From contig JAOALC010000002.1 of the NCBI GenBank assembly GCA_025153775.1, positions 62,001 through 126,000 on the forward strand: 64,000 nt of DNA. The letters are read 5' to 3'. Every line of letters starts with the position of its first letter. Position 1 is the stretch's first letter. The notes under the pieces were generated by a model. It saw only the letters and a program-made list of their open reading frames with translations, had not been told where the DNA came from and made no database searches. The stretch comes from SAR92 clade bacterium H231. Its GTDB lineage: Bacteria > Pseudomonadota > Gammaproteobacteria > Pseudomonadales > Porticoccaceae. Position numbers and translations under genes: made by a program. Shown in pieces: positions 1 to 64,000 of the stretch.

Positions 1-163
1 GTGTATTAACAGACACTGTCGATTCAAACTTAGAAACGCCGCTACCAGGCTTACCAGTAACGATGATTTCGTCGAGCGTACCAGCCATAGCTGGCAGTGC
101 CAGACCCAGAGACAATGTTCCGGCAATGGACATAGCAATTTTAGATTTAACGAAATATTTCAT
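1..163 (-). CDS. TonB-dependent receptor, N-terminus only (cut by window edge)
   Basis: Only the first 54 codons lie in the window; the gene continues past position 1. They encode a Sec signal peptide (MKYFVKSK, a hydrophobic stretch, then a cut after LPAMA) followed at once by a TonB-box-like DEIIVTG segment. This is the usual start of an outer-membrane TonB-dependent receptor that imports large ligands using the proton motive force. The ATG has a strong GGGGGAAG ribosome site 3-5 nt upstream. The gene shares LacI-type operators with the neighbouring repressor and MFS permease, so a sugar or oligosaccharide ligand is likely, but that is inference. The plug and barrel are outside the window, so the family call rests on the leader and TonB box alone. 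Confidence 0.72.
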   Translation of the reverse strand, partial: MKYFVKSKIAMSIAGTLSLGLALPAMAGTLDEIIVTGKPGSGVSKFESTVSVNT

Positions 164-326
164 GAACTTCCCCCAACTTTTAATTAATAATTTGCACATA
201 TCTTGCAGCGCAACAGAATAGTTTAAAAAATCATAGCTAGCAGACTCAGCACCAAGTTAAAAAACTTCATTCCCACTCTTGCCTTTCAATCAATCCGTCT
301 CTGCCTACTAGTTATTCAACCGTCAC

Positions 327-387
327 CGATGGTCGATGGTCGATGGTCGATGGTCGATGGTCGATGGTCGATGGTCGATGGTCGATG
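327..387. repeat. 7-bp tandem repeat (CGATGGT), 8 full copies plus 5 nt
   Basis: Eight exact copies of CGATGGT run head to tail from 327, followed by a partial CGATG. On the strand transcribed toward the receptor gene the unit reads ACCATCG. It lies about 165 nt upstream of the receptor start codon, between the operators and the ribosome site. Perfect short repeats like this can change copy number by slippage; whether this one affects expression is unknown. It is neither coding nor CRISPR-like. Confidence 0.95.
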
Positions 388-448
388 ACTTCAAGTTGAC
401 TAGATGGCTCATGCTTAAATAGAGCCCTTAAAAATCAACCTAGTTGAC

Positions 449-477
449 ATAAAACATTAAAATGCAATCGTTTGCAA
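449..477 (-). promoter_or_regulatory. Candidate promoter of the receptor gene
   Basis: On the minus strand TTGCAA (477-472) is followed after 17 bp by TTTTAT (454-449). The -35 box lies inside the operator at 463-476, the same arrangement as in the lacI promoter. The -10 box is only a fair match (4 of 6). Confidence 0.4.
463..476. promoter_or_regulatory. LacI-family operator O1 (TGCAATCGTTTGCA)
   Basis: A 14-bp near-palindrome with central CG, typical of LacI/GalR operators. It matches the sites at 484, 1718 and 1830. Its centre is 21 bp (two helical turns) from that of O2. Confidence 0.75.
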
Positions 478-483
478 GCATAA

Positions 484-497
484 ATCAATCGATTGCA
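484..497. promoter_or_regulatory. LacI-family operator O2 (ATCAATCGATTGCA)
   Basis: The second 14-bp site upstream of the receptor gene has one perfect half-site (ATTGCA) and one weaker half (ATCAAT). It lies on the same helix face as O1, so repressor dimers could bind side by side. Confidence 0.65.
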
Positions 498-639
498 TTA
501 ACTATTCCACCTGCTTTTTACGAGAAGTGACCTTTGAAAATCCCATTAAGGTATTGAACAAACTGGGGTTTTACTCGCAGAAATACGGCTTATAAAGCGC
601 TAAGAAATCACAAAGAAATATTTTGAGAGGAGCGGAGTG

Positions 640-1665
640 CTACCAGGCGCCGCTGGAGCGACGCACAATCAACTCGGTCTTCAAAACCGAGTCAGTCACA
701 GTATCGCCATTGATCTGTGCCATCAGCTTTTGCACCAAAATACGTCCACCCTGGACAATATTCTGCCGCACTGTGGTCAAGGATGGACTGCTGTAACCCG
801 CCAGAGCAATATCATCATAGCCCACCACAGCCACATCTTCTGGCACACGCAGGCCACTCTCAGTGAGCGCAGCAATTGCGCTCAGGGCGATCAAGTCACT
901 ACAACACACAGCGCCATCGAAGGAGATCTTTTGCTGCAGCAGATCATTGATTGCCTCACTGGCATGAGACATTTCAAAGGGCACATCAATCTGTAGCCGC
1001 TTATCAAACTTTACGCCCTTCTCTTTGAGCGCCTTTAAATAGCCTTCAAAGCGTTGTTTGGGCTCAGGCATATTAATATCACCCATAAACACAATATGCT
1101 TGCGCCCCAGATTTAATAGGTGCTTGGTGGCCAGATAGCCTCCCACCACATTGTCTGCACCCACAGTGCAGTAGCGCCGATCCGGTAAATTAGAGCCCCA
1201 AACGACCATTGGCTTGTCGAGGTCAGAAAACTCATTGAGCTGCTTATGCTGATTACCCTGACCGATAAAAATAATACCATCAGACTGCCTGAATATCCGG
1301 CTATTATGGATATCTAAGACATTGGTCATGGGTGAGTTAGCGAGCAATAGATCGTAGTTTTGCACTGACAGTGCATCGGCAATAGCGCCTAACATTTCAA
1401 GGAAAAACATATCAGAGGTGTGCTGCTCTGACTTCACATCGAGCATCAGCACAACAGCTATAACATTGGTTTTCTGCAGGCGGAAATTTCGCGCATTTTC
1501 ATTGATCTGGTAATTGTGTTTTGCGGCTAGGTCTACGATGCGCGCCCTGGTTTTAGCGTTGATCAGAGGATTCCCGGCAAGCGCGCGCGATACAGTCGAG
1601 ACGGACACTCCGGCAACTTTTGCCAGCTCTTCCATCTTGGTTAATCGTGGGGAACTTTTTGCCAT
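640..1665 (-). CDS. LacI/GalR-family transcriptional repressor
   Basis: A 341-residue regulator of full LacI-family length. The N-terminal helix-turn-helix is at about residues 11-35 (MEELAKVAGVSVSTVSRAL), followed by a hinge near residues 55-65 and a periplasmic-binding-protein-like sugar-sensing domain (VAVVGYDDIALAGYSSPSLTTVRQ near residues 280-300). It should bind the four 14-bp palindromes at 463, 484, 1718 and 1830, and so control itself, the receptor at 1-163 and the permease at 1917. The effector sugar cannot be told from sequence. The start ATG is the first that keeps the whole DNA-binding domain. The promoter carries an operator over its -35 region, so autorepression is likely. Confidence 0.93.
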   Translation of the reverse strand: MAKSSPRLTKMEELAKVAGVSVSTVSRALAGNPLINAKTRARIVDLAAKHNYQINENARNFRLQKTNVIAVVLMLDVKSEQHTSDMFFLEMLGAIADALSVQNYDLLLANSPMTNVLDIHNSRIFRQSDGIIFIGQGNQHKQLNEFSDLDKPMVVWGSNLPDRRYCTVGADNVVGGYLATKHLLNLGRKHIVFMGDINMPEPKQRFEGYLKALKEKGVKFDKRLQIDVPFEMSHASEAINDLLQQKISFDGAVCCSDLIALSAIAALTESGLRVPEDVAVVGYDDIALAGYSSPSLTTVRQNIVQGGRILVQKLMAQINGDTVTDSVLKTELIVRRSSGAW

Positions 1666-1703
1666 GAAACTCTACCCTAAACTGGACCTGACCCTGTTTT
1701 GCC

Positions 1704-1732
1704 AGCATATTGGCTAATGCAAATGATTGCAA
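1704..1732 (-). promoter_or_regulatory. lacI-type gene promoter
   Basis: On the minus strand TTGCAA (1732-1727), a 17-bp spacer and TATGCT (1709-1704) form a good sigma-70 promoter about 40 bp upstream of the start codon. The operator at 1718-1731 covers the -35 box and the upstream spacer, an autorepression layout. Confidence 0.65.
1718..1731. promoter_or_regulatory. LacI-family operator O3 (TGCAAATGATTGCA)
   Basis: Perfect TGCAA/TTGCA arms around a variable centre, overlapping the repressor gene's own promoter. Confidence 0.72.
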
Positions 1733-1829
1733 TAAAGCTAGGGCCCTACAAGCAAAAGACATTGAATAACATTGATCAAAACTCTCAGGGTGTTGTGTGC
1801 TCTGCACCGACATTTAGCTAAATCATAAA

Positions 1830-1843
1830 TGCAATCGTTTGTA
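1830..1843. promoter_or_regulatory. LacI-family operator O4 (TGCAATCGTTTGTA)
   Basis: Differs from O1 at one base. It lies 74 bp before the MFS start codon. A possible -35 (TTGTAT, 1839-1844) again overlaps its downstream half, with a weak -10 (TAATGT, 1862-1867) 17 bp further on. Confidence 0.72.
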
Positions 1844-1916
1844 TTTTTAGCATTTATCCTTTAATGTCCTGCTAAATAGCTCTGACAAAACCAACAATAA
1901 TATTTAGGGGAACATC

Positions 1917-3143
1917 ATGACAGGCACTCAGGCAGGCGCGGACAGCAAAATAATTCGGTGGCTAACCTATATGATGTTCATGATGTTTGCCATGACCACT
2001 GATGCTGTTGGCGTGATTATTCCAGAGGTAATGAAAGACTTTGACCTCAGCATGACAGCTGCTGGAATGCTTCATTATGGCCCCATGCTAGCCATCGCAC
2101 TTTCCGGCATATTATTCGGCTTCTTAGCCGACAGACTGGGGCGCAAAAAGACCATCATTCTGGGGCTGGCATTGTTTTCCATTACCGCCTATCTGTTTCT
2201 CGCCGGGAGCAGCTTTGCCTATTACCTCGGATTAATGATGATATCCGGTGTCGCCATCGGTATTTTTAAAACTGCCGCGCTGGCATTGATTGGTGATATT
2301 TCCACATCGACTACTCAGCACACCTCAACCATGAACGGGGTTGAAGCATTCTTTGGTGTGGGCGCCATTATTGGACCACTACTGGTCACCTATATGCTGA
2401 CTCAGGGCGTGGATTGGAAATGGCTGTATATCTTTGCCGCCACCTTTTGCGTTGCACTGATTATTATGGCGCTGTTGGTTAAGTATCCAGAGAGCAAACA
2501 TATTCCGAAAAATCCAATAACGCTTAAACAGACCCTGAAAATGCTTAAAGACCCCTATGCACTGGGTTTTTCGCTGGGTGCCTTTCTCTATGTGGCCACT
2601 GAGAGCGCCATCTACGTGTGGATGCCCACCCTACTGTTAGATTACAGCGGCAGCGCCCTATTCCTGGCCACCTACGCCTTGACGATCTTTTTTGTTCTGC
2701 GTGCAGCAGGTCGTTTTCTAGGAATCTGGATGATGGCGCGCTTTGACTGGGCAGTGGTTATGTCGCTATTTAGCCTGGCGATTTTACTGTGCTTTGTCGG
2801 CACCATAATTGGAGGCACTGATATGGCAGTTTATTTGCTGCCACTCTCTGGGCTATTTATGTCAGTGATCTACCCAACGCTAAACTCAAAAGGTATTAGC
2901 TGCTTCCGCAAACAGAACCATGGCGGTGCGGCTGGCGTGATTCTTTTCTTTACCGCTCTGGGAGCAGCCTTGGGGCCTCTCATTATGGGTCTGGTAAGCG
3001 ACAGCTATGGCGGGAATGCCGAGTACGGCTTTATGGTCGCCGCTATTTTTGCTGGGCTGCTCTTTGTGGGGTTATTGATAAATCAGATTAAATCGCTAAC
3101 CGATGAGCGTCTGCAGGCACTTGAAGAAACTGAGTACAGTTAG
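1917..3143 (+). CDS. MFS transporter, probable sugar permease
   Basis: A 408-residue major facilitator superfamily permease with about 12 hydrophobic helices in two halves. The signature loop between helices 2 and 3 is present (GFLADRLGRKK, about residues 63-73). The start ATG follows an AGGGGA ribosome site at 7 nt. It is divergent from the LacI-family gene and carries an operator of the same type upstream. The likely job is inner-membrane uptake of the substrate brought through the outer membrane by the receptor at the window start. The substrate is not deducible. It ends about 100 bp from the convergent mrp gene. Confidence 0.87.
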   Translation: MTGTQAGADSKIIRWLTYMMFMMFAMTTDAVGVIIPEVMKDFDLSMTAAGMLHYGPMLAIALSGILFGFLADRLGRKKTIILGLALFSITAYLFLAGSSFAYYLGLMMISGVAIGIFKTAALALIGDISTSTTQHTSTMNGVEAFFGVGAIIGPLLVTYMLTQGVDWKWLYIFAATFCVALIIMALLVKYPESKHIPKNPITLKQTLKMLKDPYALGFSLGAFLYVATESAIYVWMPTLLLDYSGSALFLATYALTIFFVLRAAGRFLGIWMMARFDWAVVMSLFSLAILLCFVGTIIGGTDMAVYLLPLSGLFMSVIYPTLNSKGISCFRKQNHGGAAGVILFFTALGAALGPLIMGLVSDSYGGNAEYGFMVAAIFAGLLFVGLLINQIKSLTDERLQALEETEYS

Positions 3144-3182
3144 GGAATGTTAAGGACACAGCGCCAGCGCCCCCCACCAGCC

Positions 3183-3201
3183 TGTCATATCAGGTATGAC
3201 A
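3183..3201. repeat. Inverted repeat TGTCATA-TCAGG-TATGACA
   Basis: Perfect 7-bp arms with a 5-nt centre, between the convergent MFS and mrp genes. There is no T-run on either side, so it is not a standard intrinsic terminator. It could be a weak transcript-end hairpin or a regulator site. Confidence 0.5.
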
Positions 3202-3244
3202 AAGTAATCTGAGCCGCGACATATTTGACTATTGGGACTGGCCC

Positions 3245-4048
3245 TTAGTCAAAAATAATCTCCGGTCCAGTGCTGTCATCACCAACCTCCAACTCAGCAA
3301 TCACCGACTGAGCAATCTGAGCATAATGCTGCGCTATGGCGCTATCAGTCTCAGCGATCACCGATGGCAACCCGCGATCACCATTCTCACGAATCGATCT
3401 ATCCAGCGGCAAACTACCTAACAGCTTGGTTTCATACTGTTGGGCAACATTGGCGCCGCCGCCATCACCAAAAATCGCCTCAGAATGACCGCACTCAGAG
3501 CAAATATGCACCGCCATATTCTCAACAATACCCAGCACAGGAATCTTCACCTTCAAAAACATCTCTATGCCTTTCTTGGCATCCAGCAAAGCAATATCCT
3601 GGGGTGTGGTAACAATTACCGCGCCTGACACCTGAGCTTTTTGGGCCAGGGTTAGCTGTATATCGCCGGTGCCCGGCGGCATATCCACCACCAAAATATC
3701 CAGTTCGCCCCACATGGTCTGTCCCAGCAGCTGTTGCAACGCACCAGCGGCCATAGGCCCGCGCCAAGCCATTGGCGTCTGATCTGTAACCAGATAAGCC
3801 ATGGACATGGTCTTAAGCCCATGGGCTTCAATCGGAGCAAAGTGCTTTTCGTCGGCGGCACTGGGCCTGGTACCCTCGGGCACCCCCAGCATCATAGCGA
3901 TACTTGGGCCATAGATATCTGCATCCAGCAGGCCCACCTTTTTACCTGCTGCCTGCAGGGCCAGCGCTAAATTTACTGCGGTGGTAGATTTGCCCACGCC
4001 GCCTTTGCCAGAGGCAACCGCTACTATATATTTCACCTGATCTAACAC
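3245..4048 (-). CDS. mrp: Mrp/ApbC-family iron-sulfur carrier ATPase
   Basis: A 267-residue P-loop ATPase of the Mrp/ApbC (NBP35) group, which carries and delivers [4Fe-4S] clusters. Seen: deviant Walker A GKGGVGKS (14-21), a VDMPPGTGD block (about 121-129) and the CxxC cluster ligands C183 and C186 (CSEC). It is shorter than E. coli ApbC because the N-terminal DUF59 (MIP18-like) domain is missing, as in many Pseudomonas-type homologues. The start is a GTG chosen for its GGAG ribosome site 7 nt upstream. It is divergent from metG, a neighbourhood conserved in pseudomonads. Confidence 0.92.
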   Translation of the reverse strand: MLDQVKYIVAVASGKGGVGKSTTAVNLALALQAAGKKVGLLDADIYGPSIAMMLGVPEGTRPSAADEKHFAPIEAHGLKTMSMAYLVTDQTPMAWRGPMAAGALQQLLGQTMWGELDILVVDMPPGTGDIQLTLAQKAQVSGAVIVTTPQDIALLDAKKGIEMFLKVKIPVLGIVENMAVHICSECGHSEAIFGDGGGANVAQQYETKLLGSLPLDRSIRENGDRGLPSVIAETDSAIAQHYAQIAQSVIAELEVGDDSTGPEIIFD

Positions 4049-4185
4049 TAAATCACTCCAAATTTTATAATTTTATCTGCTGCTGCCAATCACCAGCTTC
4101 CAGAGCCGTAATTGGCAGTGAAAAGTTGACGTAAAATCGCTATAGTTGCGCCTTGCCAACAACGCCTCAAAAAAGAATCTGAACC

Positions 4186-6207
4186 ATGTCATCAAAGCGC
4201 CAAATACTGGTCACCAACGCCCTGCCCTATGCCAACGCTGCACTGCATCTTGGCCATATTCTGGAGTACACCCAAACCGATGTCTGGGTGCGCTTTCAGC
4301 GAATGCGCGGGCACGAATGTTACTATGTTTCTGCCGATGATGCCCATGGAACTGCCATCATGCTTAAAGCGGATGAAAAAGGCATTAGCGCCGAACAACA
4401 TATTGCCGATATGCGCGCGATTCACGAAGCAGACTTCCGGGACTTTTTGATTGGTGTGGACAACTACCACAGCACCCATTCTGAAGAGAACCGCGAGCTG
4501 TCCGAACTGATTTACAATCGCCTCAATGACAATGGTCATATTGCCAAGCGGGAGATCACTCAAGCCTTTGACCCGGAAAAGAATCTATTTTTGGCCGATC
4601 GCTATATCAAAGGCACCTGCCCCAAATGTAAAACCGACGATCAGTACGGCGACAACTGCGAGGCCTGTGGCGCCACCTATGCGCCCACTGATCTGATCAA
4701 CCCAGTATCAGCAATCTCTGGGGCCACCCCCATCGAGAAAGAGTCGACCCATTATTTCTTTAAGCTGCCAGAATTTACTGAGTTCTTGCAGGAATGGACC
4801 CGCAGTGGTGCCGTGCAAACCGAAGTGGCCAACAAACTTGGCGAATGGCTGGACAGCGGCCTGCAGGAATGGGATATCAGCCGCGACGCCCCCTACTTTG
4901 GTTTTGAAATACCCAATGCACCGGGCAAGTACTTCTATGTGTGGCTGGACGCCCCTATCGGCTATATGGCCGCCTTTAAAAATCTCTGCGATCGCGATGA
5001 CATCGACTTCGATCAGTACTGGGCCCCAGACAGCACCACTGAGCTCTACCACTTTATCGGCAAGGATATTGTTAACTTCCATGCCCTGTTCTGGCCCGCC
5101 ATGCTTAAAAGCGCCAACTACCGCACCCCGACCAAAGTGTGCGTCCATGGTTTTGTCACGGTCAATGGCAAAAAGATGAGCAAGTCTAGAGGCACCTTTA
5201 TCAATGCCCGCTGCTATCTCGATCACCTGAATCCGGAATATCTGCGCTACTACTACGCCTCAAAACTCAGTGGCTCAGTGGAAGATATAGATCTGAATCT
5301 GGAAGACTTTGTGCAGAAGGTCAATAGCGACCTAGTGGGCAAGGTGGTGAATATCGCCAGCCGCTGTGCCAAGTTTGTAGCCAATGGCAATAATGGCGTA
5401 CTGTCGGGCAATATCGAAAACCCTGAGCTTTGGGAACAGGTGAGAGGCGCGGCCGACAGCATTGCACAGCACTATGAAAACCGCGACTACGGCAAAGCCA
5501 TTCGCGAGATTATGGCCCAGGCCGATGCGTCCAATGAATATATAGCCGCCAAAGAGCCATGGAAACTCAACAAGGTAGAAGGCAAACAGCAAGAGGTGCA
5601 AGATATCTGCTCGCTGGGCATCAATCTTTTTCGCCTGTTGCTGGGCTACCTAAAACCCGTATTGCCCGCGATGGCCGCTGAGGGCGAAGCCTTTTTAAAC
5701 AGCGAGCTCAGCTGGGACAGCCTGCAGCAGCCTTTGAGCGAACACAGTATCAACCCCTTTAAACCACTGATGCAGCGCATCGAAAAAGACCGGGTGGACG
5801 CCATGGTAGAAGCCAGTAAAGATGAGGCAGCACAAGCCGCAGCTCCCCAACTGGAGGGGCCATTGGCCGATGACCCCATAGCTGATGAGATTAACTTTGA
5901 TGACTTTATAAAAGTGGATCTACGAGTAGCACAGATCCTGAAAGCTAGTCATGTAGAGGGGGCAGAAAAACTGCTGCAACTGACATTGGATATTGGCGGC
6001 GAAACCCGCAATGTATTCTCTGGTATTAAATCATCATATAAACCAGAAGATCTCGAGGGCCGCCTGACCGTTATGGTGGCCAACCTGGCACCGCGCAAAA
6101 TGCGCTTTGGCATGTCAGAGGGCATGGTGCTGGCCGCTGGCGATAAACAGGGCATTTATTTACTGGAGCCAGATTCCGGTGCCCAGCCAGGTCAGCGAGT
6201 GACCTAA
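4186..6207 (+). CDS. metG: Methionyl-tRNA synthetase
   Basis: A 673-residue class I aminoacyl-tRNA synthetase that charges tRNA-Met in the cytoplasm. Seen: the HIGH-type motif HLGH (21-24), a zinc knuckle with C145, C148, C158 and C161, KMSKS (330-334), the anticodon-binding helical domain, and a C-terminal Trbp111-like tRNA-binding and dimerisation domain from about residue 570 ([11 protein letters not shown]). Length and domain order match the long dimeric form of E. coli. It is divergent from mrp and followed after 121 bp by rsxA, as in Pseudomonas. Confidence 0.98.
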
Positions 6208-6219
6208 AACCCGCCGCCA

Positions 6220-6252
6220 TTAGTACTTATTAGATAGACCTAAAAGTACTAA
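6220..6252. repeat. Long hairpin between metG and rsxA
   Basis: TTAGTACTT (6220-6228) pairs with AAGTACTAA (6244-6252). Inside it TTAG pairs with CTAA across a 6-nt loop, with one bulged A, giving 13 bp in all. No T-run follows. It may end or stabilise the metG transcript, or be a regulator site ahead of rsx. Confidence 0.55.
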
Positions 6253-6328
6253 AGGCCAGCCCCATTACTATTGAATACCCTGAGTTGATTCTAGGATAAT
6301 GGGTCCCTAAATAAACGAAGTGCGAGCT

Positions 6329-6904
6329 ATGCAGGAATTTGCGGTAATTCTGGTCAGTTCCATTCTGATCAATAACTTTGTACTGGTACAGTTCCTCGGA
6401 CTGTGCCCATTTATGGGCGTGTCCACAAAACTGGAATCCGCCATCGGCATGTCGGCGGCTACCACCTTTGTACTGACCTTAACCGCCATGGCCAGCTATG
6501 TAGTCGATGTGCTGGTACTAATGCCACTGGGTCTGATCTATCTGCGCACCATAGCCTTTATTCTAGTGATTGCCGCTGTGGTGCAGTTCACCAAAATGTT
6601 TATCGAAAAATCCAGCCCGCTGCTCTACCGGGTGCTGGGCGTATTTTTACCCCTGATCACTACCAACTGTGCGGTACTGGGCGTGGCACTGCAAAACGCC
6701 TCTAAAGACCTTAACTTTATGCAGTCATCGCTGTACGGCTTTGGTGCAGGTGCTGGATTTTCGCTGGTGCTGATTTTCTTCTCAGCTATGCGCGAGCGCC
6801 TGGCAGCCGCCGATATTCCAGCACCCTTTGAGGGCGCGGCCATCGCCATGATTACCGCCGGTCTCATGTCGCTAGCCTTTATGGGCTTTAGTGGACTGGT
6901 GTAA
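6329..6904 (+). CDS. rsxA: Electron transport complex subunit RsxA/RnfA
   Basis: A 191-residue integral membrane subunit of the Rnf/Rsx complex, which couples electron transfer between NADH and ferredoxin-type carriers to ion movement; in E. coli it keeps SoxR reduced. Six hydrophobic helices and the family signatures [16 protein letters not shown] (near the start) and [11 protein letters not shown] (about 104-114) are visible; RsxA and RsxE share these inverted-topology Cys motifs. An in-frame GTG at 6320 is possible, but the ATG at 6329 fits family length. First gene of a tight rsxABCDGE operon. Confidence 0.96.
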
Positions 6905-7504
6905 ATGATCGAAACCATTGCGCAGTACCCCATACTCGCCGCGCTGATCGCGCTGGTCGGACTAGGCATACTATTTGGTGCCCTGCTGGGCTTTGCCGCA
7001 GAGAAATTTAAGGTCGAGGGTGACCCTATTGTTGAGCAGATCGATGAACTGCTGCCCCAGACCCAATGTGGTCAGTGCGGATTTCCCGGCTGTCGCCCCT
7101 ATGCTGAATCCATTGCCAATGGCGATGCTATTAACAAGTGCCCTCCCGGCGGCCAGGCCACTATCAATGCCATTGCTAATCTTCTGGACGTTCCTGCGCC
7201 AGAGCTGGATGCTGAGCACGGCGAAGAAGCAGAGGTCAGAACCGTCGCCTACATCCGTGAAGATGAATGCATTGGCTGCACCAAATGCATTCAGGCCTGC
7301 CCTGTAGATGCCATACTGGGTGCCGCAAAATTAATGCACACAGTAATTGCCGACGAATGTACCGGCTGCGATCTCTGCGTAGAACCCTGCCCGGTAGACT
7401 GTATTGATATGCTGCCCGTAGAAGAGACTATCAAAGAATGGCACTGGCCCGCGCCTCCAACCACAGCAGATATAATTGCCAGTGACCTGAGGCCGCAGCT
7501 ATGA
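6905..7504 (+). CDS. rsxB: Electron transport complex iron-sulfur subunit RsxB/RnfB
   Basis: A 199-residue ferredoxin-like subunit. An N-terminal membrane anchor (about 5-28) is followed by a four-cysteine cluster domain (CGQCGFPGC near residue 57, with a further Cys after it) and two [4Fe-4S] ferredoxin motifs ([12 protein letters not shown] and [12 protein letters not shown], about 119-160). It accepts or donates electrons on the cytoplasmic face and passes them to RsxC. It begins directly after the rsxA stop and overlaps the rsxC start by 4 bp (ATGA), so translation is probably coupled. Confidence 0.97.
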
Positions 7505-9282
7505 AAACATGGGTTACTCCCGGTGGTGTTCACCCCCCAGAAAACAAGCATCAGTCGCTGACCCTACCCATTGGGACATTGCCGATCCCAGAGAAATTGC
7601 TGATACCCCTCAGCCAGCATATAGGTACCGCGGCAAAACCCTGTGTCGAACTGGGTAGTGCTGTGCTCAAAGGACAAAAAATTGCCGAGGCCGCAGGCCC
7701 AGTGTCTGTGCCTATGCACGCGCCCACCTCAGGCACTATCAGCGCCATAGAACACCGCCCCATTGCCCATTCGTCCGGTATGCTGGCGCCCTGCATTGAA
7801 ATCACCAGCGATGGCAAAGACCAGTGGCAAGCCCATCAGGGTGTTGCGGACTATAAAAATGCCTCGGCCAGCACCCTGTTGCAGGCCATTGCCGAGGCTG
7901 GCATTGCCGGTATGGGCGGCGCAGGCTTTCCCTCCGCGGTAAAACTAAACCCCGGCCACGAGCGCCCCATCCACACACTGATCGTGAATGCCACCGAATG
8001 CGAGCCCTATATCACTGCAGATGACTCCGCCATTCGTGAGCGCGCAGCGGAAATTATTGAAGGCATAGGTATTCTCAGCCAGATTCTGGGTCATCCAGAC
8101 AATATTATGATCGGTATTGAGGACAATAAACCTGAGGCTATAGAGGCGCTGGAGCCCCATGTTCAAGGCAGCGGCATCTCAGTAAGGTCCTTTCCCACCA
8201 AGTACCCCTCGGGCGGCGAGAAACAGCTAATTTATATACTCACCGGCCAGGAGATACCCAGTGGCGGGCTGCCCGCCGATATAGGTATGGTGTGCATCAA
8301 TATAGGTACCACCTATGCTATTAAGCGGGCTATTGTTGATGGCGAGCCCTTGATCTCGCGAGTCACCACCATGACAGGTGATGCCTGTGGCATTAACCGC
8401 AACTATGAAACTCTTATCGGCACAGCAGTCAGTCATATGCTTGAGCACAGCCAGTTCAATGAAGAGCGCTGCAGCCGACTGGTAATGGGTGGCCCCATGA
8501 TGGGCTTTAGCCTGACCAGCGCAGAGGTGCCCATAGTTAAAACAACCAACTGCATACTGGCTCCCAGCTATCAAGAAATTCCTGATGATGAGCCAGCACA
8601 GCCCTGCATACGCTGTGGACTCTGTGCGGAAGCCTGCCCAGTATCTCTGCTGCCCCAGCAGCTATTTTGGTATTCTCAGGCCGAGGATTACGAGCGCCTG
8701 GAGGCCCATAATCTATTCGACTGCATTGAATGTGGCGCCTGTTCCTATGTCTGTCCCAGTAATATTCCGCTGGTGCAGTACTATCGTCACAGCAAAGGTG
8801 AAATACAAAAGGCACGGGCAGAAAAAGTGAAGTCTGACCATGCCCGCCAGCGCTTTGAATTCCATCAGCAGCGTATGGAACAGGCAGAGCGAGACAAGGA
8901 GGCCAAGCGCGCAGCACGCCGCGAAGCGGCAGAGCAAGCTAAAGCAACTGCCGGGGCCGCAAATAACGGCGCAGCCAAGGCAACCGCTGAGGGTCAGTCA
9001 GGGGATTCCGCCGCGGATATTATTGCTGCAGCACAGGCTCGCGCTGCAGCTAGAAAGGTCAGCCCGGAGCAGCAACTGGCCAAGTTTGAACGCTCCATTG
9101 CTGGCGCAGAAATGCGCTTGCAAATGGCCGAGGAAAAATTGACAGAAGCCGATGCCCAGCAAACCGACGAGCAGAAAAATATTCTGGTTGCTGCCGTTGA
9201 GGCTGCTCGACAGAAGTTAGAGCAGGCCAAGGGTCGTCTCGCCGAACATATAAAAGAGCACAAAGGGGAGCAGGTGGACTAA
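7501..9282 (+). CDS. rsxC: Electron transport complex subunit RsxC/RnfC
   Basis: A 593-residue peripheral subunit that binds NADH and FMN. Visible are the glycine-rich nucleotide region ([13 protein letters not shown], about 139-151), an SLBB-type segment, two [4Fe-4S] motifs ([12 protein letters not shown] near 369 and [12 protein letters not shown] near 408) and a C-terminal Ala/Lys/Glu-rich coiled coil (about 440-593). This tail varies greatly in length between species and is short here compared with E. coli. The start overlaps rsxB by ATGA and the stop overlaps rsxD by TAATG. Confidence 0.96.
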
Positions 9283-10358
9283 TGGCTTTTAAGCAAATTA
9301 CCTCACCCCATGCCCATGCCTCTCAAAACACCGGCAAAGTAATGCAGCTAGTGCTCTGGGCCACATTGCCGGGACTGCTGGCTCTCACCTACCACTTTGG
9401 CTGGGGCAGCTTAATCAATGTGCTGTTAGCCACCGCCACCGCGGTAGTCGCAGAAGCACTGATAGTGCAGATGCGCGGCCGCTCAGTAAGTTTTTATCTG
9501 CGCGACTACAGCGCCGCAGTTACCGCCGTGCTGCTGGGTCTGGCCCTGCCGCCGCTGGCACCCTGGTGGGTAGTAGTGGTGGGCACATTGTCATCTATTG
9601 TAATAGCCAAACACCTGTACGGGGGCCTGGGCTACAATCCATTTAATCCTGCAATGGTCGGCTATGTGGTACTGCTGATCTCCTTCCCGATACAGATGAC
9701 TAGCTGGGTTACCCCATTGGCACTGCTGCCCGAGGGGGTTTCGCACCCGGGATTAATTGAATCTCTGAGCATTGTATTTGCAGGCTACAGCCCGGCCGAC
9801 GGCGTTACCGGGCCCACGCCGCTGGATAGCTTCAAATATAGCGACGGCCTTTTGGTTGAGCAAATCTACAGTCAGAACCAGCTGTTTAGTCAGGCTGGCA
9901 TAGCTGGTGTGGGCTGGGAGTGGGTTAATCTCGGCTTTCTGGCCGGCGGCCTAGTTCTGCTCGGCAGCAGAATATTTACCTGGCATGGCCCAGTGGCCAT
10001 GCTAGCGGCTATCGCCATTATGTCGGCACTATTTTGGGACGGCGGCAGTTCAGACAGTCCCGGCTCACCGCTGATGCATCTATTTAGTGGTGCCAGCATG
10101 ATGGGCGCATTCTTTATTTTAACAGACCCAGTGTCATCGACGGTCAGCAATCGCGGGCGCCTAATTTACGGCGCATTAATTGGCGTGTTGGTCTACATTA
10201 TTCGCGCCTGGGGCAACTACCCAGATGCGGTGGCCTTTGCTGTGCTACTGGCCAATTTTGCCGCACCCTTTATCGACAACTACACATTGCCACGCACCTA
10301 TGGCCATATTGATAGACGCCGAGCGACCGAGAAAGGGGAAGAGGAGAAATCCAAATGA
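9282..10358 (+). CDS. rsxD: Electron transport complex subunit RsxD/RnfD
   Basis: A 358-residue membrane subunit of the NqrB/RnfD family with about ten hydrophobic helices; RnfD normally carries FMN covalently bound to a threonine in an SGAT-type motif. The matching segment here reads LFSGASMMG, with Ser272 in the acceptor position. Other family marks (GYNPFNPAMVGY, about 114-125, and ILTDPVSS near 280) are intact. Translationally coupled to rsxC (TAATG) and rsxG (ATGA). Confidence 0.95.
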   Translation: MAFKQITSPHAHASQNTGKVMQLVLWATLPGLLALTYHFGWGSLINVLLATATAVVAEALIVQMRGRSVSFYLRDYSAAVTAVLLGLALPPLAPWWVVVVGTLSSIVIAKHLYGGLGYNPFNPAMVGYVVLLISFPIQMTSWVTPLALLPEGVSHPGLIESLSIVFAGYSPADGVTGPTPLDSFKYSDGLLVEQIYSQNQLFSQAGIAGVGWEWVNLGFLAGGLVLLGSRIFTWHGPVAMLAAIAIMSALFWDGGSSDSPGSPLMHLFSGASMMGAFFILTDPVSSTVSNRGRLIYGALIGVLVYIIRAWGNYPDAVAFAVLLANFAAPFIDNYTLPRTYGHIDRRRATEKGEEEKSK

Positions 10359-11029
10359 CCTTTGCATCCATACGTTCTAACAGCCTGCTGCTTGCCAGCT
10401 TTGCGCTTATCACCTCTCTGATACTGGCCACTACAGATTCTTTGACCAAAGATAGAATTGCCGAATCCGAGCGCAAGGCCGCCCAGCGCGCTCTGCTGGA
10501 GATTATTCCTATCGAGCGTCACGACAATGATCTGCTGATGGATGTGCAGCCTATCCCGGAGAAATTTTGGTCTGTGCTGGGTTTAAAAAAAGGCGGTGAT
10601 ATTCATATAGCCCGCAACAGTGGCCAGCCTGTAGCCGCGATTATTCCCTCTGTGACTCCAGACGGATACAGCGGCAATATCAATATGATAATAGGTGTTA
10701 ACTTCGACGGTACCATTGCTGGTGTCAGGGTTGTTGAGCACAGAGAAACCCCGGGGCTGGGAGATAAGGTCGATCTTAAAAAGAGTGACTGGATTCTCAG
10801 CTTTAATGGGGCCTCACTGGTTAACCCCCAGGCATCGGGCTGGGATGTAAAAAAGAACGGCGGCGAATTTGATCAGTTTACCGGTGCTACTATTACCCCC
10901 AGAGCGGTTATCTATCAGATTGCTCAGGTACTAGAATACTTTAGTGAAGATAGCGAGCGACTATTGATAGAAGCTGCCAAAGCAACCCCAGAGGTACAGG
11001 CAGCGAACAACACAGAGGTCAATCCATGA
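10355..11029 (+). CDS. rsxG: Electron transport complex subunit RsxG/RnfG
   Basis: A 224-residue subunit with one N-terminal membrane anchor (about 8-28) and a periplasmic FMN-binding domain. The ApbE flavinylation motif DQFTGAT is complete at 173-179, with T179 the expected FMN attachment site. ETPGLGDKV (about 130-138) is also typical. It overlaps rsxD and rsxE by 4 bp each. The transferase ApbE is not in this window and must be encoded elsewhere. Confidence 0.95.
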
Positions 11030-11739
11030 GTGAAGTCACAGTAGCAGAGGTCGCCAAAAACGGCCTCTGGACCAATAACCCAGCACTGGTTCAGCTGCTG
11101 GGCCTGTGTCCGTTGCTGGCAGTGACTGGCACAGTGGTCAATGCACTGGGGCTGGGCATAGCCACATTGGCGGTGCTGATTGGTTCAAATACTATAGTCT
11201 CGTTAATTCGCAACCATGTTAGCGACGCCGTGCGCCTGCCTGCCTTTGTAATTATTATCGCCGCCTTTGTAACCTGCGCCGAGCTGCTAATGAAGGCCTA
11301 TACCTATGAGCTGTATCAAATACTGGGTATCTTTATTCCGCTGATTGTAACTAACTGCGCTATCCTCGGCCGCGCCGAAGCCTTCGCCAGCAAACAGAAT
11401 GTGGGCATGGCAGCATTCGACGGATTAATGATGGGTCTGGGTTTTCTGGCGGTGCTTGTGGTGCTAGGTGCGCTGCGAGAACTGTTGGGCCAGGGCACCG
11501 TATTGGCTGATATGCATCTGCTGTTTGGTGCCAGTGCCTCCAACTGGGTGATGCGCCCCTTTGGTGATAGTTACAGCTTTCTGGTGATTATTCTGCCGCC
11601 TGGAGCATTTCTGGTCACCGGTTTTTTAATCGCCATTAAAAATGCCATAGACAATGCCAACAAACGACGTAGCGCCGCACAAAAAACAGCGCCAGTTAAA
11701 GGTGCCAAGCGCATCCGCACCACCGGACATATCAGTTAG
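11026..11739 (+). CDS. rsxE: Electron transport complex subunit RsxE/RnfE
   Basis: A 237-residue integral membrane subunit, paralogue of RsxA with inverted topology. The shared motifs [16 protein letters not shown] (about 17-32) and [17 protein letters not shown] (about 105-121) are present, with six hydrophobic helices and a basic C-terminal tail. Last gene of the rsx operon. In many relatives nth (endonuclease III) follows; here a thiamine-diphosphate enzyme gene follows after 58 bp. Confidence 0.95.
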
Positions 11740-11797
11740 TAATTAATCTGTTATAGCAGTGTCAAAAGGAACGGAACAAATAAGGAATTAAACTATT

Positions 11798-13408
11798 ATG
11801 CACAGGTCCGGCGCTCAGTTAGTGCGCTATGCACTGGAACAACTCAACACAGAACAAACCTTTGGGGTGGTGGGCGACCTCAACCGCGCAATCTACAGCG
11901 AACTGCAGCAGTCCTCTATTCACACCCACCTGGTCAACCAGGAGATCAGTGCGGCATTTATGGCCGATGCCATCAGCCGCACCACCCAGGGCGAAGCCGT
12001 GGGTACCATGCTGATTACCGCCGACGCCATTATTAACCAGGGTATAGCCGAAGCCTTTATCGCCGGCGTGCCCATGCTAATTATTGCCGGCGCCGCAGAA
12101 CCTGAAGACCAAATTCTAGATCAGCAGCAACTGTTAGCGCCACTCACCAAAGCCTGCTTTAGAATCAGCCGCACTCAAGACATAGTAAGCAACCTGTTCG
12201 AAGCTCACCAGATAGCCACCAGTGACAAACCAGGCCCGGTTTATCTCGAAATTCCAGTGGCACTGCAACTGCAAACTCAGGAGATAGACGAGCCCTTGCC
12301 CGTGCACCTGTGCGCCGCAAATCAACCAGAGCTGGATATACAGCAGATCGATACCACCGCCCAGGCCCTTCTAAATGCTGAGTCCCCCGCGCTATTGGCT
12401 GGCTGGGGCGCCCTGTGCGTCCAGGCCGATCTAATTGCTCTTGCAGAGCGGCTGGCTATGCCAGTCTGCACCAGCTTACAGGGTACTAGCGCTTTTCCAG
12501 CCGAGCACATGCTGCATGCAGGTCTGGCAGCCAGCCCCAGTGCTCAGCAACTGTTTAAAGACTGCGACCAGTTACTGGCCCTGGGCACAGACCAACAGGA
12601 CCTGCAGTCTGCAGATCTGCCTGATAATATTATCCAGCTAGCACCCCGAGCCATCCCCGCACTGCTCTATCAGCTCAACCAAATACAGAGCAATGGCAAA
12701 CTATTTAAAACTAGAGAAAAGACCAATGCTAAAACCATCGCCAAATACAAAACTCAACTCAGCGAAGACTGGCTGGAGCACAATAGTAAAGGCAGGGTAA
12801 ACCCCGCGGTGTTCTTTGCCGCTTTGAGTAAAGCTTTGGATAGCCAGGCCATTGTAGTGACCGGCCACGGCACCCACAGAGCACTGGCCGCTGAACTGTT
12901 GCCCATCAATAATCCTCGCGGATTTATCTGCCCCAGTAGCTTTAATGCCATGGGCTACTCTGTGCCCGCCGTCAATGCCATCAAAATGGCCAACCCAGAC
13001 AAACAGGTGGTGGGCATAGTGGGCGACGGCGCCATGATGATTAATGGAATGGAAGTGCAGACTGCCGTGCACCAAAAACTGGGCACCCTCTACTGTCTGT
13101 TTAATAACAGCCAGCGCAGCACCAATAAAAACTCCGGGCATATGAACTGGGGTGCCTTTGCCGACGCCCTGGAATGCGCCTACTTCCCCATCAACAATAA
13201 CCAGGGCATAGACACCACAATGCGCCGCGCACTGGAAACCACAGCCCAGGGCCAACCGGTAATATTAGAGGTCTGCATCGACTACAGCCGCAAGAGCTAC
13301 TATGCGCAGCATCAAGAAAAAGTTCGACAGGCCAGCCTACCTGGCAGAGATAGATTGGGCGATGTAAAGCGGGCGATTGTGCGTAGGTTTACCAACCAAA
13401 AAGGGTAA
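11798..13408 (+). CDS. Thiamine-diphosphate-dependent enzyme, acetolactate synthase/decarboxylase type
   Basis: A 536-residue member of the ThDP enzyme superfamily with the usual three domains: an N-terminal PYR domain with catalytic-type glutamate E49 (LVNQEISAAF), a central domain (about 190-300), and a C-terminal PP domain with the cofactor motif GDGAMM near residue 408 ending in FNN near 436. The overall plan is that of acetolactate synthases, benzoylformate/pyruvate decarboxylases and oxalyl-CoA decarboxylase. The sequence is not close enough to any of them for me to name a substrate. It lies just after rsxE on the same strand, and a promoter is not obvious in the 58-bp gap. Confidence 0.8.
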   Translation: MHRSGAQLVRYALEQLNTEQTFGVVGDLNRAIYSELQQSSIHTHLVNQEISAAFMADAISRTTQGEAVGTMLITADAIINQGIAEAFIAGVPMLIIAGAAEPEDQILDQQQLLAPLTKACFRISRTQDIVSNLFEAHQIATSDKPGPVYLEIPVALQLQTQEIDEPLPVHLCAANQPELDIQQIDTTAQALLNAESPALLAGWGALCVQADLIALAERLAMPVCTSLQGTSAFPAEHMLHAGLAASPSAQQLFKDCDQLLALGTDQQDLQSADLPDNIIQLAPRAIPALLYQLNQIQSNGKLFKTREKTNAKTIAKYKTQLSEDWLEHNSKGRVNPAVFFAALSKALDSQAIVVTGHGTHRALAAELLPINNPRGFICPSSFNAMGYSVPAVNAIKMANPDKQVVGIVGDGAMMINGMEVQTAVHQKLGTLYCLFNNSQRSTNKNSGHMNWGAFADALECAYFPINNNQGIDTTMRRALETTAQGQPVILEVCIDYSRKSYYAQHQEKVRQASLPGRDRLGDVKRAIVRRFTNQKG

Positions 13409-13416
13409 TGTAGGGG

Positions 13417-14703
13417 CTAATAGAGTTCTGACTTACCTCTGGTTAAAACTATCTCACCGGTGCGATCTTTAATAACTACAATATAGCTATCATCCTCAGT
13501 CGACTTTTGCCCAAAGATAGTTACCAGCCATAACGGGTGCACAGACTGGTCCTTTCCGTAGTAAAAATATTTCATATAGGGCGGCAATTTAGGCTGTATA
13601 TATAGCGGTAGCTCCTCTGCACTCACATAGGCTTTGAGCTTATCCATAGCCATATCCAAAATCTCTTGATGAGAATACCTAGTTGGTGGATACAGCCCAT
13701 CGGCAGTATTCATTGTATATAAATTTAGGCTTCCCACCTGGCCATCAGTCCTTATCCTGATACTGGAGGCATATTCAAAAACGGCACCCTGCACAACCTG
13801 CATAAAACTAATGCCTTTCACCCGTCCAGCATCTCTTCTAACCTTGGTAACCAGAAATACACTGTCATGTGCAGATTGGGTCAATAATTTTAGCTGCGAT
13901 AAGTACTGGGAAATCTCCGGGGATATGGCACCTTTTTTTATTTTAGAGGTATCCAACTTCCCCAGATCAGGGCCTTCGATTGTGCTGGTTAGCAAGGATT
14001 TTGAAGCATGGTGAAAGTAATAGGTTGGCGCCATTTCCAGCAATAGTTCAGTTCTCACTAGCTCCGACTCTAATCTATGCATAGGGCCTATATCAGCCAT
14101 AGAAAGTAATCTGGCATTGCTCCACTGAGATTGCTGACCGTCTACAGGTTGTAGTTTGTAAATTAGCTGCTGCGACTCGTTAGTCTGTCGCGAGAGCATA
14201 AGGTACCTGGTACTATCCACAACAAGTTGAGCTGCAATATGGCCTGACTGATTGCTAACAATAAATCTCGCATGCCCATTATGATCAACCAGCTTAGCGG
14301 TCACATAGAGAAACTGGTTATTTTTATCGGCCAATACTTCGACCACAGATAAAAGGTACTGCTGCCTATCCACTGTAACCCGGTAATTGCTATAGGCACC
14401 TGGCGGCAGAGGCCTTTCAGGGTTCCGCGCCTCCAGACTCGACAAGTCAAAACTAGCCGCACCCACCAGTGTAGCCCAGTCGACTGGGTGCGCCTCATGG
14501 TAGTGCAGCTCATCAATCCCCAGCTCAATATCAGCATCTAACAATGGTATCTCCACGGCAGCATTAGCCTTCAGCTGAGCAAGCGCCTCCAGCGATAGCA
14601 TATTAAAGGCCGGATGATAATTCTTCCGGGGTAACACAGAGGCCGTTAATGACAGCGAAAAAATAATGAGTGTAGCTGGGAGAAAGCGATAAAACAGAAT
14701 CAT
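13417..14703 (-). CDS. Secreted protein resembling a thermolysin-type (FTP/PepSY) propeptide without a protease
   Basis: A 428-residue protein of unknown function with an N-terminal signal peptide (about 1-23). The C-terminal third (about 285-425) has the pattern of FTP/PepSY propeptides of M4 metalloproteases: a strand pair with QVVQGAVFEYASS, a basic-Asp-Gly turn (RTDGQVGSLN), a helix (HQEILDMAMDKL), then LYIQPKL and a closing VVIKDRTGEIV. No HExxH or other catalytic motif follows; the gene ends there. It may be a stand-alone inhibitor or chaperone-like secreted protein. The likeness is my pattern reading, not a database result. It is convergent with the ThDP enzyme (8 bp gap). Confidence 0.55.
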   Translation of the reverse strand: MILFYRFLPATLIIFSLSLTASVLPRKNYHPAFNMLSLEALAQLKANAAVEIPLLDADIELGIDELHYHEAHPVDWATLVGAASFDLSSLEARNPERPLPPGAYSNYRVTVDRQQYLLSVVEVLADKNNQFLYVTAKLVDHNGHARFIVSNQSGHIAAQLVVDSTRYLMLSRQTNESQQLIYKLQPVDGQQSQWSNARLLSMADIGPMHRLESELVRTELLLEMAPTYYFHHASKSLLTSTIEGPDLGKLDTSKIKKGAISPEISQYLSQLKLLTQSAHDSVFLVTKVRRDAGRVKGISFMQVVQGAVFEYASSIRIRTDGQVGSLNLYTMNTADGLYPPTRYSHQEILDMAMDKLKAYVSAEELPLYIQPKLPPYMKYFYYGKDQSVHPLWLVTIFGQKSTEDDSYIVVIKDRTGEIVLTRGKSELY

Positions 14704-14885
14704 GATAATGCCGTCTTTTTTTTCATGTGATTTAAAAATTAGCTACTATCACAAAACCAAGCTTTGAGGATGTAATTTTTATTAGTCAATTAATAGACCA
14801 AGAATTTGGTCTTGTCACGAATAAATCTAGAGCAGCTTGGTGCTAGATGCTAGCCACGCTGCCAATGACGGAGTACTGGATTGGT

Positions 14886-15323
14886 CTAAAAATCCTTGGC
14901 AAACAGCATATCGATATTGCGAAATGCCTTAAATTCCAGATGATTATTGCTGGGGTCTTTAACGAACAGAGTTGCCTGTTCACCAGCCTGGCCCTCAAAG
15001 CGGATATAGGGCTCAATCACAAACTCTATATGATTGGCTTTCATCATCTCCACTGCTTGCTCATATTGCTGCCACTCCATAATTACCCCAAAGTGGGATG
15101 CGGGCACTGCATGGCCATCCACTGCATTGGTTACATTAGATGGGTGATCCTCAGGGGCTACCAAGTGGGCCACCAGCTGGTGGCCAAAGAAATCAAAGTC
15201 GATCCAGCGGTCTGATTCACGGCCAGTCGCGCAGCCGAGAATATCAGTATAAAAAGCGCGGGCGGCTTCCAGATCGGTAACTGGAAAGGCTAGGTGAAAA
15301 CGGGGGTAGTGGGTATTTTTCAT
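14886..15323 (-). CDS. VOC-superfamily (glyoxalase/dioxygenase-like) protein
   Basis: A 145-residue single-copy VOC fold with two beta-alpha-beta-beta-beta modules. Candidate metal ligands are the His in RFHLAFPV (residue 10), the His in SHFGVIM (near residue 78) and the Glu in NNHLEFKAF (near residue 129). LEAARAFYTDILGC is the classic first helix. Members range from glyoxalase I to dioxygenases and resistance proteins, and the substrate cannot be named. It stands alone between intergenic stretches of about 180 and 220 bp. Confidence 0.8.
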   Translation of the reverse strand: MKNTHYPRFHLAFPVTDLEAARAFYTDILGCATGRESDRWIDFDFFGHQLVAHLVAPEDHPSNVTNAVDGHAVPASHFGVIMEWQQYEQAVEMMKANHIEFVIEPYIRFEGQAGEQATLFVKDPSNNHLEFKAFRNIDMLFAKDF

Positions 15324-15436
15324 GGAGGTAGGATAGGATATTTTAACTGGCTAGGTAAGGATATTTTTGTTTAAGGACAAAAACAGCTCTCGGTGAATTC
15401 AAAATATTAGGATAGGCCGCTAGGCTGCTCAAGCTT

Positions 15437-15445
15437 GGGGGGGGG
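15437..15445. repeat. G9 homopolymer in an intergenic region
   Basis: Nine consecutive G residues lie between the VOC gene and the beta-barrel gene. Such tracts slip easily, but this one lies downstream of the barrel gene's stop and has no evident regulatory role. Confidence 0.9.
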
Positions 15446-15540
15446 CTCCAGAATATAACCTATGACGATTTAAGGTAATAAAAGACGGCAGTAATAGAAC
15501 CTGCCGCCACGGGTGAGAAGCGGTTGTTAGAACCTGTTTA

Positions 15541-16128
15541 TCAAAAGGCCTTGGCAAAGCCCAGGGATAAAGAGGTTAGAGTGCTGCCCTGCTTATCGGC
15601 ATAGCGCACCAGCTCAAGACTGGTTTGCACATGGGGCCTAAGGGCCCAGTCGGCGCCTATACCATAGGAAATATCATCTATCTTGTCGTCTGTGGTGACA
15701 CCCAGGCTGATTTGTTCCAAACCAATCTGACTGTAGCCAACCAACAGGTAAGGATAAAACCTGTCTCCAGATGGAACGCCAAGTCTCACATAGGCACCAT
15801 AAAACTCCTGCACCTTGAACTCTATGTCGCTGCCTAATATGGGGTCGACAAGAATTTGGTTGCCCAGACCGTAGCCCAGGCGAAATTCTGCCGACAAATA
15901 ATGGTTGTACTGCTTGCCCAGGCGGCCGTAGATGGCGGCTACCTCGGCATCCTCAATACCATCTTCAGCGATTTCCATAGCAGATAGATTGATACCAATA
16001 TAGGCATCGGGGGCGTAGTAAAAGTGAGTGTAATGGTCGGCAGCAAAGACATTGCTGGGAGAAAATGCAGACACAAACGAAAATACTGACGCGACAAACG
16101 AAAAGACAACTGTCCATTGTTTACACAT
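15541..16128 (-). CDS. Small outer-membrane beta-barrel protein
   Basis: A 195-residue protein with a clear signal peptide (cut after SNVFA, about residue 29). Alternating hydrophobic strands end in a C-terminal phenylalanine (LGFAKAF), the BAM recognition pattern for outer-membrane barrels. Aromatic girdle residues and repeated G-x-G strand starts fit the eight-strand OmpA/OmpW-like barrel family. Function unknown. It lies 45 bp downstream of the unknown 112-codon gene and may be cotranscribed with it. Confidence 0.75.
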   Translation of the reverse strand: MCKQWTVVFSFVASVFSFVSAFSPSNVFAADHYTHFYYAPDAYIGINLSAMEIAEDGIEDAEVAAIYGRLGKQYNHYLSAEFRLGYGLGNQILVDPILGSDIEFKVQEFYGAYVRLGVPSGDRFYPYLLVGYSQIGLEQISLGVTTDDKIDDISYGIGADWALRPHVQTSLELVRYADKQGSTLTSLSLGFAKAF

Positions 16129-16173
16129 AGTGTTTTCCTAATTGTATAAAGGTGTTGCTAACACCTATTTGAG

Positions 16174-16512
16174 CTACACCACCTGCCAATGTGGTGACTG
16201 ATTAAGTACCTCCCGAACTTCTTGCTTATCGATGCAATCGCGACTTACTGACTTTACTGAAGTGGTGTGGCAGAGTGTTGAAACCACTTCAAAGACTCCG
16301 TGCTGAACCCTGTGGAGTAACTGACGATCCTCATCCTCCATATGGTGCAGCACCTCATTGTAGATATCCAAGTAGAGCGAACTCGAATCTCGGCTAACCA
16401 TCTCATTGGTATCTGCAATGTCATTAATCCTGACCTTACATTCTTGAGGCCACAGACTCATCACCATTTCAAAACATTGTTCGAATTTATCGTTCTGTAT
16501 GATGGTCACCAC
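16174..16512 (-). CDS. Unrecognised 112-residue cytoplasmic protein
   Basis: I do not recognise this protein. It is acidic in its middle part and has no signal peptide or membrane segment. The start is a tandem GTG GTG preceded at 8 nt by a perfect AGGAGG ribosome site, the main evidence that it is a real gene. Cysteines are scattered at about 13, 24, 80 and 91. An origin as a regulator or partner of the adjacent barrel protein is possible but unsupported. Confidence 0.5.
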   Translation of the reverse strand: MVTIIQNDKFEQCFEMVMSLWPQECKVRINDIADTNEMVSRDSSSLYLDIYNEVLHHMEDEDRQLLHRVQHGVFEVVSTLCHTTSVKSVSRDCIDKQEVREVLNQSPHWQVV

Positions 16513-16600
16513 CGCACCTGCCTCCTAATCCACGTGGGTGTGGGTCAAATTTTGTTAGATAAATATATAGACTATAAATTTGATACTGTGGGCACTAATT

Positions 16601-16620
16601 AAAAAGTTATTCAAAATAAC
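16601..16620 (-). terminator. Weak intrinsic terminator after the dehydratase-like gene
   Basis: On the minus strand GTTATT-TTG-AATAAC is followed by TTTTT. The 6-bp AT-rich stem is weak, but its place about 55 bp after the stop at 16676 fits. Confidence 0.42.
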
Positions 16621-16675
16621 CTTTCCATGGCCTATGGCAGAGTTTTGAGCTCTAGGTGCTAAAGAATACTGTGGG

Positions 16676-17617
16676 TCACCAGGGTAACCCATCCAAATCC
16701 ACATTGCCGCCGGTCAATATAATGGCTACGCGCTTACCCTGAAACTGTTCGGGCTGATCCATTATCGCGGCCAGGGGCACGGCGCAGGAGGGCTCTACAA
16801 TCACTTTTAGCCTGGTCCAAATCAGACGCATGGCTTCTATTATGCGCTCTTCAGAGCAGAGCAATATATCATCTACTGTCTCACGCATTACTGCAAAGTT
16901 GCGCACGCCAACTGTGGCGCGCAATCCATCGGCAATAGTATTGGGGCTGTACTCGGCGAGCCTTTCGCCACTCTGCATGCCAAGCCAGGCATCTTTGGCC
17001 TGTTCAGGTTCTGCACCTAGCACCTGGGCATTACTCAGGGCTTTAACCGCAATACCGGTGCCAGCAATTAAGCCACCACCACCCACTGGGGCCATCACAA
17101 TATCTAACCGCTGGTCGATTTGTTCCAATAACTCCAGGGCAGCGGTGCCCTGCCCGACAATAATCTCATCTGCGTCATAAGGGTGCACTAATCTATAGCC
17201 CTGCTCTTGAATAAGCACAGCCACTGCGCCTTCACGCGCAGCCATAGTGGGTTGGCAGAGTTGTATATTGGCCCCGTAGCCTGCTACTGCAGCTTTTTTA
17301 ACTTCTGGTGCGTTCTCTGGCATCACCACTGTGCAGGGAGCATCTCTTAGGCTTGCAGCCCAGGCCAGTGCGGCACCATGGTTGCCCGATGAATGGGTAA
17401 CAACCCCTTTTTGCAGACTAGTATCGTCCATGGAAAATATTGCATTGCAGCCTCCTCGGGCTTTGAAGGCGCCAATCTTTTGGAAGTTTTCTGCTTTAAA
17501 AAATAATTCACAGCCCATCATTTTATTGAGCAGCTGACTCTGCAAAATAGGCGTGCGATGAATATAGGGCGCTATGCGCTTATGGGCTTGCTGAATATCT
17601 TTAATGGTTAATTTCAT
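16676..17617 (-). CDS. PLP-dependent serine/threonine dehydratase or serine racemase-like enzyme
   Basis: A 313-residue fold-type II PLP enzyme. The Schiff-base lysine is K52 (GAFKARG), the cofactor ring-binding segment is SSGNHG (76-81) and the phosphate-binding glycine loop is VGGGGL (near 179). It lacks the C-terminal ACT regulatory domain of biosynthetic IlvA, so it belongs with catabolic threonine dehydratases, serine racemases and threo-3-hydroxyaspartate ammonia-lyases. These cannot be told apart by eye. It is divergent from the transporter at 17738. Confidence 0.85.
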   Translation of the reverse strand: MKLTIKDIQQAHKRIAPYIHRTPILQSQLLNKMMGCELFFKAENFQKIGAFKARGGCNAIFSMDDTSLQKGVVTHSSGNHGAALAWAASLRDAPCTVVMPENAPEVKKAAVAGYGANIQLCQPTMAAREGAVAVLIQEQGYRLVHPYDADEIIVGQGTAALELLEQIDQRLDIVMAPVGGGGLIAGTGIAVKALSNAQVLGAEPEQAKDAWLGMQSGERLAEYSPNTIADGLRATVGVRNFAVMRETVDDILLCSEERIIEAMRLIWTRLKVIVEPSCAVPLAAIMDQPEQFQGKRVAIILTGGNVDLDGLPW

Positions 17618-17737
17618 AGCGCCAGTTTAGCCCAATCATGACGAGGCTGGCGACTAAAACAAATAGTTTGCATCAGCATAATTTGCCATATACTTACTCT
17701 GTTGAGCGACATATCACTGCCCTATAAAGGAAGCCAT

Positions 17738-18700
17738 ATGATTAGAGTCTGTGTTTTTAATGGTACCGACACAGCTGTTGGCGGCACTGAGCTAATTGCC
17801 CTACCACTGCCCACAGGGACTTCCCTGTGGATTGATATTTGTAGGGAGACTCCAGCTGCTGAAGAGATTATTTTTGATCAGTTTGGCTGCCACCCACTCT
17901 GTGTTCAGGATGCCCGCCGTGAGCGTCATCCGCCAAAAACCGAGCATTTTAAAGACCAGTCCTTTGTGTTGCTTCGGGCGCTAAAATCAGTGTGTGAGGG
18001 GCTGTCTTTTGAGACCCAGCAGGTAGCTTGTTTTATTGGCCATAACTATTTGATTACGCGCCATGATGAAACCTCTGGGGTAATTGATAACTGGTGGAAT
18101 TTTGGTGACGTTGAGAGCCCCATGGCCAAAGGGCCCTGGGTGTTGTTTGCAGCCATTACCAACAGCATGGGGCTGGCATATATAGACATGCTACTGGAAT
18201 TTGAGCCCACATTGTCTGGCTTTGAGGATTCGCTGCTGGATTCTCCCAGCGATGAATTACTCCGTGAGCTGATCAGCTGCAAAACCTCCTTGCGTAAACT
18301 TAAGCGTATGCAAAGTTACCATGAGGCTGCCTATGCAGAGTTGCTGCAGCATTTTGATAACGACAACCTCACCTTTGCTGAGTCTCGCCATGCGGTCACA
18401 GATGTCTATGAGAAATTTGAGCGTCTGCACAGCCTGTCATCCCTTTATTACGACTTAGCGGGAGATCTAATTGATGGGCATATCTCCCTCACATCCCACA
18501 GACTCAATGACACCATGCGCATACTTACGGTGGTGACTGCGATCTTTGTGCCTCTGGGCTTTCTGGCTGGTCTCTACGGCATGAATTTCGACAATATGCC
18601 TGAGTTGCATCAGCCCAATGGTTACTTTATTTTGGTGGGAGTGATGGCCAGTATTGCCCTTGGGCTGGTAGCTCTATTTAAAAGGAATAAATGGCTGTGA
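17738..18700 (+). CDS. CorA/ZntB-family divalent metal transporter
   Basis: A 320-residue member of the CorA MIT superfamily: a large N-terminal cytoplasmic alpha/beta domain, a long helix, then two C-terminal membrane helices. The signature YGMNF ends the first helix (about 284-288) and the basic tail KRNKWL closes the protein. The length and N-terminus resemble ZntB (zinc) as much as CorA (magnesium), so the ion is uncertain. The ATG at 17738 is preferred over an upstream in-frame TTG (17702) because AAGGA lies 6 nt before it. It overlaps the mscS start by 10 bp. Confidence 0.86.
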   Translation: MIRVCVFNGTDTAVGGTELIALPLPTGTSLWIDICRETPAAEEIIFDQFGCHPLCVQDARRERHPPKTEHFKDQSFVLLRALKSVCEGLSFETQQVACFIGHNYLITRHDETSGVIDNWWNFGDVESPMAKGPWVLFAAITNSMGLAYIDMLLEFEPTLSGFEDSLLDSPSDELLRELISCKTSLRKLKRMQSYHEAAYAELLQHFDNDNLTFAESRHAVTDVYEKFERLHSLSSLYYDLAGDLIDGHISLTSHRLNDTMRILTVVTAIFVPLGFLAGLYGMNFDNMPELHQPNGYFILVGVMASIALGLVALFKRNKWL

Positions 18701-19542
18701 TGGAAAAAATCGAATACTGGCTAACATTACCTATTATACAAATCGGTGATTTTTCACTGCGCCTGTCCGACCTGGCTTCTGCCATGGGCATTATTATTGT
18801 CACCATGATTGCATCGCGGGTACTCACCCGCGCTGCCACAGTGGCAGGCAAACGCAGCCGCGCTAAAGATCAAAATATCTATGTTATAAACCGGGTGTTG
18901 AAATACCTAGTTTATGCACTGGGCATTTTTATGGCCCTGTCGGTACTGGGTTTTAGTTTTGATAAGCTGGCCCTTATCGTAGGTGCACTGGGTGTGGGTA
19001 TTGGCTTTGGTTTGCAGTCTATTGTTAATAATTTTGTCAGCGGCATTATTATTCTGTTTGAGAAGTCTCTGCGGGTGGGGGATTTTATTGAGTTGCCCAA
19101 TGGTCTATTGGGGGAGGTGCGGGAGGTTAATATCCGCAGCACGCTGATTCGCACATTGGATAATGCGGATATCCTGGTGCCAAACTCAGACTTTATTACC
19201 AATCAGGTGAATAACTGGACCCTGAATGACGATGTTAGGCGCTTTACCATTAATTTCAGTGTGGCCTACGGCAGCGATTTATCACTGGTTACAAAAGCTG
19301 GTCTTGAGGCGGCAAATAGTATCGAGCATACATTGCAGCGCCCCAACCTGATGCCGGCTGTTCTTGTTCGTGAGCTGGGTGACTCTGGTGTGGAGTGCAT
19401 GCTATCGGTATGGACTGAAGGCGATCTGGTCAAGCGCCCGGGGCTGATCACCTCAACTTACCTGACCGCCATATACAATAGCTTGAGAGAGCATAACTTG
19501 GAAATCCCATTCCCACAGATGGACGTGCATATGCGCGGCTAA
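18691..19542 (+). CDS. mscS: Small-conductance mechanosensitive channel MscS
   Basis: A 283-residue inner-membrane channel that opens under membrane tension to relieve osmotic shock. Three N-terminal helices include the pore-lining third helix rich in Gly/Ala (IVGALGVGIGFGLQSIVNNF, about 94-113). A beta domain (GDFIELPNGLLGEVREVNIRST) and the vestibule C-terminal alpha/beta domain follow. Length equals E. coli MscS (286). It overlaps the metal transporter by 10 bp, with its own AAAGGA ribosome site inside that gene, so the two are cotranscribed. Confidence 0.94.
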   Translation: MAVMEKIEYWLTLPIIQIGDFSLRLSDLASAMGIIIVTMIASRVLTRAATVAGKRSRAKDQNIYVINRVLKYLVYALGIFMALSVLGFSFDKLALIVGALGVGIGFGLQSIVNNFVSGIIILFEKSLRVGDFIELPNGLLGEVREVNIRSTLIRTLDNADILVPNSDFITNQVNNWTLNDDVRRFTINFSVAYGSDLSLVTKAGLEAANSIEHTLQRPNLMPAVLVRELGDSGVECMLSVWTEGDLVKRPGLITSTYLTAIYNSLREHNLEIPFPQMDVHMRG

Positions 19543-19557
19543 TAATGTCTGGGCAAT

Positions 19558-19587
19558 AAAAAAGCCGCTCTAATGAGCGGCTTTTTT
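19558..19587. terminator. Bidirectional intrinsic terminator
   Basis: AAAAAAGCCGCTC-TAAT-GAGCGGCTTTTTT: a perfect stem with an A-run on one side and a T-run on the other. It serves both mscS (+) and argG (-). Confidence 0.93.
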
Positions 19588-19607
19588 ACAGGTTCCACTT
19601 GCTGCTG

Positions 19608-20825
19608 TTACTTAAGGTCGCGACCGCGGTTGGCCGCAATTCGCAGACGCAGGGCATTTAATTTAATAAAGCCCTCGGCATCCGCCTGATTGTAAGCGCC
19701 ACCATCGTCATCGAAAGTAGCAATATTGGCATCGAATAAGCTGTCATCGGACTTGCGCCCTACCACGCTCACATTGCCTTTGTAGAGTTTAATTCTTACA
19801 TCACCATTGACCACATCCTGGGTCTGGTCTATGGCACTCTGCAACATCAGGCGCTCTGGTGCCCACCAGTAACCGTTGTAAATCAGCTTGGCGTACTTGG
19901 GCATTAACTCATCTTTCATATGGGCCACTTCCCGATCCAGGGTCAGCGACTCTATGGCGCGGTGAGCTTTCATCATCACTGTGCCCGCTGGGGTTTCGTA
20001 ACAGCCGCGTGACTTCATGCCCACATAGCGGTTTTCAACAATATCCAGTCTCCCAACACCATTGGCGCCAGCAACCTTATTTAAATATTCAATCACTGTG
20101 GCTGGCGACATGGCTTCACCATCAATGGCCACAATATCACCCTTCTGATAGCTGATATTCATGTAGGTAGCCTGATCTGGTGCCTCCTCCGGCGAAACTG
20201 TCCAGCGCCACATATCATCTTCGGCTTCGGACCAGGGGTCTTCCAAATTCCCACCCTCGTAGGAGATATGCAGCAGATTGGCATCCATAGAGAATGGGGA
20301 CTTTTTGCCACGCTTCATCTCTACAGGAATTTTGTGCTCAGCGCAGTAGTCCATCAGTTTGTCGCGGGAGTTCAGATCCCATTCACGCCAAGGGGCAATC
20401 ACTTTGATACCTGGCTTAAGTGCATAGGCGCCCAGCTCAAAGCGCACCTGGTCGTTGCCCTTACCTGTGGCACCATGGGAGATAGCATCGGCGCCGGTTT
20501 CATTGACAATCTCAATCAGGCGCTTGGCAATTAGCGGACGCGCAATGGAGGTACCCAGCAGATACTCGCCTTCATAGATGGTATTGGCGCGAAACATGGG
20601 GAACACGTAGTCGCGGGCATATTCTTCCCGCAGGTCATCGATATAAATCTCTTTAACACCCAATGCTTCCGCTTTGGCGCGTGCGGGTTCTACTTCTTCA
20701 CCCTGGCCTATATCGGCGGTAAAGGTAACCACTTCACATTGATATTCTTCCTGCAGCCATTTCACTATGACTGAGGTATCCAGGCCTCCTGAGTAGGCGA
20801 GAACAACTTTATTGACCGATGACAC
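19608..20825 (-). CDS. argG: Argininosuccinate synthase
   Basis: A 405-residue enzyme that joins citrulline and aspartate with ATP in arginine synthesis. The N-terminal ATP pyrophosphatase loop [10 protein letters not shown] (9-18) and the family blocks [10 protein letters not shown] (about 116-125) and [16 protein letters not shown] segment ([12 protein letters not shown], near 271) are intact. The start is GTG with AAAGGA upstream. It ends just before a shared strong terminator. No other arg gene is adjacent. Confidence 0.97.
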
Positions 20826-20893
20826 GTTGCTAATTCCTTTGCTGGGGAAAATGGCTGAGAATTCTACCCTAAATTGACGGCTTTGTGTGTCGT

Positions 20894-21661
20894 TTAAGCC
20901 TGCAGGGCCCTGATTTGCTCAATTTCCGCAGGATTAAACAATTGATAGCCCAGAGCAAAAAATTCTTCCAGTTCTAGGTCTGTTGGAAAGCTGTAGTAAT
21001 TTGCCTGCCCCTGCTGGGGCTGGGCTCGGAGACTAATATCTGAATCCAGTTGTTGTACTGCAAAGGCCATCTGCCTGCAGCCAGCAGCATAGAGGCTGAG
21101 AACATTGAGCAAGTAAGATTGCTCTGGGTTTAGGGGCGCCCTGGCAATAGATAGAATATCACCAGTGTCCACTCCACCGTCCTGAATGTAATGCAGGGTA
21201 GAGCCTATTTCAGCATCACCATTAACCATGGCCCTAAAACTGGCCATTACTCCCCGGTAGTCGGGCAGCAGCCCAGAGTGCAGATTGATAACGCCATATT
21301 TGGGAATGGCAATAATGGGCTCGCGAATAATCAGCCCAAAGCGAATAGACAAAATTACATCTGGCTCTGTAGCCTTTATGCGCTCGATACCCTGGGTACC
21401 ATTGACCCTATTGTCTATATCCGCAAAGCCCTGCAATCTGCAGCCAGCCTGTCTGGCTAGGCTATCAAAACTATGGGGGCTGGCAGTGATCAGCTGTTTT
21501 TCAAACTCAGCCAGTGCCATTAACGGCTGAGGCAAACTTTGGTCCCTACCTACTTTTTCGGAGATAAAAATCGACAGCCGGTGTCCGCTGAGCAGACCAA
21601 TCAGTCGGCTAAGGACAATATGGCTGGCAAGATCACGATTGGTTAATAGACTAATATTCAT
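20894..21661 (-). CDS. Formyltransferase-fold protein
   Basis: A 255-residue protein with the formyltransferase N-terminal (GART/Fmt) fold. The catalytic-region signature [12 protein letters not shown] (about 125-136) and the following GGVDTGDIL (about 161-169) match methionyl-tRNA and sugar-nucleotide formyltransferases. It is too short for Fmt and lacks the Fmt C-terminal domain, so a different formyl acceptor is likely. An upstream in-frame ATG at 21712 would add 17 residues; neither start has a clear ribosome site. It is divergent from pyrC. Confidence 0.7.
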
Positions 21662-21739
21662 GGCGCTAGATTTACACAAGTGCTCGTATGAAGCCACTGT
21701 TTCCGGTAGCATTCAGTTTACAACCAAGGACTCTGCTCA

Positions 21740-22774
21740 ATGGACCAAATAAGCATTATCCAACCAGACGACTGGCACCTGCATCTGCGCGATGGGCTGG
21801 CGCTGGAAACCACTGTGCCGGCGGCGGCACGTGGCTTTGGACGCGGTATTATTATGCCCAACCTAACCCCACCGGCCACTACAGTGGCTGGAGTTGCAGC
21901 TTACAGAGAGCGTATTCTAGCCCAGCGGCCTGAGGGTTCGAGCTGGGAACCGCTAATGGTACTGTATCTGACAGATAATACTGACCCAGAAGAGATTCGC
22001 GCGGCCAAAAAATGTGGTTTTATTCAGGGCTGCAAATACTACCCCGCCGGCGCCACCACTAATTCAGATTCCGGCGTAACCGATCTGGCCAATATCAGTG
22101 CGGTGCTGGAAACTATGCAGGAAGTGGGCATGGTGTTGCAGCTGCACGGCGAGGTGACCGCCAGTGAAATTGATATCTTTGATCGCGAAGCGGAGTTTAT
22201 TGAGCGCCATCTGCGCGGTCTGGCCGAGCAGTTTCCGCAGCTTAAAATTATTTTCGAACATATCACCACTCAGCAGGCAGCGGAGTTTGTCTCCGGAGCC
22301 AGCGACAATATAGGCGCCACCATTACGCCACAGCATCTGCTGTTTAATCGCAACCATATGCTGGTGGGGGGCATTCGTCCCCATCTGTTCTGTCTGCCTA
22401 TTTTAAAGCGCAATCTACATCAGCAGGCATTGATTGAGGCCGCCACCAGCGGCAATAAAAAATTCTTTTTAGGCACTGACTCTGCACCCCATGTCCAGGG
22501 CCGCAAAGAGAGCTCCTGTGGCTGTGCCGGCTGCTTTAGCCACCATGCAGCTATAGAGTTCTACGCCGAGGTCTTTGAACAGGCCGGAGCTCTGGACCAA
22601 CTGGAGGCCTTTGCCAGCACCAATGGTCCAGATTTTTATGGTCTACCGCGCAACAGCGGAACAATTACACTGCAGCGTCAGTCCTGGCAGCTGCCCGAGT
22701 CTGTACCCTTCGATGGTTCTCAACTGATCCCTCTAGGCGCAGGCACCAGCCTAAACTGGAAATTGAGCCTCTAA
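21740..22774 (+). CDS. pyrC: Dihydroorotase (class II, PyrC type)
   Basis: A 344-residue zinc amidohydrolase catalysing ring closure of carbamoyl-aspartate to dihydroorotate in pyrimidine synthesis. The metal-binding DWHLHLRDG (11-19), the presumed carboxylated-lysine segment [15 protein letters not shown] (about 99-113), HGEV (about 136) and FLGTDSAPH (about 246-254) are all present. Length equals the E. coli type. The rnt gene overlaps its stop codon (TAATG), so the two form an operon. Confidence 0.97.
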
Positions 22775-23415
22775 TGGATATGCCCGAAGAATTATTGCAA
22801 CCCTCGCTGATGGCCAAACGCTTTCGCGGTTTTTTGCCTGTGGTGGTGGATGTAGAGACTGGCGGGTTTAACTCGCGCACCGATGCGCTACTGGAAATCG
22901 CCGCAGTTATTTTGGAGATGGACGCCCAGGGCAACCTACAAATCAAAGAGAGCTACAATAAAAATATCGATCCCTTTCCCGGCGCTGTGGTTGAACCCTC
23001 GGCTCTGGAATTTACCGGCATCGATATCTATGACCCAGAGCGCGACCCTGAAGAAGAGGGTGAGGCACTGCGGGAAATTTTTCGGCCCATTCGCAGAGAG
23101 ATTAGCGATACAGGCTGTACCAGATCAGTAATGGTAGCCCATAACGCCCATTTTGACCTGGGCTTTGTCAATGCGGCCATTGAACGCAATCAAATCAAGC
23201 GCAGCCCGTTTCACCCGTTCTCCTGTTTTGATACCTCTACATTAGCGGGACTGGCCTATGGCCAGACCGTGCTGGCCAAAGCCTGTCAGGCGGCGGAGAT
23301 TGAATTTAATAACCGCGATGCTCACAGTGCGCTGTATGACACCATTAAAACCGCGGAGCTGTTCTGCAAGATCACCAATCGCTGGAAAGAACTAGGCGGC
23401 TGGCCAGTCGCCTAA
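22774..23415 (+). CDS. rnt: Ribonuclease T
   Basis: A 213-residue DEDDh 3'-5' exoribonuclease that trims the 3' ends of tRNA, 5S and 23S rRNA. Exonuclease motifs: ExoI VDVETGGF (about 25-32), ExoII VAHNAHFDLGF (about 121-131) and ExoIII NNRDAHSALYD (about 176-186) with the catalytic His. Start overlaps the pyrC stop. The pyrC-rnt pairing is common in Pseudomonas-like genomes. Confidence 0.96.
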   Translation: MDMPEELLQPSLMAKRFRGFLPVVVDVETGGFNSRTDALLEIAAVILEMDAQGNLQIKESYNKNIDPFPGAVVEPSALEFTGIDIYDPERDPEEEGEALREIFRPIRREISDTGCTRSVMVAHNAHFDLGFVNAAIERNQIKRSPFHPFSCFDTSTLAGLAYGQTVLAKACQAAEIEFNNRDAHSALYDTIKTAELFCKITNRWKELGGWPVA

Positions 23416-23437
23416 ATATTTACGCCACACTGCCAGT

Positions 23438-24868
23438 CTATTTATTGACCCAGAAGTCGGCTTTTTCAATACCCAGCTTGAGTGGATCAAATGTTGGATC
23501 CTCACCATTGTCCAGCTGGGTTTCATAATCTTTTAGTGCCAGCATTGCCGGCTTTTGCAGAATCAGAATAGCCACAATATTCAGCCAGGCCATTAGACCC
23601 ACACCTATATCGCCCAGTGCCCAGGCAATATTGGCGCTCTTTAGGCCGCCGTACATAACCGAGGTCAACACCAGCGCTTTGAGAAACAGGACCAACCAGG
23701 GGCGATGGACTTTGCGATTGATATACATCACATTGGTTTCAGCAATATAGTAGTAAGCAATAATAGTGGTAAAGGCAAAGCACAGCAGGGAGATCGCCAA
23801 TATGCCACTGCCAAAGCCTGGCAATACAGTATCAAATGCACTCTGCACATAGGCGGGGCCAGCCTCATAACCTGAGAGACCCTGGTAGAGCATTACTCCG
23901 TCTGGGCCTTGAACGTTGTAGAGGCCAGTCATCAGAATCATAAAGGCGGTTGCGGTGCAGATCAGCAGGGTATCCACATAGACAGAGAAAGCCTGAACCA
24001 ACCCCTGCTTGGCTGGATGGGAGACTTCTGCCGCCGCCGCTGCATGGGGCGCTGTGCCCTGCCCCGCTTCATTGGAGTAAACACCGCGCTTAACACCCCA
24101 TTGCACCGCCATACCAATAATAGCGCCGAAACCTGCATCTAGCCCAAAAGCGCTCTTAACAATAAGATTAATCACGGCGGGGAACTGTTCGATATTGGCC
24201 CCAATCACGGCAAAGGCAATCAATATATAGCCCATTGCCATAGCAGGCACTACCACCTGAGCAAAGTGCGCTATACGCTTTACGCCACCAAAAATAATGA
24301 TTGCAACGCCCAGGGCAATCAATGAAGAGGTTGCCAATGGTGGAATACTCCAAGCATTACCCATGGCAGCAACAATACTGTTAGCTTGAATACCTGGCAG
24401 ACAGAACCCGACGGCAATAATGGTCGATGCGGCAAATAGCCAGGCATACCAATTTTGTCCCATGGCTTTCTCGATAAAGTATGCTGGACCACCACGGTAT
24501 TCACCATTGTCGTCTTTCTCTTTATAAATCTGTGCAAGGGTCGCTTCGACGTAGGCGGTTGAGGCACCCAAAAAGGCCACCATCCACATCCAGAAAACAG
24601 CGCCCGGCCCACCCATGGCAATCGCCGTGGCAACACCGGCAATATTGCCTGTACCCATGCGCCCGGAAAGAGACATAGCCAGCGCCTGAAATGAGGAAAC
24701 ACCGGATTCGGAGCTGCGGCCTTCGCGCATAATGCTCAACATATGCCGAAAGTGACGAACCTGTAAAAACTTGGTGCGCACAGAAAAATATAGCCCGGTG
24801 CCCAGACATAAATAAATTAGTGCCGAGCTCCAGATAATGGAGTTTATTTGACCCAGAAACGCTTCCAA
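23438..24868 (-). CDS. AGCS-family sodium:amino acid (alanine/glycine) symporter
   Basis: A 476-residue inner-membrane transporter with about eleven hydrophobic helices. Family signatures are SLSGRMGTGNIAGVATAIAMGGPG (about 67-90) and YSNEAGQGTAPHAAAAA (near 286). The start is taken as TTG at 24868 because AGAGGA lies 6 nt upstream; a GTG at 24916 would add 16 hydrophilic residues after no ribosome site. It is convergent with rnt. A second, different AGCS gene runs off the end of the window at 64000. Confidence 0.92.
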   Translation of the reverse strand: MEAFLGQINSIIWSSALIYLCLGTGLYFSVRTKFLQVRHFRHMLSIMREGRSSESGVSSFQALAMSLSGRMGTGNIAGVATAIAMGGPGAVFWMWMVAFLGASTAYVEATLAQIYKEKDDNGEYRGGPAYFIEKAMGQNWYAWLFAASTIIAVGFCLPGIQANSIVAAMGNAWSIPPLATSSLIALGVAIIIFGGVKRIAHFAQVVVPAMAMGYILIAFAVIGANIEQFPAVINLIVKSAFGLDAGFGAIIGMAVQWGVKRGVYSNEAGQGTAPHAAAAAEVSHPAKQGLVQAFSVYVDTLLICTATAFMILMTGLYNVQGPDGVMLYQGLSGYEAGPAYVQSAFDTVLPGFGSGILAISLLCFAFTTIIAYYYIAETNVMYINRKVHRPWLVLFLKALVLTSVMYGGLKSANIAWALGDIGVGLMAWLNIVAILILQKPAMLALKDYETQLDNGEDPTFDPLKLGIEKADFWVNK

Positions 24869-25105
24869 GATTAATCCTCTTTTTTTGTTAGTTATATCCT
24901 GTCGCAGTTGAGCCACAGATAACTGCTATTGACCGCAGCTAGGTACAGAGCCCTTATTCTTTTACTAATTGATCTGTATTACAAGGGCCAATGCCTCTGG
25001 ATAGCTATTTAACAGTCACAATTGCTAAAATGATTTTTAAAATAACATCAGTTCAGCCTCCACAGCGCGATATGTTCGCAATAGCCCCCCAAGGAATAAA
25101 TACCT

Positions 25106-27394
25106 ATGACAGATTCTTTTAAAGAAAGCGCGCTCAAGTATCACACTCACCCATTGCCGGGCAAACTGGAGATCAGGCCAACCAAACCTCTGGCTAATAA
25201 ACGCGACCTCTCGCTAGCCTATTCCCCCGGGGTGGCCCATGCCTGTGAGCTGATTGTAGACAACCCCACTGAGGTTGCCTCTGTTACTTCGCGCGGCAAT
25301 CTGGTGGCGGTTATCACCAACGGTACTGCAGTTTTGGGACTGGGCAATATAGGACCTCTGGCATCCAAGCCGGTGATGGAGGGCAAGGCGGTACTGTTTA
25401 AAAAGTTTGCCAATATTGATGTCTTTGATATTGAGGTAGATGAAACCGATGTCGACAAACTGGTAGATATTATTGCCAGCCTGGAACCCACTTTTGGTGG
25501 TGTCAATCTTGAAGATATCAAAGCACCGGAATGTTTTATGGTGGAGGAAAAACTGCGCCAGCGCATGAAGATTCCGGTATTCCACGACGATCAGCACGGC
25601 ACTGCAATTGTAGCAGCTGCGGCCATTTACAATGGTCTACGCATAGTCGAAAAAGAATTTTCCCAGGTGAAGCTGGTGGTTTCTGGCGCTGGTGCTGCCA
25701 GTATTGCCTGTGTAGATCTGCTGGTAAGCATGGGCCTGCAAAAGAAAAATGTGCGCATGATCGACCGCACCGGCGTGATTTATGCGGGCCGCAAAGAAGG
25801 GATGAACCCCTGGAAGCAAGGCTATGCTGTAGAGACTAGCGACCGCACTATTGAAGATGCGATTGAGGGTGCGGACCTATTTATGGGCCTGTCTGGCCCA
25901 GGTGTGTTAAACGGCGACCTGCTGAAGAAGATGGGCGAGAAGCCTATTATTCTGGCAATGTCTAACCCGGTTCCGGAAATTATGCCGGAAGAAGCCATGG
26001 CCGCTCGCCCAGATGCGATTCTTGCCACTGGTCGCTCGGACTATCCCAATCAGGTTAACAATGTTCTGTGCTTCCCGTTTATTTTCCGTGGCGCACTGGA
26101 CTGCGGTGCTTCGACAATTAACGAAGAGATGAAGATGGCCGCAGTGCGCGCCATTGCCGATTTGGCTACCAAAGAAACCTCAGATGTAGTGGCCGCTGCC
26201 TATGCGGATGAGCAGTTAAAATTTGGCCCGGAATATTTAATCCCCAAAGCCTTTGACCCGCGCCTGATTGAAGATGTGCCATTGGCTGTGGTTCAGGCCG
26301 CCATGGACAGCGGTGTTGCCACCAGACCTATTGCGGATATGGAAGCCTATCGACAGTCACTGCATGAATTTGTAAATCAGGCTGGTCTGTTTATGCAGCC
26401 AATTATTGAAGTAGCCAAAAAAGCACCGGCCCGCATTGTCTATGCCGAGGGCGAAAATGATGACGTGTTGTTGGCGGTACAGGCTGTGGTGGATGAAAAT
26501 ATTGCCAAGCCAATCTTAATTGGTCGCCGCGCCGGGATGGAGGTCAAGATTGACCGTCTGGGCCTGCGTATAGATCTGGAGGAGGATGTGGAGATATTTG
26601 ACCCGGGCAATAACGATCGTCATGAGGATTACGCTGCCTACTACCATGAGATGGTTGGCCGCCACGGGGTCTCTGTGGCCGCTGCTCGCAAGATTATGCG
26701 CGATGATCAGACGGCGATTGCGGCGGTGATGGTGGCGCGCAATGAAGCCGATGGCCTGATCTGTGGCAAGGTAGGTCGCTTTGATTTCCATCTGCGAGAA
26801 ATTATGCACCTGCTGGGGCCAGAGGATAAAACTCAGCTGGTGAGCTCTGCCGCCGTACTGCTGTTGCCCGATGGCCCGCTATTTCTGGCTGATACAGCGA
26901 TGAATGTGGACCCCACTGATGCTGAACTGGTAAAAATTACCGAGGCCAGTATTAATCTGGTCAAGCGCTTTGGTATTGAACCTAAAGTCGCCCTGCTGTC
27001 GCACTCTAACTTTGGTACCTCTAATGCTGCCTCGGCGAAAAAGGTGCGCAGTGCAGGTGAAATGCTCCGAAATGCTCACCCAGACCTGCAGATTGATGGC
27101 GAAATGCATGTGCTTAGCGCCCTGAACCCCAAGCTGCGCGAGACGGTGTATTCCCAGGCCAATTTGCAGGGTCGCGCCAATGTCTTGGTTATGCCCAATC
27201 TGGATGCGGCCAATATTGCCATGGGCCTGATCAGGTCCCTGACTGATGCTCTGCTGATTGGTCCCTTTATCAATGGTTTCCGCAAGCCAGCGCATATTGT
27301 GATTCCGTCGGTTTCGTCTCGCGGGATCTTTAATATGACGGCGCTGACGGTAGCGGATATTCAGGCTGAGGGCTTTTTATCCAAGAGAAGCTGA
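25106..27394 (+). CDS. maeB: NADP-dependent malic enzyme with phosphotransacetylase-like domain (MaeB type)
   Basis: A 762-residue two-domain protein. Residues 1 to about 425 are malic enzyme, making pyruvate, CO2 and NADPH from malate: tyrosine and lysine catalytic region SLAYSPGVA (35-43), metal site FHDDQHGTA (near 159-167) and nucleotide loop VVSGAGAAS (about 192). The rest is a phosphate acetyltransferase-like domain, regulatory rather than catalytic in E. coli MaeB ([11 protein letters not shown], near 633). The ribosome site is AAGGA 10 nt before the ATG. The last codons overlap the first unit of a 25-bp tandem repeat. Confidence 0.96.
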
Positions 27395-27439
27395 GGGCTC
27401 TTTATCCAGGCGAAGCTGAGGGCTCCTTATCTAACAGAG
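27365..27439. repeat. 25-bp tandem repeat, three copies, across the maeB stop codon
   Basis: Units beginning GCTGAGGGCT start at 27365, 27390 and 27415. The first encodes the last residues of maeB, and the stop codon TGA lies at the start of the second. 25 bp is not a multiple of three, so a change of copy number would not disturb the gene while the first copy stays intact. Confidence 0.9.
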
Positions 27440-27449
27440 CTAAGATAAA

Positions 27450-28301
27450 TTAGTTTTTATCTTGAATTGCGAGGCCTAGCTGATAGAGCTGCTTTTTATC
27501 GCCGCCAGTAATTTTGGCGGTGAGTGAAGCGGCTTTGGTTAGGGGCAGTTCTTTTAGCAGCAGGCCCAGTATTTTTTCGGCATCCACGGAGACGGTTTCA
27601 GTCTCGGTAGCTGCTCCACCGATGACCAGTACCATTTCTCCGCGCTGCTGGTTGCTGTCGGCTCGCACCAAGTCTAATAATTCTGCCAGGCTGCCCTGCA
27701 GATAGGTCTCGAAGGTTTTGCTGATCTCCCGGGCCATAAAAGCGGGTCGATCAGCGCCAAAGATGTCCAGCATATCGGCGATAGTATCTGTAATACGATG
27801 AGGAGCCTCGTAGTAAACCATGGTCTCAGTATTGCCCTTTACGGCTGATAATGAGGTTTTGCGCTGGGTGCTTTTAGCTGGTAGAAAGCCCATAAATTTG
27901 AATTTATCTGTAGGCAACCCAGAAACACTCAGAGCGGCAATTACGGCAGAGGCGCCGGGAATCGGTATCACGCTGTATCCCTGTTGCCGGGCTTCGGATA
28001 CCAATCGGTAACCAGGATCGGAGATTAGGGGCGTTCCTGCATCGGAAATAAGGGCCACATCTTCACCGTCGCGCAATCGCTTGAGAATACTGTAACTGGA
28101 CTTTTTGTCGGTATGATCATGATAAGCAATGCAGGGTTTATCTATACTAAAATGATTGAGCAGCTTTTTACTGTGGCGAGTGTCCTCGCAGGCGATTACA
28201 CTCACAGACTGGAGAGTCTCCACCGCGCGGGGTACCATGTCACCCAGATGGCCTATGGGTGTAGCGACTATATATAACGTACCGGATTGATTAGAGTTCA
28301 T
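27450..28301 (-). CDS. rsmI: 16S rRNA (cytidine(1402)-2'-O)-methyltransferase
   Basis: A 283-residue SAM-dependent methyltransferase of the tetrapyrrole-methylase fold, modifying C1402 in the ribosomal P-site region. Signatures: GTLYIVATPIGHLGD (7-21), CEDTRHSKKLL (about 38-48), ISDAGTPLISDPG (about 76-88) and PIPGASA (near 103). The start ATG at 28301 fits family N-termini. Its codon overlaps the divergent lpoA ATG in the tetranucleotide CATG. A start at 28343 would add 14 residues and overlap lpoA by 44 bp. Confidence 0.94.
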   Translation of the reverse strand: MNSNQSGTLYIVATPIGHLGDMVPRAVETLQSVSVIACEDTRHSKKLLNHFSIDKPCIAYHDHTDKKSSYSILKRLRDGEDVALISDAGTPLISDPGYRLVSEARQQGYSVIPIPGASAVIAALSVSGLPTDKFKFMGFLPAKSTQRKTSLSAVKGNTETMVYYEAPHRITDTIADMLDIFGADRPAFMAREISKTFETYLQGSLAELLDLVRADSNQQRGEMVLVIGGAATETETVSVDAEKILGLLLKELPLTKAASLTAKITGGDKKQLYQLGLAIQDKN

Positions 28302-30144
28302 GAATAAAAAGCGTCTTCCATTATTTGTCTTAGCGCTGGGCATCTTAGCCTTTATTGGTGGCTGTGCGCCAACTCCAACCCAGGATACTGTGCGTGTACC
28401 AGTGTTTACCGGTGTCGAGGTTCAGGATATCAGTGCTCTGCAACAGGCCCAGGCCATGCTGGAGTCTGCACCAGTGTCTGCCAACCCGGATCAGCGTATT
28501 TTTGAGGCCGCCATGCTGTTTGCCAGCGCCGGAGACCTGGCTAAAAGTGCCGAAGCGGCAAAGCTGGTGGTTGCGGAGCAACTGAGTGACTCGCAGTATA
28601 TTGAATTCAATCTGTTTGTAGCCGAGCTCGAACTCAGTTTGGGCAACCCCCAGGGTGCTGCTGACCGTTTGACTCAGGATAGGTTTGTCGGCATTAGTGC
28701 AACTTTTAATGCCTCAACACTGAGGCGTATGCTCAGCCTGCAAGCGGACAGCAATTTTGCCTTGGGCAATATTGAGCTGGGGCTGCTGAAGTCGATCAGT
28801 TATGCCGGCCTGCTGAGAAAGCAACAGGATATTCGTGCTGTGCACAATAGCCTGTGGCGCCAACTCACAGTGCTGCCCTACAGCTATTTGCAACTTGGCA
28901 TAAATCACCCAAATACTGTGCTTGCCGGCTGGTTGCAGCTGGCGCAAGTAAACCGCCTGTATCAGGCTGATGCTCAGTCGAGGGCACTGGCCTTTAAGGA
29001 TTGGCAGCGACGCTGGCGAACACATCCGGCGGCAAAAAATCCGCCGAGAGCTGTAAAGGACCTCGGCTCATCCAGCCGCTCCTCAGCCCCATCCCAGGTG
29101 GCCCTGCTGCTGCCTCTGCAAGATAACTATGAGGTGCCCAGTTACACCTTGCTGGACGGCTTTATGGGCGCCTACTATGAGTTTCTCAGCGAGAATATCG
29201 AGGATGCTCCGGACATTCGCGTCTATGACACCAGTGTGCAGTCTCTGCAAAAGGCCTATAACAACGCAGTGGAAGATGGTGCCGAAATGATTATTGGTCC
29301 CATGCGCCAGTCTGAGGTGGAGGCGCTGTTGCCTATGGCCAGTCTGCCTGTGCCCACACTGAGTCTCAACCGGGTAGATAGGGCCACTGGGTCTCAGCCG
29401 CAAAATCTATTTCAATTTGGTCTCTCTCCCCAGGACGAAATAGCCCAAATTGCCGATCGCGCCTGGCTGCAGGGCAAACGCAATGTACTGATAGTTTCAC
29501 CCAATAATAGTTGGGGACGTAGCTCGGCTTCTTTCTTTAACCAGTACTGGACGGAAAAAGGCGGCACTTTACTGGATCAGGTTGCCTACCCCTCCTCGGT
29601 CAAAGATTTTACCCCACTGCTCAAGCCGCCACTGCTGATAGATATGAGCGAAGACCGCGCGCTGCAGATCAAGCGCTTTGTAAACAGCCGTATCAAATCT
29701 CAGGTAAGGCGCCGACAGGACATTGACCTGGTGGTGGTGCTTGGCTATCCGGTAGTGGCGCGGCAAATCAAACCGGCCCTCGATTTTCTCTACGCCTCTG
29801 ATGTACCTGTAGTGGCTACCTCGCATATCTATAACGGTATTGAACAGACAGACTTGGACCGGGATTTAACCGGCGTTGAATTTAGTGCCATGCCCTGGAC
29901 ATTGCCCGGTCAACTGGCCAGAGAGCTGACACCGGATACGCGCCTACACACAGCCTATCGCCATCTCTATGCCGTGGGTCACGATGCCTTTCTACTGCAC
30001 AGAAATCTGCGCGATCTTCAGTCTGAACAGCAGGCCTGGGTATTTGGTGCCACAGGATTACTGTCGCTGTCAGATGGCATTATTAAACGACAACAAAAAT
30101 GGGCTGAATTCCAGCGCGGCAAGGTGGTGGAATTGGCCCGCTAA
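28300..30144 (+). CDS. lpoA: Penicillin-binding protein activator lipoprotein LpoA
   Basis: A 614-residue outer-membrane lipoprotein that activates PBP1A from outside the peptidoglycan. The signal peptide ends in a lipobox FIGGC with C22 as lipidated residue. The N-terminal TPR-like helical domain (about 40-240) is followed by a linker and a type I periplasmic-binding-protein-like domain (VALLLPLQDNYEV from about 267). Its place next to rsmI and before yraN-diaA-dolP is the standard gammaproteobacterial order. The start shares CATG with the divergent rsmI start, so each ribosome-binding region lies within the other gene. Confidence 0.93.
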   Translation: MNKKRLPLFVLALGILAFIGGCAPTPTQDTVRVPVFTGVEVQDISALQQAQAMLESAPVSANPDQRIFEAAMLFASAGDLAKSAEAAKLVVAEQLSDSQYIEFNLFVAELELSLGNPQGAADRLTQDRFVGISATFNASTLRRMLSLQADSNFALGNIELGLLKSISYAGLLRKQQDIRAVHNSLWRQLTVLPYSYLQLGINHPNTVLAGWLQLAQVNRLYQADAQSRALAFKDWQRRWRTHPAAKNPPRAVKDLGSSSRSSAPSQVALLLPLQDNYEVPSYTLLDGFMGAYYEFLSENIEDAPDIRVYDTSVQSLQKAYNNAVEDGAEMIIGPMRQSEVEALLPMASLPVPTLSLNRVDRATGSQPQNLFQFGLSPQDEIAQIADRAWLQGKRNVLIVSPNNSWGRSSASFFNQYWTEKGGTLLDQVAYPSSVKDFTPLLKPPLLIDMSEDRALQIKRFVNSRIKSQVRRRQDIDLVVVLGYPVVARQIKPALDFLYASDVPVVATSHIYNGIEQTDLDRDLTGVEFSAMPWTLPGQLARELTPDTRLHTAYRHLYAVGHDAFLLHRNLRDLQSEQQAWVFGATGLLSLSDGIIKRQQKWAEFQRGKVVELAR

Positions 30145-30231
30145 GGGTTAGAAGGCGCTGCAATATAGAGCGCTGGGCATTATTTATCAGGACGACTGTG
30201 ACCAGAGGTAAGCAATAAGACGGCAAGGCTT

Positions 30232-30648
30232 ATGGATAGAGCAAACAGGCAGCACGGCTATCTTTCGGGTGATCAGGCGGAAGATCTAGCCCGCCGGTAT
30301 CTGATGGATCAGGGCTTAGAGTTGTTGGGCAAAAATTTTCGCACCCGTCAGGGCGAAATCGACCTGATAATGAAAGATAACGGCTGTATTGTGTTTGTTG
30401 AGGTGCGGTTTCGCCGCTCTCAGATCTTTGGCGGTGCAGCTGCATCTATTACCGCGAAGAAATGCAGGCGGCTCACAGCCGCGGCGGCGGTCTATTTGCA
30501 GAGCCGCGGTTTGGGCGCTTCTAATCCAGCCCGCTTTGATGCTGTGACCATAGGCCCGAGTAGCAACCCAATGACTGATGATGCTGGCCACTTACATAGC
30601 CAGTTAAAGAATTATGCCATTGACTGGATTAAGAATATTATAATGTAG
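30232..30648 (+). CDS. yraN: YraN family (UPF0102) endonuclease-fold protein
   Basis: A 138-residue small protein of the restriction-endonuclease-like fold; its cellular role is not settled. Seen: the N-terminal helix GDQAEDLARRYL, then NFRTRQGEIDLIM and VFVEVRFR, which hold the acidic E-D-E residues of the family active site (about 43, 45 and 61). AAGG lies 5-8 nt before the ATG. Between lpoA and diaA, as in E. coli. Confidence 0.92.
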   Translation: MDRANRQHGYLSGDQAEDLARRYLMDQGLELLGKNFRTRQGEIDLIMKDNGCIVFVEVRFRRSQIFGGAAASITAKKCRRLTAAAAVYLQSRGLGASNPARFDAVTIGPSSNPMTDDAGHLHSQLKNYAIDWIKNIIM

Positions 30649-30704
30649 CCGCGACTATACAGCGTTAAATAAGCGCAAAAGGTAACATCAACTCAAAAGG
30701 GACT

Positions 30705-31268
30705 ATGGACAAGCAAATTTTTACCCACTTTCAGAAGGTCATCGAGACTACCATGGTAGTCGGAGACGCTTTTTCTGAACCCATGGCAGCAGCTGCGGAA
30801 AAGATTGCCCAGGCACTGCTGGCGGGTAATACTATTTTTAGCTGTGGTGATAAATCTGCGGTGCCCCTGGCCCAGTTATTCTCGGATTATTTGGCTCAGG
30901 GTTTTGAAATTGAACGTCCGGGTTTTCCCGCACTAAATCTCAATAAACTGATGGATAATTCCTTTGGCGCTGAACGCTATGCCCAGTCTGTTCAGGTACA
31001 GGGAAAAGCAGGCGATGTCCTACTGATAGTCAGCGCGGGGGATAACAGTCTTGCCCTGCTGACTGCCATTGAAGCTGCAATTGATAAACAATTAGGCGTT
31101 ATTCTGCTCTCGGGGGTCAATGATGATTTACTATCGGCTACTCTCGGTTACAATGATATTGTAATTCCCGCAGCGGAGTTTCAGGGGCAGCTGGCGACAG
31201 CAGCTCAGTTTCAGATCGTTCAGTGCCTCTGTGCACTGGTCGACCATCAAATTTTTGGAGGCGAGTAG
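30705..31268 (+). CDS. diaA: DiaA-like SIS-domain protein
   Basis: A 187-residue single SIS domain protein in the position of DiaA, which tetramerises and promotes DnaA assembly at oriC in E. coli. The family phosphosugar loops are altered. Where most DiaA/GmhA proteins have CGNGTSAANAQH, this one has CGDKSAVPLAQL (about 48-59), and the STRGNS loop is SAGDNS (about 109-114). Phosphosugar binding is therefore doubtful, which agrees with a scaffold role. It ends one base before the dolP start, with the dolP ribosome site GGAGG inside its last codons. Confidence 0.85.
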   Translation: MDKQIFTHFQKVIETTMVVGDAFSEPMAAAAEKIAQALLAGNTIFSCGDKSAVPLAQLFSDYLAQGFEIERPGFPALNLNKLMDNSFGAERYAQSVQVQGKAGDVLLIVSAGDNSLALLTAIEAAIDKQLGVILLSGVNDDLLSATLGYNDIVIPAAEFQGQLATAAQFQIVQCLCALVDHQIFGGE

Positions 31269-31835
31269 ATGCGAGTTTTAGCGGTATTATTAACCCTGAT
31301 GTTTATGCTGTCGGGATGTACTACAGTTGTTGATTCGGTTACCTCTAAGCCCTTTGATCCGGACCCTTCGAGCACCAGTGTAGGCACAGCTATCGATGAT
31401 ATAAAGATGGATACCCAAATTGGTGTCAATATCAAAAAGGCTCACCCGCAACTGGATAAATCCCATATCAATATCAATGTAGCAAACCGCGTTGTGCTGT
31501 TGACCGGCGAGGTACCTTCCACAGAAATGAAGAAAATGGCCGGCGACGTGGCACGTAACTTTAAAGATGTGCGCCAGGTTTACAACGAGCTGCAGGTGCG
31601 AGGAAAAACTTCCATTGTTTCGCGTACCAATGACAGTATGCTGACGGGCAAGATCAAAACCAAACTGATGTTTAACGACAAGGTTAAAGCCTCAAATATT
31701 GAGGTGATTACCGAGGACAGTGTGGTCTATCTGATGGGCACAGTGGATCGCGCCACCGCAGACTTAGCCGGCAAAATTGCCAGCGATAGCAGCGGTATTC
31801 GCAAAGTGGTCCGAGTGTTTGAATATATAGATTAA
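31269..31835 (+). CDS. dolP: Outer-membrane lipoprotein DolP (YraP), dual BON domain
   Basis: A 188-residue lipoprotein with signal peptide and lipobox LSGC (C17), followed by two BON domains (about 44-112 and 120-188), which bind anionic phospholipid in E. coli DolP and support outer-membrane integrity and BAM function. The GxV/L glycine positions of both BON repeats are visible (LLTGEV and YLMGTV). Last gene of the lpoA-yraN-diaA-dolP run. It is convergent with the thiolase, overlapping by 4 bp. Confidence 0.94.
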   Translation: MRVLAVLLTLMFMLSGCTTVVDSVTSKPFDPDPSSTSVGTAIDDIKMDTQIGVNIKKAHPQLDKSHININVANRVVLLTGEVPSTEMKKMAGDVARNFKDVRQVYNELQVRGKTSIVSRTNDSMLTGKIKTKLMFNDKVKASNIEVITEDSVVYLMGTVDRATADLAGKIASDSSGIRKVVRVFEYID

Positions 31836-33010
31836 ACCAACTCTATAGCCATAGCTGTGGCTTCACCGCCACCTATGCAGAGGCTGGCAATACCTTTGCT
31901 GCCGCCCCGCTGCTGCAGCGCATGAATCAATGTCACAATAATTCTTGAGCCACTGGCACCTATGGGGTGGCCCAGGGCGCAGGCACCACCATGGACATTG
32001 AGTCTGTCGTGGGGCATGCCAATCTCCCGCAGTGCGGCCATAGCCACTACAGCAAAGGCTTCGTTAACTTCCCAGAGATCCACATCTTCAACTGCCCAGC
32101 CCACTCTATCCAATGTCTTTCTAATCGCAGTCACTGGCGCGGTGGTAAACCACTCGGGCTCCTGGGCGCTCTGGTCATAGCCGCGGATCAGTGCAATAGG
32201 TTTGAGACCGCGTGCCTCTGCCTCATCGGCCATCATTAAAGTTAGCGCTGCTGCGCCATCGGAAATAGAGCTGGCATTGGCGGCGGTCACTGTGCCGTCT
32301 TTGGCAAACGCTGGGCGCAGCTGAGGAATTTTATCCGGGCGCGCATTGCCCGGCTGTTCGTCGGTATCTACCAGAGTCTCACCTTTGCGCGAAGCAATGC
32401 TGACTGGAGCAATCTCCGCAGCAAACAAACCCTGGTCTATAGCAGCATTGGCGCGACGCAGTGACTCGATGGCATAGGCATCCTGATCTTCGCGGCTAAA
32501 CTGGTATTTGTTGGCGCAGCTCTCGGCAAAATTACCCATGGCTACCGCCTGGTAGGCGTCTTGAAGTCCGTCGTACTGCATATGATCGAGCATTTCGGCA
32601 CTGCCAAAACGATAGCCCTGGCGACCCTGGGGAATCAGGTAGGGGGCGCGGCTCATGCTCTCCATACCACCGGCAACCACCAGTTTTGACTGACCTGCGC
32701 GCAGGGCATTGCCAGCCATCATGACTGACATCATGGCCGAGCCACAGACTTTATTCACCGTGGTGCAGGCAGTGGCTTTGTTGATACCAGCAGCCAGGGC
32801 CGCCTGACGAGCCGGTGCCTGACCCAGGCCTGCAGACAGCACACAGCCCATAATCACTTCATCAATATTTTCTGTACCTAGCCCGGCACGCTCCAGAGCG
32901 GCACTGATGGCAACGGCTCCTAGATCTGGAGAGGCCACTGCAGACAGACTGCCCATCATTCCGCCCATAGGTGTCCGCGCTGCGGATAGGATGGCTATAG
33001 CTTGGGACAT
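31832..33010 (-). CDS. Acetyl-CoA C-acetyltransferase (thiolase)
   Basis: A 392-residue thiolase II-type enzyme that condenses two acetyl-CoA molecules or cleaves acetoacetyl-CoA. Catalytic residues: acylated C89 (NKVCGSAM), His in GGACALGHPIGASG (near 348) and the second Cys in CIGGGEA (near 378). Length is typical of AtoB/PhaA; no PHB genes are adjacent, so fatty-acid, ketone or PHB roles cannot be separated. It follows sspB by 37 bp on the same strand. Confidence 0.94.
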   Translation of the reverse strand: MSQAIAILSAARTPMGGMMGSLSAVASPDLGAVAISAALERAGLGTENIDEVIMGCVLSAGLGQAPARQAALAAGINKATACTTVNKVCGSAMMSVMMAGNALRAGQSKLVVAGGMESMSRAPYLIPQGRQGYRFGSAEMLDHMQYDGLQDAYQAVAMGNFAESCANKYQFSREDQDAYAIESLRRANAAIDQGLFAAEIAPVSIASRKGETLVDTDEQPGNARPDKIPQLRPAFAKDGTVTAANASSISDGAAALTLMMADEAEARGLKPIALIRGYDQSAQEPEWFTTAPVTAIRKTLDRVGWAVEDVDLWEVNEAFAVVAMAALREIGMPHDRLNVHGGACALGHPIGASGSRIIVTLIHALQQRGGSKGIASLCIGGGEATAMAIELV

Positions 33011-33047
33011 AGGAAACTCCGTGATTTTTGCTGTGGGAAGAGCAGTA

Positions 33048-33494
33048 TTACTTAACCACTCGCAGTGCGGGTTTAGTCTTGGGCTTGGTCTTAGGCCCTG
33101 TGGTTGACTGGGTTTTTTCCGCCGAGCTCAACACTGGCTTGGGGCCACCAGGAGGTTTTGGCGGTGGTTGGTCATCCGGGTTCTCTGGTTCAAACACCAT
33201 ACCCTGACCATTTTCCTGGGCGTAGATGCCCATTACGGCACCCACGGGGAGATAGATATCTATGGGCATACCACCAAAGCGAGTCGATAGCTGAACATAC
33301 TGGTTGTTCATCTCAAAACTGCTGACAGCGCGGGGGGCTATATTGAGAACAATCTGGCCATCAGTAACAAAATCCTGAGGCACTTCTACCTCAGGATAAT
33401 GGGCATCGACCACAATATAGGGCGTACAATCGTTATCCACTATCCAGTCATAGAAGGCTCTTAACAGATAGGGTCGATTGGACCTCATATTCAT
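33048..33494 (-). CDS. sspB: ClpXP adaptor SspB
   Basis: A 148-residue adaptor that delivers ssrA-tagged proteins to ClpXP. The N-terminal dimer and peptide-binding domain (RPYLLRAFYDWIVDN, VVDAHYPEVEVP, FGGMPIDIYLPVGAVMGIYAQENG) is well conserved to about residue 105. A Pro-rich linker and a short basic ClpX-binding tail (LRVVK) follow. It starts 9 bp after the sspA stop, as in other gammaproteobacteria. An ATG two codons further in is equally possible. Confidence 0.95.
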   Translation of the reverse strand: MNMRSNRPYLLRAFYDWIVDNDCTPYIVVDAHYPEVEVPQDFVTDGQIVLNIAPRAVSSFEMNNQYVQLSTRFGGMPIDIYLPVGAVMGIYAQENGQGMVFEPENPDDQPPPKPPGGPKPVLSSAEKTQSTTGPKTKPKTKPALRVVK

Positions 33495-33503
33495 CTCAGT
33501 TCA

Positions 33504-34124
33504 TCAGGCGCGAATTTCGCGCTCCAGATCAGTGAGACTCTCCTGGAAGGAAGGACGCTCGAACAGGCGATCCATATAGTCCAACAGAGGTTTAACCTGA
33601 CGGTTGTTGGGCAGCTTGATTCCCAGCTGAGGCAGGCGCCAAAGCATTGGCGCCAGACAGCAGTCTACGAGGGTAAACTCCTCACTCATAAAGTAAGGCT
33701 TCTCAGTAAAGATACTGGAAATGGTCATCAGCGACTCGTGAAATTCCTTGCGTGCAGCCTCGGCTTTTTTGGTCTCCGGGCTGGCAATGATAGTGTCGAT
33801 CAAGGTGCACCAGTCGCGCTCGATGCGGTAGATCCAGAGGCGGCTCTGAGCCCTAGCTACAGGATAGACTGGCAACAGCGGCGGATGGGGAAAGCGCTCA
33901 TCGAGATATTCCATCACAACTTTAGACTCATACAGAGCCAGATCACGATCTACCAGAGTTGGCAGTGTTCCGTAGGGGTTGGCCTCGAGAATTTCCTCGG
34001 TCACTCCATTGGCTTCGATATCTTCAATATCAACGGTAACGCCCTTTTCAGCAAGCACGATACGCACTCGGTGACTGTACTGGCAAGTAGGATCAGAAAA
34101 TAACGTCATCGATGATCGTCGCAC
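33504..34124 (-). CDS. sspA: Stringent starvation protein A
   Basis: A 206-residue protein of glutathione-S-transferase fold (thioredoxin-like domain to about 85, helical domain after) that binds RNA polymerase and alters transcription in stationary phase and stress. The N-terminal [23 protein letters not shown] is characteristic. The start is GTG with AGAGGT 5 nt upstream. Upstream lies the bc1 operon, as in Pseudomonas. Confidence 0.95.
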
Positions 34125-34152
34125 AACTACCTCTCATATTTTTATAGTTAGA

Positions 34153-34172
34153 GGGGCAGATTGCTCTGCCCC
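34153..34172. terminator. Strong hairpin between the bc1 operon and sspA
   Basis: GGGGCAGA-TTGC-TCTGCCCC, a perfect 8-bp GC-rich stem 30 bp after the cytochrome gene. The minus-strand continuation (TCTAACTATAAAAAT) is not a U-run, so it may be an attenuator or mRNA-end hairpin rather than a full terminator. Confidence 0.5.
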
Positions 34173-34201
34173 AGTGTAGCCACTCAGCAAGTTAGCTGGA
34201 G

Positions 34202-36238
34202 CTAGTGAATGCCTTTCCAGTACTCGCGGTTCAACAGAACAGTGGGTACCAATAATAGTAGCAAAAATAATAGCACCAGCCGGCCAATATGCTTGCGCTG
34301 CTCGGCCATGGGCTCAGCGATATAAGTCAGGAAATTGACTAAATCATAAACTGCTGCCTGATACTCTTCCTCGGTCATGCTGCCAGCCTTATTGATATTA
34401 AAGCGACCACAGGGGTCGTCTAAAATATCGGCACCGGTCATCAGGTCACGCTTGATACCACCATTGGCTGCCAACACAGGGCCTGGTGCACATTCGGGTA
34501 AACCCTGAAGATCCAGCAGTGCATGGGGCATACCCACATCTTTAAAGACCTTATTGTTCACGCCTAAGGGGCGGCTTGGGTCAGCGTAGAAGTTGAGTAG
34601 ATAGGTATATACCCACTCTGGCTTGCGCGATCTCGCCACCATCGTTAAATCTGGCGGTGTGGCGCCAAACCACTCTTTAGCATTGTCAGCAGGCATAGCA
34701 ATATTCATCAGCTCGCCAATTTTTTGACCAGTGAATACCATATTGTCCAGCATCAGTTGATTGGGGATACCTATATCATTGGCAACCCGCTCCCATCGCG
34801 AGTATTTAAATGAATGGCACCCCATACAAAAATTTACCGCTAACTTAGCACCATTTTGCAATGAGGCATCGTTAGTCAACTGAGCTTCAAAGGGCTCACA
34901 GTCGATGGTTCCACAGTTGTGGCCACTCTCTGCGCCCACTGCCTTGATGGGAATAATCACCAGCAGTGCAACTATACCAATGGCACCCAGAGTCCTGAGT
35001 GGCCCAATGCCACCGTCCATAGTAATGCGTGCAGGCTCAGGTCTGGTGGTTTCGTATTTGGTCCAGAAGTAGATGCCGATAAAGTACGAGAAGTACAGCA
35101 GGGTACAGATCTGCGCCAGAATAGTACGACCCTCAGTCGGAGCCTTAACGCCCAGGTAACCGAGAATAATAAATACAGCGGCAAACATGAGTAGCGCGGC
35201 CCGGCTAATATTGCCTTTGTAGCGCATAGAGCGCACTGGGCTTCTGTCTAGCCATGGCAGCACGAACAGTATAGCGATCGCCGCACCCATAGTAATAAAG
35301 CCACCCAGCTTATCTGGAACTGCCCGCAACATAGAGTAGTAAGGGGTGAAGTACCAAACCGGGGCAATATGCTCTGGCGTTTTCAATGAGTTGGCAATTT
35401 CAAAATTGGCATACTCAAGGAAGAAACCACCCATCTCTGGCATAAAGAACAGCACAGCGCAGAAGGCAAACAGGAACACCACTATGGGCACCAGATCGTG
35501 AATCACAAAGTAGGGGTAGAACGGCAGGCCATCGATAGGATTGCCGTCTTTATCTTTGTGCTCTTTGATGCTGACACCGTCTGGGTTGTTTGAACCAACG
35601 TCGTGCAGGGCAATAATATGCATGACGATCAGCGCAATCAGAATAATGGGCAGAGCCACCACATGCAGAGACATAAAGCGGTTGAGAGTAATACCTGAGA
35701 TCAGATAGTCACCGCGAATCCACTGCACAATATCCTCACCCACCACTGGAATAGCGCCAAACAGGGAAATAATTACCTGCGCACCCCAGTAAGACATCTG
35801 CCCCCAGGGCAATACATAGCCCAGGAAAGCCTCTGCCATCAGGGCCAGATAAATAGTCATGCCGAAGACCCATACCAGCTCGCGCGGCGCCTTGTAGGAG
35901 CCGTACATCAAGCCGCGGAACATATGCAGATAGACCACAATAAAGAACGCCGATGCCCCGGTACTGTGGGCATAGCGGATAATCCAGCCGAGATCTACAT
36001 CTCGCATAATATACTCAACCGAGGCAAAGGCCTGCTCTGCAGAGCCCTGGTAGCTCATCAGCAACCAGATACCAGTGACCAGCTGAATAACCAGAACCAC
36101 CATCGACAGCACGCCAAAGTAGTACCAGAAGTTAAAGTTTTTCGGCGCGTAGTACTCCGACATATGACGCTTCCATTCGCGCTGGAGCGTCGGCATGCGG
36201 GAATTCAGCCATGCGGCAAAACCTGTTTCATTGCTCAT
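34202..36238 (-). CDS. Fused cytochrome b / cytochrome c1 of the bc1 complex
   Basis: One uninterrupted 678-codon gene covers two subunits of ubiquinol:cytochrome c oxidoreductase. Residues 1 to about 400 are cytochrome b: eight hydrophobic helices, heme-ligand histidine pairs in the HSTGAS...YLHMFRG and SLHVVALP...VMHIIALHD helices, and the Qo motif as PVWY. A hydrophobic segment ending AVGA (about 416-437) looks like an internal export signal. After it comes cytochrome c1 with CMGCH heme attachment, a GMPHAL segment with the likely axial Met, and a C-terminal anchor (RLVLLFLLLLLVPTVLL). FbcH of Bradyrhizobium is the known precedent, cleaved after synthesis. An internal Met (407) has no ribosome site before it. 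Confidence 0.93.
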   Translation of the reverse strand: MSNETGFAAWLNSRMPTLQREWKRHMSEYYAPKNFNFWYYFGVLSMVVLVIQLVTGIWLLMSYQGSAEQAFASVEYIMRDVDLGWIIRYAHSTGASAFFIVVYLHMFRGLMYGSYKAPRELVWVFGMTIYLALMAEAFLGYVLPWGQMSYWGAQVIISLFGAIPVVGEDIVQWIRGDYLISGITLNRFMSLHVVALPIILIALIVMHIIALHDVGSNNPDGVSIKEHKDKDGNPIDGLPFYPYFVIHDLVPIVVFLFAFCAVLFFMPEMGGFFLEYANFEIANSLKTPEHIAPVWYFTPYYSMLRAVPDKLGGFITMGAAIAILFVLPWLDRSPVRSMRYKGNISRAALLMFAAVFIILGYLGVKAPTEGRTILAQICTLLYFSYFIGIYFWTKYETTRPEPARITMDGGIGPLRTLGAIGIVALLVIIPIKAVGAESGHNCGTIDCEPFEAQLTNDASLQNGAKLAVNFCMGCHSFKYSRWERVANDIGIPNQLMLDNMVFTGQKIGELMNIAMPADNAKEWFGATPPDLTMVARSRKPEWVYTYLLNFYADPSRPLGVNNKVFKDVGMPHALLDLQGLPECAPGPVLAANGGIKRDLMTGADILDDPCGRFNINKAGSMTEEEYQAAVYDLVNFLTYIAEPMAEQRKHIGRLVLLFLLLLLVPTVLLNREYWKGIH

Positions 36239-36843
36239 TACGCAACCTCCGAATCTATACCAATAATCACAACATCATCTGACTCATAGCTATGAGGCGG
36301 AATCTCAAGGTTGGTCGGTGCAGGTACACCGGCAAAAACACGGCCAGAGAGATCGAACTTGGAACCATGGCAGGGGCAGAAGAAACCACCCAGCCAGGAG
36401 TCGCCGCCCAGATCCACAGCACCCACATCGGGGCGGTACATTGGCGCACAACCCAAGTGTGTGCACAGACCGACCAGAATCAGGTACTCTTCTTTGCCAG
36501 CCATGGTGCGGGCTGAACCAGACACATAGCTTGGCTGAGCTGCAGCTTCAGAATCCGCGTCTCTAAGAATGCTGGTATCTATTGCATTGATCGCATCCAG
36601 AGACTCTGAGGTGCGACGAACTATATAGACTGGCTTTCCGCGCCATTCAACCACCAGGCGACCACCGGCTTCCAACTTAGAAATATTGACTTTAACTGGA
36701 GCTCCAGCAGCTTTTGCTTTAGCGCTGGGCTGCCAGGACGAGACAAAAGGTATTGCTGCACCAACTACACCTGCACCACCTACTACCGAAGTAGCACCCA
36801 ACAGGAATTTTCGGCGGCTTTGGTTGACACCGTCATCGGTCAT
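36238..36843 (-). CDS. petA: Ubiquinol-cytochrome c reductase Rieske iron-sulfur subunit
   Basis: A 201-residue Rieske protein of the bc1 complex. The N-terminus has a twin-arginine export signal (QSRRKFLLG) and one membrane helix. The [2Fe-2S] ligands are in CTHLGC and CPCHGS (about 126-148). GGGAG lies 6 nt before the ATG. The stop overlaps the start of the cytochrome gene by one base (TAATG), so the two are translationally coupled. A good promoter and a leader inverted repeat precede it. Confidence 0.97.
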   Translation of the reverse strand: MTDDGVNQSRRKFLLGATSVVGGAGVVGAAIPFVSSWQPSAKAKAAGAPVKVNISKLEAGGRLVVEWRGKPVYIVRRTSESLDAINAIDTSILRDADSEAAAQPSYVSGSARTMAGKEEYLILVGLCTHLGCAPMYRPDVGAVDLGGDSWLGGFFCPCHGSKFDLSGRVFAGVPAPTNLEIPPHSYESDDVVIIGIDSEVA

Positions 36844-36880
36844 GACGCTCTCCCTCTAAACTTAAAATTTGGATTCAAAA

Positions 36881-36896
36881 CACACGGGCTCGTGTG
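36881..36896. repeat. Inverted repeat in the petA leader
   Basis: CACACG-GGCT-CGTGTG lies between the promoter and the petA ribosome site. It could form an mRNA hairpin or bind a regulator. Confidence 0.5.
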
Positions 36897-36915
36897 CAAA
36901 TAAAAAAGGCGCTGC

Positions 36916-36944
36916 ATAGTAACGGAAAGCTGATTTACACGCAA
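36916..36944 (-). promoter_or_regulatory. Promoter of the petA-cytochrome bc1 operon
   Basis: On the minus strand TTGCGT (36944-36939), a 17-bp spacer and TACTAT (36921-36916); transcription should start near 36909, about 65 nt before the start codon. Confidence 0.6.
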
Positions 36945-36990
36945 TAATTAGTTGCGCCAAACCAGGCTAACCTTTTGATTTTTATAGACA

Positions 36991-37021
36991 AAAAAAAGCC
37001 CGACCAATGGGTCGGGCTTTT
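36991..37021 (-). terminator. Intrinsic terminator of rplM-rpsI
   Basis: GCCCGACC-AATG-GGTCGGGC stem with a seven-A run at its left end, which reads as U7 in the minus-strand transcript; 27 bp after the rpsI stop. Confidence 0.93.
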
Positions 37022-37047
37022 GGTTTTCGGCGCTGAAAGCGTATTGA

Positions 37048-37440
37048 TTAACGCTTCGAGAACTGTGGACGCTTGCGCGCTTTGTGCAGGCCCACTTTCT
37101 TGCGCTCTACCTGACGTGCATCGCGAGTCAAAAAGCCCGCTTTGCGCAGTGAAGGACGCAGGTTTTCATCGTACTCAACCAGTGCGCGAGCTATGCCGTG
37201 GCGGATTGCACCAGCCTGGCCAAAGTTGCCGCCACCGGCGACTGAGATATTGAGGTCAAACTTCTCAACCATATCTACCACTTCGAAGGGTTGACGAACA
37301 ATCATGCGTGCCACTTCACGTCCGAAGTACACATCTATAGCGCGATCGTTGATTGTGATGTTGCCGTTTCCAGATTTCATGAAAACGCGGGCTGCTGATG
37401 TCTTGCGACGTCCAGTGCCATAATATTGAGTATCTGCCAT
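37048..37440 (-). CDS. rpsI: 30S ribosomal protein S9
   Basis: A 130-residue S9 protein with the conserved N-terminus [10 protein letters not shown] and the C-terminal tail ending [11 protein letters not shown], whose last Arg reaches the P-site tRNA. Cotranscribed with rplM (12 bp gap) and followed by a strong terminator. Confidence 0.99.
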
Positions 37441-37452
37441 GGTCGCTTTCCG

Positions 37453-37881
37453 TTAGATTTCTAATGTCTGAGGCTGTTGCGCAGCGTGGGGATGACTCAC
37501 ACCGGCATAGACCTTCAGCTTTCTAAACATTTCTCGGCCCAGAGGACCGCGCGGTAACATACCTTTAACCGCTGACTGAATAACACGCTCAGGCGCTTTA
37601 TCAATCAACTTCTCAAAAGAAATGTCTTTAATGCCACCGGGGTAGCCGGTGTGGGAGTAATAAATTTTGCCTTTCGCCTTGTTGCCGGTAACTGCAACCT
37701 TCTCAGCGTTGACCACAACGATATAATCGCCTGTATCAACATGAGGAGTAAATTCTGGCTTGTGCTTGCCACGTAACCTGGTTGCGATCTCAGCGGCCAG
37801 GCGACCAAGGGTCTTGCCCTCTGCGTCGACTATATACCAATCGCGTTCTACTGTTTCTGCTTTTGCGCTATATGTTTTCAT
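37453..37881 (-). CDS. rplM: 50S ribosomal protein L13
   Basis: A 142-residue L13 protein. Typical blocks are [26 protein letters not shown] (GGIKD follows) and [13 protein letters not shown]. Its ribosome site is TAGGAT 3-8 nt before the ATG. The 112-bp gap after zapE contains structured sequence that may carry L13 autoregulation. Confidence 0.99.
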
Positions 37882-37993
37882 CTTATCCTACCTGGCTTTT
37901 GGGGGATCCCAAAAAAGGGGGCGAATTGTAATGACCCCCGTGGCCTATTACAAGGGCTTCTTGAAGCAAAAACTAACTTTTTTGTGGGGTTGA
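37882..37993 (-). promoter_or_regulatory. Structured leader of rplM, candidate L13 autoregulatory element
   Basis: In the mRNA sense there is a stem TTGTAAT/ATTACAA (37953-37926) whose loop holds GGGGG (37939-37935). Just 3' is CCCCC (37921-37917), which could pair with that loop as a pseudoknot. A second hairpin TTTTGGG/CCCAAAA (37914-37897) follows, before the ribosome site. L13 is known to repress its own operon through the leader in E. coli; identity with that element here is inference. Confidence 0.42.
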
Positions 37994-39103
37994 TTAAGGG
38001 CGGTGGGGGCGAGCCAGATATTCTCGGCTCTGCATCTCCAAAAGACGGCTCTCAGTACGGGCAAATTCGAACTCCAAACGACCGCCTGAGTACAGCGATG
38101 CCAGGGGTTCAGAGGCCGATAGCGCCAGTTTAACACTGCGGTCGTAGAACTCATCAACCAGGTTGATAAAGCGCCGCGCCGCATCGTCATTTGCCAGGCC
38201 CAGCGCCGGCACATTGCTAATCATCACCGCGTGAAACTCTCTAGCAATTTCAATATAGTCATTTTGACTGCGCGGGCCCTCGCAGATAGCAGAGAAGTCA
38301 AACCACACAATATCCTCTGCCAGCACCAGGACAGGAATGGGCCTGCCCTCCACATCCAGGTCGACGCCGCGCTTAGTTTCTCCCTCCACAGGCACCAAAC
38401 TTTCAAAGGTGGCCTGAATAGCGCGATCGGCATCTGCGTCCAGCGGTGAATGGTAGAGCTCGGCTTTTTCCAGAGCACGCAGCCGATGGTCAATGCCGCC
38501 ATCTACATTGACCACCTTACAGTGCTTGTTGAGCAGGGCAATGGCGGGCAAAAATCTCTGCCGCTGCAATCCATTCAGGTACAGCTGGTCAGGCACAATA
38601 TTGGAGGTGGCCACCAGGCAGACGCCGCGGGCAAATAGTTCTTCCAGCAGCAGGCCCAGAATCATGGCATCAGTGATATCACTGACAAAAAACTCATCAA
38701 AACAAATAATGCAGGTTTCATCGGCAATGGTATCCGCCACTAGCACTAGAGGATTGGTCTGACCTTTGTGGCGTTTTAAGTCCTGATGAACCCGGCGCAT
38801 AAAGCGATGGAAATGCACGCGCATTTTGCGCTCAAACGGCAGTGTCTCGAAAAAGTTATCCATCAAATAGGTCTTGCCGCGACCCACCCCACCCCAAAAA
38901 TACAGCCCCTTCTCAGGTTCAGGGGCAGAATGAGCAAATCGCTTTAGCAGCCCACCCAAAATACCGGCCGCCGGTTTGGCCTGCCGAGCCACCAAACGCT
39001 GGTAAAGCGCCTCCAGATGCTCTACCGCCTGAGCCTGCGAGGCATCGGCAACAAAGCCATCGCGGCTAAGGTCATTTTGATAGCGAAGTTTTGGGGTAGA
39101 CAT
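37994..39103 (-). CDS. zapE: Cell division ATPase ZapE (AFG1 family)
   Basis: A 369-residue P-loop ATPase that acts with FtsZ at the division ring in E. coli. Walker A is GGVGRGKT (71-78), Walker B is CIICFDEFFV (near 140) and ATSNIVPDQLY (near 173) is the sensor-type block. The chosen start is MSTPKLRYQ; the reading frame stays open for 63 codons further upstream, but that stretch has atypical composition (rich in Cys, Trp and Tyr) and no family likeness. Upstream of rplM, the usual order. Confidence 0.95.
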   Translation of the reverse strand: MSTPKLRYQNDLSRDGFVADASQAQAVEHLEALYQRLVARQAKPAAGILGGLLKRFAHSAPEPEKGLYFWGGVGRGKTYLMDNFFETLPFERKMRVHFHRFMRRVHQDLKRHKGQTNPLVLVADTIADETCIICFDEFFVSDITDAMILGLLLEELFARGVCLVATSNIVPDQLYLNGLQRQRFLPAIALLNKHCKVVNVDGGIDHRLRALEKAELYHSPLDADADRAIQATFESLVPVEGETKRGVDLDVEGRPIPVLVLAEDIVWFDFSAICEGPRSQNDYIEIAREFHAVMISNVPALGLANDDAARRFINLVDEFYDRSVKLALSASEPLASLYSGGRLEFEFARTESRLLEMQSREYLARPHRP

Positions 39104-39275
39104 AAACAGATTACTACATATTAGGCACAGGGAACTGTAACCAGCAAATAAGTCGGTGACAACCCAAACTCTGCAGCAACAACTGTTATATTTTGCGTTA
39201 CAATAGTTGGGCTTTGAACAGTACCAGGCCCAGGGCACTTTTGGGCATGGCCAAAACTTAGATGGGGACATTACA

Positions 39276-39794
39276 TTGATCACTCTGACCATGATACTTA
39301 CTGCAGCGGCTTTCTTTTTGATCGGTGCCGGTATCGGGCACCTTTATTCGCGCAAATCTGGCACTGGCAATTCCTCAGCGGCAGAGCTAGAAAAACGTCT
39401 CGAGCAAAGCGAACAGCAACTCAAGCGCTATCAGCAAGAGGTGACAGAGCACTTTTTAACAGTTTCCCAGCTGACCACCAATATGGCCCAGAGCTACCGT
39501 CAAATTCACGAGCATCTGGCCACCAGCGCAATCCGTCTTGCCAGCCCTGAAGTGGGCCGTCAGCTGCTAAAGGCCGGGGGCTCTGACCTCAGCCTGGTCG
39601 ATGAAGAGGGCAACCCACTGATAAGTGCTGAAGATATTCAGCCTCCGCGAGACTATGCGCCCAAGGTGCCAGGCGGCATTCTCAGTGAAGACTACGGTCT
39701 CAATGACAGTGATCTCAGCAAAGGTCAGCCCAGTGCAGCGAACAGTGTCGATGAAGACGAAGATGACAGCGACCCAACTCATAATGTTAGCTAG
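39276..39794 (+). CDS. zapG: ZapG/YhcB family (DUF1043) inner-membrane protein
   Basis: A 172-residue protein with one N-terminal membrane helix (about 4-22), then a coiled coil (EKRLEQSEQQLKRYQQEVTE) and a polar acidic tail (DEDEDDSD); YhcB links cell division and envelope growth in E. coli. Family motifs: HFLTVSQLTTNMAQSYRQIHEHLA and PPRDYAP. The TTG at 39276 has GGGGA 7 nt upstream and is preferred. An ATG at 39291 is the alternative, and a longer reading frame from 39207 has no ribosome site. Divergent from zapE. Confidence 0.87.
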   Translation: MITLTMILTAAAFFLIGAGIGHLYSRKSGTGNSSAAELEKRLEQSEQQLKRYQQEVTEHFLTVSQLTTNMAQSYRQIHEHLATSAIRLASPEVGRQLLKAGGSDLSLVDEEGNPLISAEDIQPPRDYAPKVPGGILSEDYGLNDSDLSKGQPSAANSVDEDEDDSDPTHNVS

Positions 39795-39831
39795 GGTATA
39801 GACCCAGCTCTGGCAGACAGGGAGGTTTGCT

Positions 39832-40644
39832 ATAAATAGATCTGAGAGCTCAGGCCGCTCCAGCCGCCTGAGCAAACTTTCCAGGCTGATCAACTTTGGA
39901 GCTATTCCCTGGTCCAGCGCTCTGCTGCCGGGCGAATGTGTCTCCTGTAAAGATTATCTAAGCCCATCCAACCACTGTTTATGCAACCCCTGTATTGCGG
40001 ACCTACCCTGGCTTGGCAGCCATTGTAAGCAATGTGCGCTGCCATTTAACGGTGCAGTGCCACCCACAGGTAAAGAGTCAGGGATAATCTGCCCAGACTG
40101 TCAGCAAAAAGCCCCGCCCTTTCGACGCTGTATAGCTCCATTTGAGTATCAGCAGCCAATCAGCCATATGATCAGACGAATTAAAGTCGATGCCTATGCG
40201 CCACAGCTGCGCCAGCTTAGCGAACTGCTAGCCGAGACTATCAGCGCTGCCTATGGCCCTGATCAGAGGCCAGATATTATGATTCCGGTGCCTCTGCACT
40301 GGAGCAGACAGCTGCGCCGCGGCTTTAACCAGAGCCAGGGCATAGCGCAAATACTCAGCAGTAAATTGGGCGGTAGCAGCATCCATAACCACTGCCTGCG
40401 ACGCACGGGTTACCGGCGGCCCCAGCATTTACAGGGCAAGCGCCAGCGCCTGAGGAGTATGAACAACGCCTTTGAGGTACGCACCCCCAAGCCTCTCGAA
40501 GGGCGCACTGTGGCTCTGGTGGACGATGTGGTCACCACAGGCGCAACCGCCAGTTCGGCGGCAAAATCACTGCTGGCTGCAGGAGTATGTGCTGTGGATA
40601 TTTGGTGTATAGCAAGAACAGGCTGGCATATTAGCGCGGCCTGA
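39832..40644 (+). CDS. comF: ComF family phosphoribosyltransferase, start codon non-canonical or uncertain
   Basis: The PRTase domain is clear: VALVDDVVTTGAT (PRPP motif) and PVPLHWSRQLRRGFNQS. A GTG at 40057 would give 195 residues but would cut off the zinc ribbon, which is plainly encoded upstream in the same frame (CVSC near 39937, CLC/CNPC, then CKQC). The frame is open from 39802 with no ATG, GTG or TTG before 40057. A GGGAGG ribosome site at 39820-39825 stands 6 nt before an in-frame ATA (39832); CTG at 39868 is another choice. From ATA the protein has 270 residues, near family size. ComF helps DNA uptake or recombination in naturally competent bacteria. Confidence 0.82.
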   Translation: MNRSESSGRSSRLSKLSRLINFGAIPWSSALLPGECVSCKDYLSPSNHCLCNPCIADLPWLGSHCKQCALPFNGAVPPTGKESGIICPDCQQKAPPFRRCIAPFEYQQPISHMIRRIKVDAYAPQLRQLSELLAETISAAYGPDQRPDIMIPVPLHWSRQLRRGFNQSQGIAQILSSKLGGSSIHNHCLRRTGYRRPQHLQGKRQRLRSMNNAFEVRTPKPLEGRTVALVDDVVTTGATASSAAKSLLAAGVCAVDIWCIARTGWHISAA

Positions 40645-40685
40645 CCCAAAATAGCTCTTCAAAACCCAAGAGTTAAAAAGTACAG

Positions 40686-41486
40686 ATGACAAATCCACAG
40701 CACAGCGCTATAGCAGAGCAGGTCTGGCAGAATATTTATAGCGAGACTGAGCAGACCTTGGCAGCAGAGCCCGTTCTGGCGCCCTTTCTGCAGGCGACTA
40801 TCCTGGATCACAGCAGTATGGGCCAGGCGCTCAGCTATCATCTGTCCAGCAAATTGGCCAGTAGTGCCATGCCCGCAACTATGTTGCGCGAGCTTATGGA
40901 TCAGGCGTTTGCTGAACCAGCCATTATTCAGGCTGCTGCCAGAGATATTCAGGCAACTGTTGATCGCGATTCCGCCTGCAATCTTTTTAGCACGCCATTT
41001 CTATATTTTAAGGGCTTTCTGGCACTGCAGGCCTACCGCGTGGCCCACAGCCTATGGCAGGGAGACCAGCGCTCTCTAGCCCTGCTGATTCAACATAGAA
41101 TCTCATTGGTATTTGCTGTGGATATTCATCCGGCCGCAATAATTGGTGCCGGGCTGATGATTGATCATGCTACCGGATTGGTGATCGGAGAAACTGCTGT
41201 GGTTGAGGACTCTGTGTCTATTATGCAGTCGGTCACTCTGGGAGGAACAGGCAAAGAGAGTGGCGATCGCCACCCCAAAATCCGCTGCGGCGTGCTATTG
41301 GGACCTGGGGCAAAAATTCTTGGCAATATTGAAATTGGCGAGGGCGCTATGGTGGCAGCCTCCAGCGTAGTGCTAAAACCAGTGGCAGCCCATGATATTG
41401 TCGCCGGCGTGCCAGCCTCAGTGGTTGGACATACCAAGACCCAAGAGCCCTCAAAAGTTATGGACCACTACTTTAAATGCAGCTAG
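40686..41486 (+). CDS. cysE: Serine O-acetyltransferase, copy 1
   Basis: A 266-residue CysE that makes O-acetylserine for cysteine synthesis. The N-terminal helical domain (about 1-140) is followed by the left-handed beta-helix of hexapeptide repeats (VDIHPAAIIGAGLMIDHA, VIGETAVVEDSVSIMQSVTLGG, GPGAKILGNIEIGEGAMVAA). The catalytic Asp-His region DIHP...DHATG is intact. The C-terminus extends past VVG with KVMDHYFKCS, close to the tail that contacts cysteine synthase. A paralogue lies at 48036. Confidence 0.93.
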   Translation: MTNPQHSAIAEQVWQNIYSETEQTLAAEPVLAPFLQATILDHSSMGQALSYHLSSKLASSAMPATMLRELMDQAFAEPAIIQAAARDIQATVDRDSACNLFSTPFLYFKGFLALQAYRVAHSLWQGDQRSLALLIQHRISLVFAVDIHPAAIIGAGLMIDHATGLVIGETAVVEDSVSIMQSVTLGGTGKESGDRHPKIRCGVLLGPGAKILGNIEIGEGAMVAASSVVLKPVAAHDIVAGVPASVVGHTKTQEPSKVMDHYFKCS

Positions 41487-41574
41487 AAAGCATCAAGAGA
41501 CAGAGCATCACGAGAGAGCATCAAAAGGGAAAGCGCCCAGCGAGAAAGCGCATTAAAGAGCATGCTTCGCCCTC
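41487..41574. repeat. Short imperfect repeats between cysE and epmA
   Basis: The 88-bp gap is built of degenerate units around AGCATCA and AAAGCGC at 12-17 bp spacing (five to six units). No hairpin or T-run of terminator type is seen, although the two genes are convergent. Confidence 0.5.
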
Positions 41575-42537
41575 CTAGCATCTATCCCAGCTAAATGGCA
41601 TCACCTGGCCTATGGAATCAGCGCCCTGCAGCTGCATTAATAGCCGATCTACCCCCAGCGCCACCCCCGCACAGCTGGGTAATCCCTGGTCCAGCGCCGA
41701 CATTAAATGACTGTCCACTGCAATACTTGGCTTATTGGCGGCAGATCTAGCCTTGAGGTCTTCATCAAATCTCTGCCCCTGCTCAGCGCCGTCCCTAAGC
41801 TCAAAATAGCCATTGGCCAGCTCCATACCATTGAGAAAAGCTTCAAAGCGGCGACTTACCAGCTGACCCTGGTCATTGACGGAGGTTTGAGCCAGAGCAG
41901 ATTGACAGGCGGGGTAGTCATAGACAAATACCAGACCCTGAGGCAACTGGGGTTCTACCTGCACAGAAAACAGCAAATCCAGACAGTTGGCACGGGTCTC
42001 CCCTGCCCAGCTCTGGGAACCAGCTGACACTGCCAGCTGTTGCAGCTGATCCAGTGGCGCACTGTGGGGGTTCACTGCCAGCACCTGGGCAAAATAGTCC
42101 CCATAACTGCCCCTGTGCACAGCTAGGGTAGACTGATTGGTAGTGGCATAAATACGACTGATCAGATCAGCCACCTCATCCATAAGCTGCTGCTCATCCC
42201 AGTCACAGCGATACCATTCCAGCAGAGTAAATTCAGGGTTGTGCCTCTGCCCTGCCTCGCCATTGCGAAAGGCCTTACCCAGGCAGTAGATATCGCCACT
42301 ACCGGCAGCCAAAAGTCGTTTCATAAAATATTCTGGGGAAGTTTGTAAGTACCCACTACCACCAAATGGCTCGGCAATGATACTTTCTATATTGCTATCA
42401 GTGACGGTCGAACGACCTAAAACCGGAACATCCACCTCGCTGACGCCATGCTGGGAAAAGAATTCGCGCAGGCTAGCAAGAAGCTCAGCTCGACAGCGCA
42501 ACATAGCCTGGCTGGCACTAGGCTGCCAATTAGTCAA
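41575..42537 (-). CDS. epmA: Elongation factor P--(R)-beta-lysine ligase
   Basis: A 320-residue paralogue of class II lysyl-tRNA synthetase without the anticodon-binding domain. It attaches (R)-beta-lysine to EF-P Lys34. Class II motif 2 (FRNGEAGQRHNPEFTLLEWYR, split here as FRNGEAGQRHN then PEFTLLEWYR) and motif 3 (GVALGVDRLLM, near 295) are visible. The start is TTG with a strong GGAGGG 7 nt upstream. It directly follows efp, its substrate. The third partner, epmB (lysine 2,3-aminomutase), is not in the window. Confidence 0.95.
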   Translation of the reverse strand: MTNWQPSASQAMLRCRAELLASLREFFSQHGVSEVDVPVLGRSTVTDSNIESIIAEPFGGSGYLQTSPEYFMKRLLAAGSGDIYCLGKAFRNGEAGQRHNPEFTLLEWYRCDWDEQQLMDEVADLISRIYATTNQSTLAVHRGSYGDYFAQVLAVNPHSAPLDQLQQLAVSAGSQSWAGETRANCLDLLFSVQVEPQLPQGLVFVYDYPACQSALAQTSVNDQGQLVSRRFEAFLNGMELANGYFELRDGAEQGQRFDEDLKARSAANKPSIAVDSHLMSALDQGLPSCAGVALGVDRLLMQLQGADSIGQVMPFSWDRC

Positions 42538-42579
42538 TGCAAAACCCTCCTGCCAGCCCAGTCAGAAAACAGTCGCTGC

Positions 42580-43146
42580 TTACTTAACGCGACCCTGATA
42601 CTCACCGGTGCGAGTATCCACTTTAACCACATCACCCTGATCCAAAAACAGTGGCACTTTTACCGTTGCACCAGTGACCAGCCTAGCTGGTTTACTGCCA
42701 CCCTGAGCCGTATCACCGCGCAGGCCCGGATCGGTCTCGACGATTTCTAGCTCAACATGGTTGGGGGGAACAACAGATAGAGGCGCGCCGTTATAAAGGG
42801 TGACCACGCAGATATCCTGCTCACTGAGCCATTGCAGAGCATCGCCCACGGCATTTTCATTGGCCTGATGCTGCTCAAAGCTCTCTGGCTCCATAAAGTA
42901 CCAGAAGTCACCATCGTTATAGAGATACTGCATATCCATATCCAAAACATCGGCACCTTCCAGTGCTTCACCAGACTTAAAGGTTTTTTCCAATACACGG
43001 CCAGTTTTAAGATTGCGCAGTTTAACCCGGTTAAAAGCCTGACCCTTGCCAGGTTTTACAAATTCATTTTCCAGAATCGAGCAGGGATCACCGTCAAGCA
43101 TCACTTTTAAGCCAGAGCGAAATTCATTAGTTGAGTAATTGGCCAT
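42580..43146 (-). CDS. efp: Elongation factor P
   Basis: A 188-residue EF-P that rescues ribosomes stalled at polyproline. The modification site K34 lies in the loop [10 protein letters not shown]. The three beta-barrel domains have standard length, ending [14 protein letters not shown]. Operon with epmA (42 bp gap), which fits the lysyl-modified (not rhamnosylated) EF-P branch. Confidence 0.98.
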
Positions 43147-43399
43147 GTTTGAAAATTCTCGATTATTTTAAAGCCCGTTATGATAACCGAAGTGCAGGCT
43201 ATTTTTGCTATGTTTTGGGGGGCAGTCGACTAAATAAATGCCTTCTGCTCCCAGAGAATTGAGCAAAACAGCCGGCTGCAGTGTAAAAGTTGTCTACAAT
43301 CAAAGGAGCAATACTCAAATATCAGGGCAGGTTCTTCGAACTCCCACCGTTTTATGTAACCAACTCTGGATTTAATAGGATTTAACAAAGCCCCGACCT

Positions 43400-45487
43400 A
43401 TGCTGGCCGACGAACCTCTAAAAATCTTAATCGTCGAACAATCCCATGACGAAGCCAATAGAATCATCAGTATTCTGCGCAGTGCCGATTACCGAATGGA
43501 AGCCCAGCTGGCTTCAGATGAGGAGCAGCTGCAGCAGTATCTGAGCAAGCGCAACTGGGATCTACTAATTGCGCCCATAGGCACCGAATCTCTGCCGGCA
43601 CAGCAAATATTTCAGTGCATTCGCCGCGCTGAGCGCGATATTCCAGTTATTTTTATCAGTGACAACTATGATCCCGCTACTCTTATTGAGGGCCTGCGGC
43701 TAGGCGCCCAAGATGTAGTGGTTAAAGATCAGGATCAGCACCTGCTCAAGGTAGTTGCGCGGTCACTGGCCAGTGTCGGCCAGCGCCGACTATGCCGGGA
43801 ATGGGAGCGCAAACTGGCTCTGGCAGAGAAACGCAGCGAGTATTTGATGAATACCTCGAGATTTCCTATAGCAGTGGTTCAGGAGGGAACCTATGTCTAC
43901 GCCAATCAGGCCTGCGCCAGTATTTTTGGCTTTGACGAACCTGAGGAGATGCTCTGCCTGCCAGTGATCGACAATATAGCAGCCTCTGATAGAGAAAAGC
44001 TTAAGGCCTACATGGTGCCTCTACAGGCTAAACAAGAAATTATGCCCTTTGAAGCCGTGGTTAAAATTCTCAATGCTCAGGGTGAGGAAGACAGTGCTTT
44101 TGTTGAGATCAACCAGATTCAGTACAGCGGCGAACCTTCGCTGCAGTTCACCATTAACAGTGACAAACTGTTTGCCGCCAACACAGACCAGACTGAGGAG
44201 GCATCGGCCACAGCCTACAGTGCAATCCAACCCCAGCTGGTCTATGAAATGGTCAGTCGCGCTATCAGCAAATCAGTGCAGACAGGTGAGGACAGCGTGC
44301 TACTAAACATACAGATCGATCGCTTTGAGAGCTTAAAAGAAGATCTGGGCATAGCCAAAGCCGAAAAAATCGTCCATTCCCTGGTTACCTTTGTGGGATC
44401 GCTATTTAATCAAAACTTTGACTGCGGTCGACTCAGCGAGAACTGTTTTGTGGCGGTGCTGGCAGAGACCTCTGACCAACAGGGGCTTAAAATTGCCGAG
44501 GACATAGTGGCTAGGACCAGTCAGGAGGTATTTGATGTGGAAGAGCAAACTTTTTCTCTGACCACCTCAATCGGCGGCACATTGCTGAATGAAAATGTAC
44601 CCTCTGTAGAGCGAGCTCTGGAGCGCAGCCAGCAGGTTATTGAAGAGCTTCGACAGGAGCAGTCCCCAGGCAATGGTGTGCGGTTTTTTGTGCCCAATAT
44701 ACATTCCGATGAGATCTCCCAGAATGAGGCCGTGGTGATCACTGCCAAAAAGCTGCTCAGTGACCGGCTGTTCTCAGTGCGCTACCAACCCATAGTAGCG
44801 CTGATCAGTGGCGGCAGTGGCAAGGAGTATTACGAAGCCATATTGGGGGTTAACAAAGATGTACCCAATGATGATATCCCGGAAGATTTTATTAATAATC
44901 TATTTAAATCAGAGATAGCTGCCGAAGTTGATCGCTGGGTGATCAGCAAAGTGTTAAATACACTGGCGGACAAGCTTACCTCTAATCCAGACACCCAGTT
45001 ATTTATCAATATCAGTCGCCAGTCATTCTCCGATGAGGCCTTTTTGCCCTGGCTGACCCAGGCTATGCAAAAGTCGAAGCTACCTGCAGATGTGGTGATT
45101 TTCCAGTTCCGCGAAATTGATGCCCTGCGCTATCTGAACCAGGCTGCGGCTATCTCCGATGAAATCAAAAAAGCGGGCGGTCAGATTGCCATTGCCAATT
45201 TTGGAGTCGCTATCAATCCCCTGAAAACCCTGGAGAGAGTGGCTGTGAGTTTTGTAAAGATCGATCGATTGATTGTCGAGGATCTACAGAAAGGTGGCGA
45301 GGGCAAAGCCAGGTTCCAGACCCTGATGGCTGGCATGACTGGCACTGGTGTGGACGTTATTGTGCCCTTTGTGGAGAAGGCCAGCGTTTTACCTATTCTG
45401 TGGCAGCAGGGCGTGCAGTATATCCAGGGCCATTATGTGCAGCCGCCCAGCTTTACAATGGATTATGACTTTTCTGAAAATTCTTAG
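43400..45487 (+). CDS. FimX-like REC-PAS-GGDEF-EAL protein with degenerate catalytic sites
   Basis: A 695-residue multidomain protein, almost the length of FimX (691), the c-di-GMP receptor needed for type IV pilus twitching in Pseudomonas. Order: receiver-like domain (1-125) lacking the phosphoacceptor Asp (DLLIAPIG); PAS domain (about 148-260); GGDEF domain whose motif is SENCF (346-350), so no cyclase; EAL domain with EAIL (479-482) but DDFG replaced by ANFG (599-602), so no phosphodiesterase. Other ligand-binding positions (NISRQS, VKIDRL, YIQGHYVQPP) remain, which suggests c-di-GMP binding. No pilus genes are adjacent. It overlaps serB by 4 bp at the 3' ends. Confidence 0.78.
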   Translation: MLADEPLKILIVEQSHDEANRIISILRSADYRMEAQLASDEEQLQQYLSKRNWDLLIAPIGTESLPAQQIFQCIRRAERDIPVIFISDNYDPATLIEGLRLGAQDVVVKDQDQHLLKVVARSLASVGQRRLCREWERKLALAEKRSEYLMNTSRFPIAVVQEGTYVYANQACASIFGFDEPEEMLCLPVIDNIAASDREKLKAYMVPLQAKQEIMPFEAVVKILNAQGEEDSAFVEINQIQYSGEPSLQFTINSDKLFAANTDQTEEASATAYSAIQPQLVYEMVSRAISKSVQTGEDSVLLNIQIDRFESLKEDLGIAKAEKIVHSLVTFVGSLFNQNFDCGRLSENCFVAVLAETSDQQGLKIAEDIVARTSQEVFDVEEQTFSLTTSIGGTLLNENVPSVERALERSQQVIEELRQEQSPGNGVRFFVPNIHSDEISQNEAVVITAKKLLSDRLFSVRYQPIVALISGGSGKEYYEAILGVNKDVPNDDIPEDFINNLFKSEIAAEVDRWVISKVLNTLADKLTSNPDTQLFINISRQSFSDEAFLPWLTQAMQKSKLPADVVIFQFREIDALRYLNQAAAISDEIKKAGGQIAIANFGVAINPLKTLERVAVSFVKIDRLIVEDLQKGGEGKARFQTLMAGMTGTGVDVIVPFVEKASVLPILWQQGVQYIQGHYVQPPSFTMDYDFSENS

Positions 45488-46704
45488 CCCAGCGCCTGAA
45501 TATCCTTATCGCTGTACCCCAGTAAATAGAGAATGCCGTCTAGCCCCAGATTAGAAATAGACTGCTTGGCAGAGGCTTTTACCAGGGGCTTAGCCTGATA
45601 GGCTATACCCAGCCCAGCAATATTGAGCATAGGTAGATCGTTGGCGCCATCGCCCACAGCAATCACCTGCTCCAGTGCCAGCCCCTCTCTCTGGGCCAGT
45701 TCCCTCAGCAGATCTGCCTTGCGCTGGCCATCAATTACATCACCCACTACCTTGCCGGTAACCAGGCCATTTTCGGTGTCCAGCTCATTGGCATAGATAT
45801 AGTCGACACCCAGAATAGACTGCAGGTGTTCAGCAAAATAGGTAAAGCCTCCGGACACAATGGCAGTTTTATAACCCAGCTGTTTCAGGGTCTTTATCAG
45901 GTGCTCTGCACCCTCATTGAGCTGCAGGCGCTGGGCTACTTTTTGCAGCACATCGACACTCAGGCCCTCAAGTAGCTCGAGGCGCTGGCGGAAGCTCTGT
46001 TTAAAATCCAGCTTACCCTGCATCGCAGCTTCGGTGATAGCCGCTACCTGATCACCTACCCCAGCTTCTTTAGCTAACTCGTCAATCACCTCGGCATCAA
46101 TCAGCGTGGAATCCATATCAAACACCACCAACTGGCGGCTGCGGCGGTAAATGTTGTCTTCCTGGTAGGCGATATCAATATTGTGCTGACTGGCTAATTC
46201 CAGCAAAGAATTTCGGAATGCGCGGGGATCCTGGGCCTCACCCCGCACTGAAAACTCTACACAGGCACGGCCCAGCTTATCGCTGTCGTCCAGCTGCATG
46301 CGCCCGGAAAGGCGCACAATTTTATCTATATTGAGCCCAGTATTAGCGCACAGGGTGGTAACCAAAGCCAGATGAATGGCATCTATTTTGCGCGCCAGCA
46401 GAGTCACCATATGGCGCGGTTTACCCTGCTGCTCTACCCAGTTTTGATAGGCCTGGTTGCTGATGGGCAAAAATTTAACCCGGATATCCATAATCAGCAG
46501 GCAGGATTTCACCTCATCGGTTACCAGATCTATATTCACCTGACTGGGCACTGCCGCCAAAATGGCCAGGCTGAGCTGATCATGTATCACCGCCTGTCCG
46601 ATATCTAGCAGGCTGATATCATAGCGGGACAGCACCTCGGTGATCGCACTGGTGACGCCTGGTCTGTCTTCACCGAATACATTGATAAGCAGAATATTTT
46701 TCAC
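45484..46704 (-). CDS. serB: Phosphoserine phosphatase
   Basis: A 406-residue HAD phosphatase for the last step of serine synthesis. Two N-terminal ACT-like segments (GEDRPGVTSAITEVLSRY at 11-28 and a second around 98-175) precede the catalytic domain, which has DMDST (196-200, nucleophile D196), SGGFTYFAE (near 290) and GDGANDLPML (near 347). This long ACT form is typical of Pseudomonas. Divergent from the AhpA-like membrane protein, as serB and smp/ytjB are in E. coli. Confidence 0.97.
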   Translation of the reverse strand: MKNILLINVFGEDRPGVTSAITEVLSRYDISLLDIGQAVIHDQLSLAILAAVPSQVNIDLVTDEVKSCLLIMDIRVKFLPISNQAYQNWVEQQGKPRHMVTLLARKIDAIHLALVTTLCANTGLNIDKIVRLSGRMQLDDSDKLGRACVEFSVRGEAQDPRAFRNSLLELASQHNIDIAYQEDNIYRRSRQLVVFDMDSTLIDAEVIDELAKEAGVGDQVAAITEAAMQGKLDFKQSFRQRLELLEGLSVDVLQKVAQRLQLNEGAEHLIKTLKQLGYKTAIVSGGFTYFAEHLQSILGVDYIYANELDTENGLVTGKVVGDVIDGQRKADLLRELAQREGLALEQVIAVGDGANDLPMLNIAGLGIAYQAKPLVKASAKQSISNLGLDGILYLLGYSDKDIQALG

Positions 46705-46805
46705 ATTATGGGGCCATGGTGATTTTTAAGGCTGCCATTATATAAAAGCTACAGGAATAGGATAGAATGCGCGGAAAATAAATTTGCTTTGGGGCGGACT
46801 ACATA

Positions 46806-48014
46806 ATGCAGCGACAATATTCCGTGGCTAAAAAATTACCTGCCGCAGTTCTGTCCCTGTGTTTACTGCTGGGGCTTCTAGCCTCACTGCTGATCAGCAG
46901 CCAAACCCAGCAGCTTGCCCATGAAACCATCGCTGACAAAAGCCGCAGTGCACTCAGCCAGCTCGACGATCTTATTCGCACCCCATTGTTTAATAATGAC
47001 CTGATCAGTGTGCAGGTAGCCCTCAGCCGAACCGTAGAGGATCCGGCTATTGTTAGTGCCAGCCTGTTTGATGTGGAAGAACAGCTAATAAGCCAGAGTC
47101 GTCAGAGCCAAAAGCCAAGCGATGAACTGGAATCTTACCGCCGCGAGATTGAGCTACAGGACAGTATTCTGGGTGCTGTGGTGATCGAGCTAGACACACA
47201 GCCTATCTATGGCAAATACCGCAATGTAATGCTCAGCTGGCTGCTACTCTGGTTTGTATTTACCGCCGCCTGCACCTACGGCAGCCTGCAGTTTGCCGAG
47301 CAACTGGCGCGACGTCTGCGTATTCTCAGCAATCGACTGCCAGGTGGTGGTGATCCAATTATCGACGAACTGACCGCGCTGGAGGCTAAAATTCAGCCTC
47401 TGCTCTCTGGGTCGGGATCTGGGTTTGGTGATGAGGACAGCAATAATGGCTATTACTACACTGTTGTCAGAGCCTCCATCAAAAATCGTCAGCGGCTCAA
47501 TCATCAGCTAAACCGCGATAACCTGGAGCAGTTATTCGAAAAAATTGATTACTGCACCGCTCGAACCATCGAACTCTATGGTGGCCACAGAGTAGAGGGT
47601 GCCGATGGCAGTATCTATTTTTATATTCGCTCGACCCAGAATTCAAAGCAGCAACTGCTACTGTGCCTAATGGCAGTGTACAGCCTACAACAGCTTCTTG
47701 AGCGCCTGTCCAGCAAGCTGGGTGTGGACCTAGAGATTAACTGGACAGTCTGTGGTGGCAACCTTAACACCCTGCCCCTGTTGAGTTTCGACGAGGGGCT
47801 GGCGGCACTAAAAGACCAGTGTGCGCAACTGGCTGATCAGCTGCAGGAGGGTCTTATTGGTTTGCGCACCACTGAGTATGATATTCAAGCCCTTTCATCC
47901 ATTGCCCGATTTCTTGTGTTTGATGAAAACTGCTTTGTTCTTGAGGGCTTTCCCGAGGGACGACAGACTCTGCTGGAAAAACAGATTATTCATCTGGCCA
48001 GCGTCTGCCTATAG
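46806..48014 (+). CDS. AhpA/Smp-like membrane protein with a degenerate nucleotide-cyclase-like C-terminus
   Basis: A 402-residue protein with a first membrane helix at about 13-31, an extracytoplasmic helical segment (about 32-135), a second helix (138-158) and a cytoplasmic part. The N-terminal half and the position divergent from serB match the Smp/YtjB/AhpA family, linked to motility or hemolysin phenotypes in other bacteria. The cytoplasmic part has a class III cyclase-like pattern: YTVVRASIKN strand, NLEQLFEKIDYCTARTIELYGG helix and VEGADGSIYFYI. The metal aspartates are not in place (RASIKN for the usual FADIVG type), so catalysis is unlikely. Function unknown. Confidence 0.62.
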   Translation: MQRQYSVAKKLPAAVLSLCLLLGLLASLLISSQTQQLAHETIADKSRSALSQLDDLIRTPLFNNDLISVQVALSRTVEDPAIVSASLFDVEEQLISQSRQSQKPSDELESYRREIELQDSILGAVVIELDTQPIYGKYRNVMLSWLLLWFVFTAACTYGSLQFAEQLARRLRILSNRLPGGGDPIIDELTALEAKIQPLLSGSGSGFGDEDSNNGYYYTVVRASIKNRQRLNHQLNRDNLEQLFEKIDYCTARTIELYGGHRVEGADGSIYFYIRSTQNSKQQLLLCLMAVYSLQQLLERLSSKLGVDLEINWTVCGGNLNTLPLLSFDEGLAALKDQCAQLADQLQEGLIGLRTTEYDIQALSSIARFLVFDENCFVLEGFPEGRQTLLEKQIIHLASVCL

Positions 48015-48035
48015 TCAGGGTTAATGCACCAGGAT

Positions 48036-48821
48036 CTAATTGATCTGTAAACTCTGATCCATCTCCAGCGCAGGCAATTCCTCGACAGGCCTGCCGACTA
48101 TCTTGGCAGGCACGCCAACCACTGTGACATGCTCAGGCACCGACTCCAGAACCAGGCTGCCGGCGCCGATTTTAACGCCCTCACCAATGCTGATATTGCC
48201 AAGAATTTTAGCGCCGGCAGAAATCATTACCCCATCGCCTACTCTGGGGTGGCGCCTACCACCCTGACAACCGCTGCCACCCAGGGTGACTGAGTGCAGA
48301 ATCGACACATTGTCGCCAATCACTGCTGTCTCACCAATAACCAGACCAGTGGCGTGATCCAGCATAATACCGGAACCCATCTGTGCGCCAGGGTGAATAT
48401 CCACCGCAAAGGTTTCAGACACCTGATTCTGTATAAATAGAGCCAGCGGTTTGCGCCCCTGCCCCCAGAGCCAGTGCGCAACTCGCTGCAGCTGCAGCGC
48501 CTGAAAGCCCTTGTAGTAGAGAATAGGTGTAAGGTGAAGATCACAGGCGGCATCGCGCTCAAAAGAGGCTCTGATATCACTGCGTATGGCCTTGCCAATG
48601 CGGCTGTCAGCAGCCAGCGCCTCGGCAATAACCTCAGCCATTTTATGCACAGCCATAGCTGGGCTGGCCAACAACTGGGCCAGATTAAAACTCATCGCAG
48701 ATTCCAGATCGGGCTGATCTAAAATAGAAGCGCGAAAGAAGTCTTCCAGCATTGGCTCTTTCAGGCTGGCTGATCTGGCTTCGTCAACAATAATGTCCCA
48801 TAGAGGGTCATTGCTTTCCAT
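48036..48821 (-). CDS. cysE: Serine O-acetyltransferase, copy 2
   Basis: A 261-residue second CysE with the same plan as the copy at 40686: an N-terminal helical domain (YYKGFQALQLQRVAHWLW), then beta-helix repeats with VDIHPGAQMGSGIMLDHATG, VIGETAVIGDNVSILHSVTLGG and GAGAKILGN-type units (SAGAKILGNISIGEGVKIGAG). The tail differs (GRPVEELPALEMDQSLQIN) and ends in Ile-Asn; a terminal Ile is the residue known to dock into cysteine synthase, here followed by one Asn. The two copies are clearly diverged, so they are old paralogues. Confidence 0.92.
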   Translation of the reverse strand: MESNDPLWDIIVDEARSASLKEPMLEDFFRASILDQPDLESAMSFNLAQLLASPAMAVHKMAEVIAEALAADSRIGKAIRSDIRASFERDAACDLHLTPILYYKGFQALQLQRVAHWLWGQGRKPLALFIQNQVSETFAVDIHPGAQMGSGIMLDHATGLVIGETAVIGDNVSILHSVTLGGSGCQGGRRHPRVGDGVMISAGAKILGNISIGEGVKIGAGSLVLESVPEHVTVVGVPAKIVGRPVEELPALEMDQSLQIN

Positions 48822-48834
48822 TGATTGTTATTCC

Positions 48835-49515
48835 TTAATCAACCCAAATATAGCGCTGCATAATCTCATCGAGATGATCCAACACCACCTCTAATAATAG
48901 TAGCTCAGTGCCCTGCAATCGCTGCTCCAGCACCTCAGGGGTGAGCTCCCTGGCAAAGTTCTGAGCCAGGGGCCTGTAACTAATATGCCAGCGCTCTGGC
49001 GCTATGCCACCAGTATCTGTCCCATAGGGTCGGTAGAAACCCCGCTCTGCAAGCCTCTTATCGAGCCAATTATGCATGGGCGCAAACATTCCCTGACCTT
49101 CAACTTCAGCGGGAATTAGCTGCAACTGATAGTTTGCAGGCATAGCCGCCCTATCATAGATATCAATATCTGTACCCCAATGGTGGCGCGAGGCACCGGG
49201 CAGTGCCGACCAGCGCATTACCGCTTGAATCTGCTGCCAGGGGCTCAGCTGTTCCAGATTAATCTCAGTGCCCGAGTCATCAACCACAGGGCGCAGACCG
49301 GACAGCTTGGCATTCCAGATATGCAGCTGGCGATCAAAGCTGCGAAAACCGCTGCACAGCCTGAGATCAAAGCCTGCGGCTGCGGCATTCTGTTGCAGTT
49401 CAGTCAGGGGCGCAACTATATCCCGATGAACCAGCATGGCAGCCTCGGCCTGACCAGCGTAAAGATCGGTCAGATGGCGCTCGGTGGAGCCGGTTAAAAT
49501 ATCAATAGAGTTCAT
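48835..49515 (-). CDS. M15-family D-alanyl-D-alanine carboxypeptidase-like protein
   Basis: A 226-residue zinc peptidase of the VanY/LdcB (M15B) type. The zinc-binding SxHxxGxxxD motif is SRHHWGTDID (109-118, ligands H111 and D118) and the catalytic ExxH is ERWH (174-177). No signal peptide or lipobox is seen, so the protein may stay in the cytoplasm or use an unrecognised route; this is unusual for a peptidoglycan-trimming enzyme and suggests a role on recycled muropeptides. It starts 13 bp upstream of cysE copy 2. Confidence 0.84.
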   Translation of the reverse strand: MNSIDILTGSTERHLTDLYAGQAEAAMLVHRDIVAPLTELQQNAAAAGFDLRLCSGFRSFDRQLHIWNAKLSGLRPVVDDSGTEINLEQLSPWQQIQAVMRWSALPGASRHHWGTDIDIYDRAAMPANYQLQLIPAEVEGQGMFAPMHNWLDKRLAERGFYRPYGTDTGGIAPERWHISYRPLAQNFARELTPEVLEQRLQGTELLLLEVVLDHLDEIMQRYIWVD

Positions 49516-49689
49516 AGCCCTGGCTGCAGTTGTGACTTTGCAAAGACATATTTATACCCTCGCTTTGACCAATTAGCAAAGAATCAATTGGCCAATAGTG
49601 CCTGCATAGAGCGTATAATCTATCAGGTTGCGCTTGAATTCCCCTCAATCGGCCACATCTTAAACCCATAGGCTACACAGGAATCTACT

Positions 49690-50580
49690 ATGTACAGAAT
49701 TGGACTATTTCTTCTCACCAATATCGCAATTATTGTGGTGGCCAGTATTTCACTGCGCCTGCTGGGTGTCGAAAGCATTTTGGCTAACAATGGGGTTGAC
49801 CTGGATCTGTCTTCGCTGCTGGTTTTCTGTGCTGTGTTTGGTTTTGCCGGGGCCTTTATGTCTCTGTTGCTATCCAAGTTTATGGCCAAGCGCTTTACTG
49901 GTATCAGACTGGTCTCCAAGCCTCAGACTGAGCAGGAGCGCTGGCTGCTACAGACTGTTACCACCCTATCGAAAAAAGCCGGTATTGGCATGCCCGAGGT
50001 AGGTATTTTCCCGGCCCAGCAATCCAATGCCTTTGCCACCGGCTGGAACAGAAACAATGCGCTGGTTGGAGTGAGTCAGGGACTACTGGACCGCTTCACT
50101 GAAGATGAGGCTCGCGCTGTGCTGGCCCATGAGATAGGCCATGTAGCTAATGGCGACATGATTACATTGGCCCTGATACAGGGAGTGGTAAATACCTTCG
50201 TTATGTTTGCAGCCCGGGTGATTGGCTTCTTTGTCGATCGCGTGATCCTAAAAAATAACCGCGGTTTGGGTCTGGGCTACTGGATAACCACCATAGTCGC
50301 AGAGATTATTCTGGCCATTGCAGCTTCAACCATTGTTATGTGGTTCTCCCGTCAGCGCGAATTCCGAGCCGATGCCGCTGGCGCCCAGCTGGCTGGACGT
50401 GCCGCCATGGTGGGTGCACTGGAAAAACTGCGCGCTGAAACCCAGTCTCATGTTGAAAACCAGATGCCAGATACCATGACAGCCTTTGGTATTTCCAGCG
50501 GCTGGAAGCGCAAGCCCAGCAGACTATTTATGACTCACCCCCCACTGGAAGAGCGTATTCAGGCACTTAAAAATGGATAA
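49690..50580 (+). CDS. htpX: Membrane protease HtpX
   Basis: A 296-residue M48 zinc metalloprotease of the inner membrane that degrades misfolded membrane proteins together with FtsH. Two N-terminal helices (about 5-25 and 40-60), active site HEIGH (147-151), two further helices (about 160-185 and 198-220) and the third zinc ligand in [10 protein letters not shown] (about 223). AGGA 7 nt before the ATG. Usually Cpx- or heat-controlled; no such site is evident here. Overlaps the Rieske gene by 8 bp. Confidence 0.96.
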
Positions 50581-50983
50581 GGGGACCCTGCTAGAGCAGG
50601 AAATAGCACTCTGCCAACTCGACGATCTGCAAGAGATGCAGACCATTGAGCTGAGTATTGAAGAGCGCAAACTATTTGCCATACGCCGCGACAATCAACT
50701 GTACGCCTACTGGAACAGCTGCCCTCACCTAGGCATACCTCTCAACTGGATGCCAGATAAGTTTCTCGATCTGGATGGCTCACTGATTCAATGCTCGTCC
50801 CATGGTGCCCTGTTTCAGGTGGATAGTGGCGAATGTATTGCAGGCCCCTGCGCCGGGGACCATTTAATGCAGGTGGAGCTGCGTGTTGAAGACGGAAGTT
50901 ACTATGTTGCCGCCAATCAACCTATGCCAGCGCCACCTATTAATCTCAGAGCTCAGGCCCTGGCAGATCTTGAAGACAGCTGA
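50573..50983 (+). CDS. Small Rieske [2Fe-2S] protein
   Basis: A 136-residue single Rieske domain with ligands in CPHLG and CSSHGALFQ (about 50-84); it keeps the CxH...CxxH spacing but has the looser second box of dioxygenase-type or NirD-like Rieske ferredoxins, not of bc1 subunits. No membrane helix or signal, so a cytoplasmic electron carrier or a domain partner is likely. It overlaps htpX by 8 bp and is convergent with sfsA, with a 38-bp overlap of coding sequence. Confidence 0.83.
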
Positions 50984-51674
50984 TCGGCTGGTCTAGCACT
51001 ATTTGATCAGCACCAATGCTGGCCCGCCAGGCAATCACCTCTACTCCCGCGGCAACCGCCTCAGACAGAGTTGCAGCGTAACCAGGGTCAATCTCGGCCG
51101 CCACTTCCATGCGCTGAACCCCGGTTAACTGGACACAGAAAAACAGCACTGCCCTGTGGCCAGCTGCAACCATAGCCATCAGTTCACGCAGATGTTTGGT
51201 GCCGCGGCTGGTGACCGCATCGGGAAAAGTCGCCAGACCATCCCCCATATCCAGGGTGACATTTTTTACCTCGACATAGCATTGGCCCAGGCTTCGGTCC
51301 TCTAGCAACAGATCAATGCGACTCTTCTCTTCACCGTAGCGAACCTCAGTGCGAATCTGGCTATAACCCTGCAGCTCAGGGACCAGGTCGGCTTCGATCA
51401 CTTCGCGCACCAGATAATTGGGCCTGGAGGTATTTACACCAGCTAGGTTGCCCTGGCTACTGGTCACTATCTCCAGAGTGCCGGGCAATTTGCGCTTGGG
51501 ATTATCAGACAGGGAATACCAGCAGGGAGACCCTTCGACCAGGCAGTTTTTCATGCTGCCGGTATTGGGGCAGTGGAGGGTAAGAAGCTCACCGGACGGG
51601 GTGCGCACATCGGCGAAGAAACGCTTGTAGCGCTTTTCAAAGGTAGCTGGAAATAAGGGCGGAGCAATTTTCAT
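50946..51674 (-). CDS. sfsA: Sugar fermentation stimulation protein SfsA
   Basis: A 242-residue member of the SfsA family, an OB-fold plus nuclease-like fold; reported as a DNA-binding regulator of sugar genes in E. coli, though the true activity is debated. Conserved blocks: RYKRFFADV, HCPNTGSMK (about 34-42), SRIDLLLED (about 118) and CYVEVKNVTL (about 131-140), the E-x-K being nuclease-like. Convergent with the Rieske gene and upstream-divergent from dksA; the sfsA-dksA neighbourhood also occurs in E. coli. Confidence 0.95.
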   Translation of the reverse strand: MKIAPPLFPATFEKRYKRFFADVRTPSGELLTLHCPNTGSMKNCLVEGSPCWYSLSDNPKRKLPGTLEIVTSSQGNLAGVNTSRPNYLVREVIEADLVPELQGYSQIRTEVRYGEEKSRIDLLLEDRSLGQCYVEVKNVTLDMGDGLATFPDAVTSRGTKHLRELMAMVAAGHRAVLFFCVQLTGVQRMEVAAEIDPGYAATLSEAVAAGVEVIAWRASIGADQIVLDQPISCLQDLPGPEL

Positions 51675-51874
51675 AGACGGACATCACAAGCAGGTCAATT
51701 AATGGCGCTAATGTAGGCGCAGCTAGGGCTTTTTTGCAACCATGGTCTAAGATTAACCAATAGAAAATGGCAATATTCGCAATCAATAGGAAAATTTACC
51801 TTGATAAATGCGTATAAAATCTCTATAAACGCGGGTTCTGTTTTTTAGGCCCATATCAACAGCGGATCTTATGC

Positions 51875-52345
51875 ATGGCAACAGTAAAAACAAAACCTGC
51901 AGCTAAATCAAAAAGCGATGCAGGCTCAGCAACTCTTCATGGTCTCAAGCCCTACAAAGAGACTAAAAAAGAGGAATATATGAATGAAAATCAGCGCGAG
52001 CACTTCAAGCTGATTCTCAAAGCGTGGCGTCGCGAGTTAATGGAAGAAGTTGACCGCACAGTGACCCATATGAAAGACGAAGCAGCAAACTTCCCCGATC
52101 CGGCCGACCGCGCCACTCAGGAAGAAGAGTTTAGTCTGGAGCTGCGCACCCGCGACCGCGAGCGCAAATTAATCAAAAAGATTGATAAAACTCTGGTGCG
52201 TGTCGAAGAGGATGACTACGGTTTCTGTGACCAATGTGGTGTTGAAATCGGTATTCGCCGACTCGAAGCTCGACCCACAGCAGATCTGTGCGTCGACTGC
52301 AAAACTCTCGATGAAATCAAGGAAAAGCAAATCACCGGAGGCTAG
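51875..52345 (+). CDS. dksA: RNA polymerase-binding transcription factor DksA
   Basis: A 156-residue DksA that works with ppGpp on rRNA, amino-acid and stress promoters. The coiled-coil tip acidic pair is in the DPADRATQEEE region (about 74-84), and the four-Cys zinc finger is CDQCGVEIG...CVDCK (about 119-143). The typical DksA segment GLKPYKETKKEEYMNENQREHFK is seen after a Lys/Ala-rich N-terminal extension of about 20 residues. Upstream of gluQ, as in most gammaproteobacteria. Confidence 0.97.
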   Translation: MATVKTKPAAKSKSDAGSATLHGLKPYKETKKEEYMNENQREHFKLILKAWRRELMEEVDRTVTHMKDEAANFPDPADRATQEEEFSLELRTRDRERKLIKKIDKTLVRVEEDDYGFCDQCGVEIGIRRLEARPTADLCVDCKTLDEIKEKQITGG

Positions 52346-52361
52346 TTAGCTGCCCGGTCAT

Positions 52362-52389
52362 CAGCAGCTCAGAGCCTTCTGAGCTGCTG
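52362..52389 (+). terminator. Perfect 11-bp hairpin between dksA and gluQ
   Basis: CAGCAGCTCAG-AGCCTT-CTGAGCTGCTG, 16 bp after the dksA stop and 12 bp before the gluQ start. No U-run follows (TAATCC), so it is more likely a processing or attenuation hairpin than a complete terminator. It may explain different dksA and gluQ levels. Confidence 0.55.
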
Positions 52390-52401
52390 TAATCCTTCCT
52401 A

Positions 52402-53292
52402 ATGTCAGCCTTACCCAGCATAGCTCGCTTCGCACCCTCGCCTACGGGCCCACTGCACTTTGGCTCCCTGGTCAGTGCCCTAGCCAGCTTTCTGGATGCC
52501 CGCCAGCGCAACGGCCAGTGGCTGGTGCGTATTGAAGATCTGGACCCCCCCAGAGAAGTGCCCGGCGCCAGCCATCAGATTCTGAAACAGCTTGAAAGTC
52601 ACGGGCTGCGTTGGGATGGCACTGTGCTATACCAGAGCAGCAGACTTGAGGCCTATGCGGCGGCCCTGGAATCTCTAATAGAATCTGGGTTGATCTATCA
52701 ATGCAGGTGCAACCGCCAGCGACTACAGAGCCTTGGCGGCATCTATGACGGTCACTGCTCTCAGCTTCAATTGCCCCACCAGGACTGCGCGGCAAGACTA
52801 AGGGTCAACAGTGCCCCTATCAGTTTTAATGATCAGATTGTTGGTCAGTACTCCCAGAATCTGCAGGCAGAGGTGGGTGACTTTGTGGTGCGCCGCCGGG
52901 ATACTCTCTTCTCCTACCAGCTGGCCGTGGTGGTGGATGACCAATATCAGGCTATCAGCCATATTATGCGTGGCGCAGATCTGCTTGATTCGACACCCAG
53001 GCAGATCTATCTGCAGCAGTGCCTGAATTTTAAAACACCAGAATATGCTCATCTGCCCCTGGCTCTCAATGCCGAGGGTCAGAAACTCAGCAAGCAAAAT
53101 CTCGCTATGGGTCTTTTGGAAGGTCAGGAATCACAGCATCTGTGGGCCGCGCTGCACTGGCTGAGACAGTCACCTCCAGAGCCATTGCAGCGGCAATCTG
53201 TGGCGGAAATACTAGACTGGGCAACAGCGCACTGGTCGGTGCAAACAGTAGCTGAGAGCTTGCAAAATAGCCCGGCCCCAGAGGGCTATTAG
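52402..53292 (+). CDS. gluQ: Glutamyl-Q tRNA(Asp) synthetase
   Basis: A 296-residue shortened glutamyl-tRNA synthetase that attaches glutamate to queuosine in tRNA-Asp. The HIGH-type motif is HFGS (in GPLHFGSLVSA), the zinc region is CRCNRQRL...YDGHC (about 99-116) and the KMSKS-type motif is KLSKQN (about 228-233). No anticodon-binding domain, as expected. The hairpin in the 56-bp gap and the close dksA spacing suggest cotranscription. Confidence 0.95.
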   Translation: MSALPSIARFAPSPTGPLHFGSLVSALASFLDARQRNGQWLVRIEDLDPPREVPGASHQILKQLESHGLRWDGTVLYQSSRLEAYAAALESLIESGLIYQCRCNRQRLQSLGGIYDGHCSQLQLPHQDCAARLRVNSAPISFNDQIVGQYSQNLQAEVGDFVVRRRDTLFSYQLAVVVDDQYQAISHIMRGADLLDSTPRQIYLQQCLNFKTPEYAHLPLALNAEGQKLSKQNLAMGLLEGQESQHLWAALHWLRQSPPEPLQRQSVAEILDWATAHWSVQTVAESLQNSPAPEGY

Positions 53293-53418
53293 ATGGGCTG
53301 CACTGATCTGAATCCAGAGACCTGGGAACCAGGTTTGCTTTGCTGGTCTGGCAGGCATACCATCTGGGTTATCTGTCAACCAAGTAGCTTTAAAATAATC
53401 GGCCGCGCCCTCTAGCCC

Positions 53419-53595
53419 ATGCTTAATTATCGATTTGTTGCAACTCTGCTCCTGCTCTGCATAGTGGTTTTTCCGCTGGCCATTCAATGGGCAGTGGAGC
53501 CCGATGGCAACTGGTTTAGGCCCTATGTGGTCTGGGCCATGATAGTGTTCGCCGCCTATATTGCCCACCGCCATAGGGTCCGGGATGAATCTTGA
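53419..53595 (+). CDS. cbrX: CbrX-like small membrane protein overlapping cbrA
   Basis: A 58-residue protein, easily missed because of its size. Two hydrophobic segments (about 5-24 and 36-49) are separated by a short polar loop with EPDGNWFRP, and the C-terminus is basic. It ends in TGA at 53593-53595, overlapping the cbrA ATG (53585) by 11 bp, so coupled translation is likely. Pseudomonas has a small overlapping gene, cbrX, in this same place. It also recalls the small YhdT-type partners of SLC5 transporters, which fits the SLC5-like sensor domain of CbrA. Confidence 0.75.
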   Translation: MLNYRFVATLLLLCIVVFPLAIQWAVEPDGNWFRPYVVWAMIVFAAYIAHRHRVRDES

Positions 53596-56488
53596 AATAA
53601 TCAATCCTGATGCTGTGCTGGCCACTCTGGCCATGCTGGCGCTGGGCTGCCTGGCAGCCAAATGGATGTCCCAGCGCACAGGGTCCAACAGCAAGGATAT
53701 TATGCTGGCTCTGGGCCTGTTCTCTGGCACCGGGGTGCTGCTGGCTATGGGCTCGGTTGAGATGGCGGGGCGCTATGGCAATAGCGTTATTCTGGCCCTG
53801 ATTGCTTTTAGTCTGGTGTTTGTCCTGTCGCCATTAATTTTTCTACCTATTCGTCGACTCAGTGGGATTATTCGCTTTGCTACGCCGGTGGATTTCCTGA
53901 CCTTCAGATACCGCAAAAAATCTGTTGCTGTTATAGCCAGCATCTCACTGATACTGGCGGTAATCCCCCTGATTCTGGCCCAGTACGTGGCCATTGAGGC
54001 CATCTTTAATAGTCTGTTTGGCAATAGGAGTGGAGTATTCGGTCTGCTGGCGACCACAGTGGTTATTCTGCTGATCAACCTGCGCTCTATTGGCCTGGGA
54101 GTCGCTAATCATCTGCCCTGGGTTATGGCCGCAGCCGGGCTCTTACTGCTGCCAGCCATGGGCTTTTCTGCCTGGGCAGCTTTAACATCAGCCTTTGGTG
54201 GCCTAGCAGAAATGAATAATTGGGTGGTGGATAGCGGGCAGCGCTTTATTATCCAGCGCATGGATTTTTCCTACAGCCTGTTTATTGTTTTTATGGCGGC
54301 AGGCTTCGCTTATCCGTTTAACTTCAGTCTACTGATCTCCAATGATATCTCAGACCAACAGGCAGGAATGACCTCCTGGGCCTATCCTCTATTGGTATTG
54401 CTGGCCAGTATTCCGCTATTCCCTCTACTGTGGAGCGGTATCTCGGTGCAGTCGGTGTCGCCCTTTCAGGAGTATCTGTTTGCCCTGCCCTCCCTCGCGG
54501 GGCAACCGCTAATTGCCGGCCTGGCCAGTGCCAGCATTCTTTTGCTCAGTGTTGCATTGATCTGCAGCCTGAGTCTGATTACAGCGAGAATTGTACTCAA
54601 TAGCTTTTTGCTGCCAGGTAAAGATTTGCAGCGCCAAGCCAATCTGGATCAGTGGATTAAAAACCGCCGCATGCTGGTAGCCAGTGGTCTAATCCTGTTC
54701 TGTACCTGCCTTAGCCTGGTCAGCAAACACCACAGTATTACAGACTATTATCTTGCCGCATTTGCTGGCCTGGCTCAGCTCACACCGGGAATGCTGGCAG
54801 TTATCTATCTGCCCAGAGTGGGTCGCCGCGGCTTTATTGGCGGGCTGGTCGCCGGACTATCCCTGTGGTTGATGACCATTTTGCTGCCTCTGTTAATTGG
54901 TGACTGGAGCTGGCAGCTGCCTCTGGGTGACAAAGTTATCCACTTTGGCATGCAGAATTGGGATATCTGGGCCCTGGAAGCTCTGCTGCTGAATATCACA
55001 GTCTGCCTGTTGTTTTCCCTGCGTGGCTCTATGGACAGGGAACAGCAGGCCTTTGCCACCCTGTGTATGGCCGACAATGTCTATATACCAGCGCGTGTCG
55101 AAATTGCGCAAAAATCTGTGTCTGAACTCACTGGCAGTCTGCGCCTGTCTCTGGGTGATGCCGCAGACGCCGAGGTAGCTCGAGCCCTAGATACTCTGGG
55201 CTATGATGCCGATGAAGTGCGCCCGGCGGCTCTGCGTCAGCTGCGCGACAGTATCAATGCCTCATTAAATATGGGTTTTGGTGTACTGGCGGCCAATCGT
55301 ATTATGGAGCATTCACTGCCCCTGATTGTGCCTGCAGCTGATGAGCCAGACGATATTCAGCTGATTGAATCTGTACTGGCTATCCAGGGAGACCGGCTGA
55401 CAGGTATTGCCAGCGAACTCAATAAACTGCGGGTGCACCACCGCCAGGTACTAGACAACCTGCCCATAGGGGTGGTGTCTCTGGATCAAGGCGGGGAAAT
55501 TGTGCGCTGGAACAGCACATTGTCCAGCTATACAGGTATCAGCCAGAGCATAGCTTCGGGCAGGCTGATAGGGGATTTACCCGAGCCCTGGAGCTCTGCT
55601 ATTTCAGATTTTATCCGCAGCGGCAAAAATAGCCTGGATGATTTGCGGCTTGAAATACAGGGCCAGGTGCGCTGGTACAGCCTACAAAAATCCGAACAGC
55701 CAGGCTCTGGCTCTGAATCTAATAGAGACAACAATGGTGATATTGTTTTACTAATCGAAGATCACACCGAGCAGGTCAATCTGATCCAGAGCTCAATCGA
55801 CAATGAAAGACTGGCCTCTGTGGGCCGTCTGGCTGCCGGAGTGGCCCATGAAATTGGCAATCCAGTTACTGGCATTGCCTGTATTGCTCAAAATCTGGAG
55901 CATGAGACTGAGGCGAGTCAGGTGGCGGAGTCCGCCCAGCAGATACTGTCTCAGACTCAGCGAATCAACCGTATTGTTCAGTCTCTGATCAACTTTTCCC
56001 GGGGAGGCAATGCACTGACCTCAGCCCAAAAAGATATCAGTATCAGCAACGCAGCAGAAGAAGCTATTCAATTGCTGACCCTTAGCGACGAGCAGCAAAA
56101 TCTGCGCTTTATCTGCGCTATTGATCCGGGCCTGAATATTCGTGGCGATTACCACCAGCTGCTGCAGATGTTTCTCAATCTACTGAGTAATGCCCGAGAT
56201 GCATCACCAAATGGCGGTGTTGTTACTATAGGGGCCCAAGCTGAGGGACAGGAAATTATGGTCACTATCAGCGATCAGGGTGAGGGAATCAAAGAAGATC
56301 TGCGCAGCAGATTGTTCGAGCCATTTGTCACCACCAAAGACCCAGGCAAAGGAACAGGGCTAGGCCTGTGGATTGTCTTTAACCTGGCAAAAAGCCTGGG
56401 AGCTGAGATTGAACTAACCAGCCCGGCCATAAACACTGATCGCGGCACTACAGTAACCATTAATTTCCCCGTATCATCTGCCCCATGA
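53585..56488 (+). CDS. cbrA: CbrA-type sensor histidine kinase with SLC5-like transporter domain
   Basis: A 967-residue kinase. Residues 1 to about 490 form about 13 helices of sodium:solute symporter (SLC5) type. A linker follows (about 510-620), then a PAS domain (VLDNLPIGVVSLDQGGEIVRW, about 622-715), the HisKA box with phospho-acceptor H755 (GVAHEIGNP) and the HATPase domain with N box NLLSNARDAS, G1 DQGEGI, F box FEPFVTTK and GTGLGLW. This is the CbrA plan; in Pseudomonas CbrAB balances carbon and nitrogen use and can take up histidine. The ATG at 53585 is preferred over an in-frame TTG at 53561; AGGG lies 6 nt upstream. It overlaps cbrB by 4 bp. Confidence 0.92.
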   Translation: MNLEIINPDAVLATLAMLALGCLAAKWMSQRTGSNSKDIMLALGLFSGTGVLLAMGSVEMAGRYGNSVILALIAFSLVFVLSPLIFLPIRRLSGIIRFATPVDFLTFRYRKKSVAVIASISLILAVIPLILAQYVAIEAIFNSLFGNRSGVFGLLATTVVILLINLRSIGLGVANHLPWVMAAAGLLLLPAMGFSAWAALTSAFGGLAEMNNWVVDSGQRFIIQRMDFSYSLFIVFMAAGFAYPFNFSLLISNDISDQQAGMTSWAYPLLVLLASIPLFPLLWSGISVQSVSPFQEYLFALPSLAGQPLIAGLASASILLLSVALICSLSLITARIVLNSFLLPGKDLQRQANLDQWIKNRRMLVASGLILFCTCLSLVSKHHSITDYYLAAFAGLAQLTPGMLAVIYLPRVGRRGFIGGLVAGLSLWLMTILLPLLIGDWSWQLPLGDKVIHFGMQNWDIWALEALLLNITVCLLFSLRGSMDREQQAFATLCMADNVYIPARVEIAQKSVSELTGSLRLSLGDAADAEVARALDTLGYDADEVRPAALRQLRDSINASLNMGFGVLAANRIMEHSLPLIVPAADEPDDIQLIESVLAIQGDRLTGIASELNKLRVHHRQVLDNLPIGVVSLDQGGEIVRWNSTLSSYTGISQSIASGRLIGDLPEPWSSAISDFIRSGKNSLDDLRLEIQGQVRWYSLQKSEQPGSGSESNRDNNGDIVLLIEDHTEQVNLIQSSIDNERLASVGRLAAGVAHEIGNPVTGIACIAQNLEHETEASQVAESAQQILSQTQRINRIVQSLINFSRGGNALTSAQKDISISNAAEEAIQLLTLSDEQQNLRFICAIDPGLNIRGDYHQLLQMFLNLLSNARDASPNGGVVTIGAQAEGQEIMVTISDQGEGIKEDLRSRLFEPFVTTKDPGKGTGLGLWIVFNLAKSLGAEIELTSPAINTDRGTTVTINFPVSSAP

Positions 56489-57750
56489 ACGAAAATGCCA
56501 AACAGATACTGATTGTCGAAGACGAAGAAATTATTCGCTTATCTCTGCGCAAGCTGTTGGAGCGCCATGATTATGCTGTGTCTGAAGCTATCAGCGTAAA
56601 AGCCGCGCAAGAGGCCTACAACCTCAATGAGTTTAATCTGATTATCAGCGATCTGCGCCTGCCGGGCAGCTCCGGCACCGAGCTTATTCAGCCTGCTGGC
56701 TCTGTGCCAGTGCTGGTTATGACCAGCTATGCCAGTCTGCGCTCTGCTGTTGAGACCATGCGTCAGGGAGCCGCCGACTATATCTCCAAACCTTTTGATC
56801 ACGAAGAAATGCTCGCTGCGGTGCGACGCCTGATCGGTGAATCCGATCAACAACAGCATGCGGTTAAGTCCCAGTGTCCAGTAGTGCTGGGTACCAGCCC
56901 CAAAATTCTGCATATATTGCGCACAGTGCATAAAGCTGCCCCCACCTCTGTACCCGTTTTAATTCAGGGCGAGAGCGGTACTGGGCGTCGCACTATCGCA
57001 GAGATTATCCACGCCAACAGTGCCCTTGCCGATCAGTGCTTCGTGACCATTAATTGCACTTCAGTAAAAGAGGCTCAGCTCCATAAACAGCTGGAGGTCA
57101 GCTCTGAAGGTACATTATTTTTAAATAATATCTGTGAACTGCCGCTGGCACTGCAGCCCTTGGTGCTCAAGGCCATAGAGCAGAAAACCTTTCGCTGCAT
57201 CGCCTCGACCGAGCAAGATTTGCAGGCCCTGTGCGAGTCAGATCGTTTTCGCAAAGATCTTTTTTACAGCCTCAATGTGGTTAGGCTGCAGGTCCCTAGC
57301 CTGAGGGCGCGGGCCGAGGATATTCCCTGTTTAACCAAATACTTTATAGACCAGTACTCAAGCGAGCTAGGCTTTCAAATTCACCTTACGGAAGATGCAC
57401 TTCAGGCACTGAACAGCTACAGCTGGCCGGGCAATGTGCGCGAGCTGCAAAATATGCTCTACCAAGCGGCCATTTTGTCCGAGCCCGAAGAACCTATCAG
57501 CGCTGAGATACTGGGCTTATATGATAAGGTTAATGCCAGTGATAACGCTGAAATATACAATAGCTCCCCGCAGCCAAATTCTGCTAATGATCAACCTGCC
57601 GGTCTCTCGCTGGAAGACTATTTCACAAGCTTCGTATTGGAAAATCAGGAGAATATGAGTGAGACAGCACTGGCACAAAAGCTGGGTATAAGCCGTAAAT
57701 CCCTGTGGGAAAGACGCAATAAGCTGGGTATAAGCCGCAAAAAAGCCTAA
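56485..57750 (+). CDS. cbrB: CbrB-like response regulator with a degenerate AAA+ domain
   Basis: A 421-residue NtrC-type regulator: receiver domain (5-120) with phosphoacceptor D56 (ISDLRLPG), AAA+ domain (about 132-350) and a Fis-type HTH (LAQKLGISRKSLWERRNKLG, about 395-414) like CbrB. The AAA+ part is damaged by family rules. Walker A is GESGTGRRT (R168 instead of Lys), Walker B ends LNN (N214, N215 instead of Asp-Glu), and about 27 residues including the sigma-54-contacting GAFTGA loop are absent between INCTS and EGTLFL. The FYSLNV segment has Ser for the usual Arg. SWPGNVRELQN is kept. It should therefore bind DNA and respond to CbrA, but not drive sigma-54 melting. Confidence 0.9.
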   Translation: MNENAKQILIVEDEEIIRLSLRKLLERHDYAVSEAISVKAAQEAYNLNEFNLIISDLRLPGSSGTELIQPAGSVPVLVMTSYASLRSAVETMRQGAADYISKPFDHEEMLAAVRRLIGESDQQQHAVKSQCPVVLGTSPKILHILRTVHKAAPTSVPVLIQGESGTGRRTIAEIIHANSALADQCFVTINCTSVKEAQLHKQLEVSSEGTLFLNNICELPLALQPLVLKAIEQKTFRCIASTEQDLQALCESDRFRKDLFYSLNVVRLQVPSLRARAEDIPCLTKYFIDQYSSELGFQIHLTEDALQALNSYSWPGNVRELQNMLYQAAILSEPEEPISAEILGLYDKVNASDNAEIYNSSPQPNSANDQPAGLSLEDYFTSFVLENQENMSETALAQKLGISRKSLWERRNKLGISRKKA

Positions 57751-57806
57751 CCTTTATGCCAATTTAATCCCAGTGAGTTTTCAATTTAGCCTGTAGAACC
57801 GGGGTT

Positions 57807-57822
57807 CGGCCGTAAAATTGCA
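57807..57822 (+). promoter_or_regulatory. Possible sigma-54-type -24/-12 element (vestigial?)
   Basis: GG at 57808-57809 and GC at 57820-57821 are exactly 10 bp apart, with a perfect TTGCA at the -12 side; the -24 side (CGGCC) is weak. CrcZ in Pseudomonas has a CbrB/sigma-54 promoter here. Because this CbrB lacks GAFTGA the element may be a relic or chance. Confidence 0.3.
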
Positions 57823-57862
57823 AAAATAAATCGAATTTAGGGCCAAATGTTTAAAATTTCTC

Positions 57863-57890
57863 TTGCGGAACAACTTTTTCTGATTAGAAT
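57863..57890 (+). promoter_or_regulatory. Sigma-70-type promoter of the candidate sRNA
   Basis: TTGCGG (57863-57868), a 16-bp spacer and TAGAAT (57885-57890, one mismatch to consensus). Transcription should start near 57897. Confidence 0.5.
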
Positions 57891-57896
57891 AAGGTC

Positions 57897-58029
57897 GTAC
57901 CAAGACTTGATCTTGAGTAATAAAAACAATAAAAAATAATAAGAACTGGATGGATTGCGAAAGTGTTCAAAGAGCCTAGGCTCCAGAACCATTGAGGGGG
58001 GTTGTCGAGAGGCATCCCTTTTTTATTTT
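57897..58029 (+). ncRNA. Candidate small RNA in the CrcZ position (cbrB-pcnB gap)
   Basis: The 406-bp gap between cbrB and pcnB has no reading frame of note. It contains a promoter, a small 5' hairpin (CAAGA/TCTTG, 57901-57915), an A-rich single-stranded stretch of about 28 nt at 57918-57945 made of AAN triplets (such as AAAAACAATAA, the type bound by the distal face of Hfq), a palindrome GAGCC-TA-GGCTC (57972-57983) and a terminator-like hairpin with a U-run. CrcZ/CrcY of Pseudomonas, which soak up Hfq/Crc through such motifs, lie at this place. The predicted RNA of about 130 nt is shorter than CrcZ. The remaining 127 bp before pcnB shows nothing I can name. Confidence 0.42.
57996..58029 (+). 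terminator. Terminator-like hairpin of the candidate sRNA
   Basis: GGG-T-TGT (57999-58005) pairs with GCA-T-CCC (58012-58018) with one internal mismatch; then TTTTTTATTTT. Confidence 0.5.
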
Positions 58030-58156
58030 CCGCAATAAACATAGTCTTTTTATTCGAATCCCCTATTATTTATTCTGCTTAGTCTATGCAATGCTCCCGT
58101 ATTAGCTTTTCCTCTGTTAAACTCTCGGTTCCTTCCAGTCCACCGGCAAGCTGTTC

Positions 58157-59509
58157 ATGCTGAAACGCATAAGTAATTTCTTTGCAAGAGGCCAACATCA
58201 ACCAGAGTTTGGTGAAGCCGTCGTTATTCCATCGGGGCAACATGCTCTGTCGCCTCAAATGATTAGTCGCGATGCTCGCAAAGTTGTGCAAATTTTGCAG
58301 GAGCACGGCTTTGAGGCCTATGTGGTGGGAGGTTCGGTACGGGACCTGCTGCTTGGACTTAAGCCCAAAGATTTTGATGTGGCCACCAATGCCAAGCCCG
58401 CCGAGATCAAACCCCTATTCCGGCGTGCGCGCATTATTGGTCGTCGCTTCCAGATCGTGCATGTTCAGTTTAGTCGCGAACCGATTGAAGTCACCACCTT
58501 CCGCTCCAATGCGACCCCGGGGCAGGACAAAAATACCGGTGGCAACCGCCGCCAACAGACCGATACCGGCATGCTGACCAGAGACAATGTATTCGGCTCA
58601 ATCAGTGACGATGCCAGCCGCCGCGATCTGACCATCAATGCCCTTTACTATGACCCCAGTGACAACAGTATTCATGACTTTGCCGGTGGGCTCGAAGATA
58701 TAGATAGCCGCACCATTCGCATTATGGGTGATCCGGCTACTCGCTTTAGAGAAGACCCGGTGCGCCTGTTGCGGGTTGTGCGATTTGCAGCAAAACTGGG
58801 CTTCACTATTGAGCGCAGTACAGAAAAACCCATTCGCAAGCTGGCAGCAGATCTGTCCCATGTGTCGCCGCCCAGACTGTTTGATGAGACCCTCAAGCTA
58901 TTTATGAGTGGGCAGGGTTTAGCCACATTCTGGCTGCTGCACGAGTACGGCCTGTTTGACCAGATGGTCCCGCAGCTCAGCAACCTGCTTAAAGAGCGCG
59001 AAAGTCAGTCCAGCAGCCTGATTGAACAGGCCTTTACCAATACCGACCTGCGTATTCGCGCTAACAAGCGCGTGACTCCAGCCTTTATCTATGCCGCAAT
59101 GCTTTGGCCCTCGGTTCAACATCTGGCCAAACAGTATCAGGGACAGGGCAACTCACCCGCCTATGCCCTCAACAAGGCTGCAGGCGAAGTGATTTCACGC
59201 CAGGTTTCCATTACCGCCATACCGCGGCGCTTTACCATGCCCATGCGTGAGATTTGGGATTTGCAGCTGCTGCTGCCCCGAAGAGGTGGTCAGCGCGCCA
59301 AACGTCTATCTGAACATCCCCGCTTTCGCGCAGCCTACGACTTTGTGCTGCTGCGAGAACAGGCGGGGGAAAATCTAGAGGGCCTTGGCGACTGGTGGAC
59401 CAGATATCAGGAAGCCAGCGAAGAAGAGCAGCAACAGATGGCCAATGCACAGAATCAAGACGGCAAAAAACGCCGCCGTCGCAAACCCAGAAAGCCTAAG
59501 ACAGATTAA
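58157..59509 (+). CDS. pcnB: Poly(A) polymerase I
   Basis: A 450-residue class II nucleotidyltransferase that adds 3' poly(A) tails to RNA and so speeds decay. The active-site loop is VGGSVRDLLLG (57-67) with metal ligands D72 and D74 (DFDVAT); the flexible-loop and RRDLTINAL blocks follow (about 151-160), and the protein ends in a strongly basic tail (KKRRRRKPRKPKTD) as in E. coli PcnB. The folK start overlaps its stop (TAATG). Confidence 0.96.
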   Translation: MLKRISNFFARGQHQPEFGEAVVIPSGQHALSPQMISRDARKVVQILQEHGFEAYVVGGSVRDLLLGLKPKDFDVATNAKPAEIKPLFRRARIIGRRFQIVHVQFSREPIEVTTFRSNATPGQDKNTGGNRRQQTDTGMLTRDNVFGSISDDASRRDLTINALYYDPSDNSIHDFAGGLEDIDSRTIRIMGDPATRFREDPVRLLRVVRFAAKLGFTIERSTEKPIRKLAADLSHVSPPRLFDETLKLFMSGQGLATFWLLHEYGLFDQMVPQLSNLLKERESQSSSLIEQAFTNTDLRIRANKRVTPAFIYAAMLWPSVQHLAKQYQGQGNSPAYALNKAAGEVISRQVSITAIPRRFTMPMREIWDLQLLLPRRGGQRAKRLSEHPRFRAAYDFVLLREQAGENLEGLGDWWTRYQEASEEEQQQMANAQNQDGKKRRRRKPRKPKTD

Positions 59510-60009
59510 TGGCACTGGCTTATATAGGCCTGGGCAGCAATCTGAGCGACACAGTGGCTGGCCAGGAACTGGACTCCCGGGCTCAGTTAAACCTGGCCAT
59601 CGACAGCCTGTCAGCACATCCCCACATACTGGTCAGCAAACGGTCCAGCTTTTATCAAACTCCAGCCATAGGTCCCGGGGAACAGCCAAATTATATTAAT
59701 GCCGTCGCCCAGTTGGACAGCCAGCTAGCTCCATTGGACCTTCTAGATCTACTGCAATCTATTGAGAACCAACAGGGCCGTGTACGCACTGTTCGCTGGG
59801 GTGCCAGAACATTGGATTTGGATATTCTGCTCTATGATCAGCTAATAGAAAACAGCGAGCGCCTGACGGTTCCGCACCCAAGAATGCATGAGCGAGGTTT
59901 TGTCCTAGCCCCGCTCAGCGAGATAGCTCCAGATCTGTGTCTGCCAAATGGGGAAAATATACAGCAGCTATTGGCAAACTGCTCCATGCAAGGTATCGTC
60001 AAATTATAG
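59509..60009 (+). CDS. folK: 2-amino-4-hydroxy-6-hydroxymethyldihydropteridine pyrophosphokinase
   Basis: A 166-residue HPPK that moves pyrophosphate from ATP to the pterin in folate synthesis. Signatures: YIGLGSNLSD (4-13), VRWGARTLDLDILLYD (with metal-binding D-L-D, about 96-111) and VPHPRMHERGFVLAPL (about 122-137). Overlaps pcnB by one base. Confidence 0.97.
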   Translation: MALAYIGLGSNLSDTVAGQELDSRAQLNLAIDSLSAHPHILVSKRSSFYQTPAIGPGEQPNYINAVAQLDSQLAPLDLLDLLQSIENQQGRVRTVRWGARTLDLDILLYDQLIENSERLTVPHPRMHERGFVLAPLSEIAPDLCLPNGENIQQLLANCSMQGIVKL

Positions 60010-60047
60010 GCCCAAGTGCCCTCGCCATTTAGCTACTGGAGACCCAT

Positions 60048-60743
60048 GTGCAACAGGCTACCATCAACGACCTGGATATTGACTTAACAGCTGCCTCCAT
60101 TCCCAGATATATTGCTATAGAAGGCCCAATTGGCATTGGTAAGACCACTCTCGCCAAGCGTCTAGCAGAATCCTTTAACTATGAAACCCTGCTCGAAGAC
60201 GCCGAAGAAAACCCTTTTTTAGAGCGCTTCTATCAGGATCGCCGCAGCAATGCACTGCCTACCCAGCTGTACTTTTTATTTCAGCGAATGCGCAAACTGC
60301 AGGACCTGCGACAGGGGGATATGTTTCAGCCGGTGCGGGTATCAGATTTTTTAATTGAGAAAGATCCGCTGTTTGCTCGCGTCACCCTTGATGAAAATGA
60401 ATACCATCTCTACCAGACGGTGTACGACAAAATTATTGAAGACCTGCCCAAACCAGACTTGGTGATCTATCTACAGGCACCCACAGATACCCTCTACGAG
60501 CGCGTGCAGATGCGCGGCAATGCGATTGAACGGCCAATTGAACAGTCTTATCTACAGCAGCTAAATGATGCCTATACCCAGTTCTTTTATCATTACGATG
60601 ACAGACCACTGCTTATAGTAAACACAGAGGTTATCAATCTCGCCCAGGGCACTGTGGACTACCAGGATCTCGTGAAATACATATTGCAGATAAAGTCTGG
60701 TCGCCATTATTACAATCCTCACCCCATGCAATCAGCGAGCTAA
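60048..60743 (+). CDS. Deoxynucleoside kinase (dAdo/dCyd kinase family)
   Basis: A 231-residue P-loop kinase of the dCK/dGK family that salvages deoxynucleosides. P-loop GPIGIGKT (26-33), a VSDFLIEKDPLFA segment in place of the family ERS region (near residue 97), and the LID region RGNAIER (near 160). The start is GTG with GGAG 6 nt upstream; the overlapping ATG is out of frame. Found between folK and panB in many gammaproteobacteria. The exact base preference cannot be judged. Confidence 0.88.
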   Translation: MQQATINDLDIDLTAASIPRYIAIEGPIGIGKTTLAKRLAESFNYETLLEDAEENPFLERFYQDRRSNALPTQLYFLFQRMRKLQDLRQGDMFQPVRVSDFLIEKDPLFARVTLDENEYHLYQTVYDKIIEDLPKPDLVIYLQAPTDTLYERVQMRGNAIERPIEQSYLQQLNDAYTQFFYHYDDRPLLIVNTEVINLAQGTVDYQDLVKYILQIKSGRHYYNPHPMQSAS

Positions 60744-60825
60744 CAGGGTCAGACTGCGACTTGTTATCATAGCCGAAACCCATTAACGTACCTGTCCTGC
60801 GAACAGATTGAGGTCTGTGTCACCC

Positions 60826-61617
60826 ATGAAAACTACCACCATTAGCAATCTCAACGCCATGAAAGCCGCAGGCGATAAGTTTGCCGTTATCACTGCCTAC
60901 GATTACACCTTCTCTCGCCTGATAGAAACCGCAGGTATCGAAGTGACACTTGTGGGCGATTCTCTGGGTAATGTTATTCAGGGCCGCGACAGCACAATAC
61001 CCGTGACCATTGATGAAATGGCCTATCACACCCAGATCGTCAAGCGTGGCAATAGCCGCACATTGCTGATGACCGATATGCCCTTTATGACCTACGCCAC
61101 AGAAAATCAAGCCATGGATAACGCCGCAATTCTTATGCAGGCTGGCGCCCAGATGGTAAAGCTGGAAGGCGGTGAGTGGCTTGCAGAAACTGTCTATATG
61201 CTGACCGAGCGCGGTATTCCTGTCTGTGGCCATGTAGGTCTGACACCCCAGTCGGTGCACAAATTAGGCGGCTACAAAGTACAGGGCAAAGAGGAAGACG
61301 CAGCCCAACAGATGATTGATGAAGCAGTTATTCTGGAGGAGGCAGGGGCAGATTTAATTGTTGTGGAATGTGTGCCCTCTTCATTGGGCCGCGATCTGTC
61401 CCAGGCGCTAAGCATTCCGGTAATCGGTATAGGGGCAGGCCCAGATACAGATGCTCAGGTCCTGGTGCTGCAAGATATGCTCGGCATCTCTCAGCGCCTG
61501 CCAAAGTTTTCCAAAAACTTTCTCGAGGACAGTGGCAGCATTCAAGAGGCAATTATCGCCTATGGCAATGCGGTGCGCAGCGGCACTTTTCCAGCGCCAG
61601 AACACAGCTTTAAATAA
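60826..61617 (+). CDS. panB: Ketopantoate hydroxymethyltransferase
   Basis: A 263-residue TIM-barrel enzyme, first step of pantothenate synthesis. Seen: VITAYDYTFSRL (about 19-30), the metal-binding VGDSLGNVIQG (about 42-52), MPFMTYA and VKLEGGEW (about 111-118) and HVGLTPQSVHKLGGYKVQGK (about 136-155). The ATG at 60826 is chosen over an upstream TTG. panC normally follows; here gpx follows instead, so panC must be elsewhere or absent. Confidence 0.96.
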   Translation: MKTTTISNLNAMKAAGDKFAVITAYDYTFSRLIETAGIEVTLVGDSLGNVIQGRDSTIPVTIDEMAYHTQIVKRGNSRTLLMTDMPFMTYATENQAMDNAAILMQAGAQMVKLEGGEWLAETVYMLTERGIPVCGHVGLTPQSVHKLGGYKVQGKEEDAAQQMIDEAVILEEAGADLIVVECVPSSLGRDLSQALSIPVIGIGAGPDTDAQVLVLQDMLGISQRLPKFSKNFLEDSGSIQEAIIAYGNAVRSGTFPAPEHSFK

Positions 61618-61652
61618 CCAGACAGTAAATAATAACTAGAGTGATTTAAACC

Positions 61653-62138
61653 ATGTCCGAAGCCAGTTCAGTCTATGAGTTCAGCGTACCCACCAGCACA
61701 GGTGAGGAACAGTCGTTAAAAGCCTATGAGGGTAAGGTTATGCTGATTGTTAACACGGCCAGCAAATGCGGCTTTACTCCCCAGTACGAGGGACTGCAAA
61801 AACTGCACAACAGCTATGGGGACCTTGGTCTAGAAATCATTGCCATGCCCTGCAATCAATTCGGCGGCCAGGAACCCGGCAGCAATGCCGAAGTTCAGGA
61901 ATTCTGTCAGATGAACTACGGGCTCAGCTTTCCAGTGATGGGCAAAATACAGGTCAATGGCCCAGACAGACACCCCCTTTATAGCTACCTGATATCAAGA
62001 GCAGGCGGACTGTTCAATGACAATATCAAGTGGAACTTCACCAAGTTTTTAATCGACCGCCAGGGGCGGGTAGTAGATCGCTTTGCCACGATCACTAAAC
62101 CAGCTGATATTGCCAAATCTATAGAAAAGCTTCTCTAA
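61653..62138 (+). CDS. Glutathione peroxidase family protein (thioredoxin/glutathione-dependent)
   Basis: A 161-residue peroxidase of the GPx fold with peroxidatic cysteine C39 (NTASKCGFTPQY), the Gln of MPCNQFGGQEPG (near 74) and the Trp-Asn of KWNFTKFLID (near 129), giving the Cys-Gln-Trp-Asn site. Non-selenium type. It probably uses thioredoxin, as most bacterial members do. No signal peptide, hence cytoplasmic. Confidence 0.94.
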   Translation: MSEASSVYEFSVPTSTGEEQSLKAYEGKVMLIVNTASKCGFTPQYEGLQKLHNSYGDLGLEIIAMPCNQFGGQEPGSNAEVQEFCQMNYGLSFPVMGKIQVNGPDRHPLYSYLISRAGGLFNDNIKWNFTKFLIDRQGRVVDRFATITKPADIAKSIEKLL

Positions 62139-62155
62139 CTGAAATCGCAGCTATC

Positions 62156-63190
62156 TCAGCCAACCAGGCTGGGCCACTGACCGCCCCTTGCAGCCAGGTA
62201 GTCGACCAGGTTTTTAGGTCTATACCTGGTATCAGCCTGCCAGCGCTGTTTAACTGACCTGTGAATCAGCACAGGTCCCCGACCATGGTCAATGGGTCTG
62301 TAGTAGGGCCTTTTCGAGCGGAAAATATGCTTTCTCGACTGGTGCACTGTTGCCGTGGGCACAGGCTTTAAAGCCTTTATCATATGGGCTTCCAACTGCA
62401 GCCCCGCCGCCCTGGCCTCTTTGCGCAACCAATCCAGCGGAATATCCGAGAGCAGACCACCATCGGCATCTGCTGGATAGCTACCGCCAATATTACTGTG
62501 TACACCAGAAAACCAGACCTGCTGCAAACTCATATGCTCGCGGTCATGCCAGATGGTGGGTTCAAAGTCAGAGCGCAGTTCATCAATCGCCAGAGCATGG
62601 CGAGCAATTAAAATATTGTCACCCATTTTAGTGTCATAAAATTCATCCTCTCGATCCAGCAGACCCAAAAACGAAAAAGGAATACCCAGGGCTCCCACAG
62701 TGTCCCAGACACCGACAAATTTTATGGTTCGATTGGGGTGACAATGCCTGGCTCGAAAAGCCTGCGATTTGCTGCTGTCTGGCGCATGGCTGGCGCCAGG
62801 CTTTTTGTAGTGCTCAAAAGCAGTTTGAATCAGCCTCGCATCCGGGCGCTTGAGAATACCGCAGTTATTAATCAGGCCACAGAGGCTCCGCACTGTGTAG
62901 GAGCCGCGACTAAAACCAAACAGATAGATTTCATCGCCAGGGGCATAGTTCTGCACCAGATAGCGGTAATTATCCATAATGTTTTTGCTGATACCGCGGC
63001 CCGTGGTGCCGGCCACAGCGCCATCGTGATAGGAGCCCAGCCCCCAGTCATAAAATACCTGCTGGCCAATACCATCACTGGCCAGCGGCTTAACTGCACG
63101 GGCCAGTTTTAAAACATTGGTGGGCTGATCTTCTGGGTCTTTTTCGGGACGGTTCCAGGTGCCATCGGCACAGATAACAATGCGTTTCAT
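62156..63190 (-). CDS. DUF2235 alpha/beta-hydrolase domain protein
   Basis: A 344-residue member of DUF2235, the fold shared with Tle1-type phospholipases of type VI secretion. The N-terminus is CADGTWNRP, the nucleophile elbow is GFSRG (S94), and the likely acid and base are D163 (GVWDTVGALG) and H231 (GVHSNIGGSYP). It consists of the hydrolase domain alone, with no membrane-insertion helices, PAAR or secretion neighbour, and no signal peptide. A cytoplasmic esterase or lipase is the modest reading. It stands alone between gpx (convergent) and an AGCS symporter. Confidence 0.85.
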   Translation of the reverse strand: MKRIVICADGTWNRPEKDPEDQPTNVLKLARAVKPLASDGIGQQVFYDWGLGSYHDGAVAGTTGRGISKNIMDNYRYLVQNYAPGDEIYLFGFSRGSYTVRSLCGLINNCGILKRPDARLIQTAFEHYKKPGASHAPDSSKSQAFRARHCHPNRTIKFVGVWDTVGALGIPFSFLGLLDREDEFYDTKMGDNILIARHALAIDELRSDFEPTIWHDREHMSLQQVWFSGVHSNIGGSYPADADGGLLSDIPLDWLRKEARAAGLQLEAHMIKALKPVPTATVHQSRKHIFRSKRPYYRPIDHGRGPVLIHRSVKQRWQADTRYRPKNLVDYLAARGGQWPSLVG

Positions 63191-63312
63191 AACAGCTTCC
63201 TTGTCTGAGACATAATGGTAATCAGGATGATGCCGTTGAAACTGCGAGGTAAGTTATATCCTCTTCAACCTGATTTAAGACTAGACCAAAAAACTGATTA
63301 TTGCGGATGGTA

Positions 63313-64000
63313 CTATTTTTGCTGTTTGAGCTCGGCGAAATATTTCTCGGCCGCCTGGTTAACTTTGGGCGCCAGGTACAGCGCACTGATCATGGTGGGA
63401 ATAGCCATGGTGGCATAGGTGGCCAGGATCAGGCCATTGACAATATCCATACTGACCACAGCACCAACCAGCAGCAGTGTCAGGTAAATAGGTGTGTACC
63501 AGTACTGTCGCTTGGCACCCAGCAAAAAGCCCATGCATTTAACCCCGTAAAACCACATGGTGACCATGGTGCTAAAGCTGAGCAGCCCCACCATAAGTAG
63601 CAGTAGATACATACCTGTAACAGGAAATACCTGCTCTATGGCTCGGGCCGTGAGAGTCACGCCCTCAATACCGGCCTCTGTCTGCCAGACTCCGGTAAGA
63701 AGAATAATTAATGCAGTGCAGGTGCACACCAGCAATGTGTCAATCACCGGACCCACCATAGCCACAATGCCCTCGCGAATAGGCTCGGCGGTTTTGGCCG
63801 CACCATGGGCCATGGACTCAGTGCCAATACCTGCCTCATTGGAAAATGCACCACGGCGCACACCAATCAGAATAACAGCCCCTATGGAGCCGCCAGCTGC
63901 AGCCTGGCCAGTAAAGGCATCGGTGATAATCAACAGTAATGTGGCGGGAATCTCTGCTGCATAGTTAAACATCACGGTCACTGTCATAAACAGATACAGC
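63313..64000 (-). CDS. AGCS-family sodium:amino acid symporter, C-terminal part (cut by window edge)
   Basis: The last 228 codons or so of an AGCS symporter; the reading frame runs open through position 64000. The signature FSNEAGIGTESMAHGAA is present, with six following hydrophobic helices and a polar tail (KYFAELKQQK). It differs clearly from the copy at 23438 (EAGIGTE against EAGQGTA), so it is a paralogue rather than a recent duplicate and may carry a different amino acid. Confidence 0.9.
   Translation of the reverse strand, partial: LYLFMTVTVMFNYAAEIPATLLLIITDAFTGQAAAGGSIGAVILIGVRRGAFSNEAGIGTESMAHGAAKTAEPIREGIVAMVGPVIDTLLVCTCTALIILLTGVWQTEAGIEGVTLTARAIEQVFPVTGMYLLLLMVGLLSFSTMVTMWFYGVKCMGFLLGAKRQYWYTPIYLTLLLVGAVVSMDIVNGLILATYATMAIPTMISALYLAPKVNQAAEKYFAELKQQK

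Follow-up and report, generated by a model that had tools for sequence, protein, structure and literature searches.

The best explanation of our data is that the CbrB homologue of SAR92 clade bacterium H231 is a working regulator that has become independent of sigma-54 and probably acts on sigma-70 RNA polymerase in a class-I-like manner; taken whole, with the mechanism and history proposed below, we consider this explanation likely. The gene lies in a 64,000-nucleotide stretch of genomic DNA, hereafter the window, and all features described here are on its forward (+) strand. The cbrB homologue (56485 to 57750) encodes a 421-residue protein composed of a receiver, an AAA+ domain without sigma-54 contact loops, and a Fis-type helix-turn-helix (HTH). 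Its ATG overlaps the stop codon of a cbrA homologue (53561 to 56488, start codon uncertain) that encodes a long N-terminal region followed by PAS, HisKA and HATPase domains, and pcnB (58157 to 59509) is the conserved downstream neighbor. The adjacent CbrA-type kinase and the downstream pcnB identify the protein as an ortholog of Pseudomonas CbrB.

The L1 (GAFTGA) and L2 loops are the sigma-54 contact loops and, like the arginine fingers, are part of the AAA+ engine. A sequence-only reading of the window had described substituted Walker motifs together with an intact phospho-acceptor and HTH, and each of these is present in the 421-residue open reading frame. Walker A reads GESGTGRR, with Arg168 replacing the lysine (56986 to 56988), and Walker B reads TLFLNN, with Asn214-Asn215 replacing Asp-Glu (57124 to 57129). 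The Asp56 codon (56650 to 56652) is intact, and the HTH (57604 to 57747) is identical over 48 residues to those of L011 and L012 (genomes G016 and G031). The same reading had placed the loss of GAFTGA in one deletion of about 27 residues; the loss stands, but the single gap resolves into two when placed against intact relatives and the NtrC4 and NtrC1 structures. About 19 residues including GAFTGA are gone at the L1 junction (57085 to 57090, near residues 201/202), and about 13 are gone at the L2 junction after Walker B (57190 to 57195, near residues 236/237). Thus, GAFTGA, L2, the Walker A lysine and the Walker B Asp-Glu are all absent from the window CbrB. Also lost is the second arginine-finger position, which is arginine in all 73 GAFTGA-bearing CbrBs. 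Pfam matches and an AF2 model whose core is folded, with pLDDT mostly >90, indicate that the AAA+ fold is retained, and the modeled domain compares with NtrC1 (4lzz) at a Foldseek rmsd of 2.2.

Comparison with relatives, which the sequence-only reading had proposed, places this loss at the level of a clade. L1 is absent from 37/37 distinct AAA+-bearing CbrBs examined from genera g1 and g8 (SAR92-type and its sister genus), and damage specific to one strain was rejected as an explanation; the class of these proteins is itself defined by L1 absence. Among these 37 proteins, L2 is fully gone in 36, the window included, and partly gone in one; the Walker B glutamate is retained in none, the second arginine-finger position is lost in 33, and position 168 is lysine in 31 and arginine in six. 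Asp56, by comparison, is aspartate in all 37 and in 72 of the 73 GAFTGA-bearing proteins. These motif counts cover proteins of 380-520 residues, which sets aside L111, L129 and L135, and they also leave out the truncated L047 and L049. Strains HTCC2207 and MOLA455 likewise carry a loop-less CbrB. Outside the SAR92-type and sister genera, L1 is kept in 66 of 67 named relatives. L129, also from outside the clade, lacks the canonical GAFTGA and has intact Walker motifs, so L1 has changed elsewhere as well. A search of plasmids returned thousands of matches, to distant activators.

We placed these losses on a tree that resolves relations among CbrAB, contains no non-CbrB outgroup, uses the last 55 residues as the HTH of five rows and omits G029 and G034. 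On this tree a single loss of L1 falls at the root of three genera. Loss of the entire AAA+ domain occurred four times, three of them inside the L1-less clade and one in g12, leaving receiver and HTH in proteins of 182-191 residues that lie beside CbrA in the same locus. Judged by dN/dS, the degenerate AAA+ domain (0.07-0.40 between L1-less pairs), the receiver (0.04-0.14) and the HTH (0-0.17) are all under purifying selection; the ranges exclude three pairs, and saturated dS yields no ratio. The HTH shows no amino-acid change at all in five of 14 L1-less pairs, and the L1-less cbrB frames have no internal stops among the matches listed.

CbrA is kept beside both L1-less and AAA+-less CbrBs. 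The His-box pattern HEIxNP occurs in 58/58 loci beside L1-less CbrBs and in 61/69 GAFTGA-bearing loci, counted by locus with several genomes entering twice and with ten "short" rows that include L047 (G048, cut by a contig end). A check for rpoN, another suggestion of the earlier reading, found the gene in the window's genome, in 107 of 112 genomes of the family and in all 70 near-complete ones, and loss of RpoN was therefore rejected as the cause. The window's genome also encodes four other proteins with a full-length sigma-54 activation domain (GAFTGA or GSFTGA). The clade-wide loss of L1, the purifying selection and the retention of CbrA and rpoN support, at the level of sequence, the earlier view that this CbrB could scarcely function as a sigma-54 activator. 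Some relatives lack CbrAB altogether; CbrA-negative genomes are concentrated in g2, g5, g6, g10 and g11 and in parts of g1 and g14. The L2 deletion, the AAA+-less lineages and the RNA described next lie beyond what that reading had covered.

Between cbrB and pcnB lies a CrcZ-like small RNA (57897 to 58029) with a 5' hairpin, an A-rich stretch of repeated AANAAYAA (CA-type) motifs (57917 to 57946), a body hairpin and a terminator. Its interval, CA motifs and terminator are those of a CrcZ locus. Our RNA model matches 57898-58027 with an E-value of 4.3e-20, the window being one of the model's own rows. Support for the structure comes from covariation, with two-sided compensatory changes in 12 of 19 pairs, since single-sequence folding is unexceptional (z -0.37). 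A search of Rfam with positions 50000-62000, up to E 5, gave four sub-threshold matches, none of them CrcZ. Nine genomes with a cbrB-pcnB gap of 89-166 bp (HTCC2207 type and kin) keep CbrAB, and no RNA was detected there by a search whose filters miss weak matches.

The promoter state of the RNA has changed in parallel with CbrB, as read from promoter motifs: the sigma-54 motif is lost and mostly a sigma-70-like pair is found. The window's cbrB-pcnB intergenic region has no sigma-54 motif, so the RNA there lacks the sigma-54 promoter of a CrcZ, and a sigma-70-like promoter, TTGCGG-N16-TAGAAT, is predicted at 57863 to 57890. A sigma-54 motif is present at 67/67 RNA loci with a GAFTGA-bearing CbrB and is correctly placed in 0/35 L1-less loci, eight of which have no RNA there; one of the 35 has a motif inside the RNA. 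At AAA+-less loci the motif occurs in one of nine, and G096 has lost the AAA+ domain yet retains a sigma-54 motif at its RNA. Shuffled controls contained the motif in 48 of 1600 shuffles, and 20 CbrA-negative genomes had it in 0 of 24 RNA upstream regions, one of which (G108) spans just 28 bp. The promoter count takes loci with pcnB ≤1.6 kb downstream of cbrB, with identical intergenic regions counted once; contig-end and pcnB-less loci such as L012, L017, L047, L063 and L158 fall outside it, as does L129, for which no pcnB was found downstream of cbrB. A -35/-10 pair is predicted at the RNA in 29 of 36 distinct loci, whereas in the other seven no TTG-N16/17 pair stands where one would be expected.

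A second promoter points to what CbrB may now do. A DUF3450-ExbB-ExbD-TonB operon carries the 17-bp palindrome TGTTAC-N5-GTAACA some 90 bp before its predicted sigma-70 start. Across the Porticoccaceae, the palindrome precedes DUF3450 in 50/50 genomes that have both CbrA and DUF3450 (42 exact, eight at 11/12 letters) and in three of 48 CbrA-negative genomes, all three being assemblies in which the cbrAB locus is truncated or absent. As for the other 45, 44 scored at best 8-10/12 over about 1.1 kb, and G007 was searched for the exact form. An initial scoring of 32 CbrA-negative genomes had used about 330 bp, with a fixed stretch in 12 that lacked the ribosome-site anchor and with the anchor inside folA in G070 and G083; the rescoring took the whole fetched stretch for the same 32 and 12 more. 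The -10 element of the TonB operon in the window's genus, TACAAA or TAAAAA, is weak, in keeping with activation. Together with the change at the RNA promoter, the co-occurrence of CbrAB with a palindrome near -90 of a sigma-70-like promoter supports, in motif terms, the earlier suggestion of a switch to sigma-70.

The palindrome centers, for best matches (n=53; 48 TonB promoters, three of them from CbrA-negative genomes, and five more), lie at -89 to -92 in 45, at -81/-82 in three and at -100/-101 in two, relative to predicted starts and promoters. Centers near -80, -90 and -100, upstream of -35, would fit sites on one face of the helix (p ~0.005), in a post hoc test that excludes the odd positions -46, -56, -75 and -96 and whose rows share ancestry. 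The palindrome or a close variant is also found at the RNA promoter beside cbrB in some lineages (21 rows, 13 distinct loci). The window's RNA promoter has no palindrome, nor do those of the AAA+-less forms and of several L1-less groups, so CbrB would control the RNA directly in at most part of the clade. In the window's genome the one-mismatch form occurs at 20 places against 19 in a reversed control; a wide regulon cannot be read from it, and the exact form is the informative one.

Even so, CbrB at the palindrome might mainly repress or anti-repress sigma-70 promoters rather than activate them. Steric repression usually acts nearer the start than -90 to -80, and the palindrome, mostly near -90 but also at -81 and -100, lies upstream of those usual positions; the weak -10 of the TonB operon also fits activation. 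In favor of repression, Caulobacter NtrC, which lacks GAFTGA and acts at sigma-70 promoters, has repressed targets (excerpts of PMC12421884 and PMC10274813), and three RT-PCR-validated targets of P. putida CbrB are CbrB-repressed (excerpt of PMC6296734). On balance, we regard a mainly repressing CbrB as unlikely.

The palindrome could also belong to another regulator, in which case it would accompany CbrAB through common descent or because streamlined genomes lost both. The genome rows are related and the CbrA-negatives cluster by genus, and g10 has a GAFTGA-bearing CbrB without CbrA and no site before DUF3450. Moreover, an exact palindrome occurs away from DUF3450 in eight genomes, of which five lack CbrA, which means that the sequence alone is no proof of CbrB. 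However, the half-sites are the CbrB subsites TGTTAC/GTAACA of P. putida (excerpt of PMC6296734), the palindrome or a close variant recurs at the RNA promoter beside cbrB, and in G029 and G034, which have CbrB without CbrA, the sole exact copy is at the RNA. By eye, several CbrA-negative g1, g2 and g14 genomes keep the TonB promoter and not the palindrome. These observations make ownership by another regulator improbable. For P. putida CbrB, non-palindromic subsites and no dimerization in vitro are reported (excerpt of PMC8871633), which counts against a dimer on the palindrome.

It is very improbable that the degenerate AAA+ domain still serves at sigma-54 promoters, whether by binding nucleotide as a scaffold or by entering mixed rings alongside an intact activator. 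The Walker A lysine in most L1-less proteins, the selection on the domain and the four activators with GAFTGA or GSFTGA in the window's genome would suit such a role. Against it, neither contact loop nor the Walker B glutamate remains, an arginine finger is mostly missing, the RNAs of L1-less loci have no correctly placed sigma-54 motif, and the domain has repeatedly been lost outright. A decaying pseudogene, to which the missing catalytic motifs and the relatives without CbrAB might point, is barely credible and was rejected on the open frames among the matches listed, the strongly conserved receiver and HTH, and a dN/dS <0.41 in every L1-less comparison of the three domains that gives a value.

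We therefore return to a sigma-54-independent CbrB and propose the following mechanism. With its His box conserved, CbrA most likely remains the kinase that phosphorylates Asp56, and the unchanged HTH of CbrB would bind DNA, probably as a dimer on the compact palindrome; the candidate bound sequence is TGTTACGTTAGGTAACA. Positioned some 90 bp before the start, CbrB would act on sigma-70 RNA polymerase in a class-I-like way without ATP hydrolysis. The ancestral CbrB may have had two limbs, sigma-54 activation of a CrcZ-type RNA, which needed the AAA+ domain, and sigma-70 control of the TonB operon through the palindrome, which did not. As we infer the order of events, the RNA gene gained a sigma-70 promoter and the AAA+ engine was then free to decay, through L1 and L2, Walker B and an arginine finger, to the whole domain in several lineages. 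We hold the chances to be about even that a dual-polymerase ancestor existed and that marine Porticoccaceae dropped its sigma-54 limb, rebuilding the crcZ promoter, in some with a palindrome near -90, while the AAA+ domain eroded and was lost at least three times in the clade and once in another genus.

Sigma-54 and sigma-70 polymerases open DNA by different mechanisms, and how a promoter and its activator can pass from one to the other is a question for regulatory evolution. Such a change of transcription machinery may be readable in the DNA of the SAR92 clade and its relatives. Intact, loop-less, motif-less and domain-less activators lie on the tree of one locus, most of them paired with the state of the neighboring promoter, and this makes the order of events testable. 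If the proposal is true, it shows how an NtrC-type activator can naturally become a minimal regulator of the RegA type, with one orthologous locus preserving several of the steps. The range of CbrAB and of a CrcZ-like RNA now reaches ocean bacteria, HTCC2207 and MOLA455 being named strains with the loop-less CbrB, and the TonB energizing operon becomes a candidate direct CbrB target that would tie outer-membrane uptake to carbon sensing.

Pseudomonas CbrB is an NtrC-family sigma-54 activator of crcZ/crcY, and crcZ sits between cbrB and pcnB. The window-type CbrB shares with it the order cbrA-cbrB-[RNA]-pcnB, the receiver, the HTH and the half-sites, and differs in lacking L1, L2, Walker B and an arginine finger, in a compact palindrome rather than spaced subsites, and in its sigma-70-like promoters; as judged from sequence, neither GAFTGA nor a sigma-54 motif at the RNA is present for sigma-54 activation of crcZ. 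The window RNA resembles CrcZ in position, AANAAYAA motifs and terminator, and differs in being about 130 nt long, in its sigma-70-like promoter in the clade and in having no CrcZ match among the Rfam matches up to E 5. While a review describes CbrAB as unique to Pseudomonadaceae (excerpt of PMC8871633), we find it in several other Pseudomonadales families. Rhodobacter capsulatus NtrC and Caulobacter NtrC belong to the NtrC family, lack GAFTGA and act at sigma-70 promoters, and Caulobacter NtrC has lost eight L1 residues and needs ATP binding and hydrolysis (excerpt of PMC10274813). SAR92-type CbrB, unlike the Caulobacter protein, lacks both loops and Walker B, and in some relatives the AAA+ domain is missing altogether. 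Vibrio cholerae VpsR combines an enhancer-binding-protein fold without GAFTGA with sigma-70 promoters (excerpt of PMC10274813). It resembles the window CbrB in fold and in the absence of GAFTGA, and its structure (7v2b) appears in our structure comparisons, but it binds c-di-GMP and is not a partner of CbrA. Regulators of the RegA/PrrA/ActR type consist of a receiver and a Fis-type HTH. The AAA+-less CbrBs have this same architecture and, unlike those regulators, arose from CbrB at a single locus next to CbrA.

The cbrB homologue of the window (56485-57750) has a CbrA-type kinase gene directly 5' and pcnB 3'; its product combines a receiver with an AAA+ domain and a Fis-type HTH. We read Arg168 in Walker A and Asn214-Asn215 in Walker B, as the sequence-only reading had reported. 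The single gap of about 27 residues that it described is instead two gaps, one of about 19 residues around GAFTGA (loop L1) and one of about 13 residues after Walker B (L2, the second sigma-54 contact loop), and both are seen in comparison with intact relatives and again with the NtrC4 and NtrC1 structures. An AlphaFold2 model of the protein, made with 35 sequences, has a mean pLDDT of 86 and a pTM of 0.55; in most blocks of the AAA+ core, pLDDT exceeds 90. Its closest solved folds are Brucella NtrX, NtrC1, LuxO, NtrC4 and VpsR. Judged by this model, the degenerate AAA+ domain looks folded, a scaffold and not debris. The check for rpoN that had been proposed beforehand found the gene in the window's genome, which also encodes four further proteins whose sigma-54 activation domain is full-length and carries GAFTGA or GSFTGA.

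By the named relatives (HTCC2207, MOLA455 and BACL16) among the best 80 of 580 confirmed loci, the genus of the window belongs with the SAR92 clade of the Porticoccaceae. The absence of GAFTGA, which could have been damage to this strain alone, proved to be shared by all 13 clade loci among these 80 (L060-L071 and L073), and GAFTGA is kept in 66 of the 67 loci outside the clade. The sole exception, L129, from a Pseudomonadales MAG, has an altered GAFTGA loop and intact Walker motifs. Among the loci examined, we compared 73 distinct GAFTGA-bearing CbrBs with 37 distinct AAA+-bearing CbrBs that lack the loop (L1-less), the classes being defined by L1 itself, and found L2 to be wholly missing in 36 of the 37. 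The Walker B Glu is present in 72/73 GAFTGA-bearing as compared with 0/37 L1-less proteins, the second arginine finger in 73/73 as compared with 4/37, and the Walker A Lys in 73/73 as compared with 31/37; Asp56 is present in 72/73 and 37/37, respectively. Nine genomes (five of g1, the SAR92-type genus, three of genus g14 and one of genus g12) encode an AAA+-less CbrB of 182-191 aa with receiver and HTH only. In two genomes, G029 and G034 (loci L059 and L058), the CbrB receiver is altered at the Thr (to Ser) and Lys (to Gln) positions, and CbrA was looked for there and not found.

In a tree of CbrA and the CbrB receiver and HTH (50 rows, 1137 columns), one clade (SH-aLRT 100) holds the L1-less rows and eight of the nine AAA+-less rows. 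Complete AAA+ loss maps to three events within this clade and one in g12, where G094, the sister of the AAA+-less genome G096, has a GAFTGA-bearing CbrB. Pairwise dN/dS is 0.07-0.40 for degenerate AAA+ domains as compared with 0.02-0.16 for intact ones; for L1-less and short pairs, it is 0.04-0.14 in the receiver and 0-0.17 in the HTH. Across the 112 family genomes, rpoN is found in 107, including 70/70 near-complete ones, and the five without a match are all less than 80% complete. CbrA is found in 54 of the 112, and its His-box pattern, HEIxNP, is present at 58/58 loci beside L1-less CbrBs and in 10/10 rows counted as short, one of which is merely cut by a contig end. From these results, the CbrB regulator looks alive, with its sigma-54 engine alone gone.

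Between cbrB and pcnB, the window has a CrcZ-like small RNA gene (57897-58029), located as crcZ is in Pseudomonas. In this RNA we recognise a hairpin at the 5' end, a run of A-rich AANAAYAA motifs, a hairpin in the body and a terminator. The hairpins are conserved and covarying, with two-sided compensatory change in 12 of 19 predicted pairs across 21 aligned sequences. We looked in Rfam for a CrcZ match to this RNA and found none. Its covariance model has matches at E 0.01 or better in 75 of the 112 genomes, including some where CbrA was not found, and in G019 and G087 the RNA is directly flanked by pcnB and gluQ, the latter identified by its similarity to the gluQ of the window. Genus g11 (L216, L217, L219, L221), in whose genomes CbrA was not found, has two adjacent model matches, which in L217 sit between gluQ and pcnB. 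The model did not find the RNA in nine CbrAB-keeping genomes with a cbrB-pcnB spacing of 89-166 bp (G012, G013, G028, G033, G035, G036, G043, G051 and G052). HTCC2207 and MOLA455 (L069 and L070) keep CbrAB and have no RNA because only 89 bp separate cbrB from pcnB.

Promoters, starts and operators are predictions from sequence throughout. We scored the cbrB-pcnB intergenic region for the sigma-54 motif [TA]GGCA[CT]N7GC, which arises by chance in 48 of 1600 shuffles. The motif is present at 67/67 loci with a GAFTGA-bearing CbrB, at one of 35 L1-less loci (eight of which have no RNA), where it is misplaced inside the RNA, and at one of nine AAA+-less loci, L140 of G096, where it is placed correctly. 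In 20 genomes where CbrA was not found, we examined 24 regions upstream of the RNA, one of them just 28 bp long, and the motif occurs in none. Taking the loci without L1 or without AAA+ whose cbrB-pcnB intergenic region is at least 250 bp long (36 distinct ones), we find a predicted TTGNNN-N16/17-TWNNNT pair 60-125 nt before a fixed RNA anchor in 29; a pair at that distance is absent from L034, L035, L038, L039, L044, L051 and L140. The predicted sigma-70-like RNA promoter of the window is TTGCGG-N16-TAGAAT (57863-57890). G096 shows that CbrB can lose its engine while the predicted RNA promoter stays, and its AAA+ loss is possibly recent; the other loci show the coupled end state. In genus g10 (L052, L054, L147-L149), where CbrA was not found in the genome, CbrB has GAFTGA and is an apparent orphan sigma-54 activator, and the RNA there has the sigma-54 motif.

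The P. putida CbrB subsites, as given in PMC6296734, are TGTTAC and GTAACA. Some members of the L1-less clade have a compact palindrome, TGTTTC-N5-GTAACA, upstream of the RNA promoter; in G029 and G034 it reads TGTTAC-N5-GTAACA. A family-wide search placed this exact form in 55 of 112 genomes, at one place in each, mostly before a DUF3450 gene adjoining folA. In the genome to which the window belongs, DUF3450 is the first gene of an operon that also codes for two MotA/TolQ/ExbB proteins, ExbD, TonB and a TPR protein (the TonB operon), and the exact palindrome before DUF3450-ExbB-ExbB-ExbD-TonB-TPR lies outside the window, at C2:518854-518870 of that genome (about 1501-1517 of L160). It is elsewhere in eight genomes (G053, G065, G073, G083, G097, G105, G106 and G110), five of them without CbrA, and is located at the RNA in G029 and G034, where no TonB-operon palindrome was found.

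The DUF3450 gene is present in 50 of the 54 CbrA genomes and is preceded by the palindrome in 50/50 (42 exact, eight with 11/12 letters). The exact palindrome also precedes DUF3450 in three of 48 genomes where CbrA was not found: G044, where 159 bp separate pcnB from the end of the contig; G046, which is 73% complete and in which pcnB was not found; and G108, whose contig begins 28 bp before the RNA. Therefore, cbrAB is probably merely missing from these assemblies. The remaining CbrA-less genomes have 8-10/12 letters at best over about 1.1 kb (44 of 45 scored) and at most 9/12 over about 330 bp (32 of these); the 45th, G007, was searched for the exact palindrome only. By eye, several of them (g1, g2, g14) keep the neighbouring TonB promoter without the palindrome. 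Fisher's p for this co-occurrence takes no account of relatedness and should not be read literally; a better argument is that CbrAB is missing from several genera and subgroups that are separate from one another. Since g10, with CbrB and without CbrA, has no palindrome before DUF3450, the palindrome, if it is CbrB's, goes with the kinase and not with CbrB alone. The window's own RNA promoter has no palindrome, leaving the TonB-operon site as the one candidate operator found in this strain. Some 95 bp before the predicted start of the window's RNA, at the place taken by a CbrB-type palindrome in relatives, lies an inverted repeat, GAACCGGGGTTC (57796-57807).

We measured distances from the palindrome centre to the start predicted from the best-scoring -35/-10 pair. 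At TonB promoters, the centre is at -89 to -92 in 45/53 (40/48 in a first set, 5/5 in an added set), at -81/-82 in three of g12 and at -100/-101 in two of the sister genus g8; the remaining three are at -75 (twice) and -96, each with a second-best match at -90. At RNA promoters (13 distinct loci, 21 rows), the centre is at -88/-89 in seven loci, -92 in two, -79 in one and -100 in one; in the last two it is at -56 and -46, with second-best matches at -89 and -99. Seven chosen positions, with the odd ones omitted, lie on the same side of the helix (R 0.82; p 0.005 by simulation, post hoc). A class-I-like contact with the sigma-70 polymerase would fit this predicted geometry. Since the same geometry precedes the TonB operon in genomes with a GAFTGA-bearing CbrB (e.g. 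G005, G069, G094, G095), these predictions suggest that a sigma-54-independent CbrB mode predates AAA+ decay.

PMC10274813 describes R. capsulatus NtrC, Caulobacter NtrC and VpsR as members of the NtrC family that lack GAFTGA and work at sigma-70 promoters, and a review (PMC8871633) calls CbrAB unique to Pseudomonadaceae. In the literature searched, we found no paper on SAR92 and CbrB and no report of the CbrB case among GAFTGA-less regulators at sigma-70 promoters; nor did we find there the loss of both loops together with Walker B, the repeated complete loss of AAA+, the TonB-operon palindrome or a promoter that changed in parallel at a CrcZ-like RNA.
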